64,000 nucleotides of DNA from Candidatus Heimdallarchaeota archaeon. GTDB taxonomy: Archaea; Asgardarchaeota; Heimdallarchaeia; Hodarchaeales; Hodarchaeaceae. Positions 1 to 64,000 of this stretch are shown here, piece by piece. How positions within the stretch are numbered: position 1 is the stretch's first letter; each line of letters starts with the position of its first letter. The DNA lies in the NCBI GenBank assembly GCA_011364965.1, contig RDOB01000004.1, positions 262,036 through 326,035 on the forward strand, written 5' to 3'. The position numbers were made by a program, and so were the translations under genes. Under the pieces are notes generated by a model. The model made no database searches and was not told where the DNA came from. It was given only the letters and a program-made list of their open reading frames with translations.

Positions 1-217
1 CAACAAATACTCTTTTTGTTTCTTGATTAAGACTGATAGTTCTAACAGCCATGTCATAAGGATTATTCATATCAGTAAAATAATATTCCCAGATAATGGT
101 ATCCTTTACCGTTGTGTTAGCTAGTGTCGAGTGTATACTCACAGAGAAAATAATAAGGTTTATTAGAATGACAATTTGTAAAGATTGCCTAGATTCATAA
201 GAATTTAATTTTTCCAA
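1..217 (-). CDS. Secreted protein of unknown function, N-terminal part
   Basis: This gene runs off the left edge and only its first 72 codons are visible. The start is a TTG at 217, preceded directly by an in-frame stop and, about ten bases upstream, by a GGAG ribosome binding site. Residues about 14-35 form a hydrophobic signal segment ending near a small-residue site (TLANT), so the product is probably exported. The following NPYDMAV...KRVFV stretch resembles the opening blade of an extracellular beta-propeller, but this is only an impression. Function is unknown. Confidence 0.6.
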   Translation of the reverse strand, partial: MEKLNSYESRQSLQIVILINLIIFSVSIHSTLANTTVKDTIIWEYYFTDMNNPYDMAVRTISLNQETKRVFV

Positions 218-574
218 TTATCTAATACTCCTTCATAATGTAGTTCTATATGTCCAATATTCATTTCCCTTCTAAACTATCTAATAAGGAACCAATATGA
301 TTACCATAATTTTTTACTTACGTATTTTTACACTTTAGAATCTTTTTGATACTCACGTCCTAATTGTGACTATAGTCGCGCGATTGATTAATAAGGTTCT
401 TCGTTTTTTAAATTAAAATCTCACGCGAGCAAATCCAACTCTACCTGTGCCTTGTAAAGCTGACATAGATAGAACTAAGGAACAAAAAGTCATTATTTAA
501 AGACTATTAAAAAAGATAAATATAATAAATCTATTCTCCAAACCCAACGATTATCTCTTGAATCACCCTTCCTA
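218..574. other. Gene-poor intergenic stretch before tRNA-Leu
   Basis: No convincing reading frame was found on either strand. The left end holds the ribosome binding site of the leftward secreted-protein gene. The right end, around 510-535, is A/T-rich and could serve as the TATA region of the tRNA-Leu gene. I see no repeat or RNA gene in between. Confidence 0.5.
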
Positions 575-735
575 GCGGGGGTAGCCAAGCCAGGTCAATG
601 GCGCGCAACCCAATGGGCTAGAAGACATCAGAGGATGTCATAGGCGCCGCTTAGAGGCGCTGGACTTAAGATCGCTTAACTAGATAAGCTATCCAGTCTC
701 AAAGGAGTTCGAGGGTTCAAACCCCTCCCCCCGCA
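575..735 (+). tRNA. tRNA-Leu(UAA) with two introns
   Basis: The acceptor stem GCGGGGG pairs with CCCCCGC, followed by discriminator A. A long variable arm and anticodon TAA (667-669) mark it as leucine. A 20-nt intron at 671-690 lies at the canonical 37/38 position: CTTA of the anticodon loop pairs with TAAG in the intron, leaving two 3-nt bulges cut after their second base. A second insertion of about 56 nt (near 599-654) interrupts the D-loop; removing it restores a GCC/GGC D-stem. It has an internal GGCGC/GCGCC helix, but its exact ends are uncertain. The mature length would be 85 nt. Confidence 0.88.
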
Positions 736-759
736 CTATAATTACTCTCTTTTATACTT

Positions 760-2070
760 TTATATGCATATTTCTCCAAGCAGGTAACTTTTTCCTGCCT
801 CAGTAATTTCTACGTCTACAAACTGGCCAATCACATGGGTTGATGTGTCAAGGATGACAGGTAGATATGAAGTATTCCTCCCTTGGAGTTGATGGGGTTT
901 TTTCCCTGGTTCATCTATTAGAACTCTCCCTTTCCATCCTATCCACTCCTTTAAATTAGTTTCAGTGATTTTACCTGTAAGCTTGGCTAGCTCCTTACTT
1001 CGTTGAGATTTTACTTGGGTTGGGATTTTACATGGCATTTTTGCAGCTATAGTTCCAGGTCGGTCAGTATATTTCGAGATGTTGACAATAGTTGGCTGGA
1101 TTGTTTGTAAGAGAAGCTTAGTGGCCTGAAAATCAGTATTTGACTCCCCTGGAAACCCCACGATGATATCAGTTGCTACAACTAATTCATCAATTCTCTC
1201 TTTCAGGCGAGTCAATAATTCGAGAAATTCAGAAACGGTCTCCCTTCGCTGCATTAATTTCAATATTGGATCAGATCCAGACTGAATTGGAAGATGGAGA
1301 AATCGAAAAACGCTGGTTTTCTTCATTTGCAATATTAACTCCGTTTCGAACTTTTTAATGGTGAGTGGGGTCATCATTCCAAGGCGAATGAAATAATGGC
1401 CATTTATATGTGTAAGTTGCTGTAGTAGTGTTGGTAAATACACCTGAGGAGAGAAATCCCAGCCATAAGTCCCCAAATCCTGTGCAGTAAGCCAGATCTC
1501 TCGAGTTCCAGCATTTATAGCTGATCTAAATTCTTCACTGATTGACTCAGGAGTCCGTGAACGCAATTTTCCCTTAGCATGTTTTACTATACAATATGCA
1601 CAGTTTGAGAGGCATCCTCGGGCAACCTCAATTGTAGTAATAATCGGGTTGTACCGTTCACGAGGATTCTGATAGAGTTTAGCCCAACTGGCTGCTTCCT
1701 CCCTTTTAATCTCGGATACTGGTTGATTTGCCAATTTCGCAAGGATTTGGTCTGCTTGGTCAGGAAAAAGGATCGAAGCGTTAGGAAGATGGGAATTTAC
1801 CCACCCCCGCATCACTATTGGTAGACAACCAGTAATTACCAAATGAGGTACATCTTTAAGCGATAGTAATAAGTCCTTGATTTTATGTTCGGTGTTTTGC
1901 TTCACCACACAGGTATTGACAATCACTATGTCCGCTTCTTCTGTTATTTCGGTCAACAAGTAGTCATTGCTTTTTAAAATACCCATCAAACCTTCAGCTA
2001 TAGCACGATTAGCGCTACAACCATAATTATACACCTTCACTTGACTTTTTGAGTTGTGCTGACATGGCAA
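760..2070 (-). CDS. tRNA methylthiotransferase, MiaB/CDKAL1-like (probable ms2t6A37 synthase)
   Basis: This radical-SAM enzyme probably adds a methylthio group to t6A37 of tRNA. The N-terminal domain carries the three cluster cysteines (C18 in GCSANRA, C54 in NTC, C82 in TGC). The radical SAM motif CLSNCAYC is at residues 153-160, and the C-terminal region fits a TRAM domain. The 436-residue length is normal for the archaeal MtaB/CDKAL1 branch. The first codon is TTG at 2070; an internal GTG at 2040 would begin closer to where homologues usually start, and neither has a strong ribosome binding site. It stands alone between tRNA-Leu and a small DNA-binding gene on the other strand. Confidence 0.9.
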   Translation of the reverse strand: MPCQHNSKSQVKVYNYGCSANRAIAEGLMGILKSNDYLLTEITEEADIVIVNTCVVKQNTEHKIKDLLLSLKDVPHLVITGCLPIVMRGWVNSHLPNASILFPDQADQILAKLANQPVSEIKREEAASWAKLYQNPRERYNPIITTIEVARGCLSNCAYCIVKHAKGKLRSRTPESISEEFRSAINAGTREIWLTAQDLGTYGWDFSPQVYLPTLLQQLTHINGHYFIRLGMMTPLTIKKFETELILQMKKTSVFRFLHLPIQSGSDPILKLMQRRETVSEFLELLTRLKERIDELVVATDIIVGFPGESNTDFQATKLLLQTIQPTIVNISKYTDRPGTIAAKMPCKIPTQVKSQRSKELAKLTGKITETNLKEWIGWKGRVLIDEPGKKPHQLQGRNTSYLPVILDTSTHVIGQFVDVEITEAGKSYLLGEICI

Positions 2071-2156
2071 GATTGGCTTTCCCGAACAATTCTAGATTCC
2101 GCTAACCTTTTTTATTGGCCTGAGGGTTCCTAATTCTTGTCCAGAATCTTTTTGAG

Positions 2157-2306
2157 GTGTCAAACATTCGAACCGTAACTCTGTATGTAGAAGAAGAACA
2201 GATCGACGCAATGGCCGAGCTTGTTAGGAGTGGAAAATATCCTAATCGATCTGAATTTGTACGCTCTGCAATTCGAGAGTTAATTGATAAGCACCGACAA
2301 GAATAA
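2157..2306 (+). CDS. Ribbon-helix-helix (CopG/NikR-type) DNA-binding protein
   Basis: A 49-residue frame starting at GTG encodes a typical ribbon-helix-helix fold: a short beta strand (TVTLYV), then EEQIDAMAELVRSG and YPNRSEFVRSAIRELI, with the characteristic SGKYPNRSEFVR turn between two helices. Such proteins bind DNA as dimers and act as repressors, some metal-responsive. No partner toxin gene is adjacent, so an antitoxin role is not supported. It lies in the divergent gap between the methylthiotransferase and prs, and its stop is about 20 bases from the prs stop, so the two converge. Confidence 0.8.
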   Translation: MSNIRTVTLYVEEEQIDAMAELVRSGKYPNRSEFVRSAIRELIDKHRQE

Positions 2307-2325
2307 AATATCTTTATAGCTCACT

Positions 2326-3273
2326 TCAACTGTTATTTCTTTTAGTATCTTCTTGGATCCAGTTAACAATTAATGGAACAATACTTACTGTTAATAATCC
2401 ATCAATCTGTGTTTTAATCGTGTTGGTTGATACAATTAAACGCGGTTCAATTGCTTGAAGATTTTTGAAGTTCTCTGGTGTATGAACAGGGTGAATATAG
2501 CCAAAAAAAATTGTTGATGCGCCATTTTCTCGGGCAATTTTAGCTGCGCCAATCATGGTACTTCCAGAGCTAACCAAATCATCAATTATGAGTACTGGTC
2601 GCCCCTGTACTTCAATCGATTCTCCAACTAAAGATTGAGTTATATTACCAGTATTTGGATCTCTCTCTTTATGAATTGCCCCATAAGAGGGAGTTTTTAA
2701 AGCAGAAGCTGCCTCTTTTGCCAATAGGATTGCTCCTTCATCTGGAGCTAAACATACAACAGCATCTGGGGAAGTCACATATGTTACTATTTTCTCTGCT
2801 ATTATTGGGATAGCTGACAGGTGGAAAACATCAGCTTTCTGAAAATACTCGTATAACTCACTTTTGCCATAAATATGGGAATTAACAGTAAGAAAATTTG
2901 CCACTCCTGCAGATTCCAGCATCTGTGCCAGAAACTTTATCGAAATAGGCTCTCCTAATCGCGATACACGATCTTGCCGGGAATACGCGTGGTAAGGCAT
3001 GATACAGGTCATAACAGCAGGATTATATTGTTTAATATTATATAATATCAATAATAGGGAAATAATATAATCATTTTTGGATTGATTTGCATCTATCTGC
3101 ATTGCTACAATAACATGAGCATCTGTGAAATCGAAATCTTTTGAAATGAGCAATCGAGGACAAATTTCTCCGTCAGGAAAAATTCTTTCATTAATTTCTA
3201 TGAAAAGAGAATTTGAAATACTTTCAGCGATTTTTCCTGCAAATTCAGGTTTTCCAACAAGCACTAAATTCAA
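2326..3273 (-). CDS. prs: Ribose-phosphate pyrophosphokinase
   Basis: It makes PRPP from ribose 5-phosphate and ATP for nucleotide, histidine and NAD synthesis. The 315-residue protein has the two phosphoribosyltransferase-fold halves, the flexible-loop YSRQDR near residue 97, the ring-closing LAPDEGA segment, and the PRPP loop LIIDDLVSSGSTM near residue 230. The start is TTG at 3273 with a purine-rich AGAAGGATGA upstream. It is a single-gene unit, convergent with the ribbon-helix-helix gene and divergent from an MFS transporter. Confidence 0.93.
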   Translation of the reverse strand: MNLVLVGKPEFAGKIAESISNSLFIEINERIFPDGEICPRLLISKDFDFTDAHVIVAMQIDANQSKNDYIISLLLILYNIKQYNPAVMTCIMPYHAYSRQDRVSRLGEPISIKFLAQMLESAGVANFLTVNSHIYGKSELYEYFQKADVFHLSAIPIIAEKIVTYVTSPDAVVCLAPDEGAILLAKEAASALKTPSYGAIHKERDPNTGNITQSLVGESIEVQGRPVLIIDDLVSSGSTMIGAAKIARENGASTIFFGYIHPVHTPENFKNLQAIEPRLIVSTNTIKTQIDGLLTVSIVPLIVNWIQEDTKRNNS

Positions 3274-3449
3274 AAGGACGTCATCCTTCTCTAAAATGAA
3301 TATTTAACTTTAAATTTTAATGAAATTTTGAGGTTGTTGATATTCAGATCATCTGAATCCTTTAAATGTATCAGGTACTCTTTGAAGCTTTTTGAAATAC
3401 CACTTAAATGTAACAAAAATTAGCAAATTCCTTTCCTAGTGTGTTTATT

Positions 3450-4682
3450 ATGAGCAAAGATTCAGAACGTAAATGGTTGACCACAAATATCATCATGATG
3501 GGATTAATATCCTTTTTTGCAGATGTTTCTGGAGAAATGATGACTCCAGTCTTACCCTTATTTATTGCAGCATTGGGAGGATCCAGTTTGGTCGTTGGTT
3601 TCATAGGAGGATTCGGGGACGCAGTAGCAAACATTGTTAAGGTATTTTCTGGCTATATTGCAGACAAAACGGGAAGAAGAAAGTTATTAATTGCAATTGG
3701 ATATGGAATTCCCTTCTTTGCCAAATTAGGGATCGGAGTGTCAAATACTTGGGAACAGGTTCTAATCTTGAAACCCACTGAACGATTAGGAAAAGGAATT
3801 CGAGGAGCCCCTCGTGATTCTTTGGTAGCTGATTCGGTGGAAGAAGAATATCGGGGACGAGCATTTGGATTTCATAGAATGATGGATACCGCGGGGGCAA
3901 TTTTCGGTTCGTTTTTAGCTTTAATAATCGTGATAGCCTTTTCAAGTACTTTAACAACAGAACAAACGATTTTACAGGTTGTTATAATTGTTTCAGCCTT
4001 TATATCTCTCTTAGCAGTCATCCCAATCGCATTTTTAACAGATGCGCGAGAGACTCTGGAAAACGTTTCTGTTAGGACGAGAAATTTTGTAGAAAATCTG
4101 AAACAACTTCCTAAAGGGTTTTATAAGTTTCTAATTGTGTCGAGCATCTTTGGGTTGAGTAACTTCACAATTCTACTTTTTATTCTACACGTTAGGCTAG
4201 TCATAGGTTTGGATTCAACTGCTTCAGCATTGGACTTGGTAGTTTTTCCAATATTGGTTTTTATTTGGTTCAATATCATTTACACTGTATTGTCTATTCC
4301 TTTTGGTACTTGGTCAGACAAGTACGGAAGAAAACCAATCTTTGCGTTGGGAATAGCATTATTTGCTATTGTTTGCATTGGGTTTACTTTAACAGAGAAT
4401 ATATGGATGTTTTTCGCTTTATTTGGCCTTTATGGAGCATTTAATGCAGCTAACGACGGAATTCAGAAAGCATATGCCGTGGATCTTCTACCAAACGAAT
4501 TAAAAGGAACAGGGATTGGGTTATTACAAACCCTGATAGGTTTAGCAAGTGTTTTGGGAGGAATCCTCGCAGGCGCGTTATATGATCTTAATTTCATTTG
4601 GATGTTTATATATGGAGCAGGAGTGGCAATCATTGCGTTGATCCTTTTCCTTTGGCTGAAAATCCCCTTGAAACACGAGTAA
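3450..4682 (+). CDS. MFS transporter, 12-TM exporter
   Basis: A 410-residue integral membrane protein with about twelve hydrophobic spans. It carries the MFS loop motifs DKTGRRK between helices 2 and 3 and DKYGRKP in the second half, plus the GKGIRGAPRDSLVADS segment seen in a widespread bacterial and archaeal subgroup of proton-coupled exporters. Substrate cannot be read from the sequence. The start is set at ATG 3450; a GTG three codons upstream (3441) is possible. It converges with a short-chain dehydrogenase. Confidence 0.82.
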   Translation: MSKDSERKWLTTNIIMMGLISFFADVSGEMMTPVLPLFIAALGGSSLVVGFIGGFGDAVANIVKVFSGYIADKTGRRKLLIAIGYGIPFFAKLGIGVSNTWEQVLILKPTERLGKGIRGAPRDSLVADSVEEEYRGRAFGFHRMMDTAGAIFGSFLALIIVIAFSSTLTTEQTILQVVIIVSAFISLLAVIPIAFLTDARETLENVSVRTRNFVENLKQLPKGFYKFLIVSSIFGLSNFTILLFILHVRLVIGLDSTASALDLVVFPILVFIWFNIIYTVLSIPFGTWSDKYGRKPIFALGIALFAIVCIGFTLTENIWMFFALFGLYGAFNAANDGIQKAYAVDLLPNELKGTGIGLLQTLIGLASVLGGILAGALYDLNFIWMFIYGAGVAIIALILFLWLKIPLKHE

Positions 4683-4720
4683 GAACCTCTTATTCTAAAA
4701 ATACAGTCGGTAATAAGTCG

Positions 4721-5428
4721 TTACCAAGGTAGCTCCTGCCCCTGCCAATCAAAAAACTTCCCACTATCCTCGAGTGTAAGAGAATCAATAACCTTAATCA
4801 TCCCACTGATGGATTGTTTGGGGACAAGAGGAGCATATGGCCCCCCTAGATCCGTTTTTGCATGTCCAGGATGCAAAGGAATGACAATAATCCCTTTGTC
4901 CCGTAATTCTAACGAGAGGAGCTTGGAAAACATATTTAATGCGGTTTTACTCGCACAATAGCTATAGCGGAAGACCAAATTTTTTCGGGTAATTGAGCTA
5001 AGCCCCGAAGTAATATTAATGATTCTGGGGGAATTTCCCCGTTCGATTAAATCTAGAAATTTCTCAACAAGTAACACAGGTGCAATAGCATTGATCCGAA
5101 AGACCTTCTCAATATCTTCAGTGTGAAGGCCTCCAAGAGTGTAGCTTGTAGCGGAACCGCCAGAAGCTATCCCTGCATTGTTAATAAAAATATCAATACT
5201 ATCAAAATAAGACTTTACTTCACGATATGCATGATTACATGATTCATAACTTGCTACGTCGAGCTGAATAAGTGATAATAAATCTTCATGAGAATTAAGT
5301 ATCGTATGAAGATGCTTTATGTTACTAGGATTTCTATATGTTGCCAGAACTTGATCTCCGCGTTTTAAGTATTGCTTAACGAATTCTAACCCCAATCCGC
5401 GATTGGTCCCAGTAATAAACACTTTCAT
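4721..5428 (-). CDS. Short-chain dehydrogenase/reductase
   Basis: An NAD(P)-dependent Rossmann oxidoreductase of the classical SDR family, 235 residues from ATG 5428. The cofactor motif TGTNRGLG lies at the N-terminus, NNAG in the middle, an active-site Ser in NITSG, and the catalytic YxxxK as YSYCASK. The frame stays open 21 codons further upstream, but that extension lacks family similarity and MKVFITG is the usual SDR start. It resembles the small C-factor/sniffer-like group. Substrate is unknown. Confidence 0.82.
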   Translation of the reverse strand: MKVFITGTNRGLGLEFVKQYLKRGDQVLATYRNPSNIKHLHTILNSHEDLLSLIQLDVASYESCNHAYREVKSYFDSIDIFINNAGIASGGSATSYTLGGLHTEDIEKVFRINAIAPVLLVEKFLDLIERGNSPRIINITSGLSSITRKNLVFRYSYCASKTALNMFSKLLSLELRDKGIIVIPLHPGHAKTDLGGPYAPLVPKQSISGMIKVIDSLTLEDSGKFFDWQGQELPW

Positions 5429-5504
5429 TGAATTAACCCGTAGGAACAAGCTATCTAACCAGTTTTCATTGAGAAATAAATAAATGTTCACCAGAAAATA
5501 AGAG

Positions 5505-5611
5505 CGGGCGCAGAGGGAATTTCACCACAAGAGAGAGAGTCTGCCTGTAGATTTGAACCCCCGGCCAACAGGTTAAAAGCCTGTCGCTCTACCTGGCTGA
5601 GCTATGCGCCC
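5505..5611 (-). tRNA. tRNA-Lys(UUU) with a T-loop intron
   Basis: GGGCGCA pairs with TGCGCCC, discriminator G; the anticodon loop CTTTTAA gives UUU. A 33-nt insertion (5519-5551) sits between positions 59 and 60 of the T-loop. T-loop bases TTCA pair with TGAA near the 3' end of the insertion, leaving bulges AAT and ATT; cutting each after its second base gives a normal seven-base T-loop TTCAAAT and a 74-nt tRNA. The intron has its own seven-pair stem next to the bulges. No CCA is encoded. Confidence 0.88.
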
Positions 5612-5624
5612 AAAAGGAGTATGG

Positions 5625-5727
5625 CGCCCCGATCGGGATTTGAACCCGAGTCGGATGGGTTCTGCGGACTGCCAGAGCGAGAGCCCTTGACAGCCATCAA
5701 TGCTAAGCCAAACTACACCATCGGGGC
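5625..5727 (-). tRNA. tRNA-Asp(GUC) with a canonical intron
   Basis: GCCCCGA pairs with TCGGGGC, discriminator G as expected for aspartate. The anticodon is GTC within the loop CTGTCA. A 28-nt intron at 5660-5687 lies at 37/38: CTGT of the loop pairs with GCAG in the intron and 3-nt bulges flank the pairing. The mature length is 75 nt. The three bases after the discriminator happen to read CCA (5622-5624). It lies 13 bp upstream of tRNA-Lys on the same strand, so the two may be co-transcribed. Confidence 0.92.
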
Positions 5728-5978
5728 TTCTTTGAACGTTTTTTAGCTTGTAATTTCGTCCAATCTTTGAACCGTTTTGTAAACAGGCTCTTTTTATCTA
5801 TTTCTTTTGTGCAGATGCTTTTTCAAGCACGTCTGCCTTTCTTATCTAAGATTAAAAAGCTTTTTTACATTACCAGATTTTTCCCCTGACTTTGAGCAAA
5901 ATCTTTTAATTTAGTAGCTTAGGCTGAATCATTTGCTGGGTGAAGCTTCTAGGACTTCACTCTGGTACCCAGATACTC
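5728..5978. promoter_or_regulatory. Divergent promoter gap between two tRNA pairs
   Basis: The 250 bp between the leftward tRNA-Asp/Lys pair and the rightward tRNA-Met/Glu pair hold no gene. A/T-rich stretches (for example around 5787-5815 and 5870-5915) are in suitable places for TATA elements of the two tRNA units. No repeat was noticed. Confidence 0.4.
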
Positions 5979-6163
5979 GCTGGGGTGGCTTAAGCGGTTG
6001 TGTGATAGCAATCGTGGCGAAGCCTGGTATAGCGCGGGACTCATAATCTGAGAAAAGTTCTCACATGAGTAAGGGCAACACGCGCAGAGGAGATATCCCG
6101 AAGTCGGGGGTTCAAAAGAAAAATAGGTCGATTGACCTTTTTCTGAGACGCCCCCCCCCAGCA
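5979..6163 (+). tRNA. tRNA-Met(CAU) with three introns
   Basis: GCTGGGG pairs with CCCCAGC, discriminator A; the anticodon loop CTCATAA gives CAU, so this is Met or possibly Ile2. Three insertions interrupt a 74-nt tRNA. About 29 nt lie in the D-loop (roughly 6002-6030), 49 nt at 37/38 (6046-6094, with CTC/GAG pairing beside the splice bulges), and 33 nt at 59/60 (6117-6149, TTCA of the T-loop pairing with TGAG). More than half of the primary transcript is intron. The D-loop boundaries are the least certain. Confidence 0.82.
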
Positions 6164-6198
6164 TCTTCTTTACCAGAACTGATGCCTTATGTTGCATA

Positions 6199-6333
6199 GC
6201 TCCGATAGTGTAGCATGGCCCATCATTTAGGGCTCTCACCCCTAAGAAGCTAATCCCCAATGGATTGGCTGAGGATACCCGGGTTCAAAAATTTAACACT
6301 TTTCGTGTTTTATTGAAAGTCCCGGTCGGAGCA
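6199..6333 (+). tRNA. tRNA-Glu(CUC) with variable-loop and T-loop introns
   Basis: GCTCCGA pairs with TCGGAGC, discriminator A; the loop CTCTCAC within TAGGG/CCCTA gives CUC. A 30-nt intron (about 6247-6276) interrupts the variable loop; it has a nine-pair hairpin AGCTAATCC/GGATTGGCT, and removal leaves the four-base loop AGAC usual for Glu. A second 30-nt intron (6290-6319) is at 59/60, with T-loop TTCA pairing TGAA in the intron. The mature length is 75 nt. It follows tRNA-Met by 35 bp. A T-run after 6340 may end the transcript. Confidence 0.87.
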
Positions 6334-6357
6334 CTACTTTATTTTTTTCTCAGCAGA

Positions 6358-7725
6358 CTAACTCATTAATCCTTCTAACCCTGGTGGTATTCCCCCTTGC
6401 GGCCCCCCACGACGTCCTCTCATTTTCCGCATCATCTTTAGCTGCTTATTCATCACATTAAATTGGTTCAAAAGCATTTTAACTTCTTGAGGATGAGCTC
6501 CAGCCCCCCGAGCAATTCGTTGAATCCGTTTGCCTTTTATTATCCGTGGATTATCCAGTTCTTCATCTGTCATGGAAGAGCATATTGCTACAAATCGTTG
6601 CATATTTTTCTGACTTTCTTCCTCCATTAATTGTTTTTGTCCCCCCATTAACCCACTGATACCGGGAATTTTTCCTACCATTTTTGAGAGAGCAGATTGT
6701 TTGCTTGCGCTTTCCAGTTGGGTTTTAAAATGTCGTAAGGTGAGTTTACCCTTCTTATATGCATCCCGCAATTCTGCGGTATCTTCTTCAGCAAATGTTT
6801 CATTTACAGTGTTAACTAATCCCTCTATATCGCCCATTCCAAGCAATGAACTCACAAATCGTGTTGGATTGAATGTTTCAAAATCTCCGATTTTTTCCCC
6901 ATCAGCATAGAAGCGGATTTTCGCTCCAGTTATTGCTACTGCAGAGATTGCGCCACCTCCTTTTGCCGAACCATCCATCTTAGTTAAAATAATGGATCCG
7001 ATTGGTGTTGCACGATTAAATGCATCGGCTTGAGCTTGTGCTTGCTGACCTATTGTAGCATCAACTATCAGAAGAATTTCTGTTGGCTTTGCAATCTTAC
7101 TAATTTGTTCCATTTCTTTTATTAAAGCTTTTTCTTCTTTATGACGCCCAGTAGTATCTATTAGTATTAAATTTGTATTTTTCTTTTCCTTAAAATATTT
7201 TAAACCATTCTTTATAACACTTGTAGCCTTTTTTTCGTCTTTTTCACCATACACTTCCACTTCAATTGGTTTGAGATATTGTTGAAGTTGATCCAGAGCT
7301 CCGGGTCTAAATGTGTCTCCTCCAATCACTCCAACTTTAAACCCTCTTTTCTGGTAATAATTAGCCACTTTTCCGATACTGGTTGTTTTTCCCGAACCTT
7401 GAATCCCAACAAACATAAGAACCGATTTTTCGTTAGGATTGATCCTCAAGGGATCCTCTCTTCTTCCTAGAAGAGTGGTTAGCTCATCATATATCACTTT
7501 AATTGTATAATCTCGTCTACTGACAGCTAGTGGGATGTCATCTTTTAAAGCCTTTTCTCTTACGCGTTCGGTCATTCCCATGACTAGATCGAGATTCACA
7601 TCTCCCCCGAGGAGCGCATTTTCAAGATCTCTTATTAATTCATCGATTAATTTCTTATCGACAATGGGTGCTCCCCGAATTTTCATTAAAGTCGTTCTTA
7701 ATGAAGAGCTAAGGCCTTCAAGCAT
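6358..7725 (-). CDS. srp54: Signal recognition particle GTPase SRP54
   Basis: The GTPase of the signal recognition particle, which binds signal sequences and 7S RNA and docks to FtsY. The 455 residues contain an N-terminal four-helix bundle, the G domain with P-loop GIQGSGKTT (107-115), DTTGRH, and TKMDGSAKGG. A Met-rich M domain ends in KMRGRRGG and a Gly/Pro-rich tail. It is monocistronic, convergent with the tRNA-Glu gene. Its receptor gene ftsY is also in this window near 61 kb. Confidence 0.96.
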   Translation of the reverse strand: MLEGLSSSLRTTLMKIRGAPIVDKKLIDELIRDLENALLGGDVNLDLVMGMTERVREKALKDDIPLAVSRRDYTIKVIYDELTTLLGRREDPLRINPNEKSVLMFVGIQGSGKTTSIGKVANYYQKRGFKVGVIGGDTFRPGALDQLQQYLKPIEVEVYGEKDEKKATSVIKNGLKYFKEKKNTNLILIDTTGRHKEEKALIKEMEQISKIAKPTEILLIVDATIGQQAQAQADAFNRATPIGSIILTKMDGSAKGGGAISAVAITGAKIRFYADGEKIGDFETFNPTRFVSSLLGMGDIEGLVNTVNETFAEEDTAELRDAYKKGKLTLRHFKTQLESASKQSALSKMVGKIPGISGLMGGQKQLMEEESQKNMQRFVAICSSMTDEELDNPRIIKGKRIQRIARGAGAHPQEVKMLLNQFNVMNKQLKMMRKMRGRRGGPQGGIPPGLEGLMS

Positions 7726-7837
7726 AAATAATTCCCTTCAGTCGCTATGGTTCTATAAACTTACGATTTTCTCTATTTATTATTTGTATTTATATTGACT
7801 GTTTTTTGGTTTTTTATTTTTTAAGATCTGTGATCAA

Positions 7838-8386
7838 TTACAATGTTAAAGATTGCTCAAAACGATCAATTAAATAATTAAGAATGGTAATTGTCTGGGA
7901 ACTCAAGTAGATTCTTGACCCTAATGACGCTTTTGGATAGAGGTCTAGTTGTTGCTTGAACTCCTCGGAGAAACCCGCCTGATCTCCAATAATATATGTG
8001 TTGTATTGATGTAATAAATTCTCGGATTGTGATTTAGTGTCCGTTAACACAATCGGGTCATAATTTGAAATAAAATTATCAAATGATTCACTATAGAATA
8101 TAATTCCAGGATAGTTTTTCCCTGAAAATACTTTTCTCAATACACCTGCTATTGCTCTTTCATCAGGATTGATTCCCCTTACCTCCTCTCCCTGAATTTG
8201 CATAATCTTTCCAGTTTTCAAAAAAATTATTGATAGTGTCACATTCTTCCGAAATCCATCTGATAAATAAAAAGATGCAGTAACACATCTACATATAACG
8301 TCTAATCGCCCGAAAGCTGTTAATGAATTTATAGAAAGTGAAGCACTTGTGTCTACGGTATTTGAGATAATTATAAAATGCCTCAT
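7838..8386 (-). CDS. trmY: tRNA pseudouridine(54)-N1 methyltransferase TrmY
   Basis: A 182-residue SPOUT methyltransferase that turns pseudouridine 54 of the T-loop into N1-methylpseudouridine using SAM. Family marks are the N-terminal FIIISN, GRLDVICRCV, the central NPDERAIAGVLRK, the knot segment YIIGDQAGF, and the C-terminal LGSRIYLSSQTITIL. Length fits the archaeal family. The enzyme that makes its substrate, Pus10, is encoded 1.8 kb away on the other strand, beyond one transporter. Confidence 0.88.
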   Translation of the reverse strand: MRHFIIISNTVDTSASLSINSLTAFGRLDVICRCVTASFYLSDGFRKNVTLSIIFLKTGKIMQIQGEEVRGINPDERAIAGVLRKVFSGKNYPGIIFYSESFDNFISNYDPIVLTDTKSQSENLLHQYNTYIIGDQAGFSEEFKQQLDLYPKASLGSRIYLSSQTITILNYLIDRFEQSLTL

Positions 8387-8483
8387 TTTCTTTCAGATCC
8401 TCAATTTGAGCTCAAAATTCTTCCTGATAATCTTCATTCATCCGTGATATTTGGGAGTTTTAATAATTCTATGTTTATTTTTT

Positions 8484-9899
8484 CTACGATTCTGAACCTC
8501 GTGCATAAGAGACAAGAGCACCCAATGCTACAAACAAACCTAAGATAATAAAGGTCGTTCCCAAACTTTGGTAATAAGTTAAATTATAATCAACGTTTTT
8601 TAGAGGATTCAGCCCAAAAAACATACCAAACAACGCGGTTGAAAGCGCTGTGCCGATTGAAAAGCCAATCGTTCTTGATAAATTTAGGATCCCTGATACT
8701 ATACTTAAATCCTCTCTTGGGGCAATGTTCATGACTGAAGTCCCATTTGAATTGGTAAAAATCGCTAATGATCCTGCGCTTAATCCTACAAGTAATAAAA
8801 TTACTATCAAATTCATTTCAGAGTTTATTAACGAGAGAGCAAGGATGAATATAACTTCTAAGATGGCTCCTCCTGTAGCAAGCATTCGTGTATCGACTTT
8901 TTCCGCTAAATATCCTGCAACGGGTCCAGTGAGCGACATTACAGCAGGGGAAACAATTAGTAATAGACCTGTTTGAGACTGTGTAAAGAGTAAAACCTCC
9001 TGATAGAAGAATGGAAAAAGGAAAAAAACTCCATTGATTCCCATATAACATAACATCGCAGATATTGCTCCTGCAGTGATCTTACGATTCTTAAGCAACT
9101 TTATTGACATCATTGGATTGGGGTGGTGGTTTTCACAATAAAGGAAAAGTATGAAACAAACCATTGATGAGAAAAGAAAGAGTGGGCCTATTAGTTCTTC
9201 GTCAAATGTGAATGTAATGCCTGCTATTAAGGAGAATGTAGTCGATGCAAAAAGAATTACGCCAATAAAATCAAAATTGGCGTTATTTTTTGTTTCTGTT
9301 TCTGGGATTACCCTTTGTACAAGTATAATTCCAATTAAACCAATTGGAATGTTGATGATAAAAATACTAGGCCATCCAACATTTTCAGTGAGTATTCCAC
9401 CGAGAACTGGGCCAGTAGATAGTGCAATAGCTACAACAAAGCTATTTATTCCAATAGCACGCCCTTTTTTCCGAGGATCGACATAAGTCATAACCAATCC
9501 TAGGCCATTTGACATCATACCTGCAGCTCCGATTGCTTGAACAATTCGTGCCATTGTAAGGAATAATAATGATGTAGCTACTCCCGATAGTAAGGAACCG
9601 AGAACAAAGAACAGCATCCCAATTTGAAAGATTCTTTTTCTTCCGAATGTATCTCCCAAACTTCCTCCCAAACCCATCAATGCGGACATAGTTAGTAAGT
9701 ATACTAATACAATCCATCGTATTCCTGCCATATTAGTATTTAGGCTAGCAGCAATAGTTAATAGTGAAACATTAACTATAGATCCGTCCATTGCAGCCAT
9801 AAATACTCCTATTGATGTAATAGGTAAAATCGTGCTAATTGGAAGTATTAATCTTGCATAAGAAATAGAATTAACCTCTGAACCACTGTTATCATACAT
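8484..9899 (-). CDS. MFS multidrug transporter, DHA2 (14-TM) type
   Basis: A 471-residue membrane protein with about fourteen hydrophobic helices, resembling EmrB/QacA drug:proton antiporters. It begins with the DHA2 feature MDGSIVNVSL in helix 1, then GDTFGRKR between helices 2 and 3, motif C (GPVLGGIL) in helix 5, and the WPSIFIINIPIG segment. The start is taken as ATG 9899; an upstream TTG at 9917 is in frame. No regulator is adjacent and the substrate is unknown. Confidence 0.86.
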   Translation of the reverse strand: MYDNSGSEVNSISYARLILPISTILPITSIGVFMAAMDGSIVNVSLLTIAASLNTNMAGIRWIVLVYLLTMSALMGLGGSLGDTFGRKRIFQIGMLFFVLGSLLSGVATSLLFLTMARIVQAIGAAGMMSNGLGLVMTYVDPRKKGRAIGINSFVVAIALSTGPVLGGILTENVGWPSIFIINIPIGLIGIILVQRVIPETETKNNANFDFIGVILFASTTFSLIAGITFTFDEELIGPLFLFSSMVCFILFLYCENHHPNPMMSIKLLKNRKITAGAISAMLCYMGINGVFFLFPFFYQEVLLFTQSQTGLLLIVSPAVMSLTGPVAGYLAEKVDTRMLATGGAILEVIFILALSLINSEMNLIVILLLVGLSAGSLAIFTNSNGTSVMNIAPREDLSIVSGILNLSRTIGFSIGTALSTALFGMFFGLNPLKNVDYNLTYYQSLGTTFIILGLFVALGALVSYARGSES

Positions 9900-10166
9900 T
9901 TTACTGCCCAAAATCAAATTTATTCTTATTGTGCTCTAAGATTTCTCAATTTTAACTTTTTTTTTGGCATTAAAAGAATAATTGGTCTGAAAAATGAAAG
10001 AGTTCATTTCTAATTCGGTGATTAATTCCTCCTTGAGTATTTTCATCGATCTTTGATACACGAAAAGAATTAGTAATCTTCTTAAATTTCCTTATTACGA
10101 ATAATTTTCATCGTTATCTCATTGATGGATGATTACCCTTATCTATTTGTTAGAGGATTATTTCTT

Positions 10167-11549
10167 ATGGAGTCTTACGTTCTTAAGCAGGTTCTAAGCT
10201 TATTAGAAAAGTATCATATATGTAATTCGTGCCTAGGGCGCCAATTTGGTAATTTACTTTCAGGTTTAACAAATGAAAGCCGTGGAATGGCATTAAAAAC
10301 AGTTTTGTTGATGGAATGGGAAAATAAATCACGATTAACCTCATTTGAGGAGCCTGTATTGTCTTCATTGTTATCGAAAGATTATGAAATTGGACTAAAA
10401 TCCGTTCAGCGCTATTTTCCGGAAAGCACTCTAAATGAGGCTAAATGTGACATATGCAATGATTATCTCCTTCCAGTAAAATTAGAGAAATTAGCTATAA
10501 GAGCTGTAGATACAGCAGAAGAGCTGGACTTTGGAACGTTCCTTGTAGGATGCATATTCCCTCCAAGTATGCTTGATAAAGAAGATTCGATAAGAAGCAC
10601 ATTCAATTTGGAGTATGGTGAATCGATTAAATCTGAATTTAATCGAGAAGTAGGGAAAAGGATTCAAGCGAGATTACCAGAGATATTAGTTGATTTTAAG
10701 GCACCAGATGTCGTTTTTACATTTGAAGTGGTGGAAGATAGGATTGAGGTAAAAAAGAACCCCTTAATGATTCTCGGTCGGTATAAAAAGTTGACACGTG
10801 GAATTCCTCAATCAAAGTGGCATTGCCGGGTATGCCGCGGCACAGGATGTGAGAGGTGTAACTTTACTGGTAAAATGTATCAAGAATCTGTTGAAGAATT
10901 TGTATCAGAACCAGTTCTTTCAGCAGCAGAAGGAGCTAGTAGTAAATTTCACGGTTCGGGGAGAGAGGATATTGATGCTTTGATGCTTGGAACAGGACGA
11001 CCCTTTGTGTTAGAGATCTCTGAACCACGAAAACGAAGTCTGGACTTTCAGGAACTAGCTTCTATAATAAATAAAAATGCAGAAGGGAAGGTTGAAGTCG
11101 AATTTGAAGGGATTACTGACAGGAGTAAAGTGAGAGAATTAAAAACACGATCTAGTCGAAACTCCAAGGGCTATCGAGCGACCATTGAGTTTGATCAACC
11201 AGTAGATATTAACAATGAGAGAATCCAAGTTTTGGAATCCGAATTAACTGGAAAAATTATCAATCAGCGAACCCCCATACGGGTAGCTCATCGTCGTGCA
11301 GATAAAATTCGCTCAAGGAAAGTTCAGAAGTTTGAAGTTGAAAAAAAAGAACCTAAAGAATGGGTGGTGTACATTATTTGTGAAGGTGGGTTGTACGTTA
11401 AAGAACTAATAAGTGGTGATGAAGGCCGAACTCACCCAAGTCTTTCAGAGCTTTTACAGGTAAATGCAAGGGTTATTGCTCTTGATGTCATGGAAGTATT
11501 TAAATCGCATAATGATTTGGAATATCTCGACACAAATCCTTCCATCTAA
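10167..11549 (+). CDS. pus10: tRNA pseudouridine synthase Pus10
   Basis: It forms pseudouridine 54/55 in the tRNA T-loop. The N-terminal region has a zinc-binding cysteine set (CNSCLG, then CDIC) with a THUMP-like domain, and a second CxxC pair follows in CRVCRGTGCERC. The catalytic domain contains FHGSGREDIDALMLGTGRPFV, whose Asp in REDID is the family's active-site residue, and ends with EGGLYVKELISGDEGRT. ATG 10167 is preferred: a GAGG lies 11 bases upstream, while an ATG 15 codons earlier has no ribosome binding site. Archaea commonly place it before L21e and rpo4, as here. Confidence 0.94.
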   Translation: MESYVLKQVLSLLEKYHICNSCLGRQFGNLLSGLTNESRGMALKTVLLMEWENKSRLTSFEEPVLSSLLSKDYEIGLKSVQRYFPESTLNEAKCDICNDYLLPVKLEKLAIRAVDTAEELDFGTFLVGCIFPPSMLDKEDSIRSTFNLEYGESIKSEFNREVGKRIQARLPEILVDFKAPDVVFTFEVVEDRIEVKKNPLMILGRYKKLTRGIPQSKWHCRVCRGTGCERCNFTGKMYQESVEEFVSEPVLSAAEGASSKFHGSGREDIDALMLGTGRPFVLEISEPRKRSLDFQELASIINKNAEGKVEVEFEGITDRSKVRELKTRSSRNSKGYRATIEFDQPVDINNERIQVLESELTGKIINQRTPIRVAHRRADKIRSRKVQKFEVEKKEPKEWVVYIICEGGLYVKELISGDEGRTHPSLSELLQVNARVIALDVMEVFKSHNDLEYLDTNPSI

Positions 11550-11678
11550 TTAAAACGAGTTTAAAGAAAGGCAAAAATACTGGTGTAAAACTCCATTCTA
11601 CTGGTAGCGCTGCACATAATAGCTCTCCTATGATTCTAGAACTACTGATTTAGCTCACCTTTCTAGGGGTATTATAAG

Positions 11679-11972
11679 ATGGTCAAAAAATCAAAAGGAA
11701 CCAACTTTAGAACACGTAAAATTTTTTCTAAGCATCCTAGAAATCGAGGGTTGCCCTCATTATCTCGAATGCTAGCCACTTATGAAATTAATTCTCAGGT
11801 TAACATTAAAGTAGAACCTAGTATACAAAAGGGAAGACCCCACAGGAGATTTCATGGAAAAACAGGTACTATCATTGCCAAGCGTGGACAATCTTATGTT
11901 ATCAAAGTCGTGGATGGGAATAGCTATAAGACGATTATTTCCCGACCTGAACATTTAACAGCACAGCAATGA
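11679..11972 (+). CDS. rpl21e: Ribosomal protein eL21
   Basis: A 97-residue large-subunit protein found only in archaea and eukaryotes. Basic N-terminus (MVKKSKGTNFRTRK), then the family segment GRPHRRFHGKTGTI and the C-terminal beta strands with SRPEHL. Located 24 bp before rpo4, in the order usual for archaea, so the two are probably co-transcribed; the 129-bp gap after pus10 probably holds its own promoter. Confidence 0.95.
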   Translation: MVKKSKGTNFRTRKIFSKHPRNRGLPSLSRMLATYEINSQVNIKVEPSIQKGRPHRRFHGKTGTIIAKRGQSYVIKVVDGNSYKTIISRPEHLTAQQ

Positions 11973-11996
11973 CTAAATACGGACTAGTGGCTAGTA

Positions 11997-12404
11997 ATGG
12001 TTAGAAAAATTTTGGAAGAAAAGCCTATTCCCTTAGGCCAGGTGTATGAACTCTTAACTATTCGTGAGGAAGCAGGTATTAACTATGTACAGCGAGTTAC
12101 AGCCCAACATGCAGAAAAATTATCACGAGATGCAGCATATTCGGAAGAAGTTCTCCAAGCTCTCCAAAATGAATTTGGATTATCTCGAATGATAGCGGTA
12201 CAGCTTGTGAATACAAATCCTCGCGTTCCAACAGATGTGAAAGCTGTAGTAGGTACTTCTTTAAGTAAGAACGATATTGAACGATTACTAGAAAGATATC
12301 TGGAATTTGTAGCACAATTATCATCTTTAAAAACAAAAAAAGATGTTTCACAAGAGGAAGAAGAGGAATCAGAAGAATCAGAAGAAGGATTTGAGGATCT
12401 TTAA
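11997..12404 (+). CDS. rpo4: RNA polymerase subunit Rpo4 (RpoF)
   Basis: Homologue of eukaryotic Rpb4, which with Rpo7 forms the stalk of RNA polymerase. The 135 residues contain the tip-associated N-terminus (ILEEKPIPLGQVYELL) and the HRDC-like helical domain ending in KNDIERLLERYLEF. It is longer than typical archaeal Rpo4 by an acidic tail rich in Glu and Ser (from about residue 117). Downstream is a hairpin with a T-run. Usual neighbours after this gene in archaea (a DUF655 protein, KsgA) are absent. Confidence 0.93.
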   Translation: MVRKILEEKPIPLGQVYELLTIREEAGINYVQRVTAQHAEKLSRDAAYSEEVLQALQNEFGLSRMIAVQLVNTNPRVPTDVKAVVGTSLSKNDIERLLERYLEFVAQLSSLKTKKDVSQEEEEESEESEEGFEDL

Positions 12405-12430
12405 TTTTTAGTGCTCCAATTCTAATTCTA

Positions 12431-12471
12431 GCAACTTTAAACGTTTTCTTCCCAGAGAAGTTGCTTTTTTT
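12431..12471 (+). terminator. Hairpin plus T-run after rpo4
   Basis: A perfect 7-bp inverted repeat, GCAACTT (12431-12437) and AAGTTGC (12458-12464), is followed at once by seven T residues. It lies 27 bp after the rpo4 stop. Archaeal termination needs mainly the T-run; the hairpin is an additional feature. Confidence 0.6.
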
Positions 12472-12631
12472 ACTTATCTACTTTATTTCCCTTTAGTTAA
12501 CCTAAGTAATTTAACTATAAAATCAAATAAATATATGTACGATAGATTAGCAAACGGGCTATTTAATAAAAGTTCATTTCAAATAGGGTGTTTTAACGTG
12601 AGTAGCGGACGAAATACGTTTTCTAGTCTTT

Positions 12632-12707
12632 GGGTAGGTAGTCTAGCTTGGTTTATGATACTGGTTTCGGGAATCAGTGGTCGAGGGTTCAAATCCCTTC
12701 CTACCCA
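12632..12707 (+). tRNA. tRNA-Pro(CGG), no intron
   Basis: GGGTAGG pairs with CCTACCC, discriminator A. The anticodon stem CTGGT/ATCAG encloses TTCGGGA, giving anticodon CGG. The T-arm GAGGG TTCAAAT CCCTT is intact. At 76 nt it is one of only two uninterrupted tRNAs in the window. Confidence 0.93.
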
Positions 12708-12868
12708 TTTTAATATTATTATCTTTCTGTTTTTCACTGAGTTCTACACATAGTAGTTGACGTGAGGTTAAGCTAATTACTGAGATAAAGGAGTATCCTA
12801 ATTATAAAGAGTGTATTACATTACTTCATTCCTATTCCACCCCTGATAACGTCATCGACCACCTAATA

Positions 12869-13309
12869 TTGACCGCTCAAAAAGCAATAATTATTAGTAA
12901 GATTTTAAAGGCAAAAACCGTAAAAATTGATTGCAATTTAATTTTAGCTGGTGCTTTATTGCATGATCTTGGCCGATGTCAATCTCACGAATTAGATCAT
13001 GCGATAATCGGAGCAGACATTCTTCGGAAGCTTAATTACCCCACCTGTCTGTGTCAGCTTGTTGAAAATCATCTTCTTGCTGGAATTAAAAAAGAGGAAG
13101 CTAGTGAACTCGGACTACCAGAAAAGGATTTTATCCCCTTATCTTTAGAGGAAAAAATTGTTTCTTACTCCGATAATATTTCTAAGAATAATATTCCTTT
13201 AACTACTAATGAAGTTATCTCCAAATACAGAAAATATTATGATGAGTTCCATCCGATTCTCAATCGGATTAAATCTCTGCATGACGAAATTGAATCTCTT
13301 TTGCAATAA
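12869..13309 (+). CDS. HD-superfamily phosphohydrolase, start uncertain
   Basis: A small HD-domain protein of the type annotated as TIGR00295-like. It has the metal-binding HD in LLHDLGR, a second His in ELDHAIIGA, ENHLLAG, and a late Asp in YSDN. The first conventional start is TTG at 12869, but the same frame continues upstream to a stop at 12758 and encodes HSYSTPDNVIDHLIL, which looks like the normal N-terminus of the family. No ATG, GTG or TTG occurs in that extension. An ATT at 12776 follows a GAGGT. Substrate unknown. Confidence 0.75.
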   Translation: MTAQKAIIISKILKAKTVKIDCNLILAGALLHDLGRCQSHELDHAIIGADILRKLNYPTCLCQLVENHLLAGIKKEEASELGLPEKDFIPLSLEEKIVSYSDNISKNNIPLTTNEVISKYRKYYDEFHPILNRIKSLHDEIESLLQ

Positions 13310-13348
13310 AATAATAATTTTATGAACGATTAAAGGTGAGACTGTAAA

Positions 13349-14332
13349 TTGAGAACAATACCTTCTTTTGATCAATTTTTAGCCTTTATCAAATCCTTTG
13401 AAGGTAAGTGCCTTCTAATAACTCATGAACAGGCTGATTTGGATGCCATCGGTTCTTTGATTGGATTTACTTCATTTATTAGAAAATTGAACCCTAGTTT
13501 AGAGATAATCATTCCTGAACCACAAATAAGTATTTTATCTCAAAAGCTTCTCCAAACCGTTCGGTTTAACTTCCATGAATGGAATGAACATAAACCGCGT
13601 CCCACAGCTATTTTTTTGCTCGATACCAATGTTTATGATGAATCACGATACCCCGAATATGATCAGGTAATAATTATTGACCATCATGTTCCAAATCCAT
13701 CTTATAGCAATTTATTGTTTGATTATCAGCTTGAAGATTTTAATTCAACCACTGAAATAATCACGTGTTTTTATTATCATGCTAATTTTTCACTTGATAA
13801 CGAAATAGCGAAAAGTTTGCTAGCAGGTATAATTTTTGACTCACGGAGATTTGTTTTCTCAGATGAAGATCTTTTCGATTGCGTTCGTTATCTTTTAGAA
13901 AACTGTCCTGATTGTTATCGTGAGGTTATCTCCCTAACAACTAAAAATCGAGAGTATTCTGAAAAAATTGCTTGTATTAAAGCAGCTCAGCGATCAAAGC
14001 GAATTATGTTGGGAAAATACATAATCTTATTTTCACACGTTAGTTCTTATGAAGCATCTGCTGCTCGATCCCTCATCTTTTTAGGGGCAGATTTAGCGAT
14101 TGTTGTAGCTTTACGAGAAGATTCCACAAGAATTAGCATGAGAGCTACACCTGATTTTGTTTCTCAAACTGGTCTATCATTAGGAGGATCGATTATTCCC
14201 CTATTGATCGATAAATTTGGTGGAATAGGAGGAGGACATGATGGAGCAGCTGGATTTAACACAATTAAATTGAGCTTAAAGGATGTTAGTGACTATTTAA
14301 TTCAAATTATTAAAAAAAAGTTGTCTTATTGA
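13349..14332 (+). CDS. DHH/DHHA1 phosphoesterase (NrnA-like)
   Basis: A 327-residue manganese-dependent phosphoesterase of the DHH superfamily, whose members include oligoribonuclease NrnA and RecJ-related proteins. Motifs in order: THEQADLDAIGS near residue 25, LLDTN, the signature IIDHH, and the DHHA1 motif GGIGGGHDGAAG near the C-terminus. The start is TTG with a GGTGAG about ten bases upstream. Likely acts on short oligonucleotides or cyclic dinucleotide products, but the substrate is not evident. Confidence 0.86.
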   Translation: MRTIPSFDQFLAFIKSFEGKCLLITHEQADLDAIGSLIGFTSFIRKLNPSLEIIIPEPQISILSQKLLQTVRFNFHEWNEHKPRPTAIFLLDTNVYDESRYPEYDQVIIIDHHVPNPSYSNLLFDYQLEDFNSTTEIITCFYYHANFSLDNEIAKSLLAGIIFDSRRFVFSDEDLFDCVRYLLENCPDCYREVISLTTKNREYSEKIACIKAAQRSKRIMLGKYIILFSHVSSYEASAARSLIFLGADLAIVVALREDSTRISMRATPDFVSQTGLSLGGSIIPLLIDKFGGIGGGHDGAAGFNTIKLSLKDVSDYLIQIIKKKLSY

Positions 14333-14333
14333 C

Positions 14334-14645
14334 TTAAAACAAGAATTCATCTCTTATAAAATCATATTCTGATTTTGAAAGATAAAAAGTATCAAATTTA
14401 TTTTTGTTAATTGCTATTTTTACTGCTAAGTTATGTTTGCATTGCGGAATTACATCATTCAAATGTAAATCTTTCTGAAAGTCATAACAACGACACCATT
14501 GAGGTTCTGTGATAATAAGATAGTTTCTTGAGTTTCCTACCACGATCCAGCGTTCAAATAAATCGTCAATTATATATTTTTTAACACTGTCTGTCTTAAC
14601 TAGTTTTTCTGCATCTTGTAGCCTACTGGTGATTTCTGATGTCAC
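14334..14645 (-). CDS. SWIM zinc-finger protein, Sws1-like candidate
   Basis: A 103-residue protein whose centre carries the SWIM signature CxCx(n)CxH: Cys pair in WCRCYDF and Cys/His in QCKHNLA. SWIM domains bind zinc and occur in MuDR transposases, plant regulators and the Rad51-paralogue partner Sws1; small stand-alone archaeal SWIM proteins have been likened to Sws1. The start is GTG, whose G is the last base of the upstream stop codon (TAGTG), so translation is probably coupled to the coiled-coil gene before it. Function inferred only from the motif. Confidence 0.65.
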   Translation of the reverse strand: MTSEITSRLQDAEKLVKTDSVKKYIIDDLFERWIVVGNSRNYLIITEPQWCRCYDFQKDLHLNDVIPQCKHNLAVKIAINKNKFDTFYLSKSEYDFIRDEFLF

Positions 14646-15226
14646 TATTGTTTCACCAGTTGCAATAAATAATCTATTCCAGCTAGCAAGTCCTCAGAGT
14701 GTGATAATTCAGTTTTCAAATCCATTAATCTTTGCTGATAGGCATCTTCCTCCATCCCTTCAATCTCCTTCCTAATTGAAAGCTCTTCGATACTGTATCT
14801 TAATGTCTTAGCTCCCTTGGTTGCTTGTTGTTTAAGTTCCGTGAATCTTTGTAATATCTGATTAATTTCATTTGCGAGTGTTGTTCGTTCATCAAGATAT
14901 TCATTTTTTAAAGATTCAAATACTTCAGTTTGTATCTGCCCTCGTTTTTCATTTAGTCGTGTAAGTCTTTCTTGAACCTCATTTTGCTTAGCAATCAAGG
15001 TAGAAAGTGGAAATTTAATCTCTCCTAATCCATCTCTTGTAGTTTTTAAGTATTTAATCTTCTCTTCTAAGTTTTTTAAGTCTTTGGAGTAATCTATATC
15101 TTCAATTTCTGATCGAATCTTGAGCTTTTCATATTTTACTTCGAGGTCCTCTAATTCAGTTTCAATTTTTGCTCTTTCCACAATTAACTTTATTGTTTCT
15201 GGGGTTAAATCTAATTCAGCGGTCAT
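14645..15226 (-). CDS. Coiled-coil protein of unknown function
   Basis: The 193 residues are almost entirely helical and charged, with long heptad-like runs (residues about 15-75 and 85-140) and a Leu-rich C-terminus. I do not recognise the family. It resembles the rod part of prefoldin/SMC-like proteins only in composition and has no ATPase motif. It overlaps the SWIM-domain gene by one base, which suggests the two proteins work together. It lies divergent to atpA with about 290 bp between. Confidence 0.6.
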   Translation of the reverse strand: MTAELDLTPETIKLIVERAKIETELEDLEVKYEKLKIRSEIEDIDYSKDLKNLEEKIKYLKTTRDGLGEIKFPLSTLIAKQNEVQERLTRLNEKRGQIQTEVFESLKNEYLDERTTLANEINQILQRFTELKQQATKGAKTLRYSIEELSIRKEIEGMEEDAYQQRLMDLKTELSHSEDLLAGIDYLLQLVKQ

Positions 15227-15516
15227 TTCTCTGATTTCCTCAATTCCAGCTCATTTTATAAGTTATAGTGGTTTAATCACAAAATCTTTGACTTTAATAA
15301 TTTTCTTTTGCGGATCTTATTTTCCTGTTAAATCTTCCCTTTGTTGAAATTTTTCATATCTTATTCCATATTAAGGAAAATAAATGTCCTATAGGCAAAT
15401 TAACTTGTCTAAATTCAGATTGAGATTTTAATTGTTGAAACACTAAAATACACAAATAAAATAAATTTCCATATTTTCTGGTTGAATAGAAATATATCTC
15501 TGTGAAGGATTGTAGA

Positions 15517-17301
15517 TTGTCAACTAATGTCCAAGAAGGGAAGATTGTAAAGATTTCGGGTCCCGTTGTAGAGATAAGTGGAATGAATCGGGCCCAACTT
15601 TATGAAATCGTCAGAGTAGGGGAAGAACAGCTAATAGGAGAAATAATCCGAATTAGAAAAACTGGAGATAGACATATCTCGACCGCACAAGTGTATGAAG
15701 AAACTACAGGCCTGAAACCACGTGAAATAGCGATTGCTACTGGACAACCTCTAAGTGCAGACCTCGCACCTGGGTTAATAACTCAAATATATGATGGAAT
15801 TCAGCGACCACTTCCTGCGCTTCAATTAGATACAGGAGATTTCATTACTAGAGGTGTTACGATAAAAGCCTTAGATTTCGATAAAGACTGGGATTTTAAA
15901 CCTTTAATAAATGTCGGAGATCCTGTTCAAGGAGGAAATTTTCTAGGAGAGGTCAAAGAATCACGTTTAGTGAACCATCGAATTATGGTTCCACCTAATT
16001 TAGGAAAAGGAAAAATCAAGTCTATTCTAGACCCAGGAAAATATACTATTGCGGAAACTATAGCTCAAATAGACATAAATGGACGAACACATTCAATATC
16101 AATGCATCAATCATGGCCTGTGAGAATCCCGCGTCCATTTCTCCAAAAATTAGAGGCAAATATTCCCCTTATAACGGGTCAACGCATTTTTGATACTTTC
16201 TTCCCAATCGCTAAGGGAGGTGTGGCAGCTATTCCAGGAGGTTTCGGGACTGGTAAAACGGTCAGTCAGCATCAATTAGCTAAGTGGTCTGATGCTACTG
16301 TAGTAGTTTATGTAGGCTGCGGTGAACGCGGAAATGAAATGGCTGAGGTCTTAAAGGAATTCCCACATTTAGAAGATCCTCGGTCTGGGGAACAATTAAT
16401 GCAGAGAACTGTTTTAATTGCAAACACTTCTAATATGCCTGTTGCTGCGCGAGAAGCCTCAATTTATCTTGGAATTACCATTGCTGAATACTACAGAGAT
16501 ATGGGATATGATGTTGCACTTATGGCAGACTCGACCAGCCGTTGGGCAGAAGCATTAAGAGAAATATCAGGTCGTCTAGAGGAGATGCCAGGGGAAGAAG
16601 GATATCCAGCTTATTTAGCATCGAGAACTGCTGAATTCTACGAACGTGCAGGAAGAGTACAAACATTATCAGGGATAAAAGCTAGTATTTCAGCTATTGG
16701 AGCAGTTTCTCCAGCAGGTGGGGATTTTTCGGAACCTGTGACTCAAAATACTCTTAAAACAGTCAGAGTATTTTGGGCCCTAAGCTATCCATTGGCTCGA
16801 TCGCGTCATTTTCCCGCAATCTCTTGGTTAGAAAGTTATAGTTTGTATATAGAGTCTTTATCCGAATGGTACCAGAAGAATATTGCCCCGAACTTCATGA
16901 AATTACGTGAAGAAGCAATGTCTATTCTGCAGAAAGAAAAAGAGCTTCAGGATATTGTACAGCTGATCGGACCAGATGCTTTACCTGAATCTGAAAAAAT
17001 AGTTCTGATGGCAGCAAAAATGATTCGGGAAGATTTTCTTCAACAAAATGCTTATTCTGAAGATTCTTATTGTGATCTGAGTAAGCAGTACAGAATGTTG
17101 AATTTAATAATGCAATTCTATTATAAAATGCGAGAAAATCACGATGCAGGAGTTCAATTCGAACAAATGACATCTCTTTCCATTCTAGGGGATATTGCAA
17201 GATTAAAATGGGCTTTAGATAAGGAATTTTCTGGATTATATAACGAATGTTTAGATTTCATTCAAAAACGTATGGAACCAATTAATTTTGGGATTGCGTA
17301 G
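15517..17301 (+). CDS. atpA: A-type ATP synthase catalytic subunit A
   Basis: Catalytic subunit of the archaeal A1Ao ATP synthase. Barrel domain with EGKIVKISGPVVEI, the non-homologous insertion (about residues 120-190), P-loop GGFGTGKT near residue 240, the GERGNEM segment, and ADSTSRWAEALREISGRLEEMPGEEGYPAYL. Full length at 594 residues from TTG 15517, chosen because AAGGA lies seven bases upstream; a GTG at 15502 is in frame. No other ATPase subunit gene is adjacent, which is unusual because archaea normally keep them in one operon. Confidence 0.93.
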   Translation: MSTNVQEGKIVKISGPVVEISGMNRAQLYEIVRVGEEQLIGEIIRIRKTGDRHISTAQVYEETTGLKPREIAIATGQPLSADLAPGLITQIYDGIQRPLPALQLDTGDFITRGVTIKALDFDKDWDFKPLINVGDPVQGGNFLGEVKESRLVNHRIMVPPNLGKGKIKSILDPGKYTIAETIAQIDINGRTHSISMHQSWPVRIPRPFLQKLEANIPLITGQRIFDTFFPIAKGGVAAIPGGFGTGKTVSQHQLAKWSDATVVVYVGCGERGNEMAEVLKEFPHLEDPRSGEQLMQRTVLIANTSNMPVAAREASIYLGITIAEYYRDMGYDVALMADSTSRWAEALREISGRLEEMPGEEGYPAYLASRTAEFYERAGRVQTLSGIKASISAIGAVSPAGGDFSEPVTQNTLKTVRVFWALSYPLARSRHFPAISWLESYSLYIESLSEWYQKNIAPNFMKLREEAMSILQKEKELQDIVQLIGPDALPESEKIVLMAAKMIREDFLQQNAYSEDSYCDLSKQYRMLNLIMQFYYKMRENHDAGVQFEQMTSLSILGDIARLKWALDKEFSGLYNECLDFIQKRMEPINFGIA

Positions 17302-17306
17302 TTACG

Positions 17307-17942
17307 ATGGTATTTCTAGCTAATGGGCATCAGATTGGATCACTAGCCTTAATCACTCTATTTCCTGTGATCTTAGTGTATTCTCTAGTATTTCCATTCC
17401 TAGGAATACTAGTGCCAGTTTTATTCCTAGGATTATGTTTTCACCTATTTTTTTATCGAGATCCAGAACGAGAAATTAAATTCGAAGATTTAATGGTATA
17501 TTCTCCGGCCAATGGCAAAGTTTTTGAAGTAGATCCTAATAAAAATGTTGTACGAATACGAATGACGCTTTTAGATGTACATGTCACTCGTATGCCAGTT
17601 TCAGGGAGAATTAAGGAAATAAGGAGACAAAAAGGGAAATACTGGCCATTTCTGCTAAATCTTTATAGAGGAACGGTCGAAAATACAAGACAACACATCA
17701 CACTTGAAACAAAACATGGTGAGATTGAACTAATTCAAATTGCAGGTATGATAGCTCGCAAAATTGAGTGCTATCACGAAGAAGAAACTTTTCTTGAGCA
17801 AGGAGAAAGGCTAGGCATTATCCATTATGGTAGTGAAGTTGATCTATTTTTACCAAGTAATAAATATGAAATAATTGTTCAAAAGGGAATTAAAACTGTC
17901 GCTGGAATGACCCCAATAGCGAAATATTCAAACAAAACATGA
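17307..17942 (+). CDS. psd: Archaetidylserine/phosphatidylserine decarboxylase
   Basis: The 211-residue short-form enzyme that converts the serine headgroup of membrane lipid to ethanolamine. It has an N-terminal hydrophobic region of two helices (residues about 8-48), then FFYRDPER, and the processing site YGSEVDLFLP where cleavage between Gly and Ser would create the pyruvoyl group. It starts 5 bp after atpA and is followed by the matching synthase gene, so the two lipid genes form a pathway pair. The link to atpA may be incidental. Confidence 0.88.
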   Translation: MVFLANGHQIGSLALITLFPVILVYSLVFPFLGILVPVLFLGLCFHLFFYRDPEREIKFEDLMVYSPANGKVFEVDPNKNVVRIRMTLLDVHVTRMPVSGRIKEIRRQKGKYWPFLLNLYRGTVENTRQHITLETKHGEIELIQIAGMIARKIECYHEEETFLEQGERLGIIHYGSEVDLFLPSNKYEIIVQKGIKTVAGMTPIAKYSNKT

Positions 17943-17964
17943 TTCAAACTTTAGGTGCGGAGAT

Positions 17965-18711
17965 TTGACGACCATCAATAAATATATAGTTATTGCGTTT
18001 ATTTTTACTGGATTAAACGCGGTTTGCGGATTGATTGGTATTATTGTGTCTATTTATCCCATATTTGCGTCAATTTATTTGCCTATGCAAATGATTATTT
18101 TGGGAGCAATCTTTGATTTTCTTGATGGAAAAATTGCCAAAAAATCTCCTGTTGAATTCAATTTAGGTATTTATTTAGATTCTCTTGGAGATATAATTTC
18201 TTTTGCTATACTTCCTGGCATAATGCTGTTAAATGCTCCTCTATTTGGAGTTGAACTTAAAGAATTGTCTTTGATATTTCAACTTGGAATAGCAGGATTT
18301 TATACATTATGTGGATGGGCAAGATTGATACGATTCTCTTTTCAACCGACTTTTAATTATTTTGAGGGATTTCCTTCTCCAGCTGCAGCATTACTAGTTG
18401 GTACTTGCGCAATTTTATCACAATTTCCTGAAATGCATTGGTTATTTTGGCCGAATGGAGTTATTCTTTCAATTATAGCAATATTAACTGGTGTAAATAT
18501 GGTTAATATGATAAAGTATCCCACTCCGAAACGTCAGATGAGATCTGATACAATATTTATTATTATTGCAGGAGTCATAGTACTGATTTTCTTTTTCCTT
18601 CCAGCTTTGCTGTCACTAATTGGAATTCTTGTTATCTCAATAGTTTATACCATTCTTGGTCCCTATTATTTCAGTACTACAGAAAAAACCAAATTAAGTC
18701 ATCTAAGTTAA
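17965..18711 (+). CDS. pssA: CDP-archaeol serine phosphatidyltransferase (archaetidylserine synthase)
   Basis: A 248-residue membrane protein of the CDP-alcohol phosphatidyltransferase family with about seven to eight hydrophobic helices. The signature DGx2ARx8Gx3Dx3D is present as DGKIAK (with K for R) ... G...D...D at about residues 54-77. It starts with TTG behind a GGAG. Together with the decarboxylase 22 bp upstream it would make archaetidylethanolamine. Its last 9 bases overlap the convergent regulator gene. Confidence 0.85.
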   Translation: MTTINKYIVIAFIFTGLNAVCGLIGIIVSIYPIFASIYLPMQMIILGAIFDFLDGKIAKKSPVEFNLGIYLDSLGDIISFAILPGIMLLNAPLFGVELKELSLIFQLGIAGFYTLCGWARLIRFSFQPTFNYFEGFPSPAAALLVGTCAILSQFPEMHWLFWPNGVILSIIAILTGVNMVNMIKYPTPKRQMRSDTIFIIIAGVIVLIFFFLPALLSLIGILVISIVYTILGPYYFSTTEKTKLSHLS

Positions 18712-19599
18712 GGTATCCATTACAATTCTGGTTAATGTATCTTGAACTTTGGACGTTTGATAGAGAGATTGTATAAATTGATTCAAATCGCTGATTTTTT
18801 CATGTCTAGTCTTAAGTAGTAAAGAATATTCCTGATTAGTTCGATATATATCCACAACACGATCATCAGTCAAACAATGAACAATTACTGGATCGTAATG
18901 ACCCAATGGGGCCTTAACTTCAACATACGCATGTATAAAATTTTTATCCCAATAATCAGTGTGTATCGTGAACCCTAAAATTACTCCCTCTTTTTTCCAT
19001 TTATTCATTTGACGTGAAATAGTGGGTTGAGACTTATTGAGGGAATTAGCCATTTTTCGTGTAGATGGAGGAAATAGACTGGTTTTCCCAAGATTTTGTA
19101 TTGTTTTGAGTCTAAGAAGTTCACTTCTTTTTAAAGGATGAAAGGTTTCAGGTACTAAGAATCCCCGTTCTTTATGAAGTTTGATAACTTCTATAAACTG
19201 ATATTTTTGAAACCCAGTCTCTCCAATTAATCCATAGAGATATTCCAGTGAGGAGAGAAAGGAATTTGTATTTGGATAATAAAATCGACCTATAAGTGAA
19301 TACTCCCCAGTTATTCCTTCCAGTGTAGAGAGAGTGTTACGATCATAATTCGTTAGTAACTCTGAAACTATACGAGGTTCATTTGGATTAGTTTTTAATA
19401 ACAAAAAAAAGATTCTCTGCTGAAATGAATGGGGATTGAGAGCAATTTGCCACGACTGAATGATTCCTGTTTCTTTCATAATTTTTATTCGCTTTTTAAC
19501 CTGTTTAGGGGTAAATTCTAGGCTTTCTGTTATTCCACGAAGTGACAAAGAAGATCTATTTCTAAGTAAATTAAGTATCTCTAAATCTTGTTCATACAT
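18703..19599 (-). CDS. Lrp/AsnC-like transcriptional regulator with two HTH domains
   Basis: A 298-residue protein built from two winged-helix units: residues 1-50 (LEILNLLRNRSSLSLRGITE) and about 165-215 (KMANSLNKSQPTISRQMNKW). Each is followed by a region that may be an Asp/Lrp-type sensor. It is divergent to adenosylhomocysteinase with a gap of 134 bp containing A/T-rich promoter sequence, so it could control methyl-cycle genes; that is inference from position. No ligand is evident. Confidence 0.72.
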   Translation of the reverse strand: MYEQDLEILNLLRNRSSLSLRGITESLEFTPKQVKKRIKIMKETGIIQSWQIALNPHSFQQRIFFLLLKTNPNEPRIVSELLTNYDRNTLSTLEGITGEYSLIGRFYYPNTNSFLSSLEYLYGLIGETGFQKYQFIEVIKLHKERGFLVPETFHPLKRSELLRLKTIQNLGKTSLFPPSTRKMANSLNKSQPTISRQMNKWKKEGVILGFTIHTDYWDKNFIHAYVEVKAPLGHYDPVIVHCLTDDRVVDIYRTNQEYSLLLKTRHEKISDLNQFIQSLYQTSKVQDTLTRIVMDTLT

Positions 19600-19733
19600 T
19601 CATCTTCAAATGTATCATAATAAATAATATATTATATATTTTTGCTTAATGATAGCTTTTTTCAAGAAAAAATGAATTTAAATTATATTCAAGATTATTG
19701 ATAACAATCAACTTTATTCCAGGAGAAAAGAGA

Positions 19734-21077
19734 ATGACATTAAGAACTAATATTGGAGAAAATTATGAGATAAGAGATGCCTCACTTAAAGATGAGGGAC
19801 TAAAAACAATGCAATGGGCTGAAAGTCGGATGCCTGTATTGCAACTGATAAGGAAGCGTTTCGCAAAGGAGAAACCACTTCAAAGCGTTCGAATTGGAGC
19901 ATGTTTGCATGTCACTAAGGAAACATCTCAACTTTGTGAAGCATGGATAGCAGGAGGTGCAGAGGTACATTTATGTGCTTCTAATCCACTATCAACGCAA
20001 GATGACATCACAGCAGCTTTAGTTGCCAGAGGAGTGAACGTTTTTGCGTGGAAGTTCATGGACACAGAAGGATATTACCGTTCGATCGGAAATGTAATAA
20101 AATCGCGTCCACATATAACAATTGACGATGGAGCTGATTTAGTTTCGATTCTTCACAAGCTCAAACGAGGGGAAGGAGGAGAAGACATCGAAGTTATCAA
20201 AAAGATTATTGGGAAAGAAAGAGATTTCATTGATGGCGTGTGGGCAGGAGCTGAAGAAACAACGACTGGCATCATTCGTTTAAAATCAATGGCGAAAGAA
20301 GGAGCTCTACTCTATCCTATTTTAGCTACAAATTCATCCCCATGTAAAACTCTTTATGATAATGTATATGGAACAGGACAATCGAGTATTGATGGAATTT
20401 TGAGAGCAACTGCAGATCTAATTGCTTCAAAGGTTTTTGTTGTCGCTGGATACGGACATTGTGGCAAGGGAGTAGCCATGCGGGCAAAGGGAATGGGTGC
20501 AAGAAGAGTCATTGTTACAGAAACAGAACCCCATGCTGCGCTTCAGGCGGTAATGGAAGGAATGGAAGTAATGCCCATGCACGAAGCTTGTAAAATTGCT
20601 GATATTATTATTACAGCAACTGGAAATAAAGATGTAGTCCGAAAAGAGCACTTTGAAACCATGAAAAATGAATGCTTAGTGTGCAATACTGGGCATTTTA
20701 ATGTGGAAATTAATATTCCTGACCTAGAAAAAATGGCATCAGTAAAAGTTAGAATCCGACCATTCGTAGACCAATATCAGCTTCCAGATGGACGAAAAAT
20801 TAATCTTTTGGGAGAAGGACGACTAATTAACCTTGCAGCGGCAGAAGGTCATTCAAGTGAGGTTATGGACCTCTCTTTCGCCTTACAAGCTTTAGCTACA
20901 GAGTATATTGTTAAGAATAAGGAAAATTTTACCAAAATAGGTGGTAAAGTTGTTGAAATTCCTGAAAATATCGACAATAACGTTGCGTATTTGAAATGTG
21001 ACGCTCTAGCAATCACTCTTGAAAAAATGACCCCAGAACAAGAAAAATATATTTCAAGCTGGAGATCAGGAACATAA
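19734..21077 (+). CDS. ahcY: Adenosylhomocysteinase
   Basis: It hydrolyses S-adenosylhomocysteine to homocysteine and adenosine, or the inosyl form in some archaea. The 447 residues include HVTKETSQL, the SNPLSTQDD loop, TIDDGADL, an NAD-binding Rossmann motif GYGHCGKG, and the C-terminal region that closes the neighbouring subunit's NAD site. ATG 19734 follows a GGAG about ten bases upstream, so the in-frame extension to 19698 is rejected as start. Confidence 0.94.
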   Translation: MTLRTNIGENYEIRDASLKDEGLKTMQWAESRMPVLQLIRKRFAKEKPLQSVRIGACLHVTKETSQLCEAWIAGGAEVHLCASNPLSTQDDITAALVARGVNVFAWKFMDTEGYYRSIGNVIKSRPHITIDDGADLVSILHKLKRGEGGEDIEVIKKIIGKERDFIDGVWAGAEETTTGIIRLKSMAKEGALLYPILATNSSPCKTLYDNVYGTGQSSIDGILRATADLIASKVFVVAGYGHCGKGVAMRAKGMGARRVIVTETEPHAALQAVMEGMEVMPMHEACKIADIIITATGNKDVVRKEHFETMKNECLVCNTGHFNVEINIPDLEKMASVKVRIRPFVDQYQLPDGRKINLLGEGRLINLAAAEGHSSEVMDLSFALQALATEYIVKNKENFTKIGGKVVEIPENIDNNVAYLKCDALAITLEKMTPEQEKYISSWRSGT

Positions 21078-21106
21078 AGGTACCCTGAATCTCTTATTTT
21101 CTTTTT

Positions 21107-21943
21107 CTAATTGATATATCCTTTCATCTGTTCAATCAAGTATCGTGTTAATTCGCTCTTTATTCGGTAATTTTGATAAAGATTTATTATATCCTTTTGA
21201 AAATTTGTTATGATTTTAGTATTGTATATTAGTTGAAGATTGTTATAGATAATTTTCTCTAAAATCAAATACTCAGGGGAAGCGGGACTTGGTTTCGGAT
21301 GTTGGTTTTTACCTTCAAGAAGCTTCAATGTTACCTCAGTCGTACAATTCCCGTTTGATACATCTATAATATGATTGACCATACGTCGAACTTGTTGCCA
21401 GAGAAATGATTTTGCTCCAAATCTTATTTGATGAACATTATCCTGATGTGATATGATTTCGGCAAATTTAAGACTTCTTATAGTGTTTTGAGGTTTTTCT
21501 GGGTCAAGCTTGGAAAAACTTGCGAAATCGTGACGTCCAGTTAATATATCCAATGTTTCTCGTGTCTTAGATAAATCTAGCTCATGATAAATGAAATAAG
21601 AATAGATTCGTAAAGCAGCATCAATCCGAGGGTCAAAATTTTCAGGAACTAATGAATATCCATAAATTCGTATAGACTTAGGGAGATATGAATTAATTTC
21701 TGTAATTATAGGAGGATTTTCAGATTTGATTGTCAATATCTGATATAACGCTCCAACTCCCCGATCTGTACGACTGGCATATTTTATGTCAAAATTGTCA
21801 TCTGAAAGCAAACGTGCTTTCTTCAGCGCAAAATAAATGATTGTGAGGATATTTTGCTGATTATAAAGTTGTTTACTAAATCCTGAATACTCAAATGATG
21901 GCAAATATCCAGAAAGAAGAGCATATTTCCTCATATTAGCCAT
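21107..21943 (-). CDS. truA: tRNA pseudouridine synthase TruA
   Basis: It makes pseudouridine at positions 38-40 of the anticodon arm. The catalytic Asp lies in YASRTDRGVGA near residue 60; HDFASFSK and the LWQQVRRMVNHI segment are also family marks. Full length at 278 residues. It begins one base after the stop of the Nog1 gene, so the two are in one transcript. Target positions 38-40 flank the 37/38 intron site used in several tRNAs here. Confidence 0.92.
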   Translation of the reverse strand: MANMRKYALLSGYLPSFEYSGFSKQLYNQQNILTIIYFALKKARLLSDDNFDIKYASRTDRGVGALYQILTIKSENPPIITEINSYLPKSIRIYGYSLVPENFDPRIDAALRIYSYFIYHELDLSKTRETLDILTGRHDFASFSKLDPEKPQNTIRSLKFAEIISHQDNVHQIRFGAKSFLWQQVRRMVNHIIDVSNGNCTTEVTLKLLEGKNQHPKPSPASPEYLILEKIIYNNLQLIYNTKIITNFQKDIINLYQNYRIKSELTRYLIEQMKGYIN

Positions 21944-21944
21944 C

Positions 21945-23033
21945 CTACAATTCTTTCAATCTTTTAGCTATTTCTTGATGATTTTTCTTATAGAAATTCT
22001 GAATTAGTTGAACAATTTCTCCTTGATCATTCATTGACACAAGAATAAACTCATTTTGAGGAATATTCAATGTCCAGTATTCCATGAGCTTTTCTTTCTG
22101 TTCCTCAGAAAGCAAATCCTTCTTCCCACAGATAATGAGGATTGGAATACCGACGAAATTTTTTTTAATCCCCTTAAGCAAATTTATTTGTTGGTTTAAT
22201 TCACTATTTTGTGTATAATCCAATATAAATATGATTGCAGTCGCTAATGTCTTTAATGCAGCAACTGCTCGTAATTCTATTTCATTCCTTTCTTCCAAAG
22301 ATCGATCAAGTAAACCTGGGGTATCTACAATTTGACAGGGTATTTCTGTAATAGGCTTTACAGCATCGGAACCTGCAAATACAGGGATGTTGAAATGACC
22401 AACAATCACCTCTTTTGTAGTAAATGGATAAACTCCTATTTCAGGTGCTGCTGCTGTCACTGCATTTACTAGAGAGCTCTTTCCAACATTTGGATATCCT
22501 GCGATGCAGATTGTTGGTTGCTCCATGTCAAATGCAGGCATATTTCTCATTTTAGCCCGAATATCTTCTATAAATTTCAATCTATCATCAAGTTTACGTA
22601 TTACTGATTTCATACGGCCATAAGCAGTCCGTCGGAGATGCTTTGCCTCAATAACAGTTTTTGCGTGCCAGACATCCCCTAAATATTCGCGTTTTATCTT
22701 CCAAATTACATCAGCGGATCCAGAAAAGGAACCCAAGGTTTTTCGAACCTTATCAACTCCGAAACTCATGTCTAGTATTTCAACATAATAATCGATGACT
22801 TCATCTGAACCAATATTAGGAAATTCTTCAACAATTTGGAATAAACGATTTCTTAACGCTTTTGATAATAATTCAATTCTAGTTGCCTCTTTCTTCCTTG
22901 CTCTTCGAATAAGGGGAACGTTTTCTGATGTTCCTTTGACTGATCTTTTCATTGCTTCATCATGAGCAATAGAAAACAGTTTTTCGGCACTAAGAATAGG
23001 TTTCATTGCACGAAATGGATTATTTGAAGGCAA
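21945..23033 (-). CDS. Nog1-type GTPase
   Basis: A 362-residue GTPase of the archaeal/eukaryotic Nog1 branch of the OBG family, implicated in large-subunit ribosome maturation. A helical N-terminal domain (about 1-165) is followed by the G domain with GYPNVGKSS, the T of switch I within YPFTTKEV, DTPGLLDRSLEERNEIE and a GKKDLL base-specificity motif (TKxD-like, with GKKD). The eukaryotic C-terminal extension is missing, as usual in archaea. It lies in a leftward cluster with truA, nadM and the RuvC-like gene. Confidence 0.88.
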   Translation of the reverse strand: MPSNNPFRAMKPILSAEKLFSIAHDEAMKRSVKGTSENVPLIRRARKKEATRIELLSKALRNRLFQIVEEFPNIGSDEVIDYYVEILDMSFGVDKVRKTLGSFSGSADVIWKIKREYLGDVWHAKTVIEAKHLRRTAYGRMKSVIRKLDDRLKFIEDIRAKMRNMPAFDMEQPTICIAGYPNVGKSSLVNAVTAAAPEIGVYPFTTKEVIVGHFNIPVFAGSDAVKPITEIPCQIVDTPGLLDRSLEERNEIELRAVAALKTLATAIIFILDYTQNSELNQQINLLKGIKKNFVGIPILIICGKKDLLSEEQKEKLMEYWTLNIPQNEFILVSMNDQGEIVQLIQNFYKKNHQEIAKRLKEL

Positions 23034-23058
23034 ATTTTATCTCACTCTTTTATATTAC

Positions 23059-23592
23059 TCAATCAGTTTTCTTAGATATGTTACGGATTCGTTCAATGCC
23101 ATCAATTGTACCAATTATCTTAATAACGGCTTTTGGAACCATCTTTTGCCAACGAGACCCCTCTAACATCAATTCACGGATTTTTGATCCGTTAAAATCG
23201 GTTCTATTGAACACTCCTGTCGGTTTTACGTCTATACCTGCTTCTTTGAATAATCTACGGGTATGATTATTATTTGTATAAGCTCGTGTAAAAGGAGGAC
23301 AATAACTTCGCACATGATGAATCCAAATGGAATTTCTAAAAAGATCAGGAATTGTAATAACAAAAACTTGATCCAAAGAAATTTCAGCTTCTTTTAGAGA
23401 TTCATGAATCATCCATACTCTTTCACCAGCTGTGAAAGGATTTTTCAGAGTATGGGATTCTTGTGTGCTCCCAATAGCTATAATTACTTCATTCTCTTCT
23501 GCTAGAATTTCTTTTACTACCATTAGATGACCAAGATGAAAAGGATTGAATCTCCCTACAAACAAACCTCTCTTCAAATCAATTCGACGCAT
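23059..23592 (-). CDS. nadM: Nicotinamide-nucleotide adenylyltransferase, archaeal NadM type
   Basis: It joins NMN and ATP to make NAD. The 177-residue protein has the nucleotidyltransferase motif GRFNPFHLGH near the start and the second ATP-binding segment FNGSKIRELM near the C-terminus. ATG 23592 is chosen because GAGG lies nine bases upstream; TTG 23607 is in frame. It overlaps the end of the RuvC-like gene by 14 bases, so translation is probably coupled. Confidence 0.91.
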   Translation of the reverse strand: MRRIDLKRGLFVGRFNPFHLGHLMVVKEILAEENEVIIAIGSTQESHTLKNPFTAGERVWMIHESLKEAEISLDQVFVITIPDLFRNSIWIHHVRSYCPPFTRAYTNNNHTRRLFKEAGIDVKPTGVFNRTDFNGSKIRELMLEGSRWQKMVPKAVIKIIGTIDGIERIRNISKKTD

Positions 23593-24394
23593 TTTGTTTG
23601 TCCTCAATACTCCTTTCTTTTATTCTTATTGCTTCTTGTATGGATAACTCACCCAAAGCGACAGAGGCTGCTAATTTGGTATCCAGAGTAATTTGGTTGT
23701 TTGATAATTCACGGCTCCACTTTTGAATCTCTTTTAGTCTACCTAGAGAAATATTTGTCGGTATTGGATGATTGAGTTCCTTTCCTGTTCTTTGTCCAAT
23801 TTTATATGCTGCAAGTTCGTCAGAAGATAATGATTTAGAGATAAATCCTCCAGAAACATTAGAAAACGCCTCTGGAACCAATTCAAACGATACTCGTTCA
23901 TCATCTTTAAAATATCTGAAGACCTTATTGAAGATGAGTTCAGAGACTGAGGTAGGTTGATCACCTATTCGAAATCTAATTTCTGAACTTGGAAAGGTCA
24001 ATAAGTAACGCTCAAGTTTTTTATTTAGTCCATTTAATTCAGAAGTTTCTGCAATCAGAAGCATCCCATCACAAATTACTGCAAGTCCAATCTCAGTCCC
24101 TGGATCTATTCCAATTATCATTCTTGTAAATTTAGGAGTGTTTTTTCTTGCAGCAAGGCTTATAATCTTTGGAATTAAGTCTTCATTAATTTCCTCTCTT
24201 TTAACATGCATGATAGGAATATCTATTGCTAAAGAACTTAAATTTTCGGTACTTACTACTAAATCGAAGTTTTTTTCTGCAGGGGGGTGATCTAAGGTAA
24301 AAAAAGTTGCTTTTACTCGCGTACCTCTTATTCCATTTAAGAATTTGAAGTAAAATCTGGTATCATTGGTATAAACTGCTACACGATATTTCAT
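23579..24394 (-). CDS. RuvC-like RNase H-fold protein, conserved archaeal, unknown role
   Basis: A 271-residue protein. Residues about 1-90 form an alpha/beta N-terminal region; from about 92 an RNase H-like fold begins with MIIGIDPGTEIGLAV, the Asp-bearing first strand typical of RuvC/YqgF nucleases. Later acidic residues lie in RIGDQP, FELVPE and LDTKLAASVAL, compatible with a catalytic set. Nuclease activity on branched DNA or RNA is a guess. It overlaps nadM, an arrangement that may reflect simple compactness. Confidence 0.62.
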   Translation of the reverse strand: MKYRVAVYTNDTRFYFKFLNGIRGTRVKATFFTLDHPPAEKNFDLVVSTENLSSLAIDIPIMHVKREEINEDLIPKIISLAARKNTPKFTRMIIGIDPGTEIGLAVICDGMLLIAETSELNGLNKKLERYLLTFPSSEIRFRIGDQPTSVSELIFNKVFRYFKDDERVSFELVPEAFSNVSGGFISKSLSSDELAAYKIGQRTGKELNHPIPTNISLGRLKEIQKWSRELSNNQITLDTKLAASVALGELSIQEAIRIKERSIEDKQNASN

Positions 24395-24561
24395 TCAAAA
24401 GACCTATCAATTCAATATCAATTCTATTTGAACTCGTTTTTATTTATTGAAGTTATCTATGGAAAAAAATAGGAATTTTTCATCTCACAAAAGCGTTCTC
24501 AGCAAATTAATTAAGCTTCGTTCACAAGAAACCTTTAACCCTGCAATCCGATGGCAATCCA

Positions 24562-25176
24562 ATGGTTCCTACTCTTTCTAGCTTATTACAGAGCAATCAT
24601 CAAGTAATTCAATTTTTTGGTCTACCTGGTACATATAAAACAACTTTAATGGTTCAAATTATTAAAGATGTCCTTTTAAAAAACACAAAACAGATCTACC
24701 TAATTGATACAAGTGGAAACTTTCCAATTATCAGATTAAAATCTCTAAAAGATTTATTACGTAATCTCATTGTATTTCATCCTAGATCATTAGAAGAGGA
24801 AGTTCTTCTTCTTGATGATATTAGTTTTCAGTTGTCTAAACCAGAGATTGTCTTACTTGTTGATGATGTTTTCTTTCATACAATTAGCCAAAATAGGGAG
24901 AATGATCACTTAAATTCTTATATCTTAGCCCAGCTTCAGAATATTTCTAAAACACTTGATTTCCCAATCATTCTAACAAATCAAGCACGGATGTTTGAAG
25001 ATGGAATTCATCCATATTTACAGAGGCTAACTTTACAATATCTTAATTGGCATTTACACTTTGAAAAGGGTATTAAAAGAAACTTGATCACGATTACGAT
25101 ATATAGGGGTACGGAATTCATTTCCACCAGAAATTATAGTATTGAGAACACTGGATTCTTAGTAATAGATGATTAG
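24562..25176 (+). CDS. RecA-superfamily ATPase, RadB-like
   Basis: A 204-residue stand-alone RecA-fold protein. Walker A is GLPGTYKTT at about residues 20-28 and Walker B is IVLLVDDVFF near residue 96; a loop with ILTNQARMFEDG follows. The size matches archaeal RadB, a recombinase mediator, but similarity is general and KaiC-like regulators are an alternative. It is convergent with mutL, with only 5 bp between its stop and the restored mutL stop. Confidence 0.6.
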   Translation: MVPTLSSLLQSNHQVIQFFGLPGTYKTTLMVQIIKDVLLKNTKQIYLIDTSGNFPIIRLKSLKDLLRNLIVFHPRSLEEEVLLLDDISFQLSKPEIVLLVDDVFFHTISQNRENDHLNSYILAQLQNISKTLDFPIILTNQARMFEDGIHPYLQRLTLQYLNWHLHFEKGIKRNLITITIYRGTEFISTRNYSIENTGFLVIDD

Positions 25177-25181
25177 GATGA

Positions 25182-26976
25182 TTATATTCGCCTTATTTGC
25201 TTTAACATTTCTTTATATGTGATCCTGAAATGTGTGGGACGACCATGAGCACATATGGTGGGATTTTCAGTTTCAGATAATTCTTTCAGGAGAGTAGCTG
25301 TTTGATGGATAAGAAATGGATTGACCTGCACGATAGGAACTATGGCATGCTATTATACTTAGTATTGTATTAAGCTGATCCTCTATCAATTTCTCAGGTA
25401 AAGTATCTAAGAACTCAATTAAAAATGGTCTTAAATCTTGATTTGATAGGATAGAGGGAATAGCATGGATAAAAATTTCACGATCATTGCTGTGTGGGAT
25501 TCTAATATCGAATCCCAGATCATTAAGAAGATTCAAGTGAGGTTTGATTATATTCTTCTGTTCTGGGGTTATATCAAATCGAAAGGGCTGAATAAAAGTT
25601 TGGGATTTGATTTGATTTAGATCGAGCTCCTTTTGAAGTCGTTCCAAATTGATCCGTTCATGAGATGCATGAAAATCTAGGATAACTAAATCATTAGTAG
25701 GAGTATCCTCTAAAAGCACAAATTCGTTTCCTAGCATCCCCCTATACCTAAGTTGGGATCCAAATAGATTAATTGTAGTTTTTCCTTTTTTTGAAGCTTT
25801 CATATTATATCCAGTATCATCTACCATCAGTTCTGTAGGAATAAATGATCTTTGTATAGATTGATGAAACTCATTAGGAATTGATTTGTTTTGTGATATA
25901 GATTTGATATTTGGTTGCGATAGAAGTTGCGTTTGTTTGCTAGATGTAATCGATGAGGGTTTAAAGGATGGTATAATATTAAATGCTTTTAAACAGTAAG
26001 AAACTGCTTCTTTTACGCCTCTTTGGATTTCTTCTTCTTCATAAAACTGTATTTCTTTTTTCTGGGGGTGAATATTTACATCAAATTCTTTTGGATCCAA
26101 TTCTAGAAATAAGAAAGCAATTGGAAATTCTTGCTTCATAAGATAGGAGCCAAACCCTTCCTCTAAAGCTGTTTGGAGGATTTTTGAGTGAATTCTTCTG
26201 TTATTTACATAAAAGAATTGGTACTTCCGATTTCGTCGGTGATAGCCTGAACGACTCAAATATCCCTGTATCTCTATTTTACCTCGTTTAATTATTCCCA
26301 TATCAATCAAAGAATCCGCAAATTCTTTCCCAAACACATTTTTTATTGCAGTAATTCTTAATTGTCCTTTAAATGTTTGAAATTCAATTTTATTGTCTTT
26401 AATATAAGTAAAAGAAATATTTGGAAATGCAATTGCATATTGCGAGATTATATTAAATATCGGAGATTCTTCAGCAAGAGCTGATTTTAAAAATTTCCTT
26501 CTCACATTATAATTAAAAAAAAGGTCTTTAATTTGAACAATTGTTCCTGAAGAGGGCATAGCTGTCTCTGTAAGGCTATAGTTATTGATATCTCCATTAG
26601 CAATAAGAATAGAAGCTACTTCATCCTCTTCAGTTTTGCTTGTGATTACGATTTTTGAGACAGATGCTATAGAATATAGCGCTTCTCCCCGAAAACCCAT
26701 TGTTTTAATACTATCTAAGTCTCTTTCAGATCGAATTTTGCTAGTAGAATGCCTTCTTAATGCTAATGGTAATTCATCAGCTTTAATCCCTGTGCCATTA
26801 TCTTTTACTTCAATGAGATCCTTTCCCCCGTTGATTATTAATAATCGAATTTCAGTTGATCCTGCGTCAATAGAGTTCTCTAAAAGTTCCTTCACAACTG
26901 AAGCAGGCCGTTCTATTACTTCTCCTGCAGCAATTTTACTGACACATGCTGGGTCTAGCTCTAAAATATGCGCCAT
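25182..26976 (-). CDS. mutL: DNA mismatch repair protein MutL, frameshifted near the 3' end
   Basis: Mismatch-repair ATPase acting with MutS. The GHKL domain shows ENSIDAGSTEI, DNGTGI and GFRGEAL; the C-terminal domain has LDFHASHERI (the metal-binding motif, usually DQHAxHE) and ACHSSYRAG. After RAG at about 25323 the frame closes early at 25273. In the +1 frame the sequence continues for about 45 codons as a normal MutL C-terminus with TENPTICAHGRPTH (family motif CPHGRP) to a stop at 25182. One extra base, a sequencing error or programmed shifting would explain it. It begins 1 bp after mutS. Confidence 0.88.
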
Positions 26977-26977
26977 T

Positions 26978-29725
26978 TTATTTTCCTGCCTTTATTTTTC
27001 TTTCAAATTCTTTTATCTCTTGAACTATCTTCTCCAGCTTTTGCAGTGCTTCAATGGGGGTTTTATAATTTACATCAATATCAGAATAATTTTTTAAAAA
27101 AGCTAAAATTTCTAATTTCAAATCAGTAATCTCTTTTTCATACTTTTGTTGATTAATATTCTTAGAAAAAGCTTCAGCTAAAGAGAGCTGGCGATAACGC
27201 TGTTTAGATTTACTAACATCATTTTTATCTAGAGGGTTTGACTCCAAGGTATTTTCTAATTCAAATAGCTTTTTCTGAGCCGAAAAGATGACTGATTGTG
27301 GAATACCAGCCATTTTTGCCACACTTATCCCAAACGAGTGATCAGTAGATCCAGGTTTAATTTTGTATAAAAGTATTAATTCTCCATTTCTTTCTCTAGC
27401 TGTTTGATGATAATTTTCTACGCAAGAGAATTCTTTTTCTAACTCACTTAGTTGATGGTAGTGAGTTGCGAATAGAGTTTTGCATTGTACCTCTTTTGCA
27501 ATGTGTTCTGCAATTGCCCAAGCTAGTGACAACCCATCGTATGTACTAGTTCCACGTCCAACCTCATCCAAAATTATTAACGATTTTGAAGTAGCATTAT
27601 TGAGAATATAGGCCGTTTCTAGCATTTCTAACATAAATGTAGATTGACCGAATGCTAGCCTATCAAATGCTCCAACTCTAGTGAAGATCCTATCTATAAT
27701 TCCAAGTTGACATTCATCAGCGGGAACAAAACAACCCGATTGTGCTAATAGTACGATGAGAGCTACTTGCCTTATATAGGTTGATTTCCCAGACATATTA
27801 GGACCAGTTATAATGTGAAGTGATCCATCTTCTAGCTGGGTAGAATTGGGAATAAATCCTGTTTCTTTTTGGATCAGTTCCACAACTGCATGCCTTCCTC
27901 CTTTTATTTGGATAACGGGATGTTCTAGGAATTTAGGTCTGCAATACTTATTCTTCAAGGTAGTATTGGAAAAACAGAGTAGTACATCTAATTCAGCTAA
28001 AATTTGGGCAAATTCTCGAATGATAGGAAGTTTTGTAGTAATGCGTTCCCGAATCTGACAGAATAGATTAAATTCCAATTCCTGAATCCGTTCATCAATA
28101 TTCAAGATTTTTTCTTCTATCTCTTTTAATTTTGGCGTAATAAACCGTTCAGCATTAACCAAGGTTTGTCTTCTTATATAATCAGCAGGAATTGCTTCTT
28201 CTCCAGCATCCCTCAATTGAGCCTTTGTAACCTCAATATAATATCCATGAACGGAATTATAACCCATTTTGAGGTTAAATGATGTTCGATTTTGTTCATA
28301 ATCTTCAATTTTTTTCAGTATAGCGTTTTGGTTTGATTTTATCTCTTGAAGCTCTTTTAACTCTTGTGAAAAATTTGGGTTTATTATCCCACCCTCTTTA
28401 ATTGAAATTGGAGGTGATTCAACTATACTTGTCTCAATGTAAGATGCAATTTTTGATAAAATAGTATAATTAATTTTAATCAAATTATGAAATACTTGGC
28501 TATTAAAGTTGTATTCTTGAATAATATCACGTGTATTCAACCCAAAGTTAATAGAGGCTGCTAGCATTAGTAAATCTCTTGCATTAACAGTATTATAAAC
28601 TATTTTCGCAATAATCCGCTCAAAATCGGCTATTTGAGATAATAATACACAAGAATTATCTAATGCGGTATAATTTTCGACGAGTTCTTCTATAGCGTCC
28701 AACCGATTGTTAATATCATTTGGATCTTTAAGTGGTTGTAATAACCACTTCCGAAGGAGTCGTGCTCCCATACTGGTATTAATATCAGTAAAAATAGAAA
28801 GTAAACTTCCCTCAATTTTTCCATCAAATGCATTTTCGGTAATTTCTAGGTTTCGTTGAGTATTAGAGTCTAAAATTAAGAATTTACTATTATCCAAGGT
28901 TCGTAATGTAGTTATATTTGTTGGGTACTCATCTTTAAGTAAAGAAAGATAATTCAATATTGCTCCTGCAGCTCTTGTCCCCTCTATCATAGATTCGCAT
29001 CCAAAAGCGGCCAATGACGCAACTTGAAAGTGGCTCATTAATAATTCTCTTCCCGATTCATAATTAAACATGGTTTCATTCACTGGGGTTATAGTTACAT
29101 TGGATTGTGATCGAACTATCTTTTCAATGGCATTTCGTATTTTTTCTCTTTTTATTGAATCTGTAAACAAAACTTCTTGGGGCTTAAACCGCATAAATTC
29201 ATTTTGAAACTGCTCAACAATATTTTCTTGAAACTCAGTGGTAGAAAATTCCCCTGTGGAGATGTCTACTAACGCGAAACCTATTTTCTGTTTAGATTCA
29301 TTAATTGCTATACTAAGTAGATAATTGTTAGTTTTTTTATTAAGAATTGACGATTCGAAAACTGTGCCTGGAGTAACTACTCTTGTTACTCCTCTTTTCA
29401 CGATTTTGCCTGTCGCTTTTTTGGCATCTTCAAGCTGGTCTACTATGGCAACTTTGTACCCATTCTTAACCATGGTGCCTAAGTATGTATCAATAGCTTT
29501 TATTGGAATTCCAGCGAGCGGAATTCTCTCTCCATCAGAACCAATCCCACGAGATGTAAGTGCAATATCTAATACTTTAGAAGTAATCTTTGCATCATTA
29601 TAGAAAGTCTCATAAAAGTCTCCAAGCTGAAAAAACACAATAGTATTAGGATACTTTTCTTTAATCCTATCATATTGTCTCATTGCCTCTGTTTTTTTCT
29701 GGTGGAACTTTTGATTCTTTTTCAA
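26978..29725 (-). CDS. mutS: DNA mismatch repair protein MutS
   Basis: It recognises mismatches and slides as an ATP clamp. The 915 residues include the mismatch-reading motif FFQLGDFYETF near residue 30 (bacterial MutS1-type Phe-x-Glu form), the core/lever region, and the ATPase with GPNMSGKSTYIRQ, LDEVGRGTSTYDG, and THYHQL. It forms an operon with mutL immediately downstream. MutS1/MutL pairs are patchy in archaea and are usually thought to have been acquired from bacteria. Confidence 0.95.
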   Translation of the reverse strand: MKKNQKFHQKKTEAMRQYDRIKEKYPNTIVFFQLGDFYETFYNDAKITSKVLDIALTSRGIGSDGERIPLAGIPIKAIDTYLGTMVKNGYKVAIVDQLEDAKKATGKIVKRGVTRVVTPGTVFESSILNKKTNNYLLSIAINESKQKIGFALVDISTGEFSTTEFQENIVEQFQNEFMRFKPQEVLFTDSIKREKIRNAIEKIVRSQSNVTITPVNETMFNYESGRELLMSHFQVASLAAFGCESMIEGTRAAGAILNYLSLLKDEYPTNITTLRTLDNSKFLILDSNTQRNLEITENAFDGKIEGSLLSIFTDINTSMGARLLRKWLLQPLKDPNDINNRLDAIEELVENYTALDNSCVLLSQIADFERIIAKIVYNTVNARDLLMLAASINFGLNTRDIIQEYNFNSQVFHNLIKINYTILSKIASYIETSIVESPPISIKEGGIINPNFSQELKELQEIKSNQNAILKKIEDYEQNRTSFNLKMGYNSVHGYYIEVTKAQLRDAGEEAIPADYIRRQTLVNAERFITPKLKEIEEKILNIDERIQELEFNLFCQIRERITTKLPIIREFAQILAELDVLLCFSNTTLKNKYCRPKFLEHPVIQIKGGRHAVVELIQKETGFIPNSTQLEDGSLHIITGPNMSGKSTYIRQVALIVLLAQSGCFVPADECQLGIIDRIFTRVGAFDRLAFGQSTFMLEMLETAYILNNATSKSLIILDEVGRGTSTYDGLSLAWAIAEHIAKEVQCKTLFATHYHQLSELEKEFSCVENYHQTARERNGELILLYKIKPGSTDHSFGISVAKMAGIPQSVIFSAQKKLFELENTLESNPLDKNDVSKSKQRYRQLSLAEAFSKNINQQKYEKEITDLKLEILAFLKNYSDIDVNYKTPIEALQKLEKIVQEIKEFERKIKAGK

Positions 29726-29958
29726 CTTGAAACTTCCATTTCTAGAATATCAATAAAGTTGGAAAGTGGAAATAACTTTACAAAATCCGATTTAATGCTT
29801 TAGATACATGAATATTTTTTATTTCATGATTTTTTCTGTTATTCGATTTTGAGTATAATTTATCCGAAAAAAAAATAAGAAAATCTGAGAATATAAAAAT
29901 TACGGGTTACTAGGTTAAGTACATAATAAAAGCCCAGAATAACATGAAAACATGATTT

Positions 29959-30043
29959 GCGGGGATTTCCCAGTCAGGTCAAAGGAGCCAGATTCAGATT
30001 CTGGTCGCGTAGGCGTTCGTGAGTTCAAATCTCACTCCCCGCA
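29959..30043 (+). tRNA. tRNA-Leu(CAG), no intron
   Basis: GCGGGGA pairs with TCCCCGC, discriminator A. The stem CCAGA/TCTGG holds anticodon CAG, and the long variable arm is leucine-type. At 85 nt it is uninterrupted. Fifteen bases after its 3' end lies a 5'-end copy of tRNA-Ser, implying it was once followed directly by that gene. Confidence 0.93.
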
Positions 30044-30057
30044 TTTCTTTCATTTAA

Positions 30058-30073
30058 TGCCGAGGTAGCTAAG
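30058..30073 (+). repeat. Partial copy of the tRNA-Ser 5' end (putative attachment-site duplicate)
   Basis: The 16 bases at 30058-30073 match the 5' end of the tRNA-Ser gene and its preceding base (32197-32212) at 15 positions, with the single change T for C. The first 12 bases are identical. The copy lies between tRNA-Leu(CAG) and the stop codon of the 608-residue gene, and the full tRNA-Ser lies at the far end of that 2.1-kb segment. This direct repeat is what integration into the 5' end of a tRNA gene would leave. Confidence 0.6.
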
Positions 30074-30080
30074 CTTTCTT

Positions 30081-31907
30081 TTATTTCAACAAATCATATT
30101 TAGAATGATATGCTTTATTTAGAACAATCAAGATATATTCACGCTCTGGTATTTTATTTACTGAAGCGAAATTATTGATTAATTCGGAACATGGTTTTAG
30201 CCTCTTTCGACCCGAAAGCATTTCTTTTCCAGAATTCAAGCTTTGATAAATATATTCACATAAGTTCTGTTTGCTTTTTATTCTTTTATTGTATATTCCA
30301 ATACGAGTAGCGTTAAAAATTTCCCCAAAGGATTGGAAATAAATACTAATATTCCCCCAATAATGAAAAATTACTGTATGGTGCTTAGAGGGTACGTTTC
30401 TTAACGGAGGGTACCTAATTCCAAGTGGTAAATATTCAACTCTAAAGGAAGTAAGACCTGTATTAGTACAAGGATCAAAACATCCTATGCTTTTCAAAAA
30501 GTCACTGAGCAATTCCTCGTATCTATATTTTATGTATTTTGTTTTCTTGAAAGGTATTACTTTAAATTGAATTTTTTCCCTTGCTAATTTAGATTTTTCT
30601 TCGTATATTACAATATCTGGAAAATCAATAGTGTTTCGATTATTTGTTACGACTCTCCCCCATTTATCATCTGCGATAACTTTTAATGGCATGTTTAATA
30701 GATTTAAATGGTTCTTTTTTTTAGTTAAATCATTCATTTCGGATCTAATTCGTTGATCTTGGAAAATTACCGCAATAGCTCTCGTAATACCCTCTTTATT
30801 ACTTTCAAGTGGAAATAAAATATTATTTGTCGTAATATTACCGATTTTTTTGTTTATTGAAATTTCTCTTATATCTTCAAAAGAAAAAAGAGTTGGAAGA
30901 GGAATTAGTTCAGAATGCTGAATTTTCTGAAATTCTCTATAGAATTTGATGAAATTTGATCCTGTAAATTTTATGTTCCTGTAAGAGGTTAATAATTTTC
31001 TAATTAGATCAACTTTTGTTGATTGATCATTTAGAAAGATCTGAAAATGAGAATTCAACAGGCTAGAATCATTATAATCAGATTCTATGAATTTCAAATT
31101 TTTACTACAATAATATTCATATAATTTTCTAAGGCGTGGATTTTTTCCTTTATTCCATTGGGTTTTCCATTCATATTTTTTGGTGTTATAGAATCTCCAA
31201 AAAAGATACTCAAATAAGTCATCAATTCTTTTCTCTTCAAACTTTAACTTATAAACCATTAAGATTTGGATATTTACTGGATGAGTAATATTAAGAGATT
31301 TCTTTATCCCTTGAACTAAACTTAACTTGATTGCTTTATCTTGATGATGTAATGAAACCTTATTCATTAATGTATCAAAGATTATCCTTCTATTCCCTCC
31401 AGGTTTAAAACTTGAGGGTGAAAGGCCCTTTTTGTTGAAAGAATAAGTTTTACAGTTATAGATATGAAATTTAGCTACTTTATAAGATCTAGGATCGAGC
31501 ATGTCAAATGTAATAAACAAATTCTCTCCTCTCAGTTTTCCTCTATAATTTAGCCAACTTTCAATGGTTTCTGTTGGAAATTTCTTGCTATTTTCGAAAA
31601 AAAATATTAAATCTTTAAAATCGCCAAAATATTTAAGATTAATCAATCTAGTTTGAGTATTATACCCTATTAAAAATGGATTATTAAATTTTCTATTCAA
31701 TTTATCAAGATAATCGAACATTATGCTTGAAGGTCCACCAGTAACATCAATAATCTGATTCCATAGGTTTGTGAAGGAGTATAATCTTTTAAATTTCATT
31801 GAAGTTTCATTAGAGTCAGTCAATAATTTATCTACTAACCGTGCTAAATCCATCAAACTTTTTCTAGGAATGATACCCACCTTTAAGATTAAAAATAATT
31901 TAATCAA
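30081..31907 (-). CDS. Unrecognised 608-residue protein in the putative element
   Basis: I do not recognise a family. The protein is rich in Lys, Asn, Ile and Phe, in line with AT-rich composition, and has no signal peptide. Residues about 425-460 contain FPDIVIYEEK followed by IQFKV, an arrangement that could be a PD-(D/E)xK nuclease core of the Mrr kind with Gln in the second motif; this is a weak suggestion. A Cys pair occurs in CFDPC. An internal ATG gives MDLARLVDK as an alternative start 18 codons in. The gene ends 7 bp from the tRNA-Ser 5' copy. Confidence 0.6.
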   Translation of the reverse strand: MIKLFLILKVGIIPRKSLMDLARLVDKLLTDSNETSMKFKRLYSFTNLWNQIIDVTGGPSSIMFDYLDKLNRKFNNPFLIGYNTQTRLINLKYFGDFKDLIFFFENSKKFPTETIESWLNYRGKLRGENLFITFDMLDPRSYKVAKFHIYNCKTYSFNKKGLSPSSFKPGGNRRIIFDTLMNKVSLHHQDKAIKLSLVQGIKKSLNITHPVNIQILMVYKLKFEEKRIDDLFEYLFWRFYNTKKYEWKTQWNKGKNPRLRKLYEYYCSKNLKFIESDYNDSSLLNSHFQIFLNDQSTKVDLIRKLLTSYRNIKFTGSNFIKFYREFQKIQHSELIPLPTLFSFEDIREISINKKIGNITTNNILFPLESNKEGITRAIAVIFQDQRIRSEMNDLTKKKNHLNLLNMPLKVIADDKWGRVVTNNRNTIDFPDIVIYEEKSKLAREKIQFKVIPFKKTKYIKYRYEELLSDFLKSIGCFDPCTNTGLTSFRVEYLPLGIRYPPLRNVPSKHHTVIFHYWGNISIYFQSFGEIFNATRIGIYNKRIKSKQNLCEYIYQSLNSGKEMLSGRKRLKPCSELINNFASVNKIPEREYILIVLNKAYHSKYDLLK

Positions 31908-32197
31908 ATTAATCCTATTTAGTTCTTATTAAAAAGTTAAAGAAGGCACTATATTCTATTTATTCTTTATTCCAAATCAGAAAGTAAGAACCTACTCCCT
32001 AAGTTTCGATAAGTGTATATTCCTTATTATAAAGATGCTAAAATTTGGAGAATTAAATCCAAATAACTTAGAAAATTTGAAATAATTTCCAAGAATTAAG
32101 GTATTAAGGACGTTATCAAATTTCCTGTTAAAATCTAAGTTTATACAACAAAAAAGGAAAATAAAATTTAGATCTAACAAAAAATTTGGTTCACTTT

Positions 32198-32331
32198 GCC
32201 GAGGTAGCCAAGTGGTACGGCGCCAGACTCGAGATTCTGAAATTTAATCGGGATATCTGGTGTGCTATGCACCCGTGGGTTCAAAAATCAGTGAATTTGT
32301 TCTTCTCTGATTGAAATTCCCACCCTCGGCG
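32198..32331 (+). tRNA. tRNA-Ser(CGA) with anticodon-loop and T-loop introns
   Basis: GCCGAGG pairs with CCTCGGC, discriminator G as in archaeal serine tRNAs. The anticodon CGA is within CTCGAG. A 21-nt intron (32234-32254) is at 37/38, with CTCG pairing CGGG in the intron. A 32-nt intron (32286-32317) is at 59/60, with T-loop TTCA pairing TGAA. The mature length is 81 nt with a class II variable arm. A run of six T residues directly follows (32332-32337) and may end transcription. Confidence 0.9.
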
Positions 32332-32571
32332 TTTTTTGTTTAGAACGGTTTGATTTTTGGGAGTCGGGGGAATAGACCTAGAGTTACCAAGGGACAACAT
32401 AATTAAAGGTCTTATGGAATAGGCATAAATTTGCAGATTTTACGTTTAGGTTGCGTAAATGTATTTATTTTCCTAGCAAAAACCGTGTTAGACTAATACG
32501 GGAATCAAATGGGAAGTTCTTAACGGAATTAGAACGTCTATTTATATCTAAATAAAACTTAGGTGACTTGA

Positions 32572-33441
32572 GTGGATATTGAAAAAGTTGTTTCTGAAAT
32601 TCAAGCAAAATTTGGTGTTGTTGGGCGAGAAAATATCCTTCGAAAATTAATTCTTGGAAAAATGGCCAAAAAACATATTATTATCGAAGGACCAGTCGGA
32701 GTTGGAAAAACAACGCTTGCTCATGCTGTTGCTGCTTACTTTGATCAAGGTTTCATCAGGATTGATGGAGACGAACGATATACCGAGAGTAAATTAGTAG
32801 GTCATTTTGAACCTCCTCTTGTCGTGGAAAAAGGGTGGGTATGGGATGCGTTTGTTCCAGGACCTCTTACTCTTGCGATGAAGAATGGATCCATTCTTTT
32901 TATTAATGAAGCAAACCGATTGATAGAAGGAACTCAAAACGTGCTTCTACCATCAATGGATGAGGGAATATTAATTCTGCCGAAATTAGGAATAATAAGA
33001 GCAGGAGAAGGATTTTTAGTTGTTGCAACACAAAACCCTGAGTCATATATTGGCACAACTGTTCTTTCTGAAGCATTGAAAGATAGATTTGTCTGGATTA
33101 AATTGAATCACCAAAGATATGAAGAAGAATTAGACATTGTCATGCAGAAGGCAGATTTAGAACCAGAAGACCGAAATATCGCGGAAATAGCGGTTAAAAT
33201 CACACGAGCGACCCGAAAACATCCAGAAATCCGAAGAGGATCATCCATTAGAGGTGCCATTGATTTAGCTAAAATCTTAAGCTTAGTCAAAAGTTTAATA
33301 CTCGAAACGGTCTCAGAAATGGCAATTATGACTATTGCCACCAAGATTGAGCTAGAAGATGGCGTTGAAAGGCCTGTTGAAGAAATCATTCACGAGATCA
33401 CGGAAGCAATTTTGTCTGGAGACGAAGACCGTTTTTTATAG
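32572..33441 (+). CDS. MoxR-family AAA+ ATPase
   Basis: A 289-residue AAA+ ATPase with Walker A GPVGVGKTT near residue 40, Walker B ILFINEANR (Asp replaced by Asn before Glu, common in MoxR), sensor 1 VVATQNPES, and the helical lid. MoxR proteins act as chaperones that load metals or activate partner proteins through a VWA protein; the partner is encoded 56 bp downstream. The start is GTG with AGGTGA upstream, and a TATA-like tatttatat lies near 32540. Confidence 0.88.
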   Translation: MDIEKVVSEIQAKFGVVGRENILRKLILGKMAKKHIIIEGPVGVGKTTLAHAVAAYFDQGFIRIDGDERYTESKLVGHFEPPLVVEKGWVWDAFVPGPLTLAMKNGSILFINEANRLIEGTQNVLLPSMDEGILILPKLGIIRAGEGFLVVATQNPESYIGTTVLSEALKDRFVWIKLNHQRYEEELDIVMQKADLEPEDRNIAEIAVKITRATRKHPEIRRGSSIRGAIDLAKILSLVKSLILETVSEMAIMTIATKIELEDGVERPVEEIIHEITEAILSGDEDRFL

Positions 33442-33497
33442 AGAGATCCCGAGGAAGCTCTCGGGAATATAAGAAGAATATTCGATTATTCGGTCGA

Positions 33498-34508
33498 ATG
33501 AATATGGAGGATCTAGCGGAAGCAGCGATTGCTGCTGGTGATACACTACCCAAACTCGACAAATTAGACTTAGCAAGTATCGAACGATTAACAGAATCAG
33601 CAATTGAGCATGAAAATCTCCCAGCATTGATGTCTCTAGCAAAAATCAATAAATATGCTGTATCGAACACATTAAACCCTGAAAGACTTGTGTCACTTGG
33701 ACGAATGGCTGGATCAGGAGGAGTGTACACCCCTCGGTTGTTTTTCGTTATGCGAGGAGTCTTGGATGTCAAAAGAAGAAAAATTTTGAAGAGGCTAACC
33801 AGAAGCTCAATACTTAAGCTCTCTTTAAGAGTTGCTTCTGAAGGGCTAAGAGGAGATTTACCTGTTAGAGGGGAATATGAGTATCAAACAGACTTTGATC
33901 TAGAAGAAACAATGGAACAGGTTTTAGAAAGGTATCCAGCTGGTATCCCTGTCCTTCAACGGAAGGATATAGTAGGAATTGAACGACGAGAACGACAAAA
34001 AAATGGTGTTCTGATTTTAGATGCAAGTGGTTCAATGATGGGAGAAAGGAACATTAATGCTGCACTTTCTGCCGCTGTTATGGCTTATTCGATGCGTCAG
34101 GATAAATTCGGAGTTATTGCGTTTAATACCAAAGCGTTTTTGATTAAAGGTATCAAAGATCATATACCTACAAACGAAATCATGGATAGAATCCTGGATC
34201 TTGAAGCAGTTGGATATACAAATATAGAAGACGCACTAAAAATGGGAGCTATTCAGTTAAAAGGAATCAAATCGCGTTTTAAATGGGCTATTTTGTTAAC
34301 TGATGGCGCCTATAATAAAGGGGAAGATCCCCGATATCTATGCAAGCAGTATGAGAAGCTACATGTCATTAATCTGCCAGGGGGTAAAAAATGGGGTGAA
34401 CGTGTATGTAAAGATCTTGCACGATTAGGGGGAGGTCGTTATGTGACTGTACGCAATTACAATGAAGTTCCACGAGCGCTTATGAAGATAATGCGGAGCC
34501 CTTGGTAA
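33498..34508 (+). CDS. VWA-domain protein paired with MoxR
   Basis: A 336-residue protein. The N-terminal half is helical, and from about residue 170 a von Willebrand A domain begins with a complete MIDAS: DASGSMMG, the Thr in GYTNIEDAL, and the Asp in LTDGAYNKGED. It resembles the magnesium-chelatase ChlD-like partners of MoxR ATPases. No chelatase cofactor gene is nearby, so the client protein is unknown. Start choice between ATG 33498 and 33504 is open. Confidence 0.85.
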   Translation: MNMEDLAEAAIAAGDTLPKLDKLDLASIERLTESAIEHENLPALMSLAKINKYAVSNTLNPERLVSLGRMAGSGGVYTPRLFFVMRGVLDVKRRKILKRLTRSSILKLSLRVASEGLRGDLPVRGEYEYQTDFDLEETMEQVLERYPAGIPVLQRKDIVGIERRERQKNGVLILDASGSMMGERNINAALSAAVMAYSMRQDKFGVIAFNTKAFLIKGIKDHIPTNEIMDRILDLEAVGYTNIEDALKMGAIQLKGIKSRFKWAILLTDGAYNKGEDPRYLCKQYEKLHVINLPGGKKWGERVCKDLARLGGGRYVTVRNYNEVPRALMKIMRSPW

Positions 34509-34520
34509 TCTTCGCATATC

Positions 34521-35252
34521 TTATGTTTTCCTATTCTGAATCTCCCGAAGAATATCAGGAAAATTCGTTAAAATCCCATCAACTCCCAATTCAATCGCAT
34601 TCTCCATAGATTTTTGATCATCAGCATAGAAATAGAATATTTTTATTCCATGCTGATGTGCTTCTGCAATAAATGAATGGGATAAGGCTGATTTTCGGAT
34701 TTGACACCACTTTAAATTCAAATCTAAAAGGAGACTTAAATATTCCTCTGATTTCCGTTCTTTTTGAAGTAATGCATAATTTCCCCTAGGTTCTAGATCT
34801 TGTAAACGTTGAATGTTCTCAATATGTCGAGCTGTAATCACGCAGCGATCTAATAAATTTACTGAATGGATTTGCTGCAAAACCATTTCTTCAAACCAAG
34901 GTGCATTCTCATCGAAATATTTTAGTTCGATGTTTAACTGTAAATTAGAAGGTTTTAGTAATATTAGTACCTCCTCAAATGTGGGAATTTTCTCCCCGTG
35001 ATAGGAATAGTGAAACCAACTCCCAGCATCTAGAGATCTTAATTCTTCAAACAGTAAACTGGTTAGTTTACCCTTTTCATTGGTGATACGTTCAATGGTA
35101 TCTCGATCATGAAATACCATAATATATTTGTCTTTAGAAGGTTGAATATCAAATTCAATCATATCTGCATAATTCATACCATTTTTAATGCAGGCTAAGG
35201 TATTTTCGGGACCTAAACTGGCCCCGCCGCGGTGAGCGATATTCAAAACCAT
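34521..35252 (-). CDS. Glycerophosphodiester phosphodiesterase
   Basis: It cleaves glycerophosphodiesters to glycerol phosphate and alcohol. The 243 residues show HRGGASLGPENT at the N-terminus with the catalytic His/Arg, EFDIQ with metal ligands, a second His in FHDRDT, and a closing ELGVDGILTNFPD segment. There is no signal peptide, so it works in the cytosol. Convergent with the MoxR/VWA unit. Confidence 0.92.
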   Translation of the reverse strand: MVLNIAHRGGASLGPENTLACIKNGMNYADMIEFDIQPSKDKYIMVFHDRDTIERITNEKGKLTSLLFEELRSLDAGSWFHYSYHGEKIPTFEEVLILLKPSNLQLNIELKYFDENAPWFEEMVLQQIHSVNLLDRCVITARHIENIQRLQDLEPRGNYALLQKERKSEEYLSLLLDLNLKWCQIRKSALSHSFIAEAHQHGIKIFYFYADDQKSMENAIELGVDGILTNFPDILREIQNRKT

Positions 35253-35303
35253 GGTTTGAACACCCTGAAATTATTATTTTTTAAGTTTCAATAATTTTTG
35301 TAT

Positions 35304-35317
35304 TCATATGGTAAGAT
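35304..35317 (+). promoter_or_regulatory. 14-bp motif copy 1 (TCATATGGTAAGAT)
   Basis: Exact copy of a 14-base motif found five times between 35.3 and 43.7 kb. This copy lies 46 bp before the ATG of the membrane-anchored protein at 35364, in its promoter region. Confidence 0.6.
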
Positions 35318-35363
35318 GGAAATCTCTATAATTTAATAAAATTTAATGTTATACTAGAGAATT

Positions 35364-35936
35364 ATGAATTCTGGACTTTTAAAAAATTTAGTTGTCATAA
35401 TTGTATTAGGGCTTTCACTAGTATTTACGGCATTAATAGGATTAAATTTTCTTCCTTCAGCGAATATTATACCAAATCAGATACCAAATGCTATAGATCT
35501 GGCATTTGATCAAAGATGGTTTTTTGATGCCAATCTAGATAAATCTAATTATTCATTGAATGAAAATATCGTCGTTACAGTGAATTTTACCTGTATAAAA
35601 ACTCATATCTTGAATAATTATACCATTAATTATCAAGAGGGAAACTTTTTACCTCAATTTAGTATTCAAAATAGTTTTCAAACACTGTTTTGGAGACCAG
35701 AAGTAATTTATTCACCATCCCATACTTACAATACTTATACCATGCAAGAAGGAGTGAATAAGGGAGGAACATGGTCCTTTTGGATCAATCCTGAATTAAT
35801 GCCACCGATTTGTAATAATAGTTGTATTCCTACTCTTTCTACAGGTGAATACATTTTTGGAATTGGAATACCGGAGAATATTCTCGTAGATACTGACCTA
35901 ATTTCTGTGATTGAGATTTGTTTTTCAATAAAATAA
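35364..35936 (+). CDS. Membrane-anchored or secreted protein, unknown function
   Basis: The 190-residue product has one N-terminal hydrophobic segment (residues about 7-30) and a soluble extracellular part with several NxS/T sequons and a CNNSC motif. The predicted beta-rich body resembles small Ig-like surface domains, but I do not recognise a family. The start codon follows an A/T-rich leader without a clear ribosome binding site, and a 14-bp motif copy lies just upstream. Confidence 0.65.
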   Translation: MNSGLLKNLVVIIVLGLSLVFTALIGLNFLPSANIIPNQIPNAIDLAFDQRWFFDANLDKSNYSLNENIVVTVNFTCIKTHILNNYTINYQEGNFLPQFSIQNSFQTLFWRPEVIYSPSHTYNTYTMQEGVNKGGTWSFWINPELMPPICNNSCIPTLSTGEYIFGIGIPENILVDTDLISVIEICFSIK

Positions 35937-36182
35937 CAACTTATGCATAGAGTAGCATTTTTGGCCAATCTATAGTGAACTATACATAGAAAAAGTGCTG
36001 ATCTTTTATAGATTGACGTTTTGCTATTAATACAGTCTCCATGAACCAGTATTCAGGAAAAATCACTATTCTACTAAATTGATAATAATATTTGATTATA
36101 TTAACAGCAAATTTCTGACTTTTTTTTAATACTCTTTTTCAAAAAGAGGTTTTAAGAAATTAGAACAGGAAAACAACTTCAT

Positions 36183-36196
36183 TCTTACCATATGAT
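36183..36196 (-). promoter_or_regulatory. 14-bp motif copy 2, one mismatch
   Basis: On the minus strand this reads TCATATGGTAAGAA, matching the first 13 bases of the motif. It lies in the gap downstream of the winged-helix gene that ends at 36591, not in an obvious promoter. Confidence 0.5.
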
Positions 36197-36277
36197 TTAA
36201 ATTCCCCTAGGTATTACCTTCAAATCCCACCCGCACCTTTCCTTCCATTCGGTGATTTCTATATATATATATTTATT

Positions 36278-36291
36278 ATCTTACCATATGA
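36278..36291 (-). promoter_or_regulatory. 14-bp motif copy 3
   Basis: Exact minus-strand copy of TCATATGGTAAGAT, flanked on both sides by alternating A/T. It is 95 bp from copy 2 (about nine helical turns) and in the same orientation. Confidence 0.55.
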
Positions 36292-36590
36292 TATTATATA
36301 TATAGATAACATATTACAATTTCTTATATAGTCGCGTATTACACTGAAATTACACCGTTTACATGTTTTTTGGACTAGTGGTACTACCTGTGTCTTCTTA
36401 CTCCATTCCGGTTTTTTTTGTCGATTTTTTTTTTCATTTTAAGCATCTAAATTTCAGCCTCTTCTAGATCCTAGTGTTCCATAGGAAATCAACGGGTCTG
36501 GGTTTTAACATTAATTTCATATGTCATAGTGAACTTTCAACAAGTGTAAAATTACCGTAAAGAAATAAAAAAAAGCTTGATTAACTCAAA

Positions 36591-36890
36591 TTAAGATTCC
36601 TGGATGACTTGATAGAATACTTTCGGCCGGCCTTTTGCTTTTCCAGACTTAGAATATTTTGTAACAACGTTTTTCAACATTAATCGTGTTAATGAATCAT
36701 AAATCGTTGTTCGAGGTATCCCTGTTTTTTCACACAAATCCATCCGTGTAGCAGGTTGGAACTCTTTCAAAGCACTTAAAACCATCACATCTGTTTTATT
36801 ATCTAAAAGATTGCTTAAGGAAAATTCATTTTTACTAGTTAGAATATCTTTTTCTTCGTCTACCAACGAGTTTCGCAAATATTGAGTCAT
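36591..36890 (-). CDS. Small winged-helix regulator, paralogue of the one at 38390
   Basis: A 99-residue DNA-binding protein. The winged helix spans about residues 30-90: ATRMDLCEKTGIPRTTIYDSLTRL is the helix-turn-helix, and the wing ends in GRPKVFYQ. It is clearly related to the equally long protein encoded at 38390. TrmB-like and BlaI-like regulators are the nearest general types. ATG 36890 is assumed; GTG 36899 is in frame. Probably a local transcription regulator. Confidence 0.75.
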   Translation of the reverse strand: MTQYLRNSLVDEEKDILTSKNEFSLSNLLDNKTDVMVLSALKEFQPATRMDLCEKTGIPRTTIYDSLTRLMLKNVVTKYSKSGKAKGRPKVFYQVIQES

Positions 36891-36899
36891 AATTACCAC

Positions 36900-37718
36900 A
36901 GAGCGATTTTTTCACATATAATAACATATCCCCTCCACCAATATTTAAGATTTTCAGTATTACTTCCATTTAACTAATTTCAGAAACCATTTATCCCACT
37001 GTTACGTTAATAAATTTCTCTGGAGATCATTTACTCGTAAAGGAGAATACTGCTTTCTTTTCTTTCACACTTATATGCCTTTATCTAACTAAAATTCAGA
37101 AAACATTTTGATTTTGCATATTTTTGTGAAAAAAAATTTCACAGGAAATAGAGGTTAAACTCCGCTGTAATTGATATAATTCCCAAATAATTCTTTTTAA
37201 TGCTTTAGCTTTTAATTCATCAATAGTTCATATTATCAATACAGAATTGAGTCTATATAAAAGGGTAAATTTAATTATTAACATGTATTCACATATTCAG
37301 TCTTACCCCCTCTATTTCCATTGGAAAATTCAATAAAAGATTAATTTCTTTTCAGAGTAATTTCACAATGCGAACATCCTTTTTTTGAATAGAATTTTAT
37401 AAAAGTGTATTATTTGCTTTAATTAAGGATTTAAATATGCTTGAGGTTTAAATAGACATAAATCAGCCTTTATTCTTGGATCATAACGGTAATTTTCAAT
37501 TCACAAATAAATTCGTGAATATATTTTAACTTGCGAATATGATTTTACTTGCGAAGTTTTTAAGGAGGAATATTGAATATATTAACCATAATGGTATTAT
37601 TCTGGTATTGATTAAACTTTATTAGAGTGAAAAGTATTAAGGTAATTGTGAAATACAAATCGGTTTAACATATTATTTCCTGTTAAATCCCTTTTAGATC
37701 GGACCTAAGGTTATTTAT
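36900..37718. promoter_or_regulatory. 819-bp gene-less region between two regulator genes
   Basis: No convincing gene. Visible elements: a strong TATA-like sequence CTATATAAAAG at 37253-37263; an inverted repeat ATTCAC (37499-37504) and GTGAAT (37515-37520); and two direct copies of ACTTGCGAA at 37529 and 37547, spaced 18 bp start to start. The repeats lie 160-220 bp before the regulator at 37719 and could be operator sites. Confidence 0.5.
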
Positions 37719-38201
37719 ATGCGTGAAATAGAATCTAAAGTCACTGCAAGTAACGATAAAATCACTATCGCTTTTGACAAGAAAATAAGACTAGGTCCAT
37801 TACATACATTAGTAGAAGGCTATTTGCAGCTTGATAGGGATCAAAAAAGACAAGTTGAGGATTTAATTGATTCATTACTGATCGAAAACGAAATTCCTTC
37901 GTCCTTTTCTTCACCAGCTTTCTCTAATGAAATTCCCCAGTCATTGACTGATGTAAAGATTAAGAAAGATCGAATTCTCTTGATTGTTAAGAATCGTGCT
38001 AATCCTAATTATCTAACCGCAAGAGAAATTCAGGAATTATACGAACATTATCTGAAGGAACCCGTTGGTATTTCTACTATTCAAACAAACCTCAATCGTC
38101 TAGTGGATGCAGGGCTAGTAGAGCGCCAAGAAGGAGTTAATCCTATCGAATATCGTATTAATTCCGAAAATGCGAAAAATATCCCTAAAATTCTTCTCTA
38201 A
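37719..38201 (+). CDS. Winged-helix regulator with distinct N-terminal domain
   Basis: A 160-residue protein. Residues about 85-155 form a winged helix (YLTAREIQELYEHYLKEP, then ISTIQTNLNRLVDAGLVER), a PadR/BlaI-like arrangement. The first 60 residues contain an unrecognised region, with a predicted helix in LDRDQKRQVEDLIDSLL. The start ATG follows AAGGT. The long upstream region with repeats suggests autoregulation. Confidence 0.72.
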   Translation: MREIESKVTASNDKITIAFDKKIRLGPLHTLVEGYLQLDRDQKRQVEDLIDSLLIENEIPSSFSSPAFSNEIPQSLTDVKIKKDRILLIVKNRANPNYLTAREIQELYEHYLKEPVGISTIQTNLNRLVDAGLVERQEGVNPIEYRINSENAKNIPKILL

Positions 38202-38389
38202 TTCCATCTCTTTCATCCCAAGAACATTTTCATTAAAAATAAATCATTTCTAATAGTTTTCCAATAATTTAACGTCATTATAATGAGTCTTACCCGTTCT
38301 AGTTTGGTAGATTCATAATGTCCACATATTCCTGTTGTTTATATGAATTCGAAAGGGGATTTAGAGTAGAGACATAAAAGGTGGATTTC

Positions 38390-38689
38390 ATGTCTGGTAA
38401 TCAGGTTTTGAATATAACCGAAGAACACGAAGATAATTCTTCGCCCCTAGAATCAACATATGATAAAAGACGACCAGCTATAGTCCATGAGTTGGATCGA
38501 AACGTCTTAGCAATATTAAAAAACGAAGGTCCATTGACCCGATCGAAGTTAGTTTCACTTACTGGTATTGCTCGCTCAACACTCTATGATAGTTTATTAC
38601 GCCTCATTTTAAAGGGATACGTCGCCCGTTATTCTGAAGAACGTCGTCAACGAGGTCGACCTAAGGTTTACTACAAAGCCTCTCAATAA
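38390..38689 (+). CDS. Small winged-helix regulator, paralogue of the one at 36591
   Basis: A 99-residue protein whose C-terminal 60 residues align with the regulator on the other strand at 36591: LTRSKLVSLTGIARSTLYDSLLRL and the wing RGRPKVYYK. The N-terminal 35 residues differ. ATG 38390 has AAGGTGG seven bases upstream, preferred over the in-frame GTG at 38381. The pair may have arisen by duplication and may cross-regulate. Confidence 0.76.
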   Translation: MSGNQVLNITEEHEDNSSPLESTYDKRRPAIVHELDRNVLAILKNEGPLTRSKLVSLTGIARSTLYDSLLRLILKGYVARYSEERRQRGRPKVYYKASQ

Positions 38690-38720
38690 GTTTTAATTTT
38701 CTATGGAAAAGTATCTTAGT

Positions 38721-38734
38721 TCATATGGTAAGAT
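38721..38734 (+). promoter_or_regulatory. 14-bp motif copy 4
   Basis: Exact copy of TCATATGGTAAGAT, 32 bp after the stop of the second small winged-helix gene and about 220 bp before the small frame at 38955. The bases just before it (GTATCTT) recur before copy 5. Confidence 0.55.
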
Positions 38735-38954
38735 GATTTCCTTGAATGTCTATAAATTCATCTAGTAATAGACTATTTATTCAGCTATCCCACAGGTCTT
38801 ATAACAACTTTTTTTAAGGTTAATCCTTTTTTTACTTGATTTTTCACCTGATTGGGGAGATGAGAACCTATTTAAGCCATCCAAGTGATAATATAAGGAT
38901 TATATTTATCAGCTCGATATCCAAGGTGTTTATACTCCTCTCAATGATCGCTGT

Positions 38955-39188
38955 TTGAAGAATCGTTTGTTAATGAAAATATTTGATCAAATGGCTTATG
39001 TTCAGAAGGTTGAAGACTTGATTATTGCTAAATTGATTTACAAGAGTCAACAAGATCTGGAAGATGCATTTTCGATCGTAAAAAGGCAGCAAGCAGGTTT
39101 AGACATGATATACCTTAGTAAGATAGCTGAACTTGAAGGATTGGAAGATCAACTAAATAATTTTTTAGCTAAGATCGGTATTAGGTAA
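38955..39188 (+). CDS. Small helical protein, possible remnant of a nucleotidyltransferase-like (AbiEii/DUF6036) protein
   Basis: A 77-residue frame from TTG. The pattern VEDLIIAKLIYKSQQDLEDAF...QQAGLDMIYLSKIAELEGLEDQL is like the C-terminal part of AbiEii-type or DUF6036 nucleotidyltransferase proteins (xxEDLIxxKL...DLEDA). The same frame is open upstream to a stop at 38889 and still looks protein-like, but no start with a ribosome binding site is there and the catalytic N-terminal half is missing. It may be a degraded gene or a small independent protein. Confidence 0.45.
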   Translation: MKNRLLMKIFDQMAYVQKVEDLIIAKLIYKSQQDLEDAFSIVKRQQAGLDMIYLSKIAELEGLEDQLNNFLAKIGIR

Positions 39189-39267
39189 ATAAAAACCATA
39201 AGTGTCGTCCTCTTTGGGAGAACATAAACATTAAGCAGTCTAATTTACAAGAATCTAATAATTCCAG

Positions 39268-40230
39268 TTATTTACTTCGATGAACGAGAAATATGCCAAT
39301 TACAATCAGAAACAAAGCACTAAAATGCACTATTGGATCAAACATTTCTCCCAAAAAAATGGCAGAGAAAGCGACCCCAAAAATAGGTACTAGGTTTTGA
39401 AAGATTGCTGCTTTACTTGCATTTAATCTTTTAACTCCTTCAAGATAGAACCAGTACCCTCCAATGGTAGATAAAAAGATTAAGTAAAAAAGACCGTACC
39501 AAACACGAGGAGGAATAGTAAGATAACTAGATATTAGAAGATATTCAGGATTGAGAATGAGGCCCACTGGTAAAAGTGTGAGTAATCCAAAGAAAGATAC
39601 CCATGTAATCAGATATAGGGATGAGGGATTAAATTCATCCCTCTTTACACTTAGAAACTGACGGGAGATCACAGTGTAACAGGCATAAGTCAAAGCTCCT
39701 GAAAAGATTAAGAAATTCCCCAAGAGACGATTGGAAACATCAACATTTGGGGAAAATCCTGTAACAACAAGGACTCCCCCAAATGAACAAATAGCTCCAA
39801 GAAGTTTGCTAGCATCAAAATTTTCATTTTTTAGAATAAAGCTTGATAATAAAATTACAAGCATTGGTAAAGTTCCGATAATCACAGAGGCGTCAGATGC
39901 AGAGGTATAAAACTCCCCAAACATATACCCGATTTGATAAATTGTCACTGAGGTTAGGCCCATGATGAAGAAAACTTTCCAGTGGTTTTTAACAAAAGAT
40001 AAGTGGAAAGATTTTTCCTGACTGTACAAAATGAGAAAAAAAATCCAAATTACAATAAAATATCGGATAACTGCGATCATTAATGGCGGGATTGTTGCTC
40101 CTCCAACTTCTGGGGAAACTAGCCATCGTCCCAAAGGCCATGTTCCTCCCCATATAACTGCCATAGCAATAAGGAGGCTATATGCAATATAATTAGAAGT
40201 CTTTTGAGGGTTTGTGTCCTTTAATGTCAA
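39268..40230 (-). CDS. DMT-superfamily transporter (EamA type)
   Basis: A 320-residue membrane protein with ten hydrophobic helices in two EamA repeats. It shows the usual WGGTWPLGR start after helix 1 and the P-x-x-G-V-x-F-S-A-I-F-L-G-E motif near the end of helix 9. Such proteins export amino acids or other metabolites; the substrate is unknown. A pair of direct repeats about 75-100 bp upstream (40303-40332) may be its operator. Confidence 0.83.
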   Translation of the reverse strand: MTLKDTNPQKTSNYIAYSLLIAMAVIWGGTWPLGRWLVSPEVGGATIPPLMIAVIRYFIVIWIFFLILYSQEKSFHLSFVKNHWKVFFIMGLTSVTIYQIGYMFGEFYTSASDASVIIGTLPMLVILLSSFILKNENFDASKLLGAICSFGGVLVVTGFSPNVDVSNRLLGNFLIFSGALTYACYTVISRQFLSVKRDEFNPSSLYLITWVSFFGLLTLLPVGLILNPEYLLISSYLTIPPRVWYGLFYLIFLSTIGGYWFYLEGVKRLNASKAAIFQNLVPIFGVAFSAIFLGEMFDPIVHFSALFLIVIGIFLVHRSK

Positions 40231-40593
40231 AGTGATTCAGAAAAGGAAAGAAATGAATTAAGCTTATTCGGATTTTGGTGTACTAAATAATTTGATTTGA
40301 AATAATACCTAGTAGTCGTCTAATACCTAGTATTTGGTATCCTTTTCTTCCTAATCAGGATATTATTCCAACTTTAATTAATAAGATCCAGTTACTACTA
40401 CTAATATTTCTATGATTAACATAATTTAATTCTACTTGCTTTACCTATTCCGAAAAAAAGCCCGAAATGGACAAGTACACCTATCAAAATACATTATTAG
40501 ACTTTGAAATTTCAGTAAAAAAACTGTTCCTGAAATGCTTTAATGAAATCCATAGTCCTTTACTCGATTCATTTTAATTTTGAAGGTGAGTAA
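40231..40593. promoter_or_regulatory. Divergent promoter gap between DMT exporter and surface protein
   Basis: Gene-less. Contains two copies of TAATACCTAGTA (40303-40314 and 40321-40332), 18 bp apart start to start; the second sits in the palindrome AATACCTAGTATT. The spacing puts both on nearly the same face of the helix, as operators often are. The rightward gene has GGTGAG before its ATG. Confidence 0.5.
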
Positions 40594-43584
40594 ATGATTA
40601 AAATTTCTTTGAAGAAATTCAATGGTTCAAAAAAATTACTTATATCCTTTCTTCTTTTATTCCTCTCGTCATTTTTGATAAATTCCCACACGATTAGTAA
40701 GGAATTTTTTCCAACTGATTTTGTTGCAACAAGTTTTATTGCTGATATCAGCAATAATACTATTTTTAGTAGTCCCAGCCTTTCTTCCGAAACTCCTGTG
40801 AGCAATGAATCTGTAAATGTTAATATTCTTATTTCCGACACTGATGGGATTCAGAATGCTACCTTATTTTGGCAATATTCTTCCATAAATACTACCTTGT
40901 TTAATACCTCAATGTTAATCGATGAGAATGCCGAAGTTATATATGAAACAGATTATCCTTTTGACAGAAACGGATATATTACTGATACCGGCGTTGAAAC
41001 ACCTTCTGTGACCAATTGGATGTTTGGTGAGACTATTTATGAAGGAACAGAAGGAGAAGTTTTATCAAACATTGATTTAACAATAATTAGATCAGGAGGA
41101 GGGGGGAATACAAACAGCTTGGTTTATATAAAAATTCAAGCTAAAAATATTACCTCAGGTTTTTGGGAAACAATAATAGAGGAAGGATCCATTGGAGGAA
41201 CATCAGAGGTAGTTCCATATCCGTATGATTTTACATCAACCCAATCTGTCGCTGGTTATCGAATTTATGCTATAACATATAAAAATACTCACAATATTAT
41301 CCAGCCACCGAGATTTGATCATCTCTATCTTTATCGTAATGAATATAGTGGTGAAATTTTAGCCCCTGATGAGCCAACGTTAGTTAATTACTATATACAG
41401 ATTTTTGATGATCTAAACCATTCAGCGCAATCAGATGAGTATTCTTTTTTAATGGATTGGGCTCCAGATGTTATTGTATATAAAATACCGACTGTTTTGA
41501 AAGGTTCTAGTGATTATATCCTCAATGTTAGTGTTTCAGATGAAGATGGAGTTAACACAATTAATCATTCTACTGTTGAAGCTCACTATCGTTTAGAAGG
41601 AGAACTTGAATGGAATAGTGTTACCTTAACGCATATAATAGACTTTGGTGGCTTTGCTCTCTACAATGGTACTATTCCAGGTAGCTTATTTCAGAATAGA
41701 GAAACATTCCTCTACTTTATGGTTAATGCTACTGATATTATTGATGAATCTCCTGGTTATACTGGGACTTCTGGATTAAAAACCGTTATTTTAGACAATT
41801 TGAATCCAAGACTAATAAACCTTGATTTAGATGGCGGAGTCATAGTACCAGGAGTTGAAAATCTAACTCTGGCTTCTTCCGTAGTCAATATTACTGCTGA
41901 TTTTGAGGATCCTTCAGGAATTTTGAGTGCATCAATCTATTATTCAATAGGTAATAATGGCATCTACACAAAATTACTTATGGAAAATACTACTAATGTA
42001 GCTCAATCAATAACAACATCATCCTATTTTGTTACTTTGCCAGCAACAAACACTACAGCTTATGTTAGTTATTTTTTCGAAACTTGTGATTACCTAAATA
42101 ATAAAGGAAATACTTCTCTTAATTTGTACTACGCTGATGGTGCAGCACCTTTATTGGACAGTTTAATTATTATTCCTGACCACATTTCAAACAATACTGA
42201 TGTCACCATTTTATACACTATTTCTGATTATACTGGAGTTCGTCAATCTGTTCTTTGGTACTCTTACGATGACGGTTTGTCATGGACTAATACTGTGGGT
42301 TATGAAATCGTTTATGATGATCATATTGACTATCAAGAATCTTTTACTTTTTCAGATCTTCCTTATATTATAGTAGATGATACTATTACGGTGCTTAACC
42401 TTGATGTTACGCGGAAAGGTTTAATTGGTTATGCAACTCTCTTGGTTAACTTCACTCACGAAAAGAGTACAGATGTTCGAATGTGGATCTCTAATGGCAT
42501 AAAAAATATAATGATTTTTGATAGAGTACTTTTTTCAGGTCTCTTTGAGGTAGATCTACTTGAAATTGGTTTTGTCCAAGCTGATTTTGATGATGCAGTA
42601 TTTAGTCTAATTATTGAGGATTATTCTCTATTATATTCGGGAATAATTACAGATTTCAAAATAAATCTATTACATTATGCATTTCCAGAAGGGTACGACT
42701 ATTATAGTATAATTCCGGCTTCACAGACAGATGCTACAATAGAGTTTTTTATTACACTTACTGACAATCTATGGAATACTCGAAATACCTCTAGCTATTA
42801 TTATTACTCTGACGGGATTGCTCCTTCTTTATCTACCACAATAATTCCTTCTCCTTATGATTTACATGGTGAAAATTCCGTTATGATTTCAGCTACGGTC
42901 ACGGATGAAGGAGGAATCGCAGAAGTTGAGTTCTATTATAAATACATGGAAAATGATGATTGGACTATTGCTTGTATGTCGTATTCAGACACTACATATC
43001 AATATTATATCCCATTATACAGTACTTCCGGTCATATTTATTATCAAATTAGAGCTTATGATTATTCAGGCATAACGACAATCAGTAGCATTTACTCCTT
43101 TGAATATATAAATGGTCTTGGCCCTATAGTAGAATTCAGTGACATTCCATATCCAAGTCCATTGGATCTTCAAGGTGCCTCTAATATAGAAATCAGAGTT
43201 AATGTAACTGACTTGGACGGAGTTATTGAAAGTGTGAATCTATTGTATCGATTTGACGTCTCTGAGAATTACTCAATTCTGGCAATGAATTTTGATTCAT
43301 CACTACAACTTTATGCGTCGAGAGTTACGATTCCATCAATAAATGGGATCCTTTCCTTTAAAATCATTGCTACGGATAACTTGGGCCTTGAAACAGAAAC
43401 TTCAGAGCAGCAGTTAGAGTATGTAAATGGATCCATTGAACCTTCTTCTGGAGTTGATTTTGGCACTTTTTTGATGGTATTAGCTCTAGTCAGTGTTCCA
43501 ACAATTTCAGCCGCAATTTTGGTCTACTGGCAATTTATTTTGAAGAAGAAAAAAAGCCTCAACCTTCCAACCCCACCTGAATAA
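40594..43584 (+). CDS. Large cell-surface protein with Ig-like repeats and a P-domain-like module
   Basis: A 996-residue type I surface protein. Signal peptide at residues 12-34, many NxS/T sequons for STT3-dependent glycosylation, and a C-terminal membrane helix (about 957-980) with a KKKK stop. The body consists of repeated Ig-like domains with recurring phrases such as VTDEGGI and DLDGVIESVNL. Residues about 600-690 (DTITVLNLDVTR ... DFKINL) resemble the P/homo-B domain of proprotein convertases, without any protease domain. Probably part of the cell envelope. Confidence 0.78.
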   Translation: MIKISLKKFNGSKKLLISFLLLFLSSFLINSHTISKEFFPTDFVATSFIADISNNTIFSSPSLSSETPVSNESVNVNILISDTDGIQNATLFWQYSSINTTLFNTSMLIDENAEVIYETDYPFDRNGYITDTGVETPSVTNWMFGETIYEGTEGEVLSNIDLTIIRSGGGGNTNSLVYIKIQAKNITSGFWETIIEEGSIGGTSEVVPYPYDFTSTQSVAGYRIYAITYKNTHNIIQPPRFDHLYLYRNEYSGEILAPDEPTLVNYYIQIFDDLNHSAQSDEYSFLMDWAPDVIVYKIPTVLKGSSDYILNVSVSDEDGVNTINHSTVEAHYRLEGELEWNSVTLTHIIDFGGFALYNGTIPGSLFQNRETFLYFMVNATDIIDESPGYTGTSGLKTVILDNLNPRLINLDLDGGVIVPGVENLTLASSVVNITADFEDPSGILSASIYYSIGNNGIYTKLLMENTTNVAQSITTSSYFVTLPATNTTAYVSYFFETCDYLNNKGNTSLNLYYADGAAPLLDSLIIIPDHISNNTDVTILYTISDYTGVRQSVLWYSYDDGLSWTNTVGYEIVYDDHIDYQESFTFSDLPYIIVDDTITVLNLDVTRKGLIGYATLLVNFTHEKSTDVRMWISNGIKNIMIFDRVLFSGLFEVDLLEIGFVQADFDDAVFSLIIEDYSLLYSGIITDFKINLLHYAFPEGYDYYSIIPASQTDATIEFFITLTDNLWNTRNTSSYYYYSDGIAPSLSTTIIPSPYDLHGENSVMISATVTDEGGIAEVEFYYKYMENDDWTIACMSYSDTTYQYYIPLYSTSGHIYYQIRAYDYSGITTISSIYSFEYINGLGPIVEFSDIPYPSPLDLQGASNIEIRVNVTDLDGVIESVNLLYRFDVSENYSILAMNFDSSLQLYASRVTIPSINGILSFKIIATDNLGLETETSEQQLEYVNGSIEPSSGVDFGTFLMVLALVSVPTISAAILVYWQFILKKKKSLNLPTPPE

Positions 43585-43595
43585 TTTTTATAAAA

Positions 43596-43632
43596 GGGAG
43601 CTTAACCAAGTGCTCCCTCTACTTTTTCTTGC
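43596..43632 (+). terminator. Hairpin and T-rich tract after the surface-protein gene
   Basis: Perfect inverted repeat GGGAGC (43596-43601) and GCTCCC (43612-43617) with a 10-base loop, followed by a T-rich stretch. Located 12 bp after the stop codon. Confidence 0.55.
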
Positions 43633-43717
43633 AGTTTTAAGAGATATTTTGCTTTACTATTCATTCAATACACCAACCTTTAGCTTTTTAATTAATCCCT
43701 CATTATTAGAGGTATCT

Positions 43718-43731
43718 TCATATGGTAAGAT
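43718..43731 (+). promoter_or_regulatory. 14-bp motif copy 5
   Basis: Exact copy of TCATATGGTAAGAT, 24 bp before the ATG of the small Cys-rich protein at 43756, a position where it would overlap the core promoter or transcript start. Confidence 0.6.
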
Positions 43732-43755
43732 TAATTCTAGATTTATGGGCTAAAA

Positions 43756-44088
43756 ATGGTTTCCATTATAGCTAAATGGCAACGTTGCGGCAAAGAAACC
43801 TGTAAATGCCGAGACGGAATGCCACATGGCCCGTATTTTTGGTTAGTTGAATATATTTCAAAACGATCTCTAGATAAACATAGGGGAAAATATACTTGGA
43901 CATATCTAGGGCGAAGTATAGACCAAGCATGGGAGAAAGTGACTGTATTAGAACCAAAATTTGAAGAAAAGTATCAAAAGGAGGACATTGTTGAGAAAGT
44001 TATGCGGATGCTTAATTTAAGACGGGAACAGGTTAGTACGAAAATGAGTCAACCCATTTTGAGTTTAGAGGATGAAAATAAACAATAA
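43756..44088 (+). CDS. Small Cys-containing protein, DUF6788-like
   Basis: A 110-residue protein with the pattern CGKETCKCRDGMPHGPYFWLVEY, then RGKYTWTYLGR, typical of short proteins filed under DUF6788 (CGKxxCxC...HGPYxY). The three cysteines may bind metal. Members are often found near transposon-derived or regulatory genes, but no function is known to me. The C-terminal third is helical and charged. Confidence 0.65.
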   Translation: MVSIIAKWQRCGKETCKCRDGMPHGPYFWLVEYISKRSLDKHRGKYTWTYLGRSIDQAWEKVTVLEPKFEEKYQKEDIVEKVMRMLNLRREQVSTKMSQPILSLEDENKQ

Positions 44089-44268
44089 ATATTCTGAGCA
44101 AAAAATCAATCTGAATGATTTAAGCTAAGAATTTCTATACTCTGTGTTCAAATTCTTCTAAAGCTTAAAAAATTAGAAAATTTAATCCAAACATAAGGAT
44201 TGAGAAGTAAGAGGGGGATGAATGACAAAAGGAGAAATGTAATACCATGATAACATGTTGATTTTTAT

Positions 44269-44290
44269 GTTTCGAGTGGAAATAGTGGTA
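44269..44290 (+). other. Possible origin recognition box upstream of orc1/cdc6
   Basis: The sequence GTTTCGAGTGGAAATAGTGG resembles the archaeal ORB consensus (a TTCCAnTGGAAAC dyad followed by G-rich bases), with TTTC/GAAA symmetry. It lies 50 bp before the orc1/cdc6 start in an AT-rich 218-bp gap. Only one copy was seen, whereas origins usually have several. Confidence 0.3.
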
Positions 44291-44339
44291 CTGCTATTGG
44301 AGCCATTTGTTCCTACACTATTTGGTGAGTGAACTATCA

Positions 44340-45569
44340 TTGAATCAACAAGATCAGACTGAGTCCACATTAGATGAAATTTTTGAGGGTTATCTCAAAT
44401 CTCCGAAGTTATTTAAGCGCCGTGATGTTCTGGATAGTTCATTCGTTCCCGAGAATCTTCCTCATCGTACAGACCAAATCAAACAACTCGGGTATATTTT
44501 AGCTTCTGTTTTACGGGGTGCAAAACCTAGTAATATTTTATGCTTTGGTAAGACTGGTACGGGGAAAACTGCTGTATCTAAATATGTCTTGAATATCCTT
44601 AGCAAGAAAGCACCTCAAGAGGGCTTTCGTATTGAAGTAGCTTACTTAAACTGTAATTCAGTTGATACTAATTACAGAGTTTTTGCAGATCTGTGTAGTA
44701 CTCTTGGTATTGAGGTACCTTTTACAGGTTTAGCAACGGATGAAGTCTTTTCTAGATTTAAATCAGGCCTTGATCAACGTGATTCATTATTCATTGTTGT
44801 TTTGGATGAAATAGACAGCTTAATTAAAAAATCTGGAAATGAAACACTTTACAATCTTACTCGGATAAACGCAGATTTAACTCGTGCCAAGGTAAGTCTT
44901 ATTGGCATTTCCAACGATTTAAAGTTCAAAGAGTATTTGGATCCTCGTGTACTTTCCTCTTTATCTGAAGAGGAAATTGTATTCAAACCTTATGAGGCTC
45001 CTGAAATTACTGACATTCTTGTAGAACGGGCTCAAATCGCTTTTCAAGAGGAAACACTTTCCGAGGGAGTTATTAATATGATTGCAGCTATTGCTGCTCA
45101 GGAACATGGAGATGCTCGCCGAGCTATCGATTTATTACGGGTTTCTGCGGAAATTACTGAACGCGAAGGGAAGAAAGTTATTGGTCAGGACCATGTGAAA
45201 AAGGCACAAGGAGCTATTGAAAGGAATACTATCACTGAAGTAATAAGTACGTTACCCCTTCAATCTAAAATGGTAATATTAGCCATTCACTTGCTGGAAT
45301 ATCAAATCGGTAATTCCGAATCTGTTTCTACTGGAGACGTTTATGAGGAATACGCTCGTATCTGTAAAGAGACGGGAATGGATTCTTTGACGCAACGGCG
45401 AGTGGGAGATCTAATTAATGAATTAGACGCTTTAGGTGTTATTACAGCTCGGGTGGTATCTCGTGGTCGACATGGACGTACAAAAGAAATTCGCTTCAGT
45501 ATCCCTAAGTCACTTGTTGATTCTATTCTTCGGGAAGATAAGATGCTTTCTAGTAATATCGAATGGTAA
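44340..45569 (+). CDS. cdc6: Orc1/Cdc6 origin-binding protein
   Basis: The 409-residue archaeal initiator that binds origin boxes and loads MCM. Walker A is GKTGTGKTA near residue 62, Walker B VVLDEIDSL, sensor 1 LIGISND, sensor 2 HGDARRAIDLL, and a C-terminal winged helix ending in RGRHGRTKEIRFSI. TTG 44340 is preferred because GGTGAG lies ten bases upstream; frames from 44307 or 44325 are longer. It converges with the DP1 gene, and cdc6 next to polymerase D subunits is a known arrangement at euryarchaeal origins. Confidence 0.93.
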   Translation: MNQQDQTESTLDEIFEGYLKSPKLFKRRDVLDSSFVPENLPHRTDQIKQLGYILASVLRGAKPSNILCFGKTGTGKTAVSKYVLNILSKKAPQEGFRIEVAYLNCNSVDTNYRVFADLCSTLGIEVPFTGLATDEVFSRFKSGLDQRDSLFIVVLDEIDSLIKKSGNETLYNLTRINADLTRAKVSLIGISNDLKFKEYLDPRVLSSLSEEEIVFKPYEAPEITDILVERAQIAFQEETLSEGVINMIAAIAAQEHGDARRAIDLLRVSAEITEREGKKVIGQDHVKKAQGAIERNTITEVISTLPLQSKMVILAIHLLEYQIGNSESVSTGDVYEEYARICKETGMDSLTQRRVGDLINELDALGVITARVVSRGRHGRTKEIRFSIPKSLVDSILREDKMLSSNIEW

Positions 45570-45580
45570 ATCTTGTACTA

Positions 45581-47128
45581 CTAAATTATTCTGAGATCAA
45601 CCATCTGGATTGTATTTCGATCTGTAGAATAAACTGGGAATAATGCACTTTTCTCCCGGGTTTCTTTGGGATCTTTTACAAAAGTACCTGGAAGAACCAG
45701 TTTTATTCCTTTATATTCTTTATATCCTACTTGATGAAAATGGCCAGTTACCATAATATCTGGGATCCTATCAATTACCAGATAATCGGTTTCAAATGGT
45801 GCAAGCGGATAAAAAGATCCATATTCGGGGTATAAGTGACGATATTCCAGTAAGTTTTCGAGGCCAGTAAAATAATCCTCCTTTTTTAAATTAAATTGCC
45901 TTTCAAATACAAAATCTAGGCCATTACCATGAAATAGTAAACATATCCTCCCATTTATCTGTAATTGGACAGGATTTCCATAGCTTTGAACATTAGGCAA
46001 CGAGATTAATGGTTGGCCAATTTTTTTGTCTATTGAAGGTTGAGGTAGCGCTGTTTGGGTAGCATCTCGCTCACCTGGAATAATAATTATTTTAATCTCC
46101 TTTGGAATGTCTTCCAGTAATTTTGCTAAACCTTCATATTGAGACTGAAGAGATTTTGTAATGAGATCATTCTTTTGATCTTGAAAATGACCGATCCCCT
46201 CTACTAAGTCTCCTGCAATAATTATTGTACTAATATTCTCGGAAATTTGTATCAAATCCTTTTTTGAAGTTTCTAAATTCAGGAATTTTAACAAATTCGT
46301 GAATATGCTTCGAGAAAAGTGTTTTGAACCGAAATGAATATCTCCTAAGATTAAAATGTTACCAGAGCTAGAATTAGACGTTTTAGGTGAGGTTTTTACC
46401 ACTCCAGGTCTAATTATATCTTTCCCCCACCAAGCATTGATAGGTCCTTCAATATAATTTTTGGGTAATACTCCCCTTATTCCTACCACTGTATCTCTTA
46501 TTATTTTTCTAAAACTTGGAAAACTTTTACTATCTTCCACCATAACACATCTTGTGTTTATTCCAGTAGCTAAATCTTCTAATTGTATAACGAATCGATT
46601 GGTATGTAGAACTCTGGTATCTTGAACCATTCCAATAATAATCCCTTCTCTTCCTTCAGGAACCTCATCTTTCGACAAATTTTGGGATATAATTGCGGGA
46701 GTTTCATCAATATTAGATTTTAAAATTTTTATGAGCTGTTGATATCGATTTATAAACAGATTCCTAAAACTAGTTATATCAGGTTTTTCTAACGCCTTTT
46801 CAGGAATATCTAAAAGAATTGTAATTTCTGGTGGATTTCTTACTGGTTTAAGGTCTTTGAATTTTTCACCGAGTATCTTATCTTCAGTCTCTGGAAGTAC
46901 GTCAACAATATTGTCTTTAATTGGTTTTATTTTCAGCTGTTGGATATTGAATTTTTTTACGTCTTCTAAGTTAATAACCAGCTTATTTCTTGATAGTTGC
47001 TCCAAATTTACTTCTAATTCTTCTTCAGTTATCTTTTTCCCCAGTAAATAGCGAAGTGCTTCAGGATTTATGTTGAAATTCTTTTCCACTATTATTCGTA
47101 GTAAATCCGCCTTTTCCAAGCTCAACAC
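45581..47128 (-). CDS. polB: DNA polymerase D small subunit DP1
   Basis: The 515-residue B-subunit of the archaeal replicative polymerase D. Helical N-terminal domain, OB fold (about 165-230), then the phosphoesterase domain with LGDIHFGSKH, AGDLVEGIG, FHGNGLD and TGHFHQVGY. The third motif, normally PGNHD, reads PGERD, so the Asn and His used by the 3'-5' nuclease are missing while other ligands remain. The eukaryotic B-subunits, which are inactive, have PGEFD there. The large subunit is not in the window. Confidence 0.92.
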   Translation of the reverse strand: MLSLEKADLLRIIVEKNFNINPEALRYLLGKKITEEELEVNLEQLSRNKLVINLEDVKKFNIQQLKIKPIKDNIVDVLPETEDKILGEKFKDLKPVRNPPEITILLDIPEKALEKPDITSFRNLFINRYQQLIKILKSNIDETPAIISQNLSKDEVPEGREGIIIGMVQDTRVLHTNRFVIQLEDLATGINTRCVMVEDSKSFPSFRKIIRDTVVGIRGVLPKNYIEGPINAWWGKDIIRPGVVKTSPKTSNSSSGNILILGDIHFGSKHFSRSIFTNLLKFLNLETSKKDLIQISENISTIIIAGDLVEGIGHFQDQKNDLITKSLQSQYEGLAKLLEDIPKEIKIIIIPGERDATQTALPQPSIDKKIGQPLISLPNVQSYGNPVQLQINGRICLLFHGNGLDFVFERQFNLKKEDYFTGLENLLEYRHLYPEYGSFYPLAPFETDYLVIDRIPDIMVTGHFHQVGYKEYKGIKLVLPGTFVKDPKETREKSALFPVYSTDRNTIQMVDLRII

Positions 47129-47283
47129 TTTGCCAATACTTCATTCTCATTTAGGGTTGGCTGTATTCAATACAATATGATATTAATGTTTTTCGAGAAT
47201 AAAGGGTCATTGAACTCTGAACTGAGGTTCAATATTTCATCATAAAAAGAACATAAAAAGGAAGAAAGAGGATTTAGAATTCC

Positions 47284-49446
47284 CTATGGTGCTATTGCAC
47301 CTGGAGGTATTAAATCCCACCTGATTTTCCAGATGAATATCCAATCATGAGCTGTTTGGTATGCTAACTCATAATAATCAGCATACTCTGCATATTCCGC
47401 TGAAAATCCTTTAGTTTCAGGTGCGTTATCTTCTATTGGACCATATTGAGTTATTCTATCATAAGATTCATCCGTAACGCCAGTGGTAAATAATGCCCAA
47501 AAGACTGAGTCGTAGAATTTGTCTACGTATCCAGTGATATATTGGTGCCGTGAATCGTATTCTAAATAGTCTTCTTCATTGATTTGAATAATATTCCCTG
47601 CGTCTTCGCCGATTCTAACAAACCATGGGACTTTTCCGAGATCTGAATCAAACCCATATATACCAAATCCATCTGATACTAGAACTGCAATATACGTTAC
47701 ATCATAAATTTTAGCAATTTTTAAAGACTCTCGCGGGTTTAGAACAAGCATACATCCTACATTCGCAATCTTAGTCTTATTAATAGTTGCATTATCTACC
47801 AAAATTGTCGTATTCGAATTTCCACTTATCCAGTATCCATAATCCCACCAAGATGCTGTTACATCTGTAGCTCCTGTATTGTAATCGAGCCATCCTATTG
47901 CTTCTTGCCAATCGTTTCCAATAATGGCTCCACCTGTTCCTGAGGGAACCACAGTTAGTATTGAAGGCGGAGATGCCGAGTTTGTTGCTGCATCAGTTGC
48001 TGTGAGTATTGATAATAAGAGGAAGATGCCAATAAAGCTGAACGCGATTGCGGTAAGTTCATTTGAGAGTGGTTGTATAAATCGTGTTTTTCTTCTTGAA
48101 AGAGCAAACCGTTCTTGAAATGTTAAGACAAATGGTAATAGAATTTGATCTACCGCTTTTGCAGTTAATAAAGCTGCGGCTGGGGCTAATATTAAGGCTA
48201 ATCTGACCATTGATCCTGCAAAATATATCGATGTAACTCCAAATAATAGTAAAAGCAGGTTCCTTTCGGTAGGTTTTTCATAAAGAAAATATATTCCTAG
48301 AGGCAGGAAGAAAATCAATAAACCAACATTTCTAAAGAATGTTGACCAAACCACAATTTGATGTTCACTTACAGACTTTAAAATTGGTGTTGTGTCTCGT
48401 ATGAAAGGAAATATTACCGTAATAAATTTGGATGATAGATTAAACAATGTCCCAGATAACAATAATATTCCAAGACCTAAGATACCACCTGCCACAACAA
48501 TTGGTAAAAGTGATCTTACTCGATTTATAATTGGTTGTGTATTGTAGAAGGATTGGATATATTGATAAAGCTCTACTAAAAAGATTAATCCAAAAACTCC
48601 GAGGGGAACCAGAGCATCCGTATTTAATAACGAGCTTGGCCCATTTCTAGGTATTAAAGCACTAATGAATAAGCCAATAAGAACTGAACCACCATACGAG
48701 ACAAAAAGACGGTTTGAATGCTTTTTCATAATTAATAAAACGAATGCATGAAGTGCTAATACATTAAAAACGTAAGTTGATGCTCCCCATGAACCTGAGA
48801 GTATCCCAAGACATAATCCTGCAATCATTGTGGAATATAAAGAACCCGTTCTCAAGGATCTTGCGTAAAAATAAAGAGATAAAACGAGGAATAATATTCC
48901 TAATGCTTCGTTATCAAAAAATCCTGCTGTAGTTCGTTGTAAATGTCCAGCTGATAATGCTAAGAACAAAGATGCCATCAAACCAATTTTTTTATTCCCC
49001 AGTTCTTTTCCAAGAAAATACATTGCAATTGTAGTTATGGCGCCAAATAAAGCAGGCTGAAAGAAGCATATAACTTCAAGAGGAATATCTAATCCAATAA
49101 GCAGAGTAAATTGATGAATCAAAACAGCAGAGAGCGGTGTCCCGATGTATTGACTTTTTCCCCAAAATCTTCCCTCGGGGTACCAGGTTTGAGTATCAAC
49201 CCAGCTAAAAAATGCAAAAAGACCATTTTGCTCAATATACTGTGCTGCTCGAAATTGAGAAAAAGGGTCATTAGCAGATAAAATTATTTCGTACCGAAAT
49301 ATTGTTAAAATCCTAAAAAAGTATGCAATGATAAAGATTAATACTAATGCGGCATAACCAAAGACCATTTCTTTGCTAATAGTTGTTGCTGCAGTGTTAT
49401 AGCGATTTCTGAGATCGTTTACAATTTTATCAACGATAACTGGCAT
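47284..49446 (-). CDS. aglB: Oligosaccharyltransferase STT3/AglB
   Basis: It transfers lipid-linked glycan to Asn of exported proteins. The 720 residues contain about thirteen membrane helices; the first external loop has NDPFSQFRAA with its Asp ligand, a DNE-type motif appears in GFFDNEALG, and the catalytic-site WWDYG is in TASWWDYGYW near residue 540. The C-terminal globular part is short, as in the smaller archaeal forms. The sequon-rich surface proteins in this window are plausible substrates. Confidence 0.93.
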   Translation of the reverse strand: MPVIVDKIVNDLRNRYNTAATTISKEMVFGYAALVLIFIIAYFFRILTIFRYEIILSANDPFSQFRAAQYIEQNGLFAFFSWVDTQTWYPEGRFWGKSQYIGTPLSAVLIHQFTLLIGLDIPLEVICFFQPALFGAITTIAMYFLGKELGNKKIGLMASLFLALSAGHLQRTTAGFFDNEALGILFLVLSLYFYARSLRTGSLYSTMIAGLCLGILSGSWGASTYVFNVLALHAFVLLIMKKHSNRLFVSYGGSVLIGLFISALIPRNGPSSLLNTDALVPLGVFGLIFLVELYQYIQSFYNTQPIINRVRSLLPIVVAGGILGLGILLLSGTLFNLSSKFITVIFPFIRDTTPILKSVSEHQIVVWSTFFRNVGLLIFFLPLGIYFLYEKPTERNLLLLLFGVTSIYFAGSMVRLALILAPAAALLTAKAVDQILLPFVLTFQERFALSRRKTRFIQPLSNELTAIAFSFIGIFLLLSILTATDAATNSASPPSILTVVPSGTGGAIIGNDWQEAIGWLDYNTGATDVTASWWDYGYWISGNSNTTILVDNATINKTKIANVGCMLVLNPRESLKIAKIYDVTYIAVLVSDGFGIYGFDSDLGKVPWFVRIGEDAGNIIQINEEDYLEYDSRHQYITGYVDKFYDSVFWALFTTGVTDESYDRITQYGPIEDNAPETKGFSAEYAEYADYYELAYQTAHDWIFIWKIRWDLIPPGAIAP

Positions 49447-49623
49447 CTCGTTTACTCACCAATGGAATCCTCTGTATTTATTCTCCTGAAATTAAGAACA
49501 TAATAAGCATAAAAGAGAAAGGCTTACTTGACTTACAAACGGCACTCTTTTTTTCTAGCTTTTTTTAATTTTGTAATACAATATTTTGAACTTCTCATCT
49601 CTCTTCGGGTGTGATATGTATTT

Positions 49624-49965
49624 ATGACGGCAAAACAGCCCCTAGATCTCGATTTAGAATTGTTTGAACTCAAGTTTCCTGGTAAACTTATAGGTAAAGC
49701 AGTAATTGATGCAAATGCAAGGATGATAGGCGTCATACGGAACGTTCGAGTTCAAATTCCATCTTCTACAATCAGTTTGATTATCAAAGGTCTTGATACG
49801 GAATTTACAATTAAATCTGAAAATATTCAGGCTATTGGTAATGTAATTCAGTTAAATGTGAATATTAAACACTCTGAGCCCATTGAAATTAATGATATTA
49901 TTCGTTTAAGAAATGAAATTAAAGAGGAAATTGACCATTTCTTTCAAGTTCTTCAATCTAGATGA
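49624..49965 (+). CDS. PRC-barrel-like small protein
   Basis: A 113-residue protein whose centre (GKLIGKAVIDANARMIGVIRNVRV) fits the PRC-barrel pattern of a short beta-barrel with xGxVxD; a helical C-terminus follows. PRC-barrels occur in RimM, in CdvA and in small archaeal proteins of unknown role. It converges with the zinc-ribbon gene, with 9 bp between. Role unknown. Confidence 0.65.
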   Translation: MTAKQPLDLDLELFELKFPGKLIGKAVIDANARMIGVIRNVRVQIPSSTISLIIKGLDTEFTIKSENIQAIGNVIQLNVNIKHSEPIEINDIIRLRNEIKEEIDHFFQVLQSR

Positions 49966-49974
49966 ACATTGGAG

Positions 49975-50352
49975 TTAGGTTAAATTTCTAAGATTCTGTA
50001 AGACTTCAATGATTTCTTTGATCAGATTAAGAATCTCTCTGATCTCGGGGATGTCTTCTGAGGAAGCTATTTTTTGAGCAAGAAAGTTCATTTTCCCCGT
50101 TAAGATATCTTGTAATGTAGCTTGTGTCTCTGAAAACGAATATTTCTGTTCAATCTCCTTTGCTTCGTTCTCTGTACTCGCGTAGATTGCCTGCTTCTTG
50201 CATTTTGGACAAAATATCTTATCTTTTTTTTTAAAAAGGGGAACATTGCAATCTGGACATGATTCCGCCATCATCGTGGCCCCTGTTAGTAAAAGTTTAC
50301 TTATTTCCTTGAAATACTTTGATTCTTCGAAATTTTTATTGGACAAATCCAT
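49975..50352 (-). CDS. Zinc-ribbon protein of the Sjogren/scleroderma autoantigen 1 (UPF0148) family
   Basis: A 125-residue protein with one zinc ribbon, CPDCNVPLFKKKDKIFCPKC, near residue 32, preceded by the family stretch LLLTGATMMAESCP and followed by charged helices. The family is shared by archaea and eukaryotes and is often linked to the cytoskeleton or ribosome in name only. It starts 4 bp after valS and so is probably co-transcribed. Confidence 0.84.
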   Translation of the reverse strand: MDLSNKNFEESKYFKEISKLLLTGATMMAESCPDCNVPLFKKKDKIFCPKCKKQAIYASTENEAKEIEQKYSFSETQATLQDILTGKMNFLAQKIASSEDIPEIREILNLIKEIIEVLQNLRNLT

Positions 50353-50356
50353 TTCC

Positions 50357-52954
50357 TCATTCTATTTCTAGTTTTAGAGCAAATTTGTCTTTTATTATGA
50401 AATCTTTATTTTGATTGTCGATTTTGTCAAGGATAATCTTTTTGATATTGTGCATTTCTCTTAAATCAGATATATACTCTTTGAGTTCCTCTGGTAGAAT
50501 TAGAACTTTCAAAGTACCCTTTAATGAAAGTCCATTATCCTTTTTTGATTTCCATATAAAAGAATTTAATTCTATTAGATCTTTTGTAATTTCTAATTCT
50601 TCATTCTTACCGTACTGTGATCGGGGAAAAGTTTCACTGTGAATACTATCTTTAGGCTCATATAAGTTTTGATAAATTGCCTCTGTAATAAATGGAGTAA
50701 TAGGAGCAAGTAGTTTCAGGATCTCTTTCAATGTATAGTGTAATGTATACCGAGCGCTAGAAATATCATCCTGATTGCCGTTTTTTTCTTTGTATGCCCT
50801 AGATTTTACCATTTCGATGTAATGAGGGGCATATATATTCCATACCCAGTTATAAATATTCTCTGCGGGGATTGAGAAGTCTAAATTTTCGTAACCATCT
50901 GTACAGCGGTGAATAAGTGCATCTAAACTTCTTAAAATCCATTCATCAGTTGAATTGAATTTGGATGGCTTTTCGGTAACTGGGAAGGAAGAAATAAATC
51001 TGGCAATATTCCACAGTTTTGTTATAAATCGTGCATTTCCATCTAATTTTGATAGAGAGAATCTAATATCAGATCCATGACTTCCCTGTAAACAAGAGGT
51101 CAATCGAACACTATCTGCTCCATAATAAATATCGAGATCTGATTCTTTTCCAATGAATTTTGAGGAAGTTTCCTTTTCTGCAATAACCTTCCAGCTATTT
51201 CGATCCGGTATTAAGGTTTCTGGAGTATTTTTAGGTAAAAATTTGGGTTGTAAAAATATCAATGGATCCACACTATTACCTGTACTCTTTGACATCTTTC
51301 CTCCATATGGATCTCTAATTAATCCAGATATCCATACTTGTTTAAACGGGGGTTTCCTAAATAAGTGATAGGAACGAAGTATGGTATAGTATAGCCATGT
51401 TCTTACAATTTCTTTGCCCTGAGGTCGAATAGAACAGGGAAAATTTTGCTCAAAAAAGTCATTCTGTTTTTCAAAGAAGATATTACTATAATTACACGCA
51501 GCAAGTTCTGAAATAGAAGAATCGAACCATGTGTCAAATGTTCTAGATTCACCAATCGCTTTTTTAAGAGAATTCCCACATTTTGAACAAGCTTTCAAAG
51601 GTGAAGGTTCTTTCCATGCGTCATAATATCTATCCAAAATATCTTCTTTGGGTACATTTGGGGATTTACACTTAGGACAATACCATATTGGTATAGATGT
51701 GCCATAAAATCGTCTACGTGAAATTGCCCAATCAATGGTTAATGATTTCATCCAATTGTCAAGAATGATTTTACTAACTAAAGGATAGAAGCGCATTTCC
51801 TCCGCAAGCGATTCTAGCTCTGGAAGTACATCTATTTGTTTCAAATAATACTCATCCATGGTAATAATTTCTATGGGAGTTTTTGATCTCCAGCATATCG
51901 GGACTCTTCTTTCTAAAGGAGATTCTCCCAGCAGGTCACCACTTTTTTTTAAGTCTTCCACAATTAATGCTTGAGCATCTTTTGTTGTTTTTCCTTGATA
52001 TACTCCAGCTACAGAGTTCAATAATCCATTCGCTTCAATCATGGTTTCTGGATCATTGATATCAAATTCTCTTAAGATTTTTACATCCGATTTATCGCCA
52101 TAAGCACATATCATCATAATACCTGTTCCAAACTCTGGATCAGCTTCTCTGTGCCCTCGAATTGGTACTAACTTTTTAAAAATAGGCGTTATCGCGTTTT
52201 TTCCTTCTAAGTGAGTATATCTCTTATCTGATGGATGATAAATAACAAGCTCGCAGGTTGGAATCAATTCAGGCCTTGTAGTAGCAATTGTTATTGATTC
52301 TTCTAGTTCCTCTACACCGAATTTCACTTGATATAGTTTAGATTTATCAAATTTGTATTCTATTTCCGCGTCTGCTATTGTTGTCCCACAATCTATGCAC
52401 CAGTTATTTGGCCTTGTTGCTGCATAAATTAAATCTTCATGCCATGCCTTACAAAACGTTTTTTGGGTATTAAATCTATATGAAGCAGAATCTGTTCTAT
52501 AAAAAATCTCTGGAGAGCCATAAAATGTATTACATGATAATCCCATCCACTTCATTACCTGAATTGTGTTTTCCTCAGAGATATCTAATTCCGACTTGCA
52601 TAGTTGCAGAAATTCTTCTCTATCCATATCATGCATACTTTTTCCGAGTTTTTGCTCTACCTTTACTTCAACTGGTAGTCCATTTCTATCAGCACAGGCA
52701 GGGAATATAACATTTTTTCCAAGCATCCGATAATAGCGAGCTATCATATCGATTTGAGCGTAATGGACTGCAAATCCAAGATGGGCTTTTCCAGAAATAT
52801 AGGGAGGCGGAGTGTCTATAATGTAATTCTCCTGGTTTGAGTTCGGGATGTACTTAAAGGTTTCATTCTTTTCCCAATATTCTAATATTTCACGTTCAGA
52901 TATTGCTTTCCATCTTTTTTTCTTCAATTTTGGCTTGAATGACATTTTATTCAC
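50357..52954 (-). CDS. valS: Valyl-tRNA synthetase
   Basis: Class I synthetase of 865 residues. The HIGH motif is ISGKAHLGF (about 53-61), the KMSKS loop is GGKMSKSTGNSVDP near residue 565, and DWAISRRRFYGTSIPIWYC plus ATRPELIPTCE match ValRS rather than IleRS. The editing domain lies between, and a zinc knot CPKC...CSKCGN is present. The C-terminal coiled coil of bacterial ValRS is absent, as usual in archaea. Confidence 0.92.
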   Translation of the reverse strand: MNKMSFKPKLKKKRWKAISEREILEYWEKNETFKYIPNSNQENYIIDTPPPYISGKAHLGFAVHYAQIDMIARYYRMLGKNVIFPACADRNGLPVEVKVEQKLGKSMHDMDREEFLQLCKSELDISEENTIQVMKWMGLSCNTFYGSPEIFYRTDSASYRFNTQKTFCKAWHEDLIYAATRPNNWCIDCGTTIADAEIEYKFDKSKLYQVKFGVEELEESITIATTRPELIPTCELVIYHPSDKRYTHLEGKNAITPIFKKLVPIRGHREADPEFGTGIMMICAYGDKSDVKILREFDINDPETMIEANGLLNSVAGVYQGKTTKDAQALIVEDLKKSGDLLGESPLERRVPICWRSKTPIEIITMDEYYLKQIDVLPELESLAEEMRFYPLVSKIILDNWMKSLTIDWAISRRRFYGTSIPIWYCPKCKSPNVPKEDILDRYYDAWKEPSPLKACSKCGNSLKKAIGESRTFDTWFDSSISELAACNYSNIFFEKQNDFFEQNFPCSIRPQGKEIVRTWLYYTILRSYHLFRKPPFKQVWISGLIRDPYGGKMSKSTGNSVDPLIFLQPKFLPKNTPETLIPDRNSWKVIAEKETSSKFIGKESDLDIYYGADSVRLTSCLQGSHGSDIRFSLSKLDGNARFITKLWNIARFISSFPVTEKPSKFNSTDEWILRSLDALIHRCTDGYENLDFSIPAENIYNWVWNIYAPHYIEMVKSRAYKEKNGNQDDISSARYTLHYTLKEILKLLAPITPFITEAIYQNLYEPKDSIHSETFPRSQYGKNEELEITKDLIELNSFIWKSKKDNGLSLKGTLKVLILPEELKEYISDLREMHNIKKIILDKIDNQNKDFIIKDKFALKLEIE

Positions 52955-53359
52955 TTCTTATCGTTGCTGGATAATATATAATAGTTTCCGTAGTTTCCGT
53001 TTGTATATTGAAGATCAAATTAACTGATTCCAGAGAATTATAAAAATCTTGATTGTAATAAGCAGATTCAATATCAAAGAAAAAGCAGAGACAATAAAAC
53101 AATGTGAGTTTATACGGTTCTCTAATTGCTGGACAAGATTCCAGAATTAACAAAATGATCCCAGCTTTGAATCACCGTAATCACCTAATTTAATCAATGA
53201 AAAGAAACTCTTTTTAAATCTTCATTCTGCGACTTAATGTACTCTTTACAATTCATATCACTTTTATTAAAAGATTAAATTAACAGGGGTTGTTAAAACA
53301 ATCTTATTATTGGTAATGGTCTTGAAATCACCATTTCATTAATTAAAGGAGATTCTGGA
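52955..53359. other. Intergenic region between valS and the APH-like gene
   Basis: No supported gene; a leftward open frame of 68 codons here has composition unlike a protein and no ribosome binding site. It presumably holds divergent promoters. A GGAG for the rightward gene lies at its right end. Nothing else noticed. Confidence 0.5.
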
Positions 53360-54448
53360 TTGACACGAGATATTCTAGCTGAAGAGCAACTTAAATTGGA
53401 GTTAAGACGTGTCTTATCCAAATATTTTCTCAGGCAAATCGAGGATTTAATCCGAAACCAAACTGGAGCTTTTTTTCCTGTGGAAGGTATTCATTCTCTT
53501 GAGCTCGGGCAACGTCTTGGCAGAAGAAAAGAGTTACAATTGATGAATATTACAGTTGTAGATTCTTTGCAAAATCGTAAATTTTCTCTTGATCTAGCAT
53601 TTAAATTTCTTCAGAATGCTGATGCTGCTGTTGAAGAAGGTAACGGAGCTGTATGGCTGGGTGAAATACTGAAAACTAATTATAAGGTTCATACATCTCA
53701 GTTGCTATATTTCTCTCATTCTAATTCTCTTCTGATCTACGAAGGCTTAAAAGGTACTCAAGAATTCTTTGAAAGCCCATTAGACGAACCTCAGAAACTC
53801 TTTCTAGCTGGGCTGGCTCTGCCTTATATTCATGGGATTTTTAGACAAAAAGTCCAAGTAGATAGATATTTACACTTAATAACAAATGTCCTCAATGGAA
53901 TCCCATTTAATCCTGATGAAAAAGAAAACCTCAAGTCCTTATTTCAACCTGATCTACGAAAAATAGGTCTTAGTGAATCTGGGGCTAATTGCTTTGGAGA
54001 TTATCATCCTGGTAATATCATGTTTAAGGATTCAGAATATAAAACATCTAATACTGGAGATATTAAAATTGACCACACTGAAATCTTCTTAATAGATCCT
54101 GCGTACCTGGATCGGTCAGGAAATATTGATCGTGGTGAAGATATTGGCACTTTTTTTGCTAAATTTGCATATAATGATTTCATTATGTCTCAATCATTTG
54201 ATAGATGTGTTTCTGATTTTGACTTAATCTGTAAAGGATATGACCATACTATATCTCAGAATGGGGTAAGACTGAAGGAATTTTATCCAGAAGGAACAAC
54301 TTTTAATTTCCATATTGCTTTAGGAATCCTAATAGACACAATGTTTAAGATTCGAAGTGCAAGTATTTCTAATCCCGAAACTCGCATAAGATCAACTTAT
54401 GAAGCAGTAAAAAACATTCTCACGGAATGTCCGTTTGATTTATCCTAA
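53360..54448 (+). CDS. Aminoglycoside phosphotransferase-fold kinase
   Basis: A 362-residue protein with the APH/choline-kinase catalytic core: GDYHPGNIMF near residue 213, corresponding to the HxDxxxxN loop (with Asp before the His), and the metal-binding Asp in LIDPAYLDR, followed by RGEDIGTFFA. The N-terminal lobe is less clear. Start TTG with GGAG upstream. Substrate unknown; antibiotic resistance should not be assumed, because the fold also includes many small-molecule kinases. Confidence 0.72.
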   Translation: MTRDILAEEQLKLELRRVLSKYFLRQIEDLIRNQTGAFFPVEGIHSLELGQRLGRRKELQLMNITVVDSLQNRKFSLDLAFKFLQNADAAVEEGNGAVWLGEILKTNYKVHTSQLLYFSHSNSLLIYEGLKGTQEFFESPLDEPQKLFLAGLALPYIHGIFRQKVQVDRYLHLITNVLNGIPFNPDEKENLKSLFQPDLRKIGLSESGANCFGDYHPGNIMFKDSEYKTSNTGDIKIDHTEIFLIDPAYLDRSGNIDRGEDIGTFFAKFAYNDFIMSQSFDRCVSDFDLICKGYDHTISQNGVRLKEFYPEGTTFNFHIALGILIDTMFKIRSASISNPETRIRSTYEAVKNILTECPFDLS

Positions 54449-55338
54449 GGAAGGTTAATATTCAGAAGAATATAAAGGAAGAGGGCTAAAAAAGCGCTAA
54501 GGAGCGCTGAAGTCAAATTAACAAGATCATTATTAAGGAATGGGATACCTCGAATCAATTTTGTTGTATTCCCACAAGAATGAGATTTTTTCTCAGTTTC
54601 TTTTAGGCAATGCTCACAATAATAAATTGCTTGGATTGTAGCTCCTTCTATTGAATCAATCAATCCTCCTCCTAATCCAATAATAACCATTCCGAGAAAA
54701 AGAGGAAGAATGCATTTTTCATGTGGGTAGATAAATGAAAATGCACAACAATAAATTCCTGAGGTAAATGAGGATCCAATTATCCCTGAGATTGTACCAA
54801 TTAATGTTATTCCTCCACTAGTGCCAGAAGGTACAGTCTGAGAAAGTTTAGTAATTAACCTTGGTTTTTGAGGTGAAAATATTCCTAATTCGGTCATCCA
54901 TGTGTCTGACGTGTGAGTTGCAATCGCTGAAAAAGCTCCGAACAACCAAGGGGAGTTAAGAGGCATATTAGGTAGTCCAGCTGCCAAATTTGGGAAAAAA
55001 TCTATAACTAAATAAAGGAGGCCGAAGATAATTGAGGGAAAACTATTTGAAAACACTTGCCAACTATCTCTTTTTGTACCTTTCGCAAAATTTTCTAAAA
55101 TCTCCTTTTTATATGAAATTCTCCATTTTGAAATTACTGAAGAGCTTATAAAGAATGTAACAAACGCTATCCATAATATAGGTGAAATAATAAATATTAA
55201 CAAAGTTGCTATAGCCCCCGCGACTGTTCCTCCAGGTACAGTAAGGTATTCCTTTTTTAAAATTACGAACAAAAGTGGAAAGTTTAAAACAATTCCAATA
55301 ATTATCGATTGTAAAAGATATTCGATAATAGGTTCCAC
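54445..55338 (-). CDS. DUF92 membrane protein (VTE6-like)
   Basis: A 297-residue polytopic protein of the DUF92 family, seen from signatures THTSDTWMTELG and VPSGTSGGITLIGT and several hydrophobic helices. Plant VTE6 in this family phosphorylates phytyl phosphate, and archaeal members may act similarly on isoprenoid phosphates for lipid recycling; this is inference from the family. Residues about 240-255 carry a CEHC...C pair. It overlaps the kinase gene by 4 bases at the 3' ends. Confidence 0.8.
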   Translation of the reverse strand: MEPIIEYLLQSIIIGIVLNFPLLFVILKKEYLTVPGGTVAGAIATLLIFIISPILWIAFVTFFISSSVISKWRISYKKEILENFAKGTKRDSWQVFSNSFPSIIFGLLYLVIDFFPNLAAGLPNMPLNSPWLFGAFSAIATHTSDTWMTELGIFSPQKPRLITKLSQTVPSGTSGGITLIGTISGIIGSSFTSGIYCCAFSFIYPHEKCILPLFLGMVIIGLGGGLIDSIEGATIQAIYYCEHCLKETEKKSHSCGNTTKLIRGIPFLNNDLVNLTSALLSAFLALFLYILLNINLP

Positions 55339-55750
55339 TTTGGTTCAAATTTATTCTAATAATAATTCTATAATTTATTCTTTGTATGATAAAAATTTCA
55401 TTATTAAATTAGCATCGAATGATTTGGTAACATTATCTGTAAAATATACTCAAAAATAGATAAAAATAATAATTTGGTTGGATTATGAATCTTTTTTGTT
55501 CAAGTAGTATCAAATTTAAATTCAGCTTAATTTAGGTATAATTGCCTTCCTGTATGAGCTTTACTAGTCTTTGCATTTATTAAGACTAAATTTCCCAATT
55601 AAATGATGCTATTTAACTTTCTTACGGTAATTTATGGTTAGAGGTTTGAAATACGCGTTTTAATCCAACGATGGGTGATTATCCAGATATTATCTCTAGT
55701 GTGAGCATTTATCAGAAGGTAATAAAGTAACTTAAGAAGGGAACCAAATA
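55339..55750. promoter_or_regulatory. Gap upstream of rpoB
   Basis: About 410 bp without a supported gene. In most archaea a small rpoH gene precedes rpoB; no frame encoding Rpo5/RpoH was found here. A/T-rich stretches at 55435-55470 and 55600-55630 may be promoter elements. GAAGGGA lies about nine bases before the rpoB start. Confidence 0.45.
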
Positions 55751-58700
55751 TTGGATCAAATTTCCAACGATGATAAGTGGGAAGTCCTTAAATCCATGTA
55801 TAATGAATTTGGATTGGTAAGACAGCATCTTCATTCTTTTAATGAATTCGTTGAAAAGAAATTGAACGAAATCGTTCAAGAACGTCCTAAAATTGAACCC
55901 GATATTGAAGGCTTTTATGTTAAACTGGCAGGGATAGAAGTTGGTGAACCTTCAGTTAGAGAAGCTGATGGATCTGAAAGAGCAATACATCCAATGGAAG
56001 CCCGTATTCGTAATCTAATTTACTCTGCTCCATTGAACCTAAAAATGAGACCTGTTTATGTAACTGCAGGGGTTGAGGAAGAAAGGGAAGAAGTCATTGC
56101 ATATATTGGCCGTTTACCAATTATGTTAAAATCCAAATCATGTTTATTGTATAATTTGAATAGAGAAGAGTTAATCAGATTGGGTGAAGACCCTGAAGAC
56201 CCTGGCGGATACTTTATTGTAAATGGATCGGAGCGAGTGATTGTAACACAGGAATATCTGGTTTCTAATCGTGTACTCGTTGATGAAGGTAGAAAAGGCT
56301 CATCTACAACAGCAGTTGCTAAGGTTTTCAGTACCGTTGCTGGATTCCGTTCTTTAGTATCAGTTCAAAGAAGGAAAGATGGCAGGTTATTAGTTAATTT
56401 CTTCAGTGTTCCTCGACCATTACCTTTAGCAGTTTTGATTAAGGCTTTGGGAGTAACAATAGATCGTGATATTGCAAATCTCGTTTCTAATGATCCTGAA
56501 ATTATCCAAGAGTTACTTCCGACATTAAGAGAAGCTGCTGAAATCGTAGACCAAGAGGAAGCTTTAGATTTCATTGGTAAGAGGGTTGCTGTCGGACAAA
56601 CTCGTCAATATCGTATTTTAAGAGCGAAACAGGTTCTTGATAATTATCTTTTACCTCACGTTGGAAAAGATGAATCTTATAGAAGCCAAAAAGCACTTTA
56701 TTTGGCACAAATGTCTCTTAAAGTTATTGAACTCAACCTTGGTAGAATTGAAGCCGATGATAAAGATCATTATGCAAATAAACGTTTAAAATTAGCTGGA
56801 GAAATGCTTACTAGTCTATTCAGAGTTGCTTTCCATTCATTATATCGGGATATAAAGTATCAACTAGAGAAAGGAGCAAGAAGGGGAAAAATTCCTAATT
56901 TAAGAGTAGCTATGCGTGCAGATGTGATTACTGAGCGAATCCGACATGCCTTGGCTACTGGAAACTGGGTGGGAGGAAAAGCTGGTGTTTCGCAATTACT
57001 TGATCGTACAAATTACATGTCGACATATAGTCATTTGAGACGTGTAATTAGTCCGTTGATACGTAGCCAAGCACATTTTGAAGCGAGAGATCTCCATGCC
57101 ACTCATTGGGGGAAAATCTGTCCAAATGAGACTCCTGAAGGACCAAATTGCGGATTAGTTAAAAATCTCGCAATGCAAGCCTATATATCAATTGGATCCC
57201 CTGAAAAACCTGTAAAAGACTTCATTTTCAATAATTGTGATATTACACCGGTCGAAGAATCAATAGATCATGCTGGAATACATATTCTTCTTAATGGTAA
57301 CCTGATATGCACTACTCGAAAACCTGATGAAACATTCCATCTTATTCGAGAAGCTCGTCGGACATCTAAGCTTCATCCTGAGATTAATCTTGCATATTTT
57401 CCCGAGAATCGTGTCATTTCTATAAACACCGATGAGGGTAGAGTTAGACGTCCATTAATTATTCTAGATAAAGCTAAGGAAGGATCAAAGTTAGCCTCTG
57501 TTCCTCGTCTGAAGGTACATCACATCGAAAAACTCAGAAAGAAAGATCTGACCTTTTCGGATCTAGTGAACGATGGTATCATTGAGTTCCTTGATGCAGA
57601 AGAAGAAGAAAATGCATACATTGCCATGACATTTGAAGAGATTGAAGCGGGGCATACTCATGTTGAAATATCCCCCTCTGCTATTCTTGGAATATGTGCT
57701 TCGATTATTCCATATGCTGAACATAACCAATCACCTAGGAATACTTACGAAGCAGGAATGACGAAACAAGCTCTTGGTTTATATGCCTCGAATTTTTATT
57801 TTAGGACTGATAGACGTGCTCATATTTTACAAGCTCCTCAGATTCCTCTCGTAGGTAGCAAAGCAATGGATGTAATCGGTTTTAATGACCGACCTGCAGG
57901 ACAGAATTTCATTGTGGCAATTTTAAGTTTTCAGGGTTATAATATTGAAGATGCTATCATCTTAAACAGAGCCAGTGTCGAGCGGGGATTAGCTCGTAGT
58001 CATTTCTTCCGATCTTACGTTGCTGAAGAGAAAAAATATCTTGGTGGTCAGGAAGATCGGTTTGAAATTCCCCAGAAGGGGGTTCGCGGTTACAGAGCCA
58101 AGGAAGTTTATCGTCATCTTAGTGAAGTTGACGGAATAATCGACCCTGAGATTGAAGTTGGAGGAGGAGATATACTAGTTGGCAGGACATCTCGTCCTAG
58201 ATTCTTGGAAGAATATATTGAGCTAGAATCCCTAGAATCCTCAACTCCCCAACGTCGTGAAACAAGTATTGCCATTCGTCATGGAGAAAAAGGTATTGTA
58301 GATGGAGTCATATTAACCGAAACTTCTGAGGGGAGCACATTGGTGAAAATTAAAGTTCGTGATCAGCGAATTCCTGAGTTAGGGGATAAATTTGCGTCTC
58401 GTCATGGACAAAAAGGAATTATTGGTCATATTGTCCCTCAAACTGATATGCCATTTACTGAGGAAGGAATTGTGCCTGATTTAATCATTAATCCCCACGC
58501 TATTCCGAGTAGAATGACCGTAGGACAGATCATCGAATGTATGAGTGCAATCGTCGCCTGTTATGATGGTAAACAAATCGATGCGACTCTTTTTGAGTCT
58601 CCAGATCCTGAAGATATAGCAAGTAGTTTGAGGAAGTTAGGATTCCATCCTTATGCGGAGTCAGTAATGTATGACGGAATAAATGGACAAATGCTTCCTG

Positions 58701-59125
58701 CTCGTATATTCATTGGACCCACTTATTATCAGAAACTCCATCATCTCGTTGCAGATAAAATTCATGCTCGTGCACGAGGTCCCATCCAGATTTTAACTAG
58801 GCAACCAACAGAAGGACGTGCTCGTGAAGGTGGATTACGTTTTGGGGAAATGGAGCGTGATTGTTTAATAGGTCACGGTGCTGCTTTATTACTTAAAGAA
58901 AGACTGCTTGAGGAATCTGATAAAACTGAAATTTTCATTTGTGAGAAGTGTGGTTTAATTGCTACATGGGATCGAAAAAAGGATCAGACTTATTGTAGTG
59001 TATGTGGCAACGTAGATACAGGGATTTACAAAATTGCGATATCTTATGCTTTTAAACTACTATTGCAGGAATTGATGTCATTAACTATCAAACCTCAACT
59101 GATTTTAACTGACTCTACACATTAA
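55751..59125 (+). CDS. rpoB: RNA polymerase subunit B (single chain)
   Basis: Second-largest RNA polymerase subunit, 1124 residues in one unsplit chain, unlike the B'/B'' split of many methanogens and halophiles. It contains the fork and active-centre segments (GYNIEDAIILNRASVERG, GDKFASRHGQKGIIG), the switch-region PTEGRAREGGLRFGEMERDC, and a C-terminal zinc clamp CEKCG...CSVCGN. The start is TTG. It is followed 14 bp later by secE rather than by rpoA1, which is unusual. Confidence 0.96.
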   Translation: MDQISNDDKWEVLKSMYNEFGLVRQHLHSFNEFVEKKLNEIVQERPKIEPDIEGFYVKLAGIEVGEPSVREADGSERAIHPMEARIRNLIYSAPLNLKMRPVYVTAGVEEEREEVIAYIGRLPIMLKSKSCLLYNLNREELIRLGEDPEDPGGYFIVNGSERVIVTQEYLVSNRVLVDEGRKGSSTTAVAKVFSTVAGFRSLVSVQRRKDGRLLVNFFSVPRPLPLAVLIKALGVTIDRDIANLVSNDPEIIQELLPTLREAAEIVDQEEALDFIGKRVAVGQTRQYRILRAKQVLDNYLLPHVGKDESYRSQKALYLAQMSLKVIELNLGRIEADDKDHYANKRLKLAGEMLTSLFRVAFHSLYRDIKYQLEKGARRGKIPNLRVAMRADVITERIRHALATGNWVGGKAGVSQLLDRTNYMSTYSHLRRVISPLIRSQAHFEARDLHATHWGKICPNETPEGPNCGLVKNLAMQAYISIGSPEKPVKDFIFNNCDITPVEESIDHAGIHILLNGNLICTTRKPDETFHLIREARRTSKLHPEINLAYFPENRVISINTDEGRVRRPLIILDKAKEGSKLASVPRLKVHHIEKLRKKDLTFSDLVNDGIIEFLDAEEEENAYIAMTFEEIEAGHTHVEISPSAILGICASIIPYAEHNQSPRNTYEAGMTKQALGLYASNFYFRTDRRAHILQAPQIPLVGSKAMDVIGFNDRPAGQNFIVAILSFQGYNIEDAIILNRASVERGLARSHFFRSYVAEEKKYLGGQEDRFEIPQKGVRGYRAKEVYRHLSEVDGIIDPEIEVGGGDILVGRTSRPRFLEEYIELESLESSTPQRRETSIAIRHGEKGIVDGVILTETSEGSTLVKIKVRDQRIPELGDKFASRHGQKGIIGHIVPQTDMPFTEEGIVPDLIINPHAIPSRMTVGQIIECMSAIVACYDGKQIDATLFESPDPEDIASSLRKLGFHPYAESVMYDGINGQMLPARIFIGPTYYQKLHHLVADKIHARARGPIQILTRQPTEGRAREGGLRFGEMERDCLIGHGAALLLKERLLEESDKTEIFICEKCGLIATWDRKKDQTYCSVCGNVDTGIYKIAISYAFKLLLQELMSLTIKPQLILTDSTH

Positions 59126-59139
59126 ACTGAGGAATAATC

Positions 59140-59343
59140 ATGTCTATTGATACAAGTCGAATGGGAACAGCTAGTTTTTATAAAAGGGCCATGAGGATAT
59201 TAAAGCTTGCTAAAAAACCAGATAGAGGAGAAGTTTTTCTTGTTATAAAAATAACAGCTGCAGGAATGGCTATTTTGGGGTTAATTGCTTATTTAATTAG
59301 AATCGTGGTTTATGGTATCGTTTTACAAAATCCTTTGAATTAA
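59140..59343 (+). CDS. secE: Protein translocase subunit SecE (Sec61 gamma)
   Basis: A 67-residue protein with an amphipathic N-terminal helix (FYKRAMRILKLAKKPDRGEV) and one membrane helix (residues about 41-62), as in Sec61 gamma. Placed between rpoB and spt5, and likely in one operon, because secE-spt5 is a conserved archaeal pair. Confidence 0.92.
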   Translation: MSIDTSRMGTASFYKRAMRILKLAKKPDRGEVFLVIKITAAGMAILGLIAYLIRIVVYGIVLQNPLN

Positions 59344-59384
59344 AAATTGCTAGATTGAACTTATCCATGTTAAAGGTGAATTCA

Positions 59385-59861
59385 TTGTTAGATAGGGTTG
59401 GTGTTTATTGTTATAAGGTTAAAAAGGGACAAGAATTCAATGCAGCGGAAATAATTGAGAAACGTGCCGAACTATTTAATTATAACATTAAAGCTGTTCT
59501 TGTAACAGAAATTCTTGGATATCTCTTCATCGAAGGGGATATTCAAGATATTATCAAAGCAGTAGAAAATGCTCATTACATAGGGAAACAGTTAGGTCGT
59601 GTTCCTGTCTCTGAATTAGAAGGACAATTGATTCCAACTCCTGTTATTGAAGGTCTAAAGAAGGGTGATATAGTAGAAATCGTGGATGGACCATTTAAAG
59701 GGAGTCAAGCGAAGATTTCTTCTATTTATCAAGCTAGGGAAGAAATTACGGTTGATCTTCTTACTAGTAGTGTTACAATTCCTATTGTTCTCCACGCTGA
59801 CTCTGTTAAGTTAATTGAAGCAAGCGAAGAAGAAGAATCGGAAGAAAGTGACTATCTCTAG
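59385..59861 (+). CDS. spt5: Transcription elongation factor Spt5
   Basis: Archaeal NusG/Spt5, which binds the RNA polymerase clamp with Spt4. The NGN domain occupies the first 85 residues and the KOW domain is KKGDIVEIVDGPFKGSQAKI. A Glu/Ser-rich acidic tail ends the protein, unlike most archaeal forms. TTG 59385 is chosen since AAGGTGA lies five bases upstream; ATG 59367 and TTG 59355 are in frame and would add residues unlike the family. Confidence 0.88.
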   Translation: MLDRVGVYCYKVKKGQEFNAAEIIEKRAELFNYNIKAVLVTEILGYLFIEGDIQDIIKAVENAHYIGKQLGRVPVSELEGQLIPTPVIEGLKKGDIVEIVDGPFKGSQAKISSIYQAREEITVDLLTSSVTIPIVLHADSVKLIEASEEEESEESDYL

Positions 59862-60056
59862 ACTAGTAGCTCTAAAAGTAGCAAGATTTCTCATATTCTC
59901 GAATACCAACAAAGGATCTTTTTATGATAGTTCATACTCAAGGTACGGTACTCCTTATTAATACTGGAAAAAAAAGCCTCTTTGTCAAATGTAGGTATCG
60001 AGAGTGCCAGAAGTATCATATCTACAAATAAAAAAATGAATTGAAAGGTGAACCGA

Positions 60057-60947
60057 ATGGCAGTAGCAGTAATAGAGTCAAAACTGGGCTACAAAAAGAA
60101 AGCTGCCCAAATTGATGAAATAGTGCAGTTAGCTCAACAGAACTCTGTTATAGGTATCGTAAGCTTAAGTGGAATTAGCTCTAAAGCCCTTCAAGGAATC
60201 AGATCTTCATTGAGATCTGCTAAAGAGGCACAAGCATCTATTAAAGTTCTAAAAAATACCCTAAAATCAATAGCATTAGAAAAAATCTCTCAAACGACCG
60301 ATAAAAAAGACATTACTCAATTAATTCCCTATATTAACGGTTCTTGCGCGTTTGTATTCTCAAATACAAATCCTTTCAAGCTTCAACAATTTTTAAACAA
60401 AAATCAGGTTCCAGCTCCAGCTAGACCAGGACAGATCTCTCCTGTTGATGTGTTCGTACCTGAGGGTCTCACAAATTTAGATCCTGGTCCCATAATAAGT
60501 GAATTGGGAGCGATTGGCTTACAAACTCGTATAGAAAAAGGTAAGATAAGGATTGTAAAAACTAGCAAGGTCCTCTCGAAAGATGAAACAGTTACAGAAT
60601 CTCATGCAGCAGTTTTAGCTCGTCTTGGTATTCAACCATTCAAAGTCGGATTAAAGCTAGAAGTTGCTTTAGAGAAAGGAAGTATTCTTGATACTGATAT
60701 TTTAGATGTTAATGAGGAAAAAATTCTTTCAGATTTGAAATCTGCTTATATGGAAGCGTTATCTCTTGCAGTTAATCCTCAAGTTGCTTATTATACTGAA
60801 GCTACTATCCCTATCCTCTTGCAAAGGGCAATTTCATCAGCCAAGTTTCTTGCTCTTGAATCAGGTTATGTTTCAAAAGACACTATTGATGTTTTAATTG
60901 CACGCGCGACAAAAGAAGCAAAAATATTGAAAGATTTAACTTCTTAA
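60057..60947 (+). CDS. rpl10: Ribosomal protein uL10 (P0)
   Basis: The stalk base protein that anchors L12/P1. At 296 residues it contains the rRNA-binding domain, the archaeal/eukaryotic insertion (GPIISELGAIGLQTRIEKGKI), and helices for L12 binding near the C-terminus. The Ala/Gly-linked acidic tail that most archaeal P0 proteins share with L12 is missing, and no L12 gene follows. ATG 60057 has AAGGTGA upstream. It overlaps convergent ftsY by 12 bases. Confidence 0.92.
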   Translation: MAVAVIESKLGYKKKAAQIDEIVQLAQQNSVIGIVSLSGISSKALQGIRSSLRSAKEAQASIKVLKNTLKSIALEKISQTTDKKDITQLIPYINGSCAFVFSNTNPFKLQQFLNKNQVPAPARPGQISPVDVFVPEGLTNLDPGPIISELGAIGLQTRIEKGKIRIVKTSKVLSKDETVTESHAAVLARLGIQPFKVGLKLEVALEKGSILDTDILDVNEEKILSDLKSAYMEALSLAVNPQVAYYTEATIPILLQRAISSAKFLALESGYVSKDTIDVLIARATKEAKILKDLTS

Positions 60948-61862
60948 AATCTGGTTGACATATTCTTGGGGATTAAATTCCTCTAAATCTTTATAGTTTT
61001 GTCCTGTACCAATAAATAGAATTGGTACTCCTTCTGTTGCGAAAGTTGCAGACAATATAGCCCCCCCACGAGTGTCTGCGTCCATTTTTGTGAGAATTAT
61101 TCCAGTCAAAGGAATTTCTTTGTTAAAATCCCTAGCTTGTTGAGTGGCATCATTTCCCGCTAATGCATCTACAATTAATATAGCATAATCAGGATTCGAT
61201 ACTCTGTGAATTTTTTTCATTTCTTGCATGAGATCTTTGTTGATGGCCATACGACCTGATGTATCAATTATTACTGCGTCAGCATATTTTGAAGTTGCAT
61301 GAGAAATAGCATCAAAAGCTACAGCTGCTGAATCACTCCCATATTTCCCTGAAATTAATTTAACTCCTACTTTTTCTGAATGTATTTTTAGCTGCTCTTG
61401 AGCTCCTGAACGAAATGTATCACTCGCAGCTAATACAACTTTATAACCACGATTTTTCAGTAGATAAGCAAACTTAGCTATTGTAGTTGTTTTTCCTGTT
61501 CCATTAATTCCTAAGAAAAGGAAAACAAGAGGTCTCTTCTTAGAGTTTGTGGAAATTTGCTTTTTACGATCTTCCAAATCATTAAAAATGTTCTTTGTAA
61601 CTTTGGGTGTAAGGATTTGAATTAAAATTGGTTTTGCAGATTGAGGAATCATCTTTGAAAGATCTGAAAACCTTGGAGCTCGTGTTCCTAAAAGGTTTTC
61701 CGTAAGCCTTTTTGAAACTTCTTTTGCTACCTCAAGAGAAACATCATTTGAGATAAGAAGGAGTTCAAATTCTCTTATTGCTTTTCGTATGTTTTTCTCA
61801 TTAACCTCATATGTCTTAACCTTTTTAAGAAATGATGCAACTCCTTTTTTTAATACTGACAT
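60936..61862 (-). CDS. ftsY: SRP receptor FtsY
   Basis: Membrane-associated GTPase that docks SRP54. A helical N domain (about 1-95) is followed by the G domain: GINGTGKTT near residue 100, DTFRSGAQEQL, DTSGRMAIN, and TKMDADTRGG. It lacks the long acidic A domain of bacterial FtsY, as usual for archaea. Last gene of the L39e-L31e-eIF6-LX-prefoldin-ftsY cluster, a conserved archaeal order. Confidence 0.95.
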   Translation of the reverse strand: MSVLKKGVASFLKKVKTYEVNEKNIRKAIREFELLLISNDVSLEVAKEVSKRLTENLLGTRAPRFSDLSKMIPQSAKPILIQILTPKVTKNIFNDLEDRKKQISTNSKKRPLVFLFLGINGTGKTTTIAKFAYLLKNRGYKVVLAASDTFRSGAQEQLKIHSEKVGVKLISGKYGSDSAAVAFDAISHATSKYADAVIIDTSGRMAINKDLMQEMKKIHRVSNPDYAILIVDALAGNDATQQARDFNKEIPLTGIILTKMDADTRGGAILSATFATEGVPILFIGTGQNYKDLEEFNPQEYVNQILRS

Positions 61863-61933
61863 TGATGTATTCCTCTAAAAGCAAATACAACTCCAATTTT
61901 ATCCTGGGAGTGATAAAATCACGGATTTAGAAG

Positions 61934-62374
61934 TCAAATCAATCCATGTTGTTGGCCTAACAATAAAAGCTCTTGTCTTCTTTCATTTAAAAGATTAACA
62001 AACTGAGAATATTGCTCTTGGATTTTCTTCCTACTGCTCTCTAAATTCTCTAATTGATTTTTACTTCGTTCCTCGGCTTCTTGTAGGGTTGATTTAAGAG
62101 AAATGCCTGATCCTAATGATACTATAACATTATATGGCTCGTCAACCGTGCACAAAATCGAACTAGATCCTCCAATTGGTACCATGATATGGTCTCCTTT
62201 ATTTTTCGTCTTCAAAATGTTTTGAGTATTTATTGAATCATTTATTGATCCAATAGCTCTGGATAGGAGAACCATTTGTTGTTCTATGGCATTAAGATTT
62301 GTTTGAAGTTGCTCAATTTCGTTTTGGAGTTCTCTTATTCGATTTACAATGTCTGAGCTAATTTTATTTGACAT
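61934..62374 (-). CDS. pfdA: Prefoldin alpha subunit
   Basis: A 146-residue chaperone subunit: two coiled-coil helices (residues about 5-50 and 95-140) joined by a beta-hairpin region with MVPIGGSSSI and VIVSLGSGI. Works with the beta subunit as a hexamer that hands unfolded proteins to the thermosome. ATG 62374 is chosen because GAGG lies ten bases upstream; it directly follows the LX stop. Confidence 0.88.
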   Translation of the reverse strand: MSNKISSDIVNRIRELQNEIEQLQTNLNAIEQQMVLLSRAIGSINDSINTQNILKTKNKGDHIMVPIGGSSSILCTVDEPYNVIVSLGSGISLKSTLQEAEERSKNQLENLESSRKKIQEQYSQFVNLLNERRQELLLLGQQHGLI

Positions 62375-62378
62375 TAAA

Positions 62379-62645
62379 TCATTCCTCAATCGGAATTTTG
62401 AAATCAGAAGTAATTATTTTCTTTACAAGGGGGTCCGTAACCTCTTCCAGAGAGATTATATGAATTGATTCAATTTTTATCTGATGTCTTTTTAATCGAT
62501 TTCGACTACCAAGCTCAGAATATAGTTTTCTTTTTGCTTGCTCCTCTGTTAACGCACAAATCTCTTTTGAAAAGCTTCCAATTTCTTTTCTTTTTCTAAA
62601 ATTCCCCACAATCCTATAAATTGTTACAGATGGTTCTGCATTCAT
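62379..62645 (-). CDS. rpl20A: Ribosomal protein LX (eL20/L18a-type)
   Basis: An 88-residue large-subunit protein specific to archaea and related to eukaryotic eL20 (L18a). The family core is KRKLYSELGSRNRLKRHQIKIESI. The position between eIF6 and prefoldin alpha is its standard archaeal place. Confidence 0.88.
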   Translation of the reverse strand: MNAEPSVTIYRIVGNFRKRKEIGSFSKEICALTEEQAKRKLYSELGSRNRLKRHQIKIESIHIISLEEVTDPLVKKIITSDFKIPIEE

Positions 62646-62730
62646 ATTTTTACACCTTTCTATGATTTTCTATTCCATTAATAGATGAATTATCTAATAT
62701 TTAATTTTATTAGGGACATTTGACTAAAGG

Positions 62731-63384
62731 TTATAAGGAAAAACACCTCGTTATTTCCATTATCTCAATACCTGTTGTCTCTCTTCCTACAAGAATCCCT
62801 TTAGTATTTCCTAATATACCTGAAGCTACAAATTCTGACCCTTTATTAATACTACTTATGCCAACCTTCTTTAATTTCAAAATTTCCTTCATACGCAGAG
62901 TGTCTTCTTCAGATGCGAGTGGTGTAAATACTCCCCCATAATTTGTTATATATGCTAAACTTCCAACTAGATCTGAATTTACTATGGTTCCTGTTTCTAA
63001 AGGTATATTCAAAACATCTGAAATATTTTTCCTAATATTCTTGGGTACCACAGGAGAGATTATTCCCGCATAATCGTTTGCTAATACGACATTCCCAAAA
63101 GCAAAAAACTCTGAAGATTTATAAATAGGTAAATCAGTCTTTTTTAATTGTTCCAGGACTTCTTCACTGATAACATTCGAAACTACAATTCCATGTGAAT
63201 TTGCTATAGCTAACGATCCTATAATATTTTCAGCTACTTTGATAGTTTTAACTTTAAGTACTCTTTCAATCAGTTGTTTCAAAGTGTCTGGCGCCAAAAT
63301 GGGGAGGAAAATGAAGTTTTCTGTTGAAAGCATGGAGACTCCAATATGTATATTCCCTAGAAAGTCAGCAAATTCAAATTCCAT
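62731..63384 (-). CDS. eif6: Translation initiation factor aIF6
   Basis: An anti-association factor that binds the large subunit. The five-fold pentein repeat is visible in recurring strands such as ANSHGIVVSN, ANDYAGIISP, ITNYGGVFTP and NTKGILVGRETTG. The protein is 217 residues from ATG 63384, matching the usual N-terminus; an ATG five codons upstream (63399) is possible. Confidence 0.93.
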   Translation of the reverse strand: MEFEFADFLGNIHIGVSMLSTENFIFLPILAPDTLKQLIERVLKVKTIKVAENIIGSLAIANSHGIVVSNVISEEVLEQLKKTDLPIYKSSEFFAFGNVVLANDYAGIISPVVPKNIRKNISDVLNIPLETGTIVNSDLVGSLAYITNYGGVFTPLASEEDTLRMKEILKLKKVGISSINKGSEFVASGILGNTKGILVGRETTGIEIMEITRCFSL

Positions 63385-63427
63385 GTTGGGAACCCCCATT
63401 GATTTTTATATGTTAGCGTTATAAAAT

Positions 63428-63709
63428 TTAATATCCAAGATAAACTGTTACAACATCTTCCTCTGTTTTAACAGCTCTAATTCGTATTTTTCGAGGCGGT
63501 TTTTGAATTCCTCTTGACCACATGAATTCATTCACTTCACTGTCAATAATAATGTCTTCACATCTGAGATGGCGTTTTATAAATGCCCTGAGGTGTCTCA
63601 TTGCCCGTGGGGTTCTTTTAGTTCTAGGAATTCGTCGACCATAGACAACTTTGCTAAAAGGAACTGTATAGATTCTTTCCTCAATTATATTTTCAGCTTG
63701 TTCACTCAT
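63428..63709 (-). CDS. rpl31e: Ribosomal protein eL31
   Basis: A 93-residue large-subunit protein of archaea and eukaryotes. Recognisable by IYTVPFSKVVYGRRIPRTKRTPRAM (read in parts), RAFIKRHLR and MWSRGIQKPPRKIRIRA. It lies about 15 bp after the L39e stop, so the two are co-transcribed. Confidence 0.95.
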   Translation of the reverse strand: MSEQAENIIEERIYTVPFSKVVYGRRIPRTKRTPRAMRHLRAFIKRHLRCEDIIIDSEVNEFMWSRGIQKPPRKIRIRAVKTEEDVVTVYLGY

Positions 63710-63724
63710 TAAAAATCCCTATCC

Positions 63725-63880
63725 TTATGGTTTTATTTTATTGGATCTCCATTGTCGTCTTTTTGGATGTCTCGTAAATCTTCTTGAAGTCTTCATGATA
63801 ACCCAAGTCGGAACTGTTTGATTGGATCTTCCAACTTTAGCAAGTCGAATTTTCTTTGGATATGGTTTATATCTCGCCAT
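63725..63880 (-). CDS. rpl39e: Ribosomal protein eL39
   Basis: A 51-residue, very basic protein lining the exit tunnel. Diagnostic segments are [19 protein letters not shown] and [18 protein letters not shown] at 63880 with GGAGAG upstream. Too short for ordinary gene finding, but unmistakable in sequence and in its place before eL31. Confidence 0.95.
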
Positions 63881-63891
63881 TTTTTTCTCTC

Positions 63892-64000
63892 CTATTCCTT
63901 GGTTACCTTTTGAGCAGGGCCCATTGTAGTTTTAACATGAAGAGATCTGATATGAGCTGCTCCTTTGGGTAGTTTTCCTGTTATCACCTGTAGAATAGCT
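63892..64000 (-). CDS. rpl1: Ribosomal protein uL1, C-terminal end
   Basis: Only the last 35 codons are in the window. They read as the archaeal L1 C-terminus: [25 protein letters not shown], where the KTTMGP box is characteristic. It lies 11 bp before L39e. In most archaea L1 belongs to an L11-L1-L10-L12 operon; here it heads or joins the L39e cluster on the strand opposite to uL10. Confidence 0.82.

Follow-up and report, generated by a model that had tools for sequence, protein, structure and literature searches.

The window, i.e. the whole stretch of 64,000 nucleotides that was analyzed, is part of contig C12 of G000, a Hodarchaeales (Asgard) genome. At the locus of interest a mutS gene is followed by tRNA-Leu(CAG), a 16-bp copy of the 5' end of tRNA-Ser, an ORF of 608 amino acids on the minus strand, the complete tRNA-Ser(CGA) and a gene for a MoxR-like AAA ATPase (Table 1). 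The two copies of the tRNA-Ser 5' end, which lie 2139 bp apart, are identical over their first 12 positions, and the left one covers nucleotides 1-15 of the tRNA, counted from 30059. The near-copy, which an earlier note on this DNA had pointed out, is real: 300 shuffles of 4 kb yielded no match with at most one mismatch, and a chance origin was thus rejected. Its distance to tRNA-Leu(CAG) was given there as 15 bp and measures 13 bp. The tRNA-Ser(CGA) was missed by ARAGORN owing to two inferred introns, one in the anticodon loop (32234-32254) and one in the T-loop (32286-32317); when spliced, it forms a full cloverleaf (-35.5 kcal/mol). Considering the complete tRNA-Ser downstream and the fact that relatives lacking the insertion need no fragment, the left copy is not favoured as a functional split tRNA half. 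Judging from position only, the tRNA-Ser promoter would have to come from the non-coding end of the element. The reported AT-richness holds relative to the flanks (GC 0.27-0.29 versus 0.33-0.39), but some other nearby stretches are equally low. Elsewhere, the window contains an apparent intron-rich tRNA-Leu(TAA) at 574-735, also missed by ARAGORN, and two more tRNA-like matches in Rfam at 5542-5727 on the minus strand.

Table 1. Features at the tRNA-Ser(CGA) locus (positions within the window)
Feature	Position	Strand	Basis
mutS	26978-29725	minus	
tRNA-Leu(CAG), to the left of the insertion	29958-30044	+	ARAGORN, Rfam
Left repeat TGCCGAGGTAGCTAAG, putatively what remains of the old tRNA-Ser 5' end	30058-30073	+	15/16 match to 32197-32212
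Inserted element, ~2.1 kb, missing from empty relatives	30074-32197		Gap comparison and alignment, nine genomes
608-aa ORF, the only substantial gene in the element, putative endonuclease of the PD-(D/E)XK type	30081-31907	minus	ORF call, homologues in G001 and G011
Candidate nuclease motif P430-D431 ... Q447-x-K449	30561-30620	minus	Invariant in five family members
Non-coding element end, between ORF start and tRNA-Ser	31908-32197		Lies between ORF and tRNA, which are read divergently
Right repeat TGCCGAGGTAGCCAAG, 5' end of the reconstituted tRNA-Ser, apparently brought by the element	32197-32212	+	
Reconstituted tRNA-Ser(CGA)	32198-32330	+	Spliced form folds as cloverleaf
MoxR-like AAA ATPase gene	32572-33441	plus	

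The locus is filled in three genomes (G000, G001 and G011) and empty in six others of the same genus (G002, G004, G006, G008, G009 and G010). In all six, tRNA-Leu and tRNA-Ser are adjacent, which bears out the proposal that the two genes once stood in tandem. The gap between mutS and the ATPase gene amounts to 2847 bp in G000 and 2497 bp in G001, versus 677-887 bp in the empty genomes other than G009. The latter has a gap of 2256 bp, yet its two tRNA genes are adjacent and the extra DNA follows tRNA-Ser, for which reason it was counted as empty; this DNA between tRNA-Ser and the ATPase gene (L048, contig C1) is unrelated and well over 1 kb long. The G011 copy of the gene, located between tRNA-Leu and tRNA-Ser, is broken by a TnpB-type insertion (PF07282, PF01385) and by stops. 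A search for the 15-mer GCCGAGGTAGCYAAG gave exactly two matches each in G000 and G001 and a single match per genome in the six empty ones. Both copies in G011 are on one contig, and a third match there represents the same left copy in a 127-bp contig overlap. The locus of G003 is split between contigs, and neither G005 nor G007 contained a match to the 15-mer. In the three filled genomes the direct repeat at this same target is 15-22 bp long. Retention of the gene without the repeat, which would have refuted the earlier reading, was not seen: both G001 and G011 keep the gene at the site together with the repeat.

When the flanks of the G001 insertion are joined, they align with the empty G008 through both tRNAs, save for the D-loop and a few substitutions. 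MutS of these two genomes is 96% identical, and hence the difference between presence and absence is recent. In G011, the end of contig C228 and the start of contig C122 overlap by exactly 127 bp, up to the last base of the tRNA repeat, which suggests an unresolved assembly fork and possibly filled and empty alleles in one population.

To the left of the G001 insertion, 18 of the 20 spacer bases that follow tRNA-Leu agree with the empty G008, and so do nucleotides 1-18 of the left copy, AAGCGG included. Within the clade of G001, G002, G008, G010 and G011, the three empty members all have the D-loop AAGCGGTACGG, versus AAGCCCGGATTACGG in the right copy of G001 and the long AAGCTCGGATTAAGG in that of G011, i.e. 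in the reconstituted tRNA-Ser genes. Similarity to the tRNA extends through the D-arm in the left copy of G011. As for G000, its left copy has the AAGCT that is also found in the empty outgroups G004, G006 and G009, and its right copy has AAGTGGTACGG. The simplest reading of these sequences is that the left copy represents the old 5' end of the host gene and that the right copy was brought in by the element and reaches around nucleotide 25, although there are only three insertions to go by and G000 lacks a close sister. The duplication would then extend beyond the 16 bp that were noted originally; the repeat as such was confirmed, but the left copy of G011 indicates that the duplicated part probably runs to around nucleotide 25, the end of the D-arm. 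A carried gene end that differs from the original end of the host, as seen in the D-loops of left and right copies, is a property of homing endonuclease elements that replace a gene end. Furthermore, G001 and G008 differ at 12 positions in the first ~85 bp to the right of the insertion, versus 0-2 per 50 bp beyond. Co-conversion would give such a rise in divergence, but considering that introns evolve fast this is weak evidence.

The 608-aa ORF is open throughout, with an uncertain TTG start. The homologues at the same site are 46% (G001, 526 aa) and 38-43% (G011) identical to it. Between these two genomes the element is 66% identical, versus 79% for the host MutS. The dN/dS ratio of around 0.15-0.2 between the G001 and G011 proteins implies that the gene is under purifying selection and maintained as a protein. 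Five family members, the other four being 24-48% identical to the 608-aa protein, have an invariant P-D and Q-x-K around 16 residues apart, a spacing compatible with PD-(D/E)XK nucleases. Two AlphaFold runs gave poor models (pLDDT 55 and 51); the motif was modelled as strand, strand, helix, strand, strand, with a pLDDT mostly below 50 in that region, and Foldseek searches with these low-confidence models returned nothing useful. No curated family covers the protein: Pfam, PHROGs, PADLOC, NCBIfam and PDB yielded no integrase, transposase, nuclease, homing endonuclease or PDB match, in line with the earlier remark that a recognised integrase is lacking. Within the libraries searched its identity as a known integrase, transposase or defence gene can thus be set aside. 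On the basis of the motif the protein is likely a PD-(D/E)XK-type nuclease, but this has not been shown and the cutting activity is inferred.

The family appears confined to the genus. G000 contains a single copy, at the tRNA-Ser site, and a search of 228 genomes of the phylum found no homologue beyond the genus; weak matches in G081 and G204 sit in unrelated proteins and were rejected. The GTDB contig collection holds only three loci, all in Hodarchaeota/Heimdallarchaeota MAGs (those named are B3_Heim and YT1_021). A viral origin was dismissed, as IMG/VR contigs include no relative. A paralogue near a tRNA-His in G001 (C50) was not counted as a second insertion of precisely this kind, given the DDE transposase gene in between and the absence of a detectable repeat, and the large paralogues on contigs C63 and C91 of G001 and C33, C128 and C158 of G010 have no tRNA nearby. 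Two of these large paralogues (1180 aa in G001 C63, L060 5149-8691; 1072 aa in G010 C128, L061) lie beside an alaS-like gene; the former belongs to an insert of 4.7 kb that separates the alaS-like gene from ileS, is missing in G008 and G002 and has no visible repeat at its junctions. Other genus-restricted large modular proteins have acidic N-terminal parts and in some cases nuclease-like C-termini (L089 3333-6851, L090 1282-5745, L091 1075-3780 and L138 389-4720), and those tested match no curated family.

Nuclease-like genes were also found at two other duplicated tRNAs. In G008 (C10; L115 3116-6070), a tRNA-His whose first nucleotides are missing where it meets the insert is followed by a nuclease-like ORF of 864 aa, with the motif region APDILII...AFIHLK (APDILIIDRKLKRTVAFIHLKGK), and by a complete second tRNA-His. 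The latter has the opposite orientation, an intron at another position and a compensated acceptor pair. The arrangement in G010 is empty, and in G002 the new type of tRNA-His stands alone, without the ORF, a state that loss of the nuclease-like gene would produce. Two matches to the tRNA-His pattern were obtained in G008, versus one per genome in the seven others where it was found. In G007 (C266; L139 1-1440), the order is a tRNA-Ser(UGA) in decay, an intact copy and, abutting the latter, what is left of a broken nuclease-like gene, its 3' part (GIIQIKV); two copies of this tRNA occur only in G007, versus one in ten other genomes. Sister elements appear to have replaced tRNAs in like manner but in their entirety, namely tRNA-His in G008 and tRNA-Ser(UGA) in G007. 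The associated proteins form a second nuclease-like family. A profile comparison with the 608-aa family gave no significant link, and the two cases may therefore be convergent and not related.

Presence or absence among close relatives at one conserved target is one of the properties of a homing endonuclease element that replaces a gene end, and the locus conforms to this. We favour, with the scales evenly poised and the mechanism unproven, a one-gene mobile element in the D-arm region of tRNA-Ser(CGA) that spreads by homing with replacement of the 5' end, and prefer this to integrase-mediated integration. The 608-aa protein would be an endonuclease of the PD-(D/E)XK type that recognizes a specific sequence and cleaves the empty tRNA gene close to the D-arm, and the break would be repaired from an element-bearing copy. 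The element would supply its own 5' segment with a changed D-loop, leaving a tRNA that is functional and no longer cut, and the old host 5' end would remain upstream and decay. Such a replacement explains why the D-loop is altered, why divergence is raised just beyond the right end of the insertion, why the old copy decays and why there are versions with whole tRNAs. The invariant motif, the tRNA-His and tRNA-Ser(UGA) cases and the contig fork in G011 also speak for it. Against it stand the lack of a match to a curated nuclease or homing endonuclease, the low confidence of the structure models, the missing profile link between the two families and the large paralogues without a tRNA nearby. 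The site polymorphism among relatives, the clean joining of the flanks, the 5' duplication in every filled genome, the D-loop difference and the purifying selection are direct observations. The core of the earlier reading, an element that inserted and left a duplicate, is supported by them, but integration in the integrase sense is not shown, and homing driven by an endonuclease suits the data no less well.

Site-specific integration nevertheless remains a possibility, if a doubtful one. A circular element with the 5' end of a tRNA as attP would have recombined with the tRNA-Ser 5' end (attB), the repeats being attL and attR, and the catalyst would be either an integrase supplied in trans or the 608-aa protein itself, as a recombinase of a new type. 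The clean direct repeats at both ends at a tRNA and the empty sites in relatives are as required for elements of the SSV/pNOB8 type, joining of the flanks restores the empty arrangement, and the possible, merely suggestive filled/empty fork in G011 and the similarly laid-out Caldiarchaeum tRNA-Thr case, which was so interpreted (PMC3293823), point the same way. However, the tyrosine or serine recombinase that such elements encode is missing, and no recombinase signature was detected in any library searched. Moreover, a crossover within the shared 16 bp would keep the host D-loop in the right copy, and the observed D-loop differs from that of the empty sisters. Nor does direct-repeat integration give a complete tRNA-His that is inverted relative to the truncated one, as in G008. 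Transposition of a transposase-like protein's element into a hot spot, with a target-site duplication of ~16-18 bp at the tRNA 5' end, could explain the identical target with a 15-22 bp direct repeat in three genomes, but is improbable considering the different D-loop of the right copy and the fact that none of the hallmarks of a classical transposon is present: there is no transposase domain, there are no convincing terminal inverted repeats, and instead of copies at several sites the homologue search recovered a single one in G000, at the tRNA-Ser site. Least probable of all is an ancestral element, inherited vertically and now resident and immobile beside tRNA-Ser, since this needs precise losses in G008, G010 and G002, each restoring one intact tRNA, and the spacer and left repeat of G001 match the empty G008, even though the element identity between G001 and G011 does not exceed that of MutS and a recent lateral transfer between them is thus not shown.

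The closest precedents are an insertion in tRNA-Thr(GGU) of Caldiarchaeum subterraneum (PMC3293823) and mobile endonuclease ORFs of fungal mitochondria (PMC3630166). In the former, described by Sugahara et al. (2012), a 5' tRNA fragment likewise lies ~1.8 kb upstream of the reconstituted tRNA, the insert reaches nucleotides 24-27, there is one ORF putatively acting on DNA, an element-free allele exists in the population and the reconstituted tRNA is altered, in that case by an extra intron at 24/25. The authors proposed integration of the pNOB8 (plasmid) type and suggested that the tRNA changes could block further invasion. The ORF there measures 813 bp and is on the tRNA strand, whereas ours encodes 608 aa on the opposite strand, and the Caldiarchaeum element partly recurs elsewhere in its genome, whereas ours occupies a single site (PMC3293823). 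The fungal ORFs (Allomyces atp6; Glomus atp6, atp9, cox2 and nad3) also insert in essential genes, bring in a foreign, divergent gene end and leave the native end as a remnant, and are the analogue in terms of mechanism. They differ in encoding LAGLIDADG or GIY-YIG enzymes instead of a PD-(D/E)XK-like candidate, and in affecting the 3' ends of mitochondrial protein genes instead of a tRNA 5' end (PMC3630166). New with respect to these precedents are the empty sites in sister genomes, the protein family and the two further tRNA targets. The archaeal integrative elements of the SSV and pNOB8 types share the tRNA target, the direct repeats and the reconstituted tRNA, but encode a tyrosine recombinase, which was not detected here, and usually more genes.

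Mobile elements have long been considered as drivers of the introns, fragmentation and replacement of archaeal tRNAs. The present case offers a well-resolved minimal element in the 5' end of an Asgard tRNA, with no known integrase and with empty sites in sister genomes, and if the nuclease reading is right it provides a directly testable mechanism for these processes. As a tentative extension, which we consider possible but far from secured, the Hodarchaeales may harbour a guild of cleave-and-rescue elements of natural origin. Each would consist of one nuclease gene whose product cuts an essential tRNA gene (Ser-CGA, His or Ser-UGA), together with an altered replacement that escapes cutting through a changed D-loop or a moved intron. 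If true, such a guild would drive the turnover of tRNA genes and exert selection in favour of the unusual introns that archaeal tRNA genes contain.
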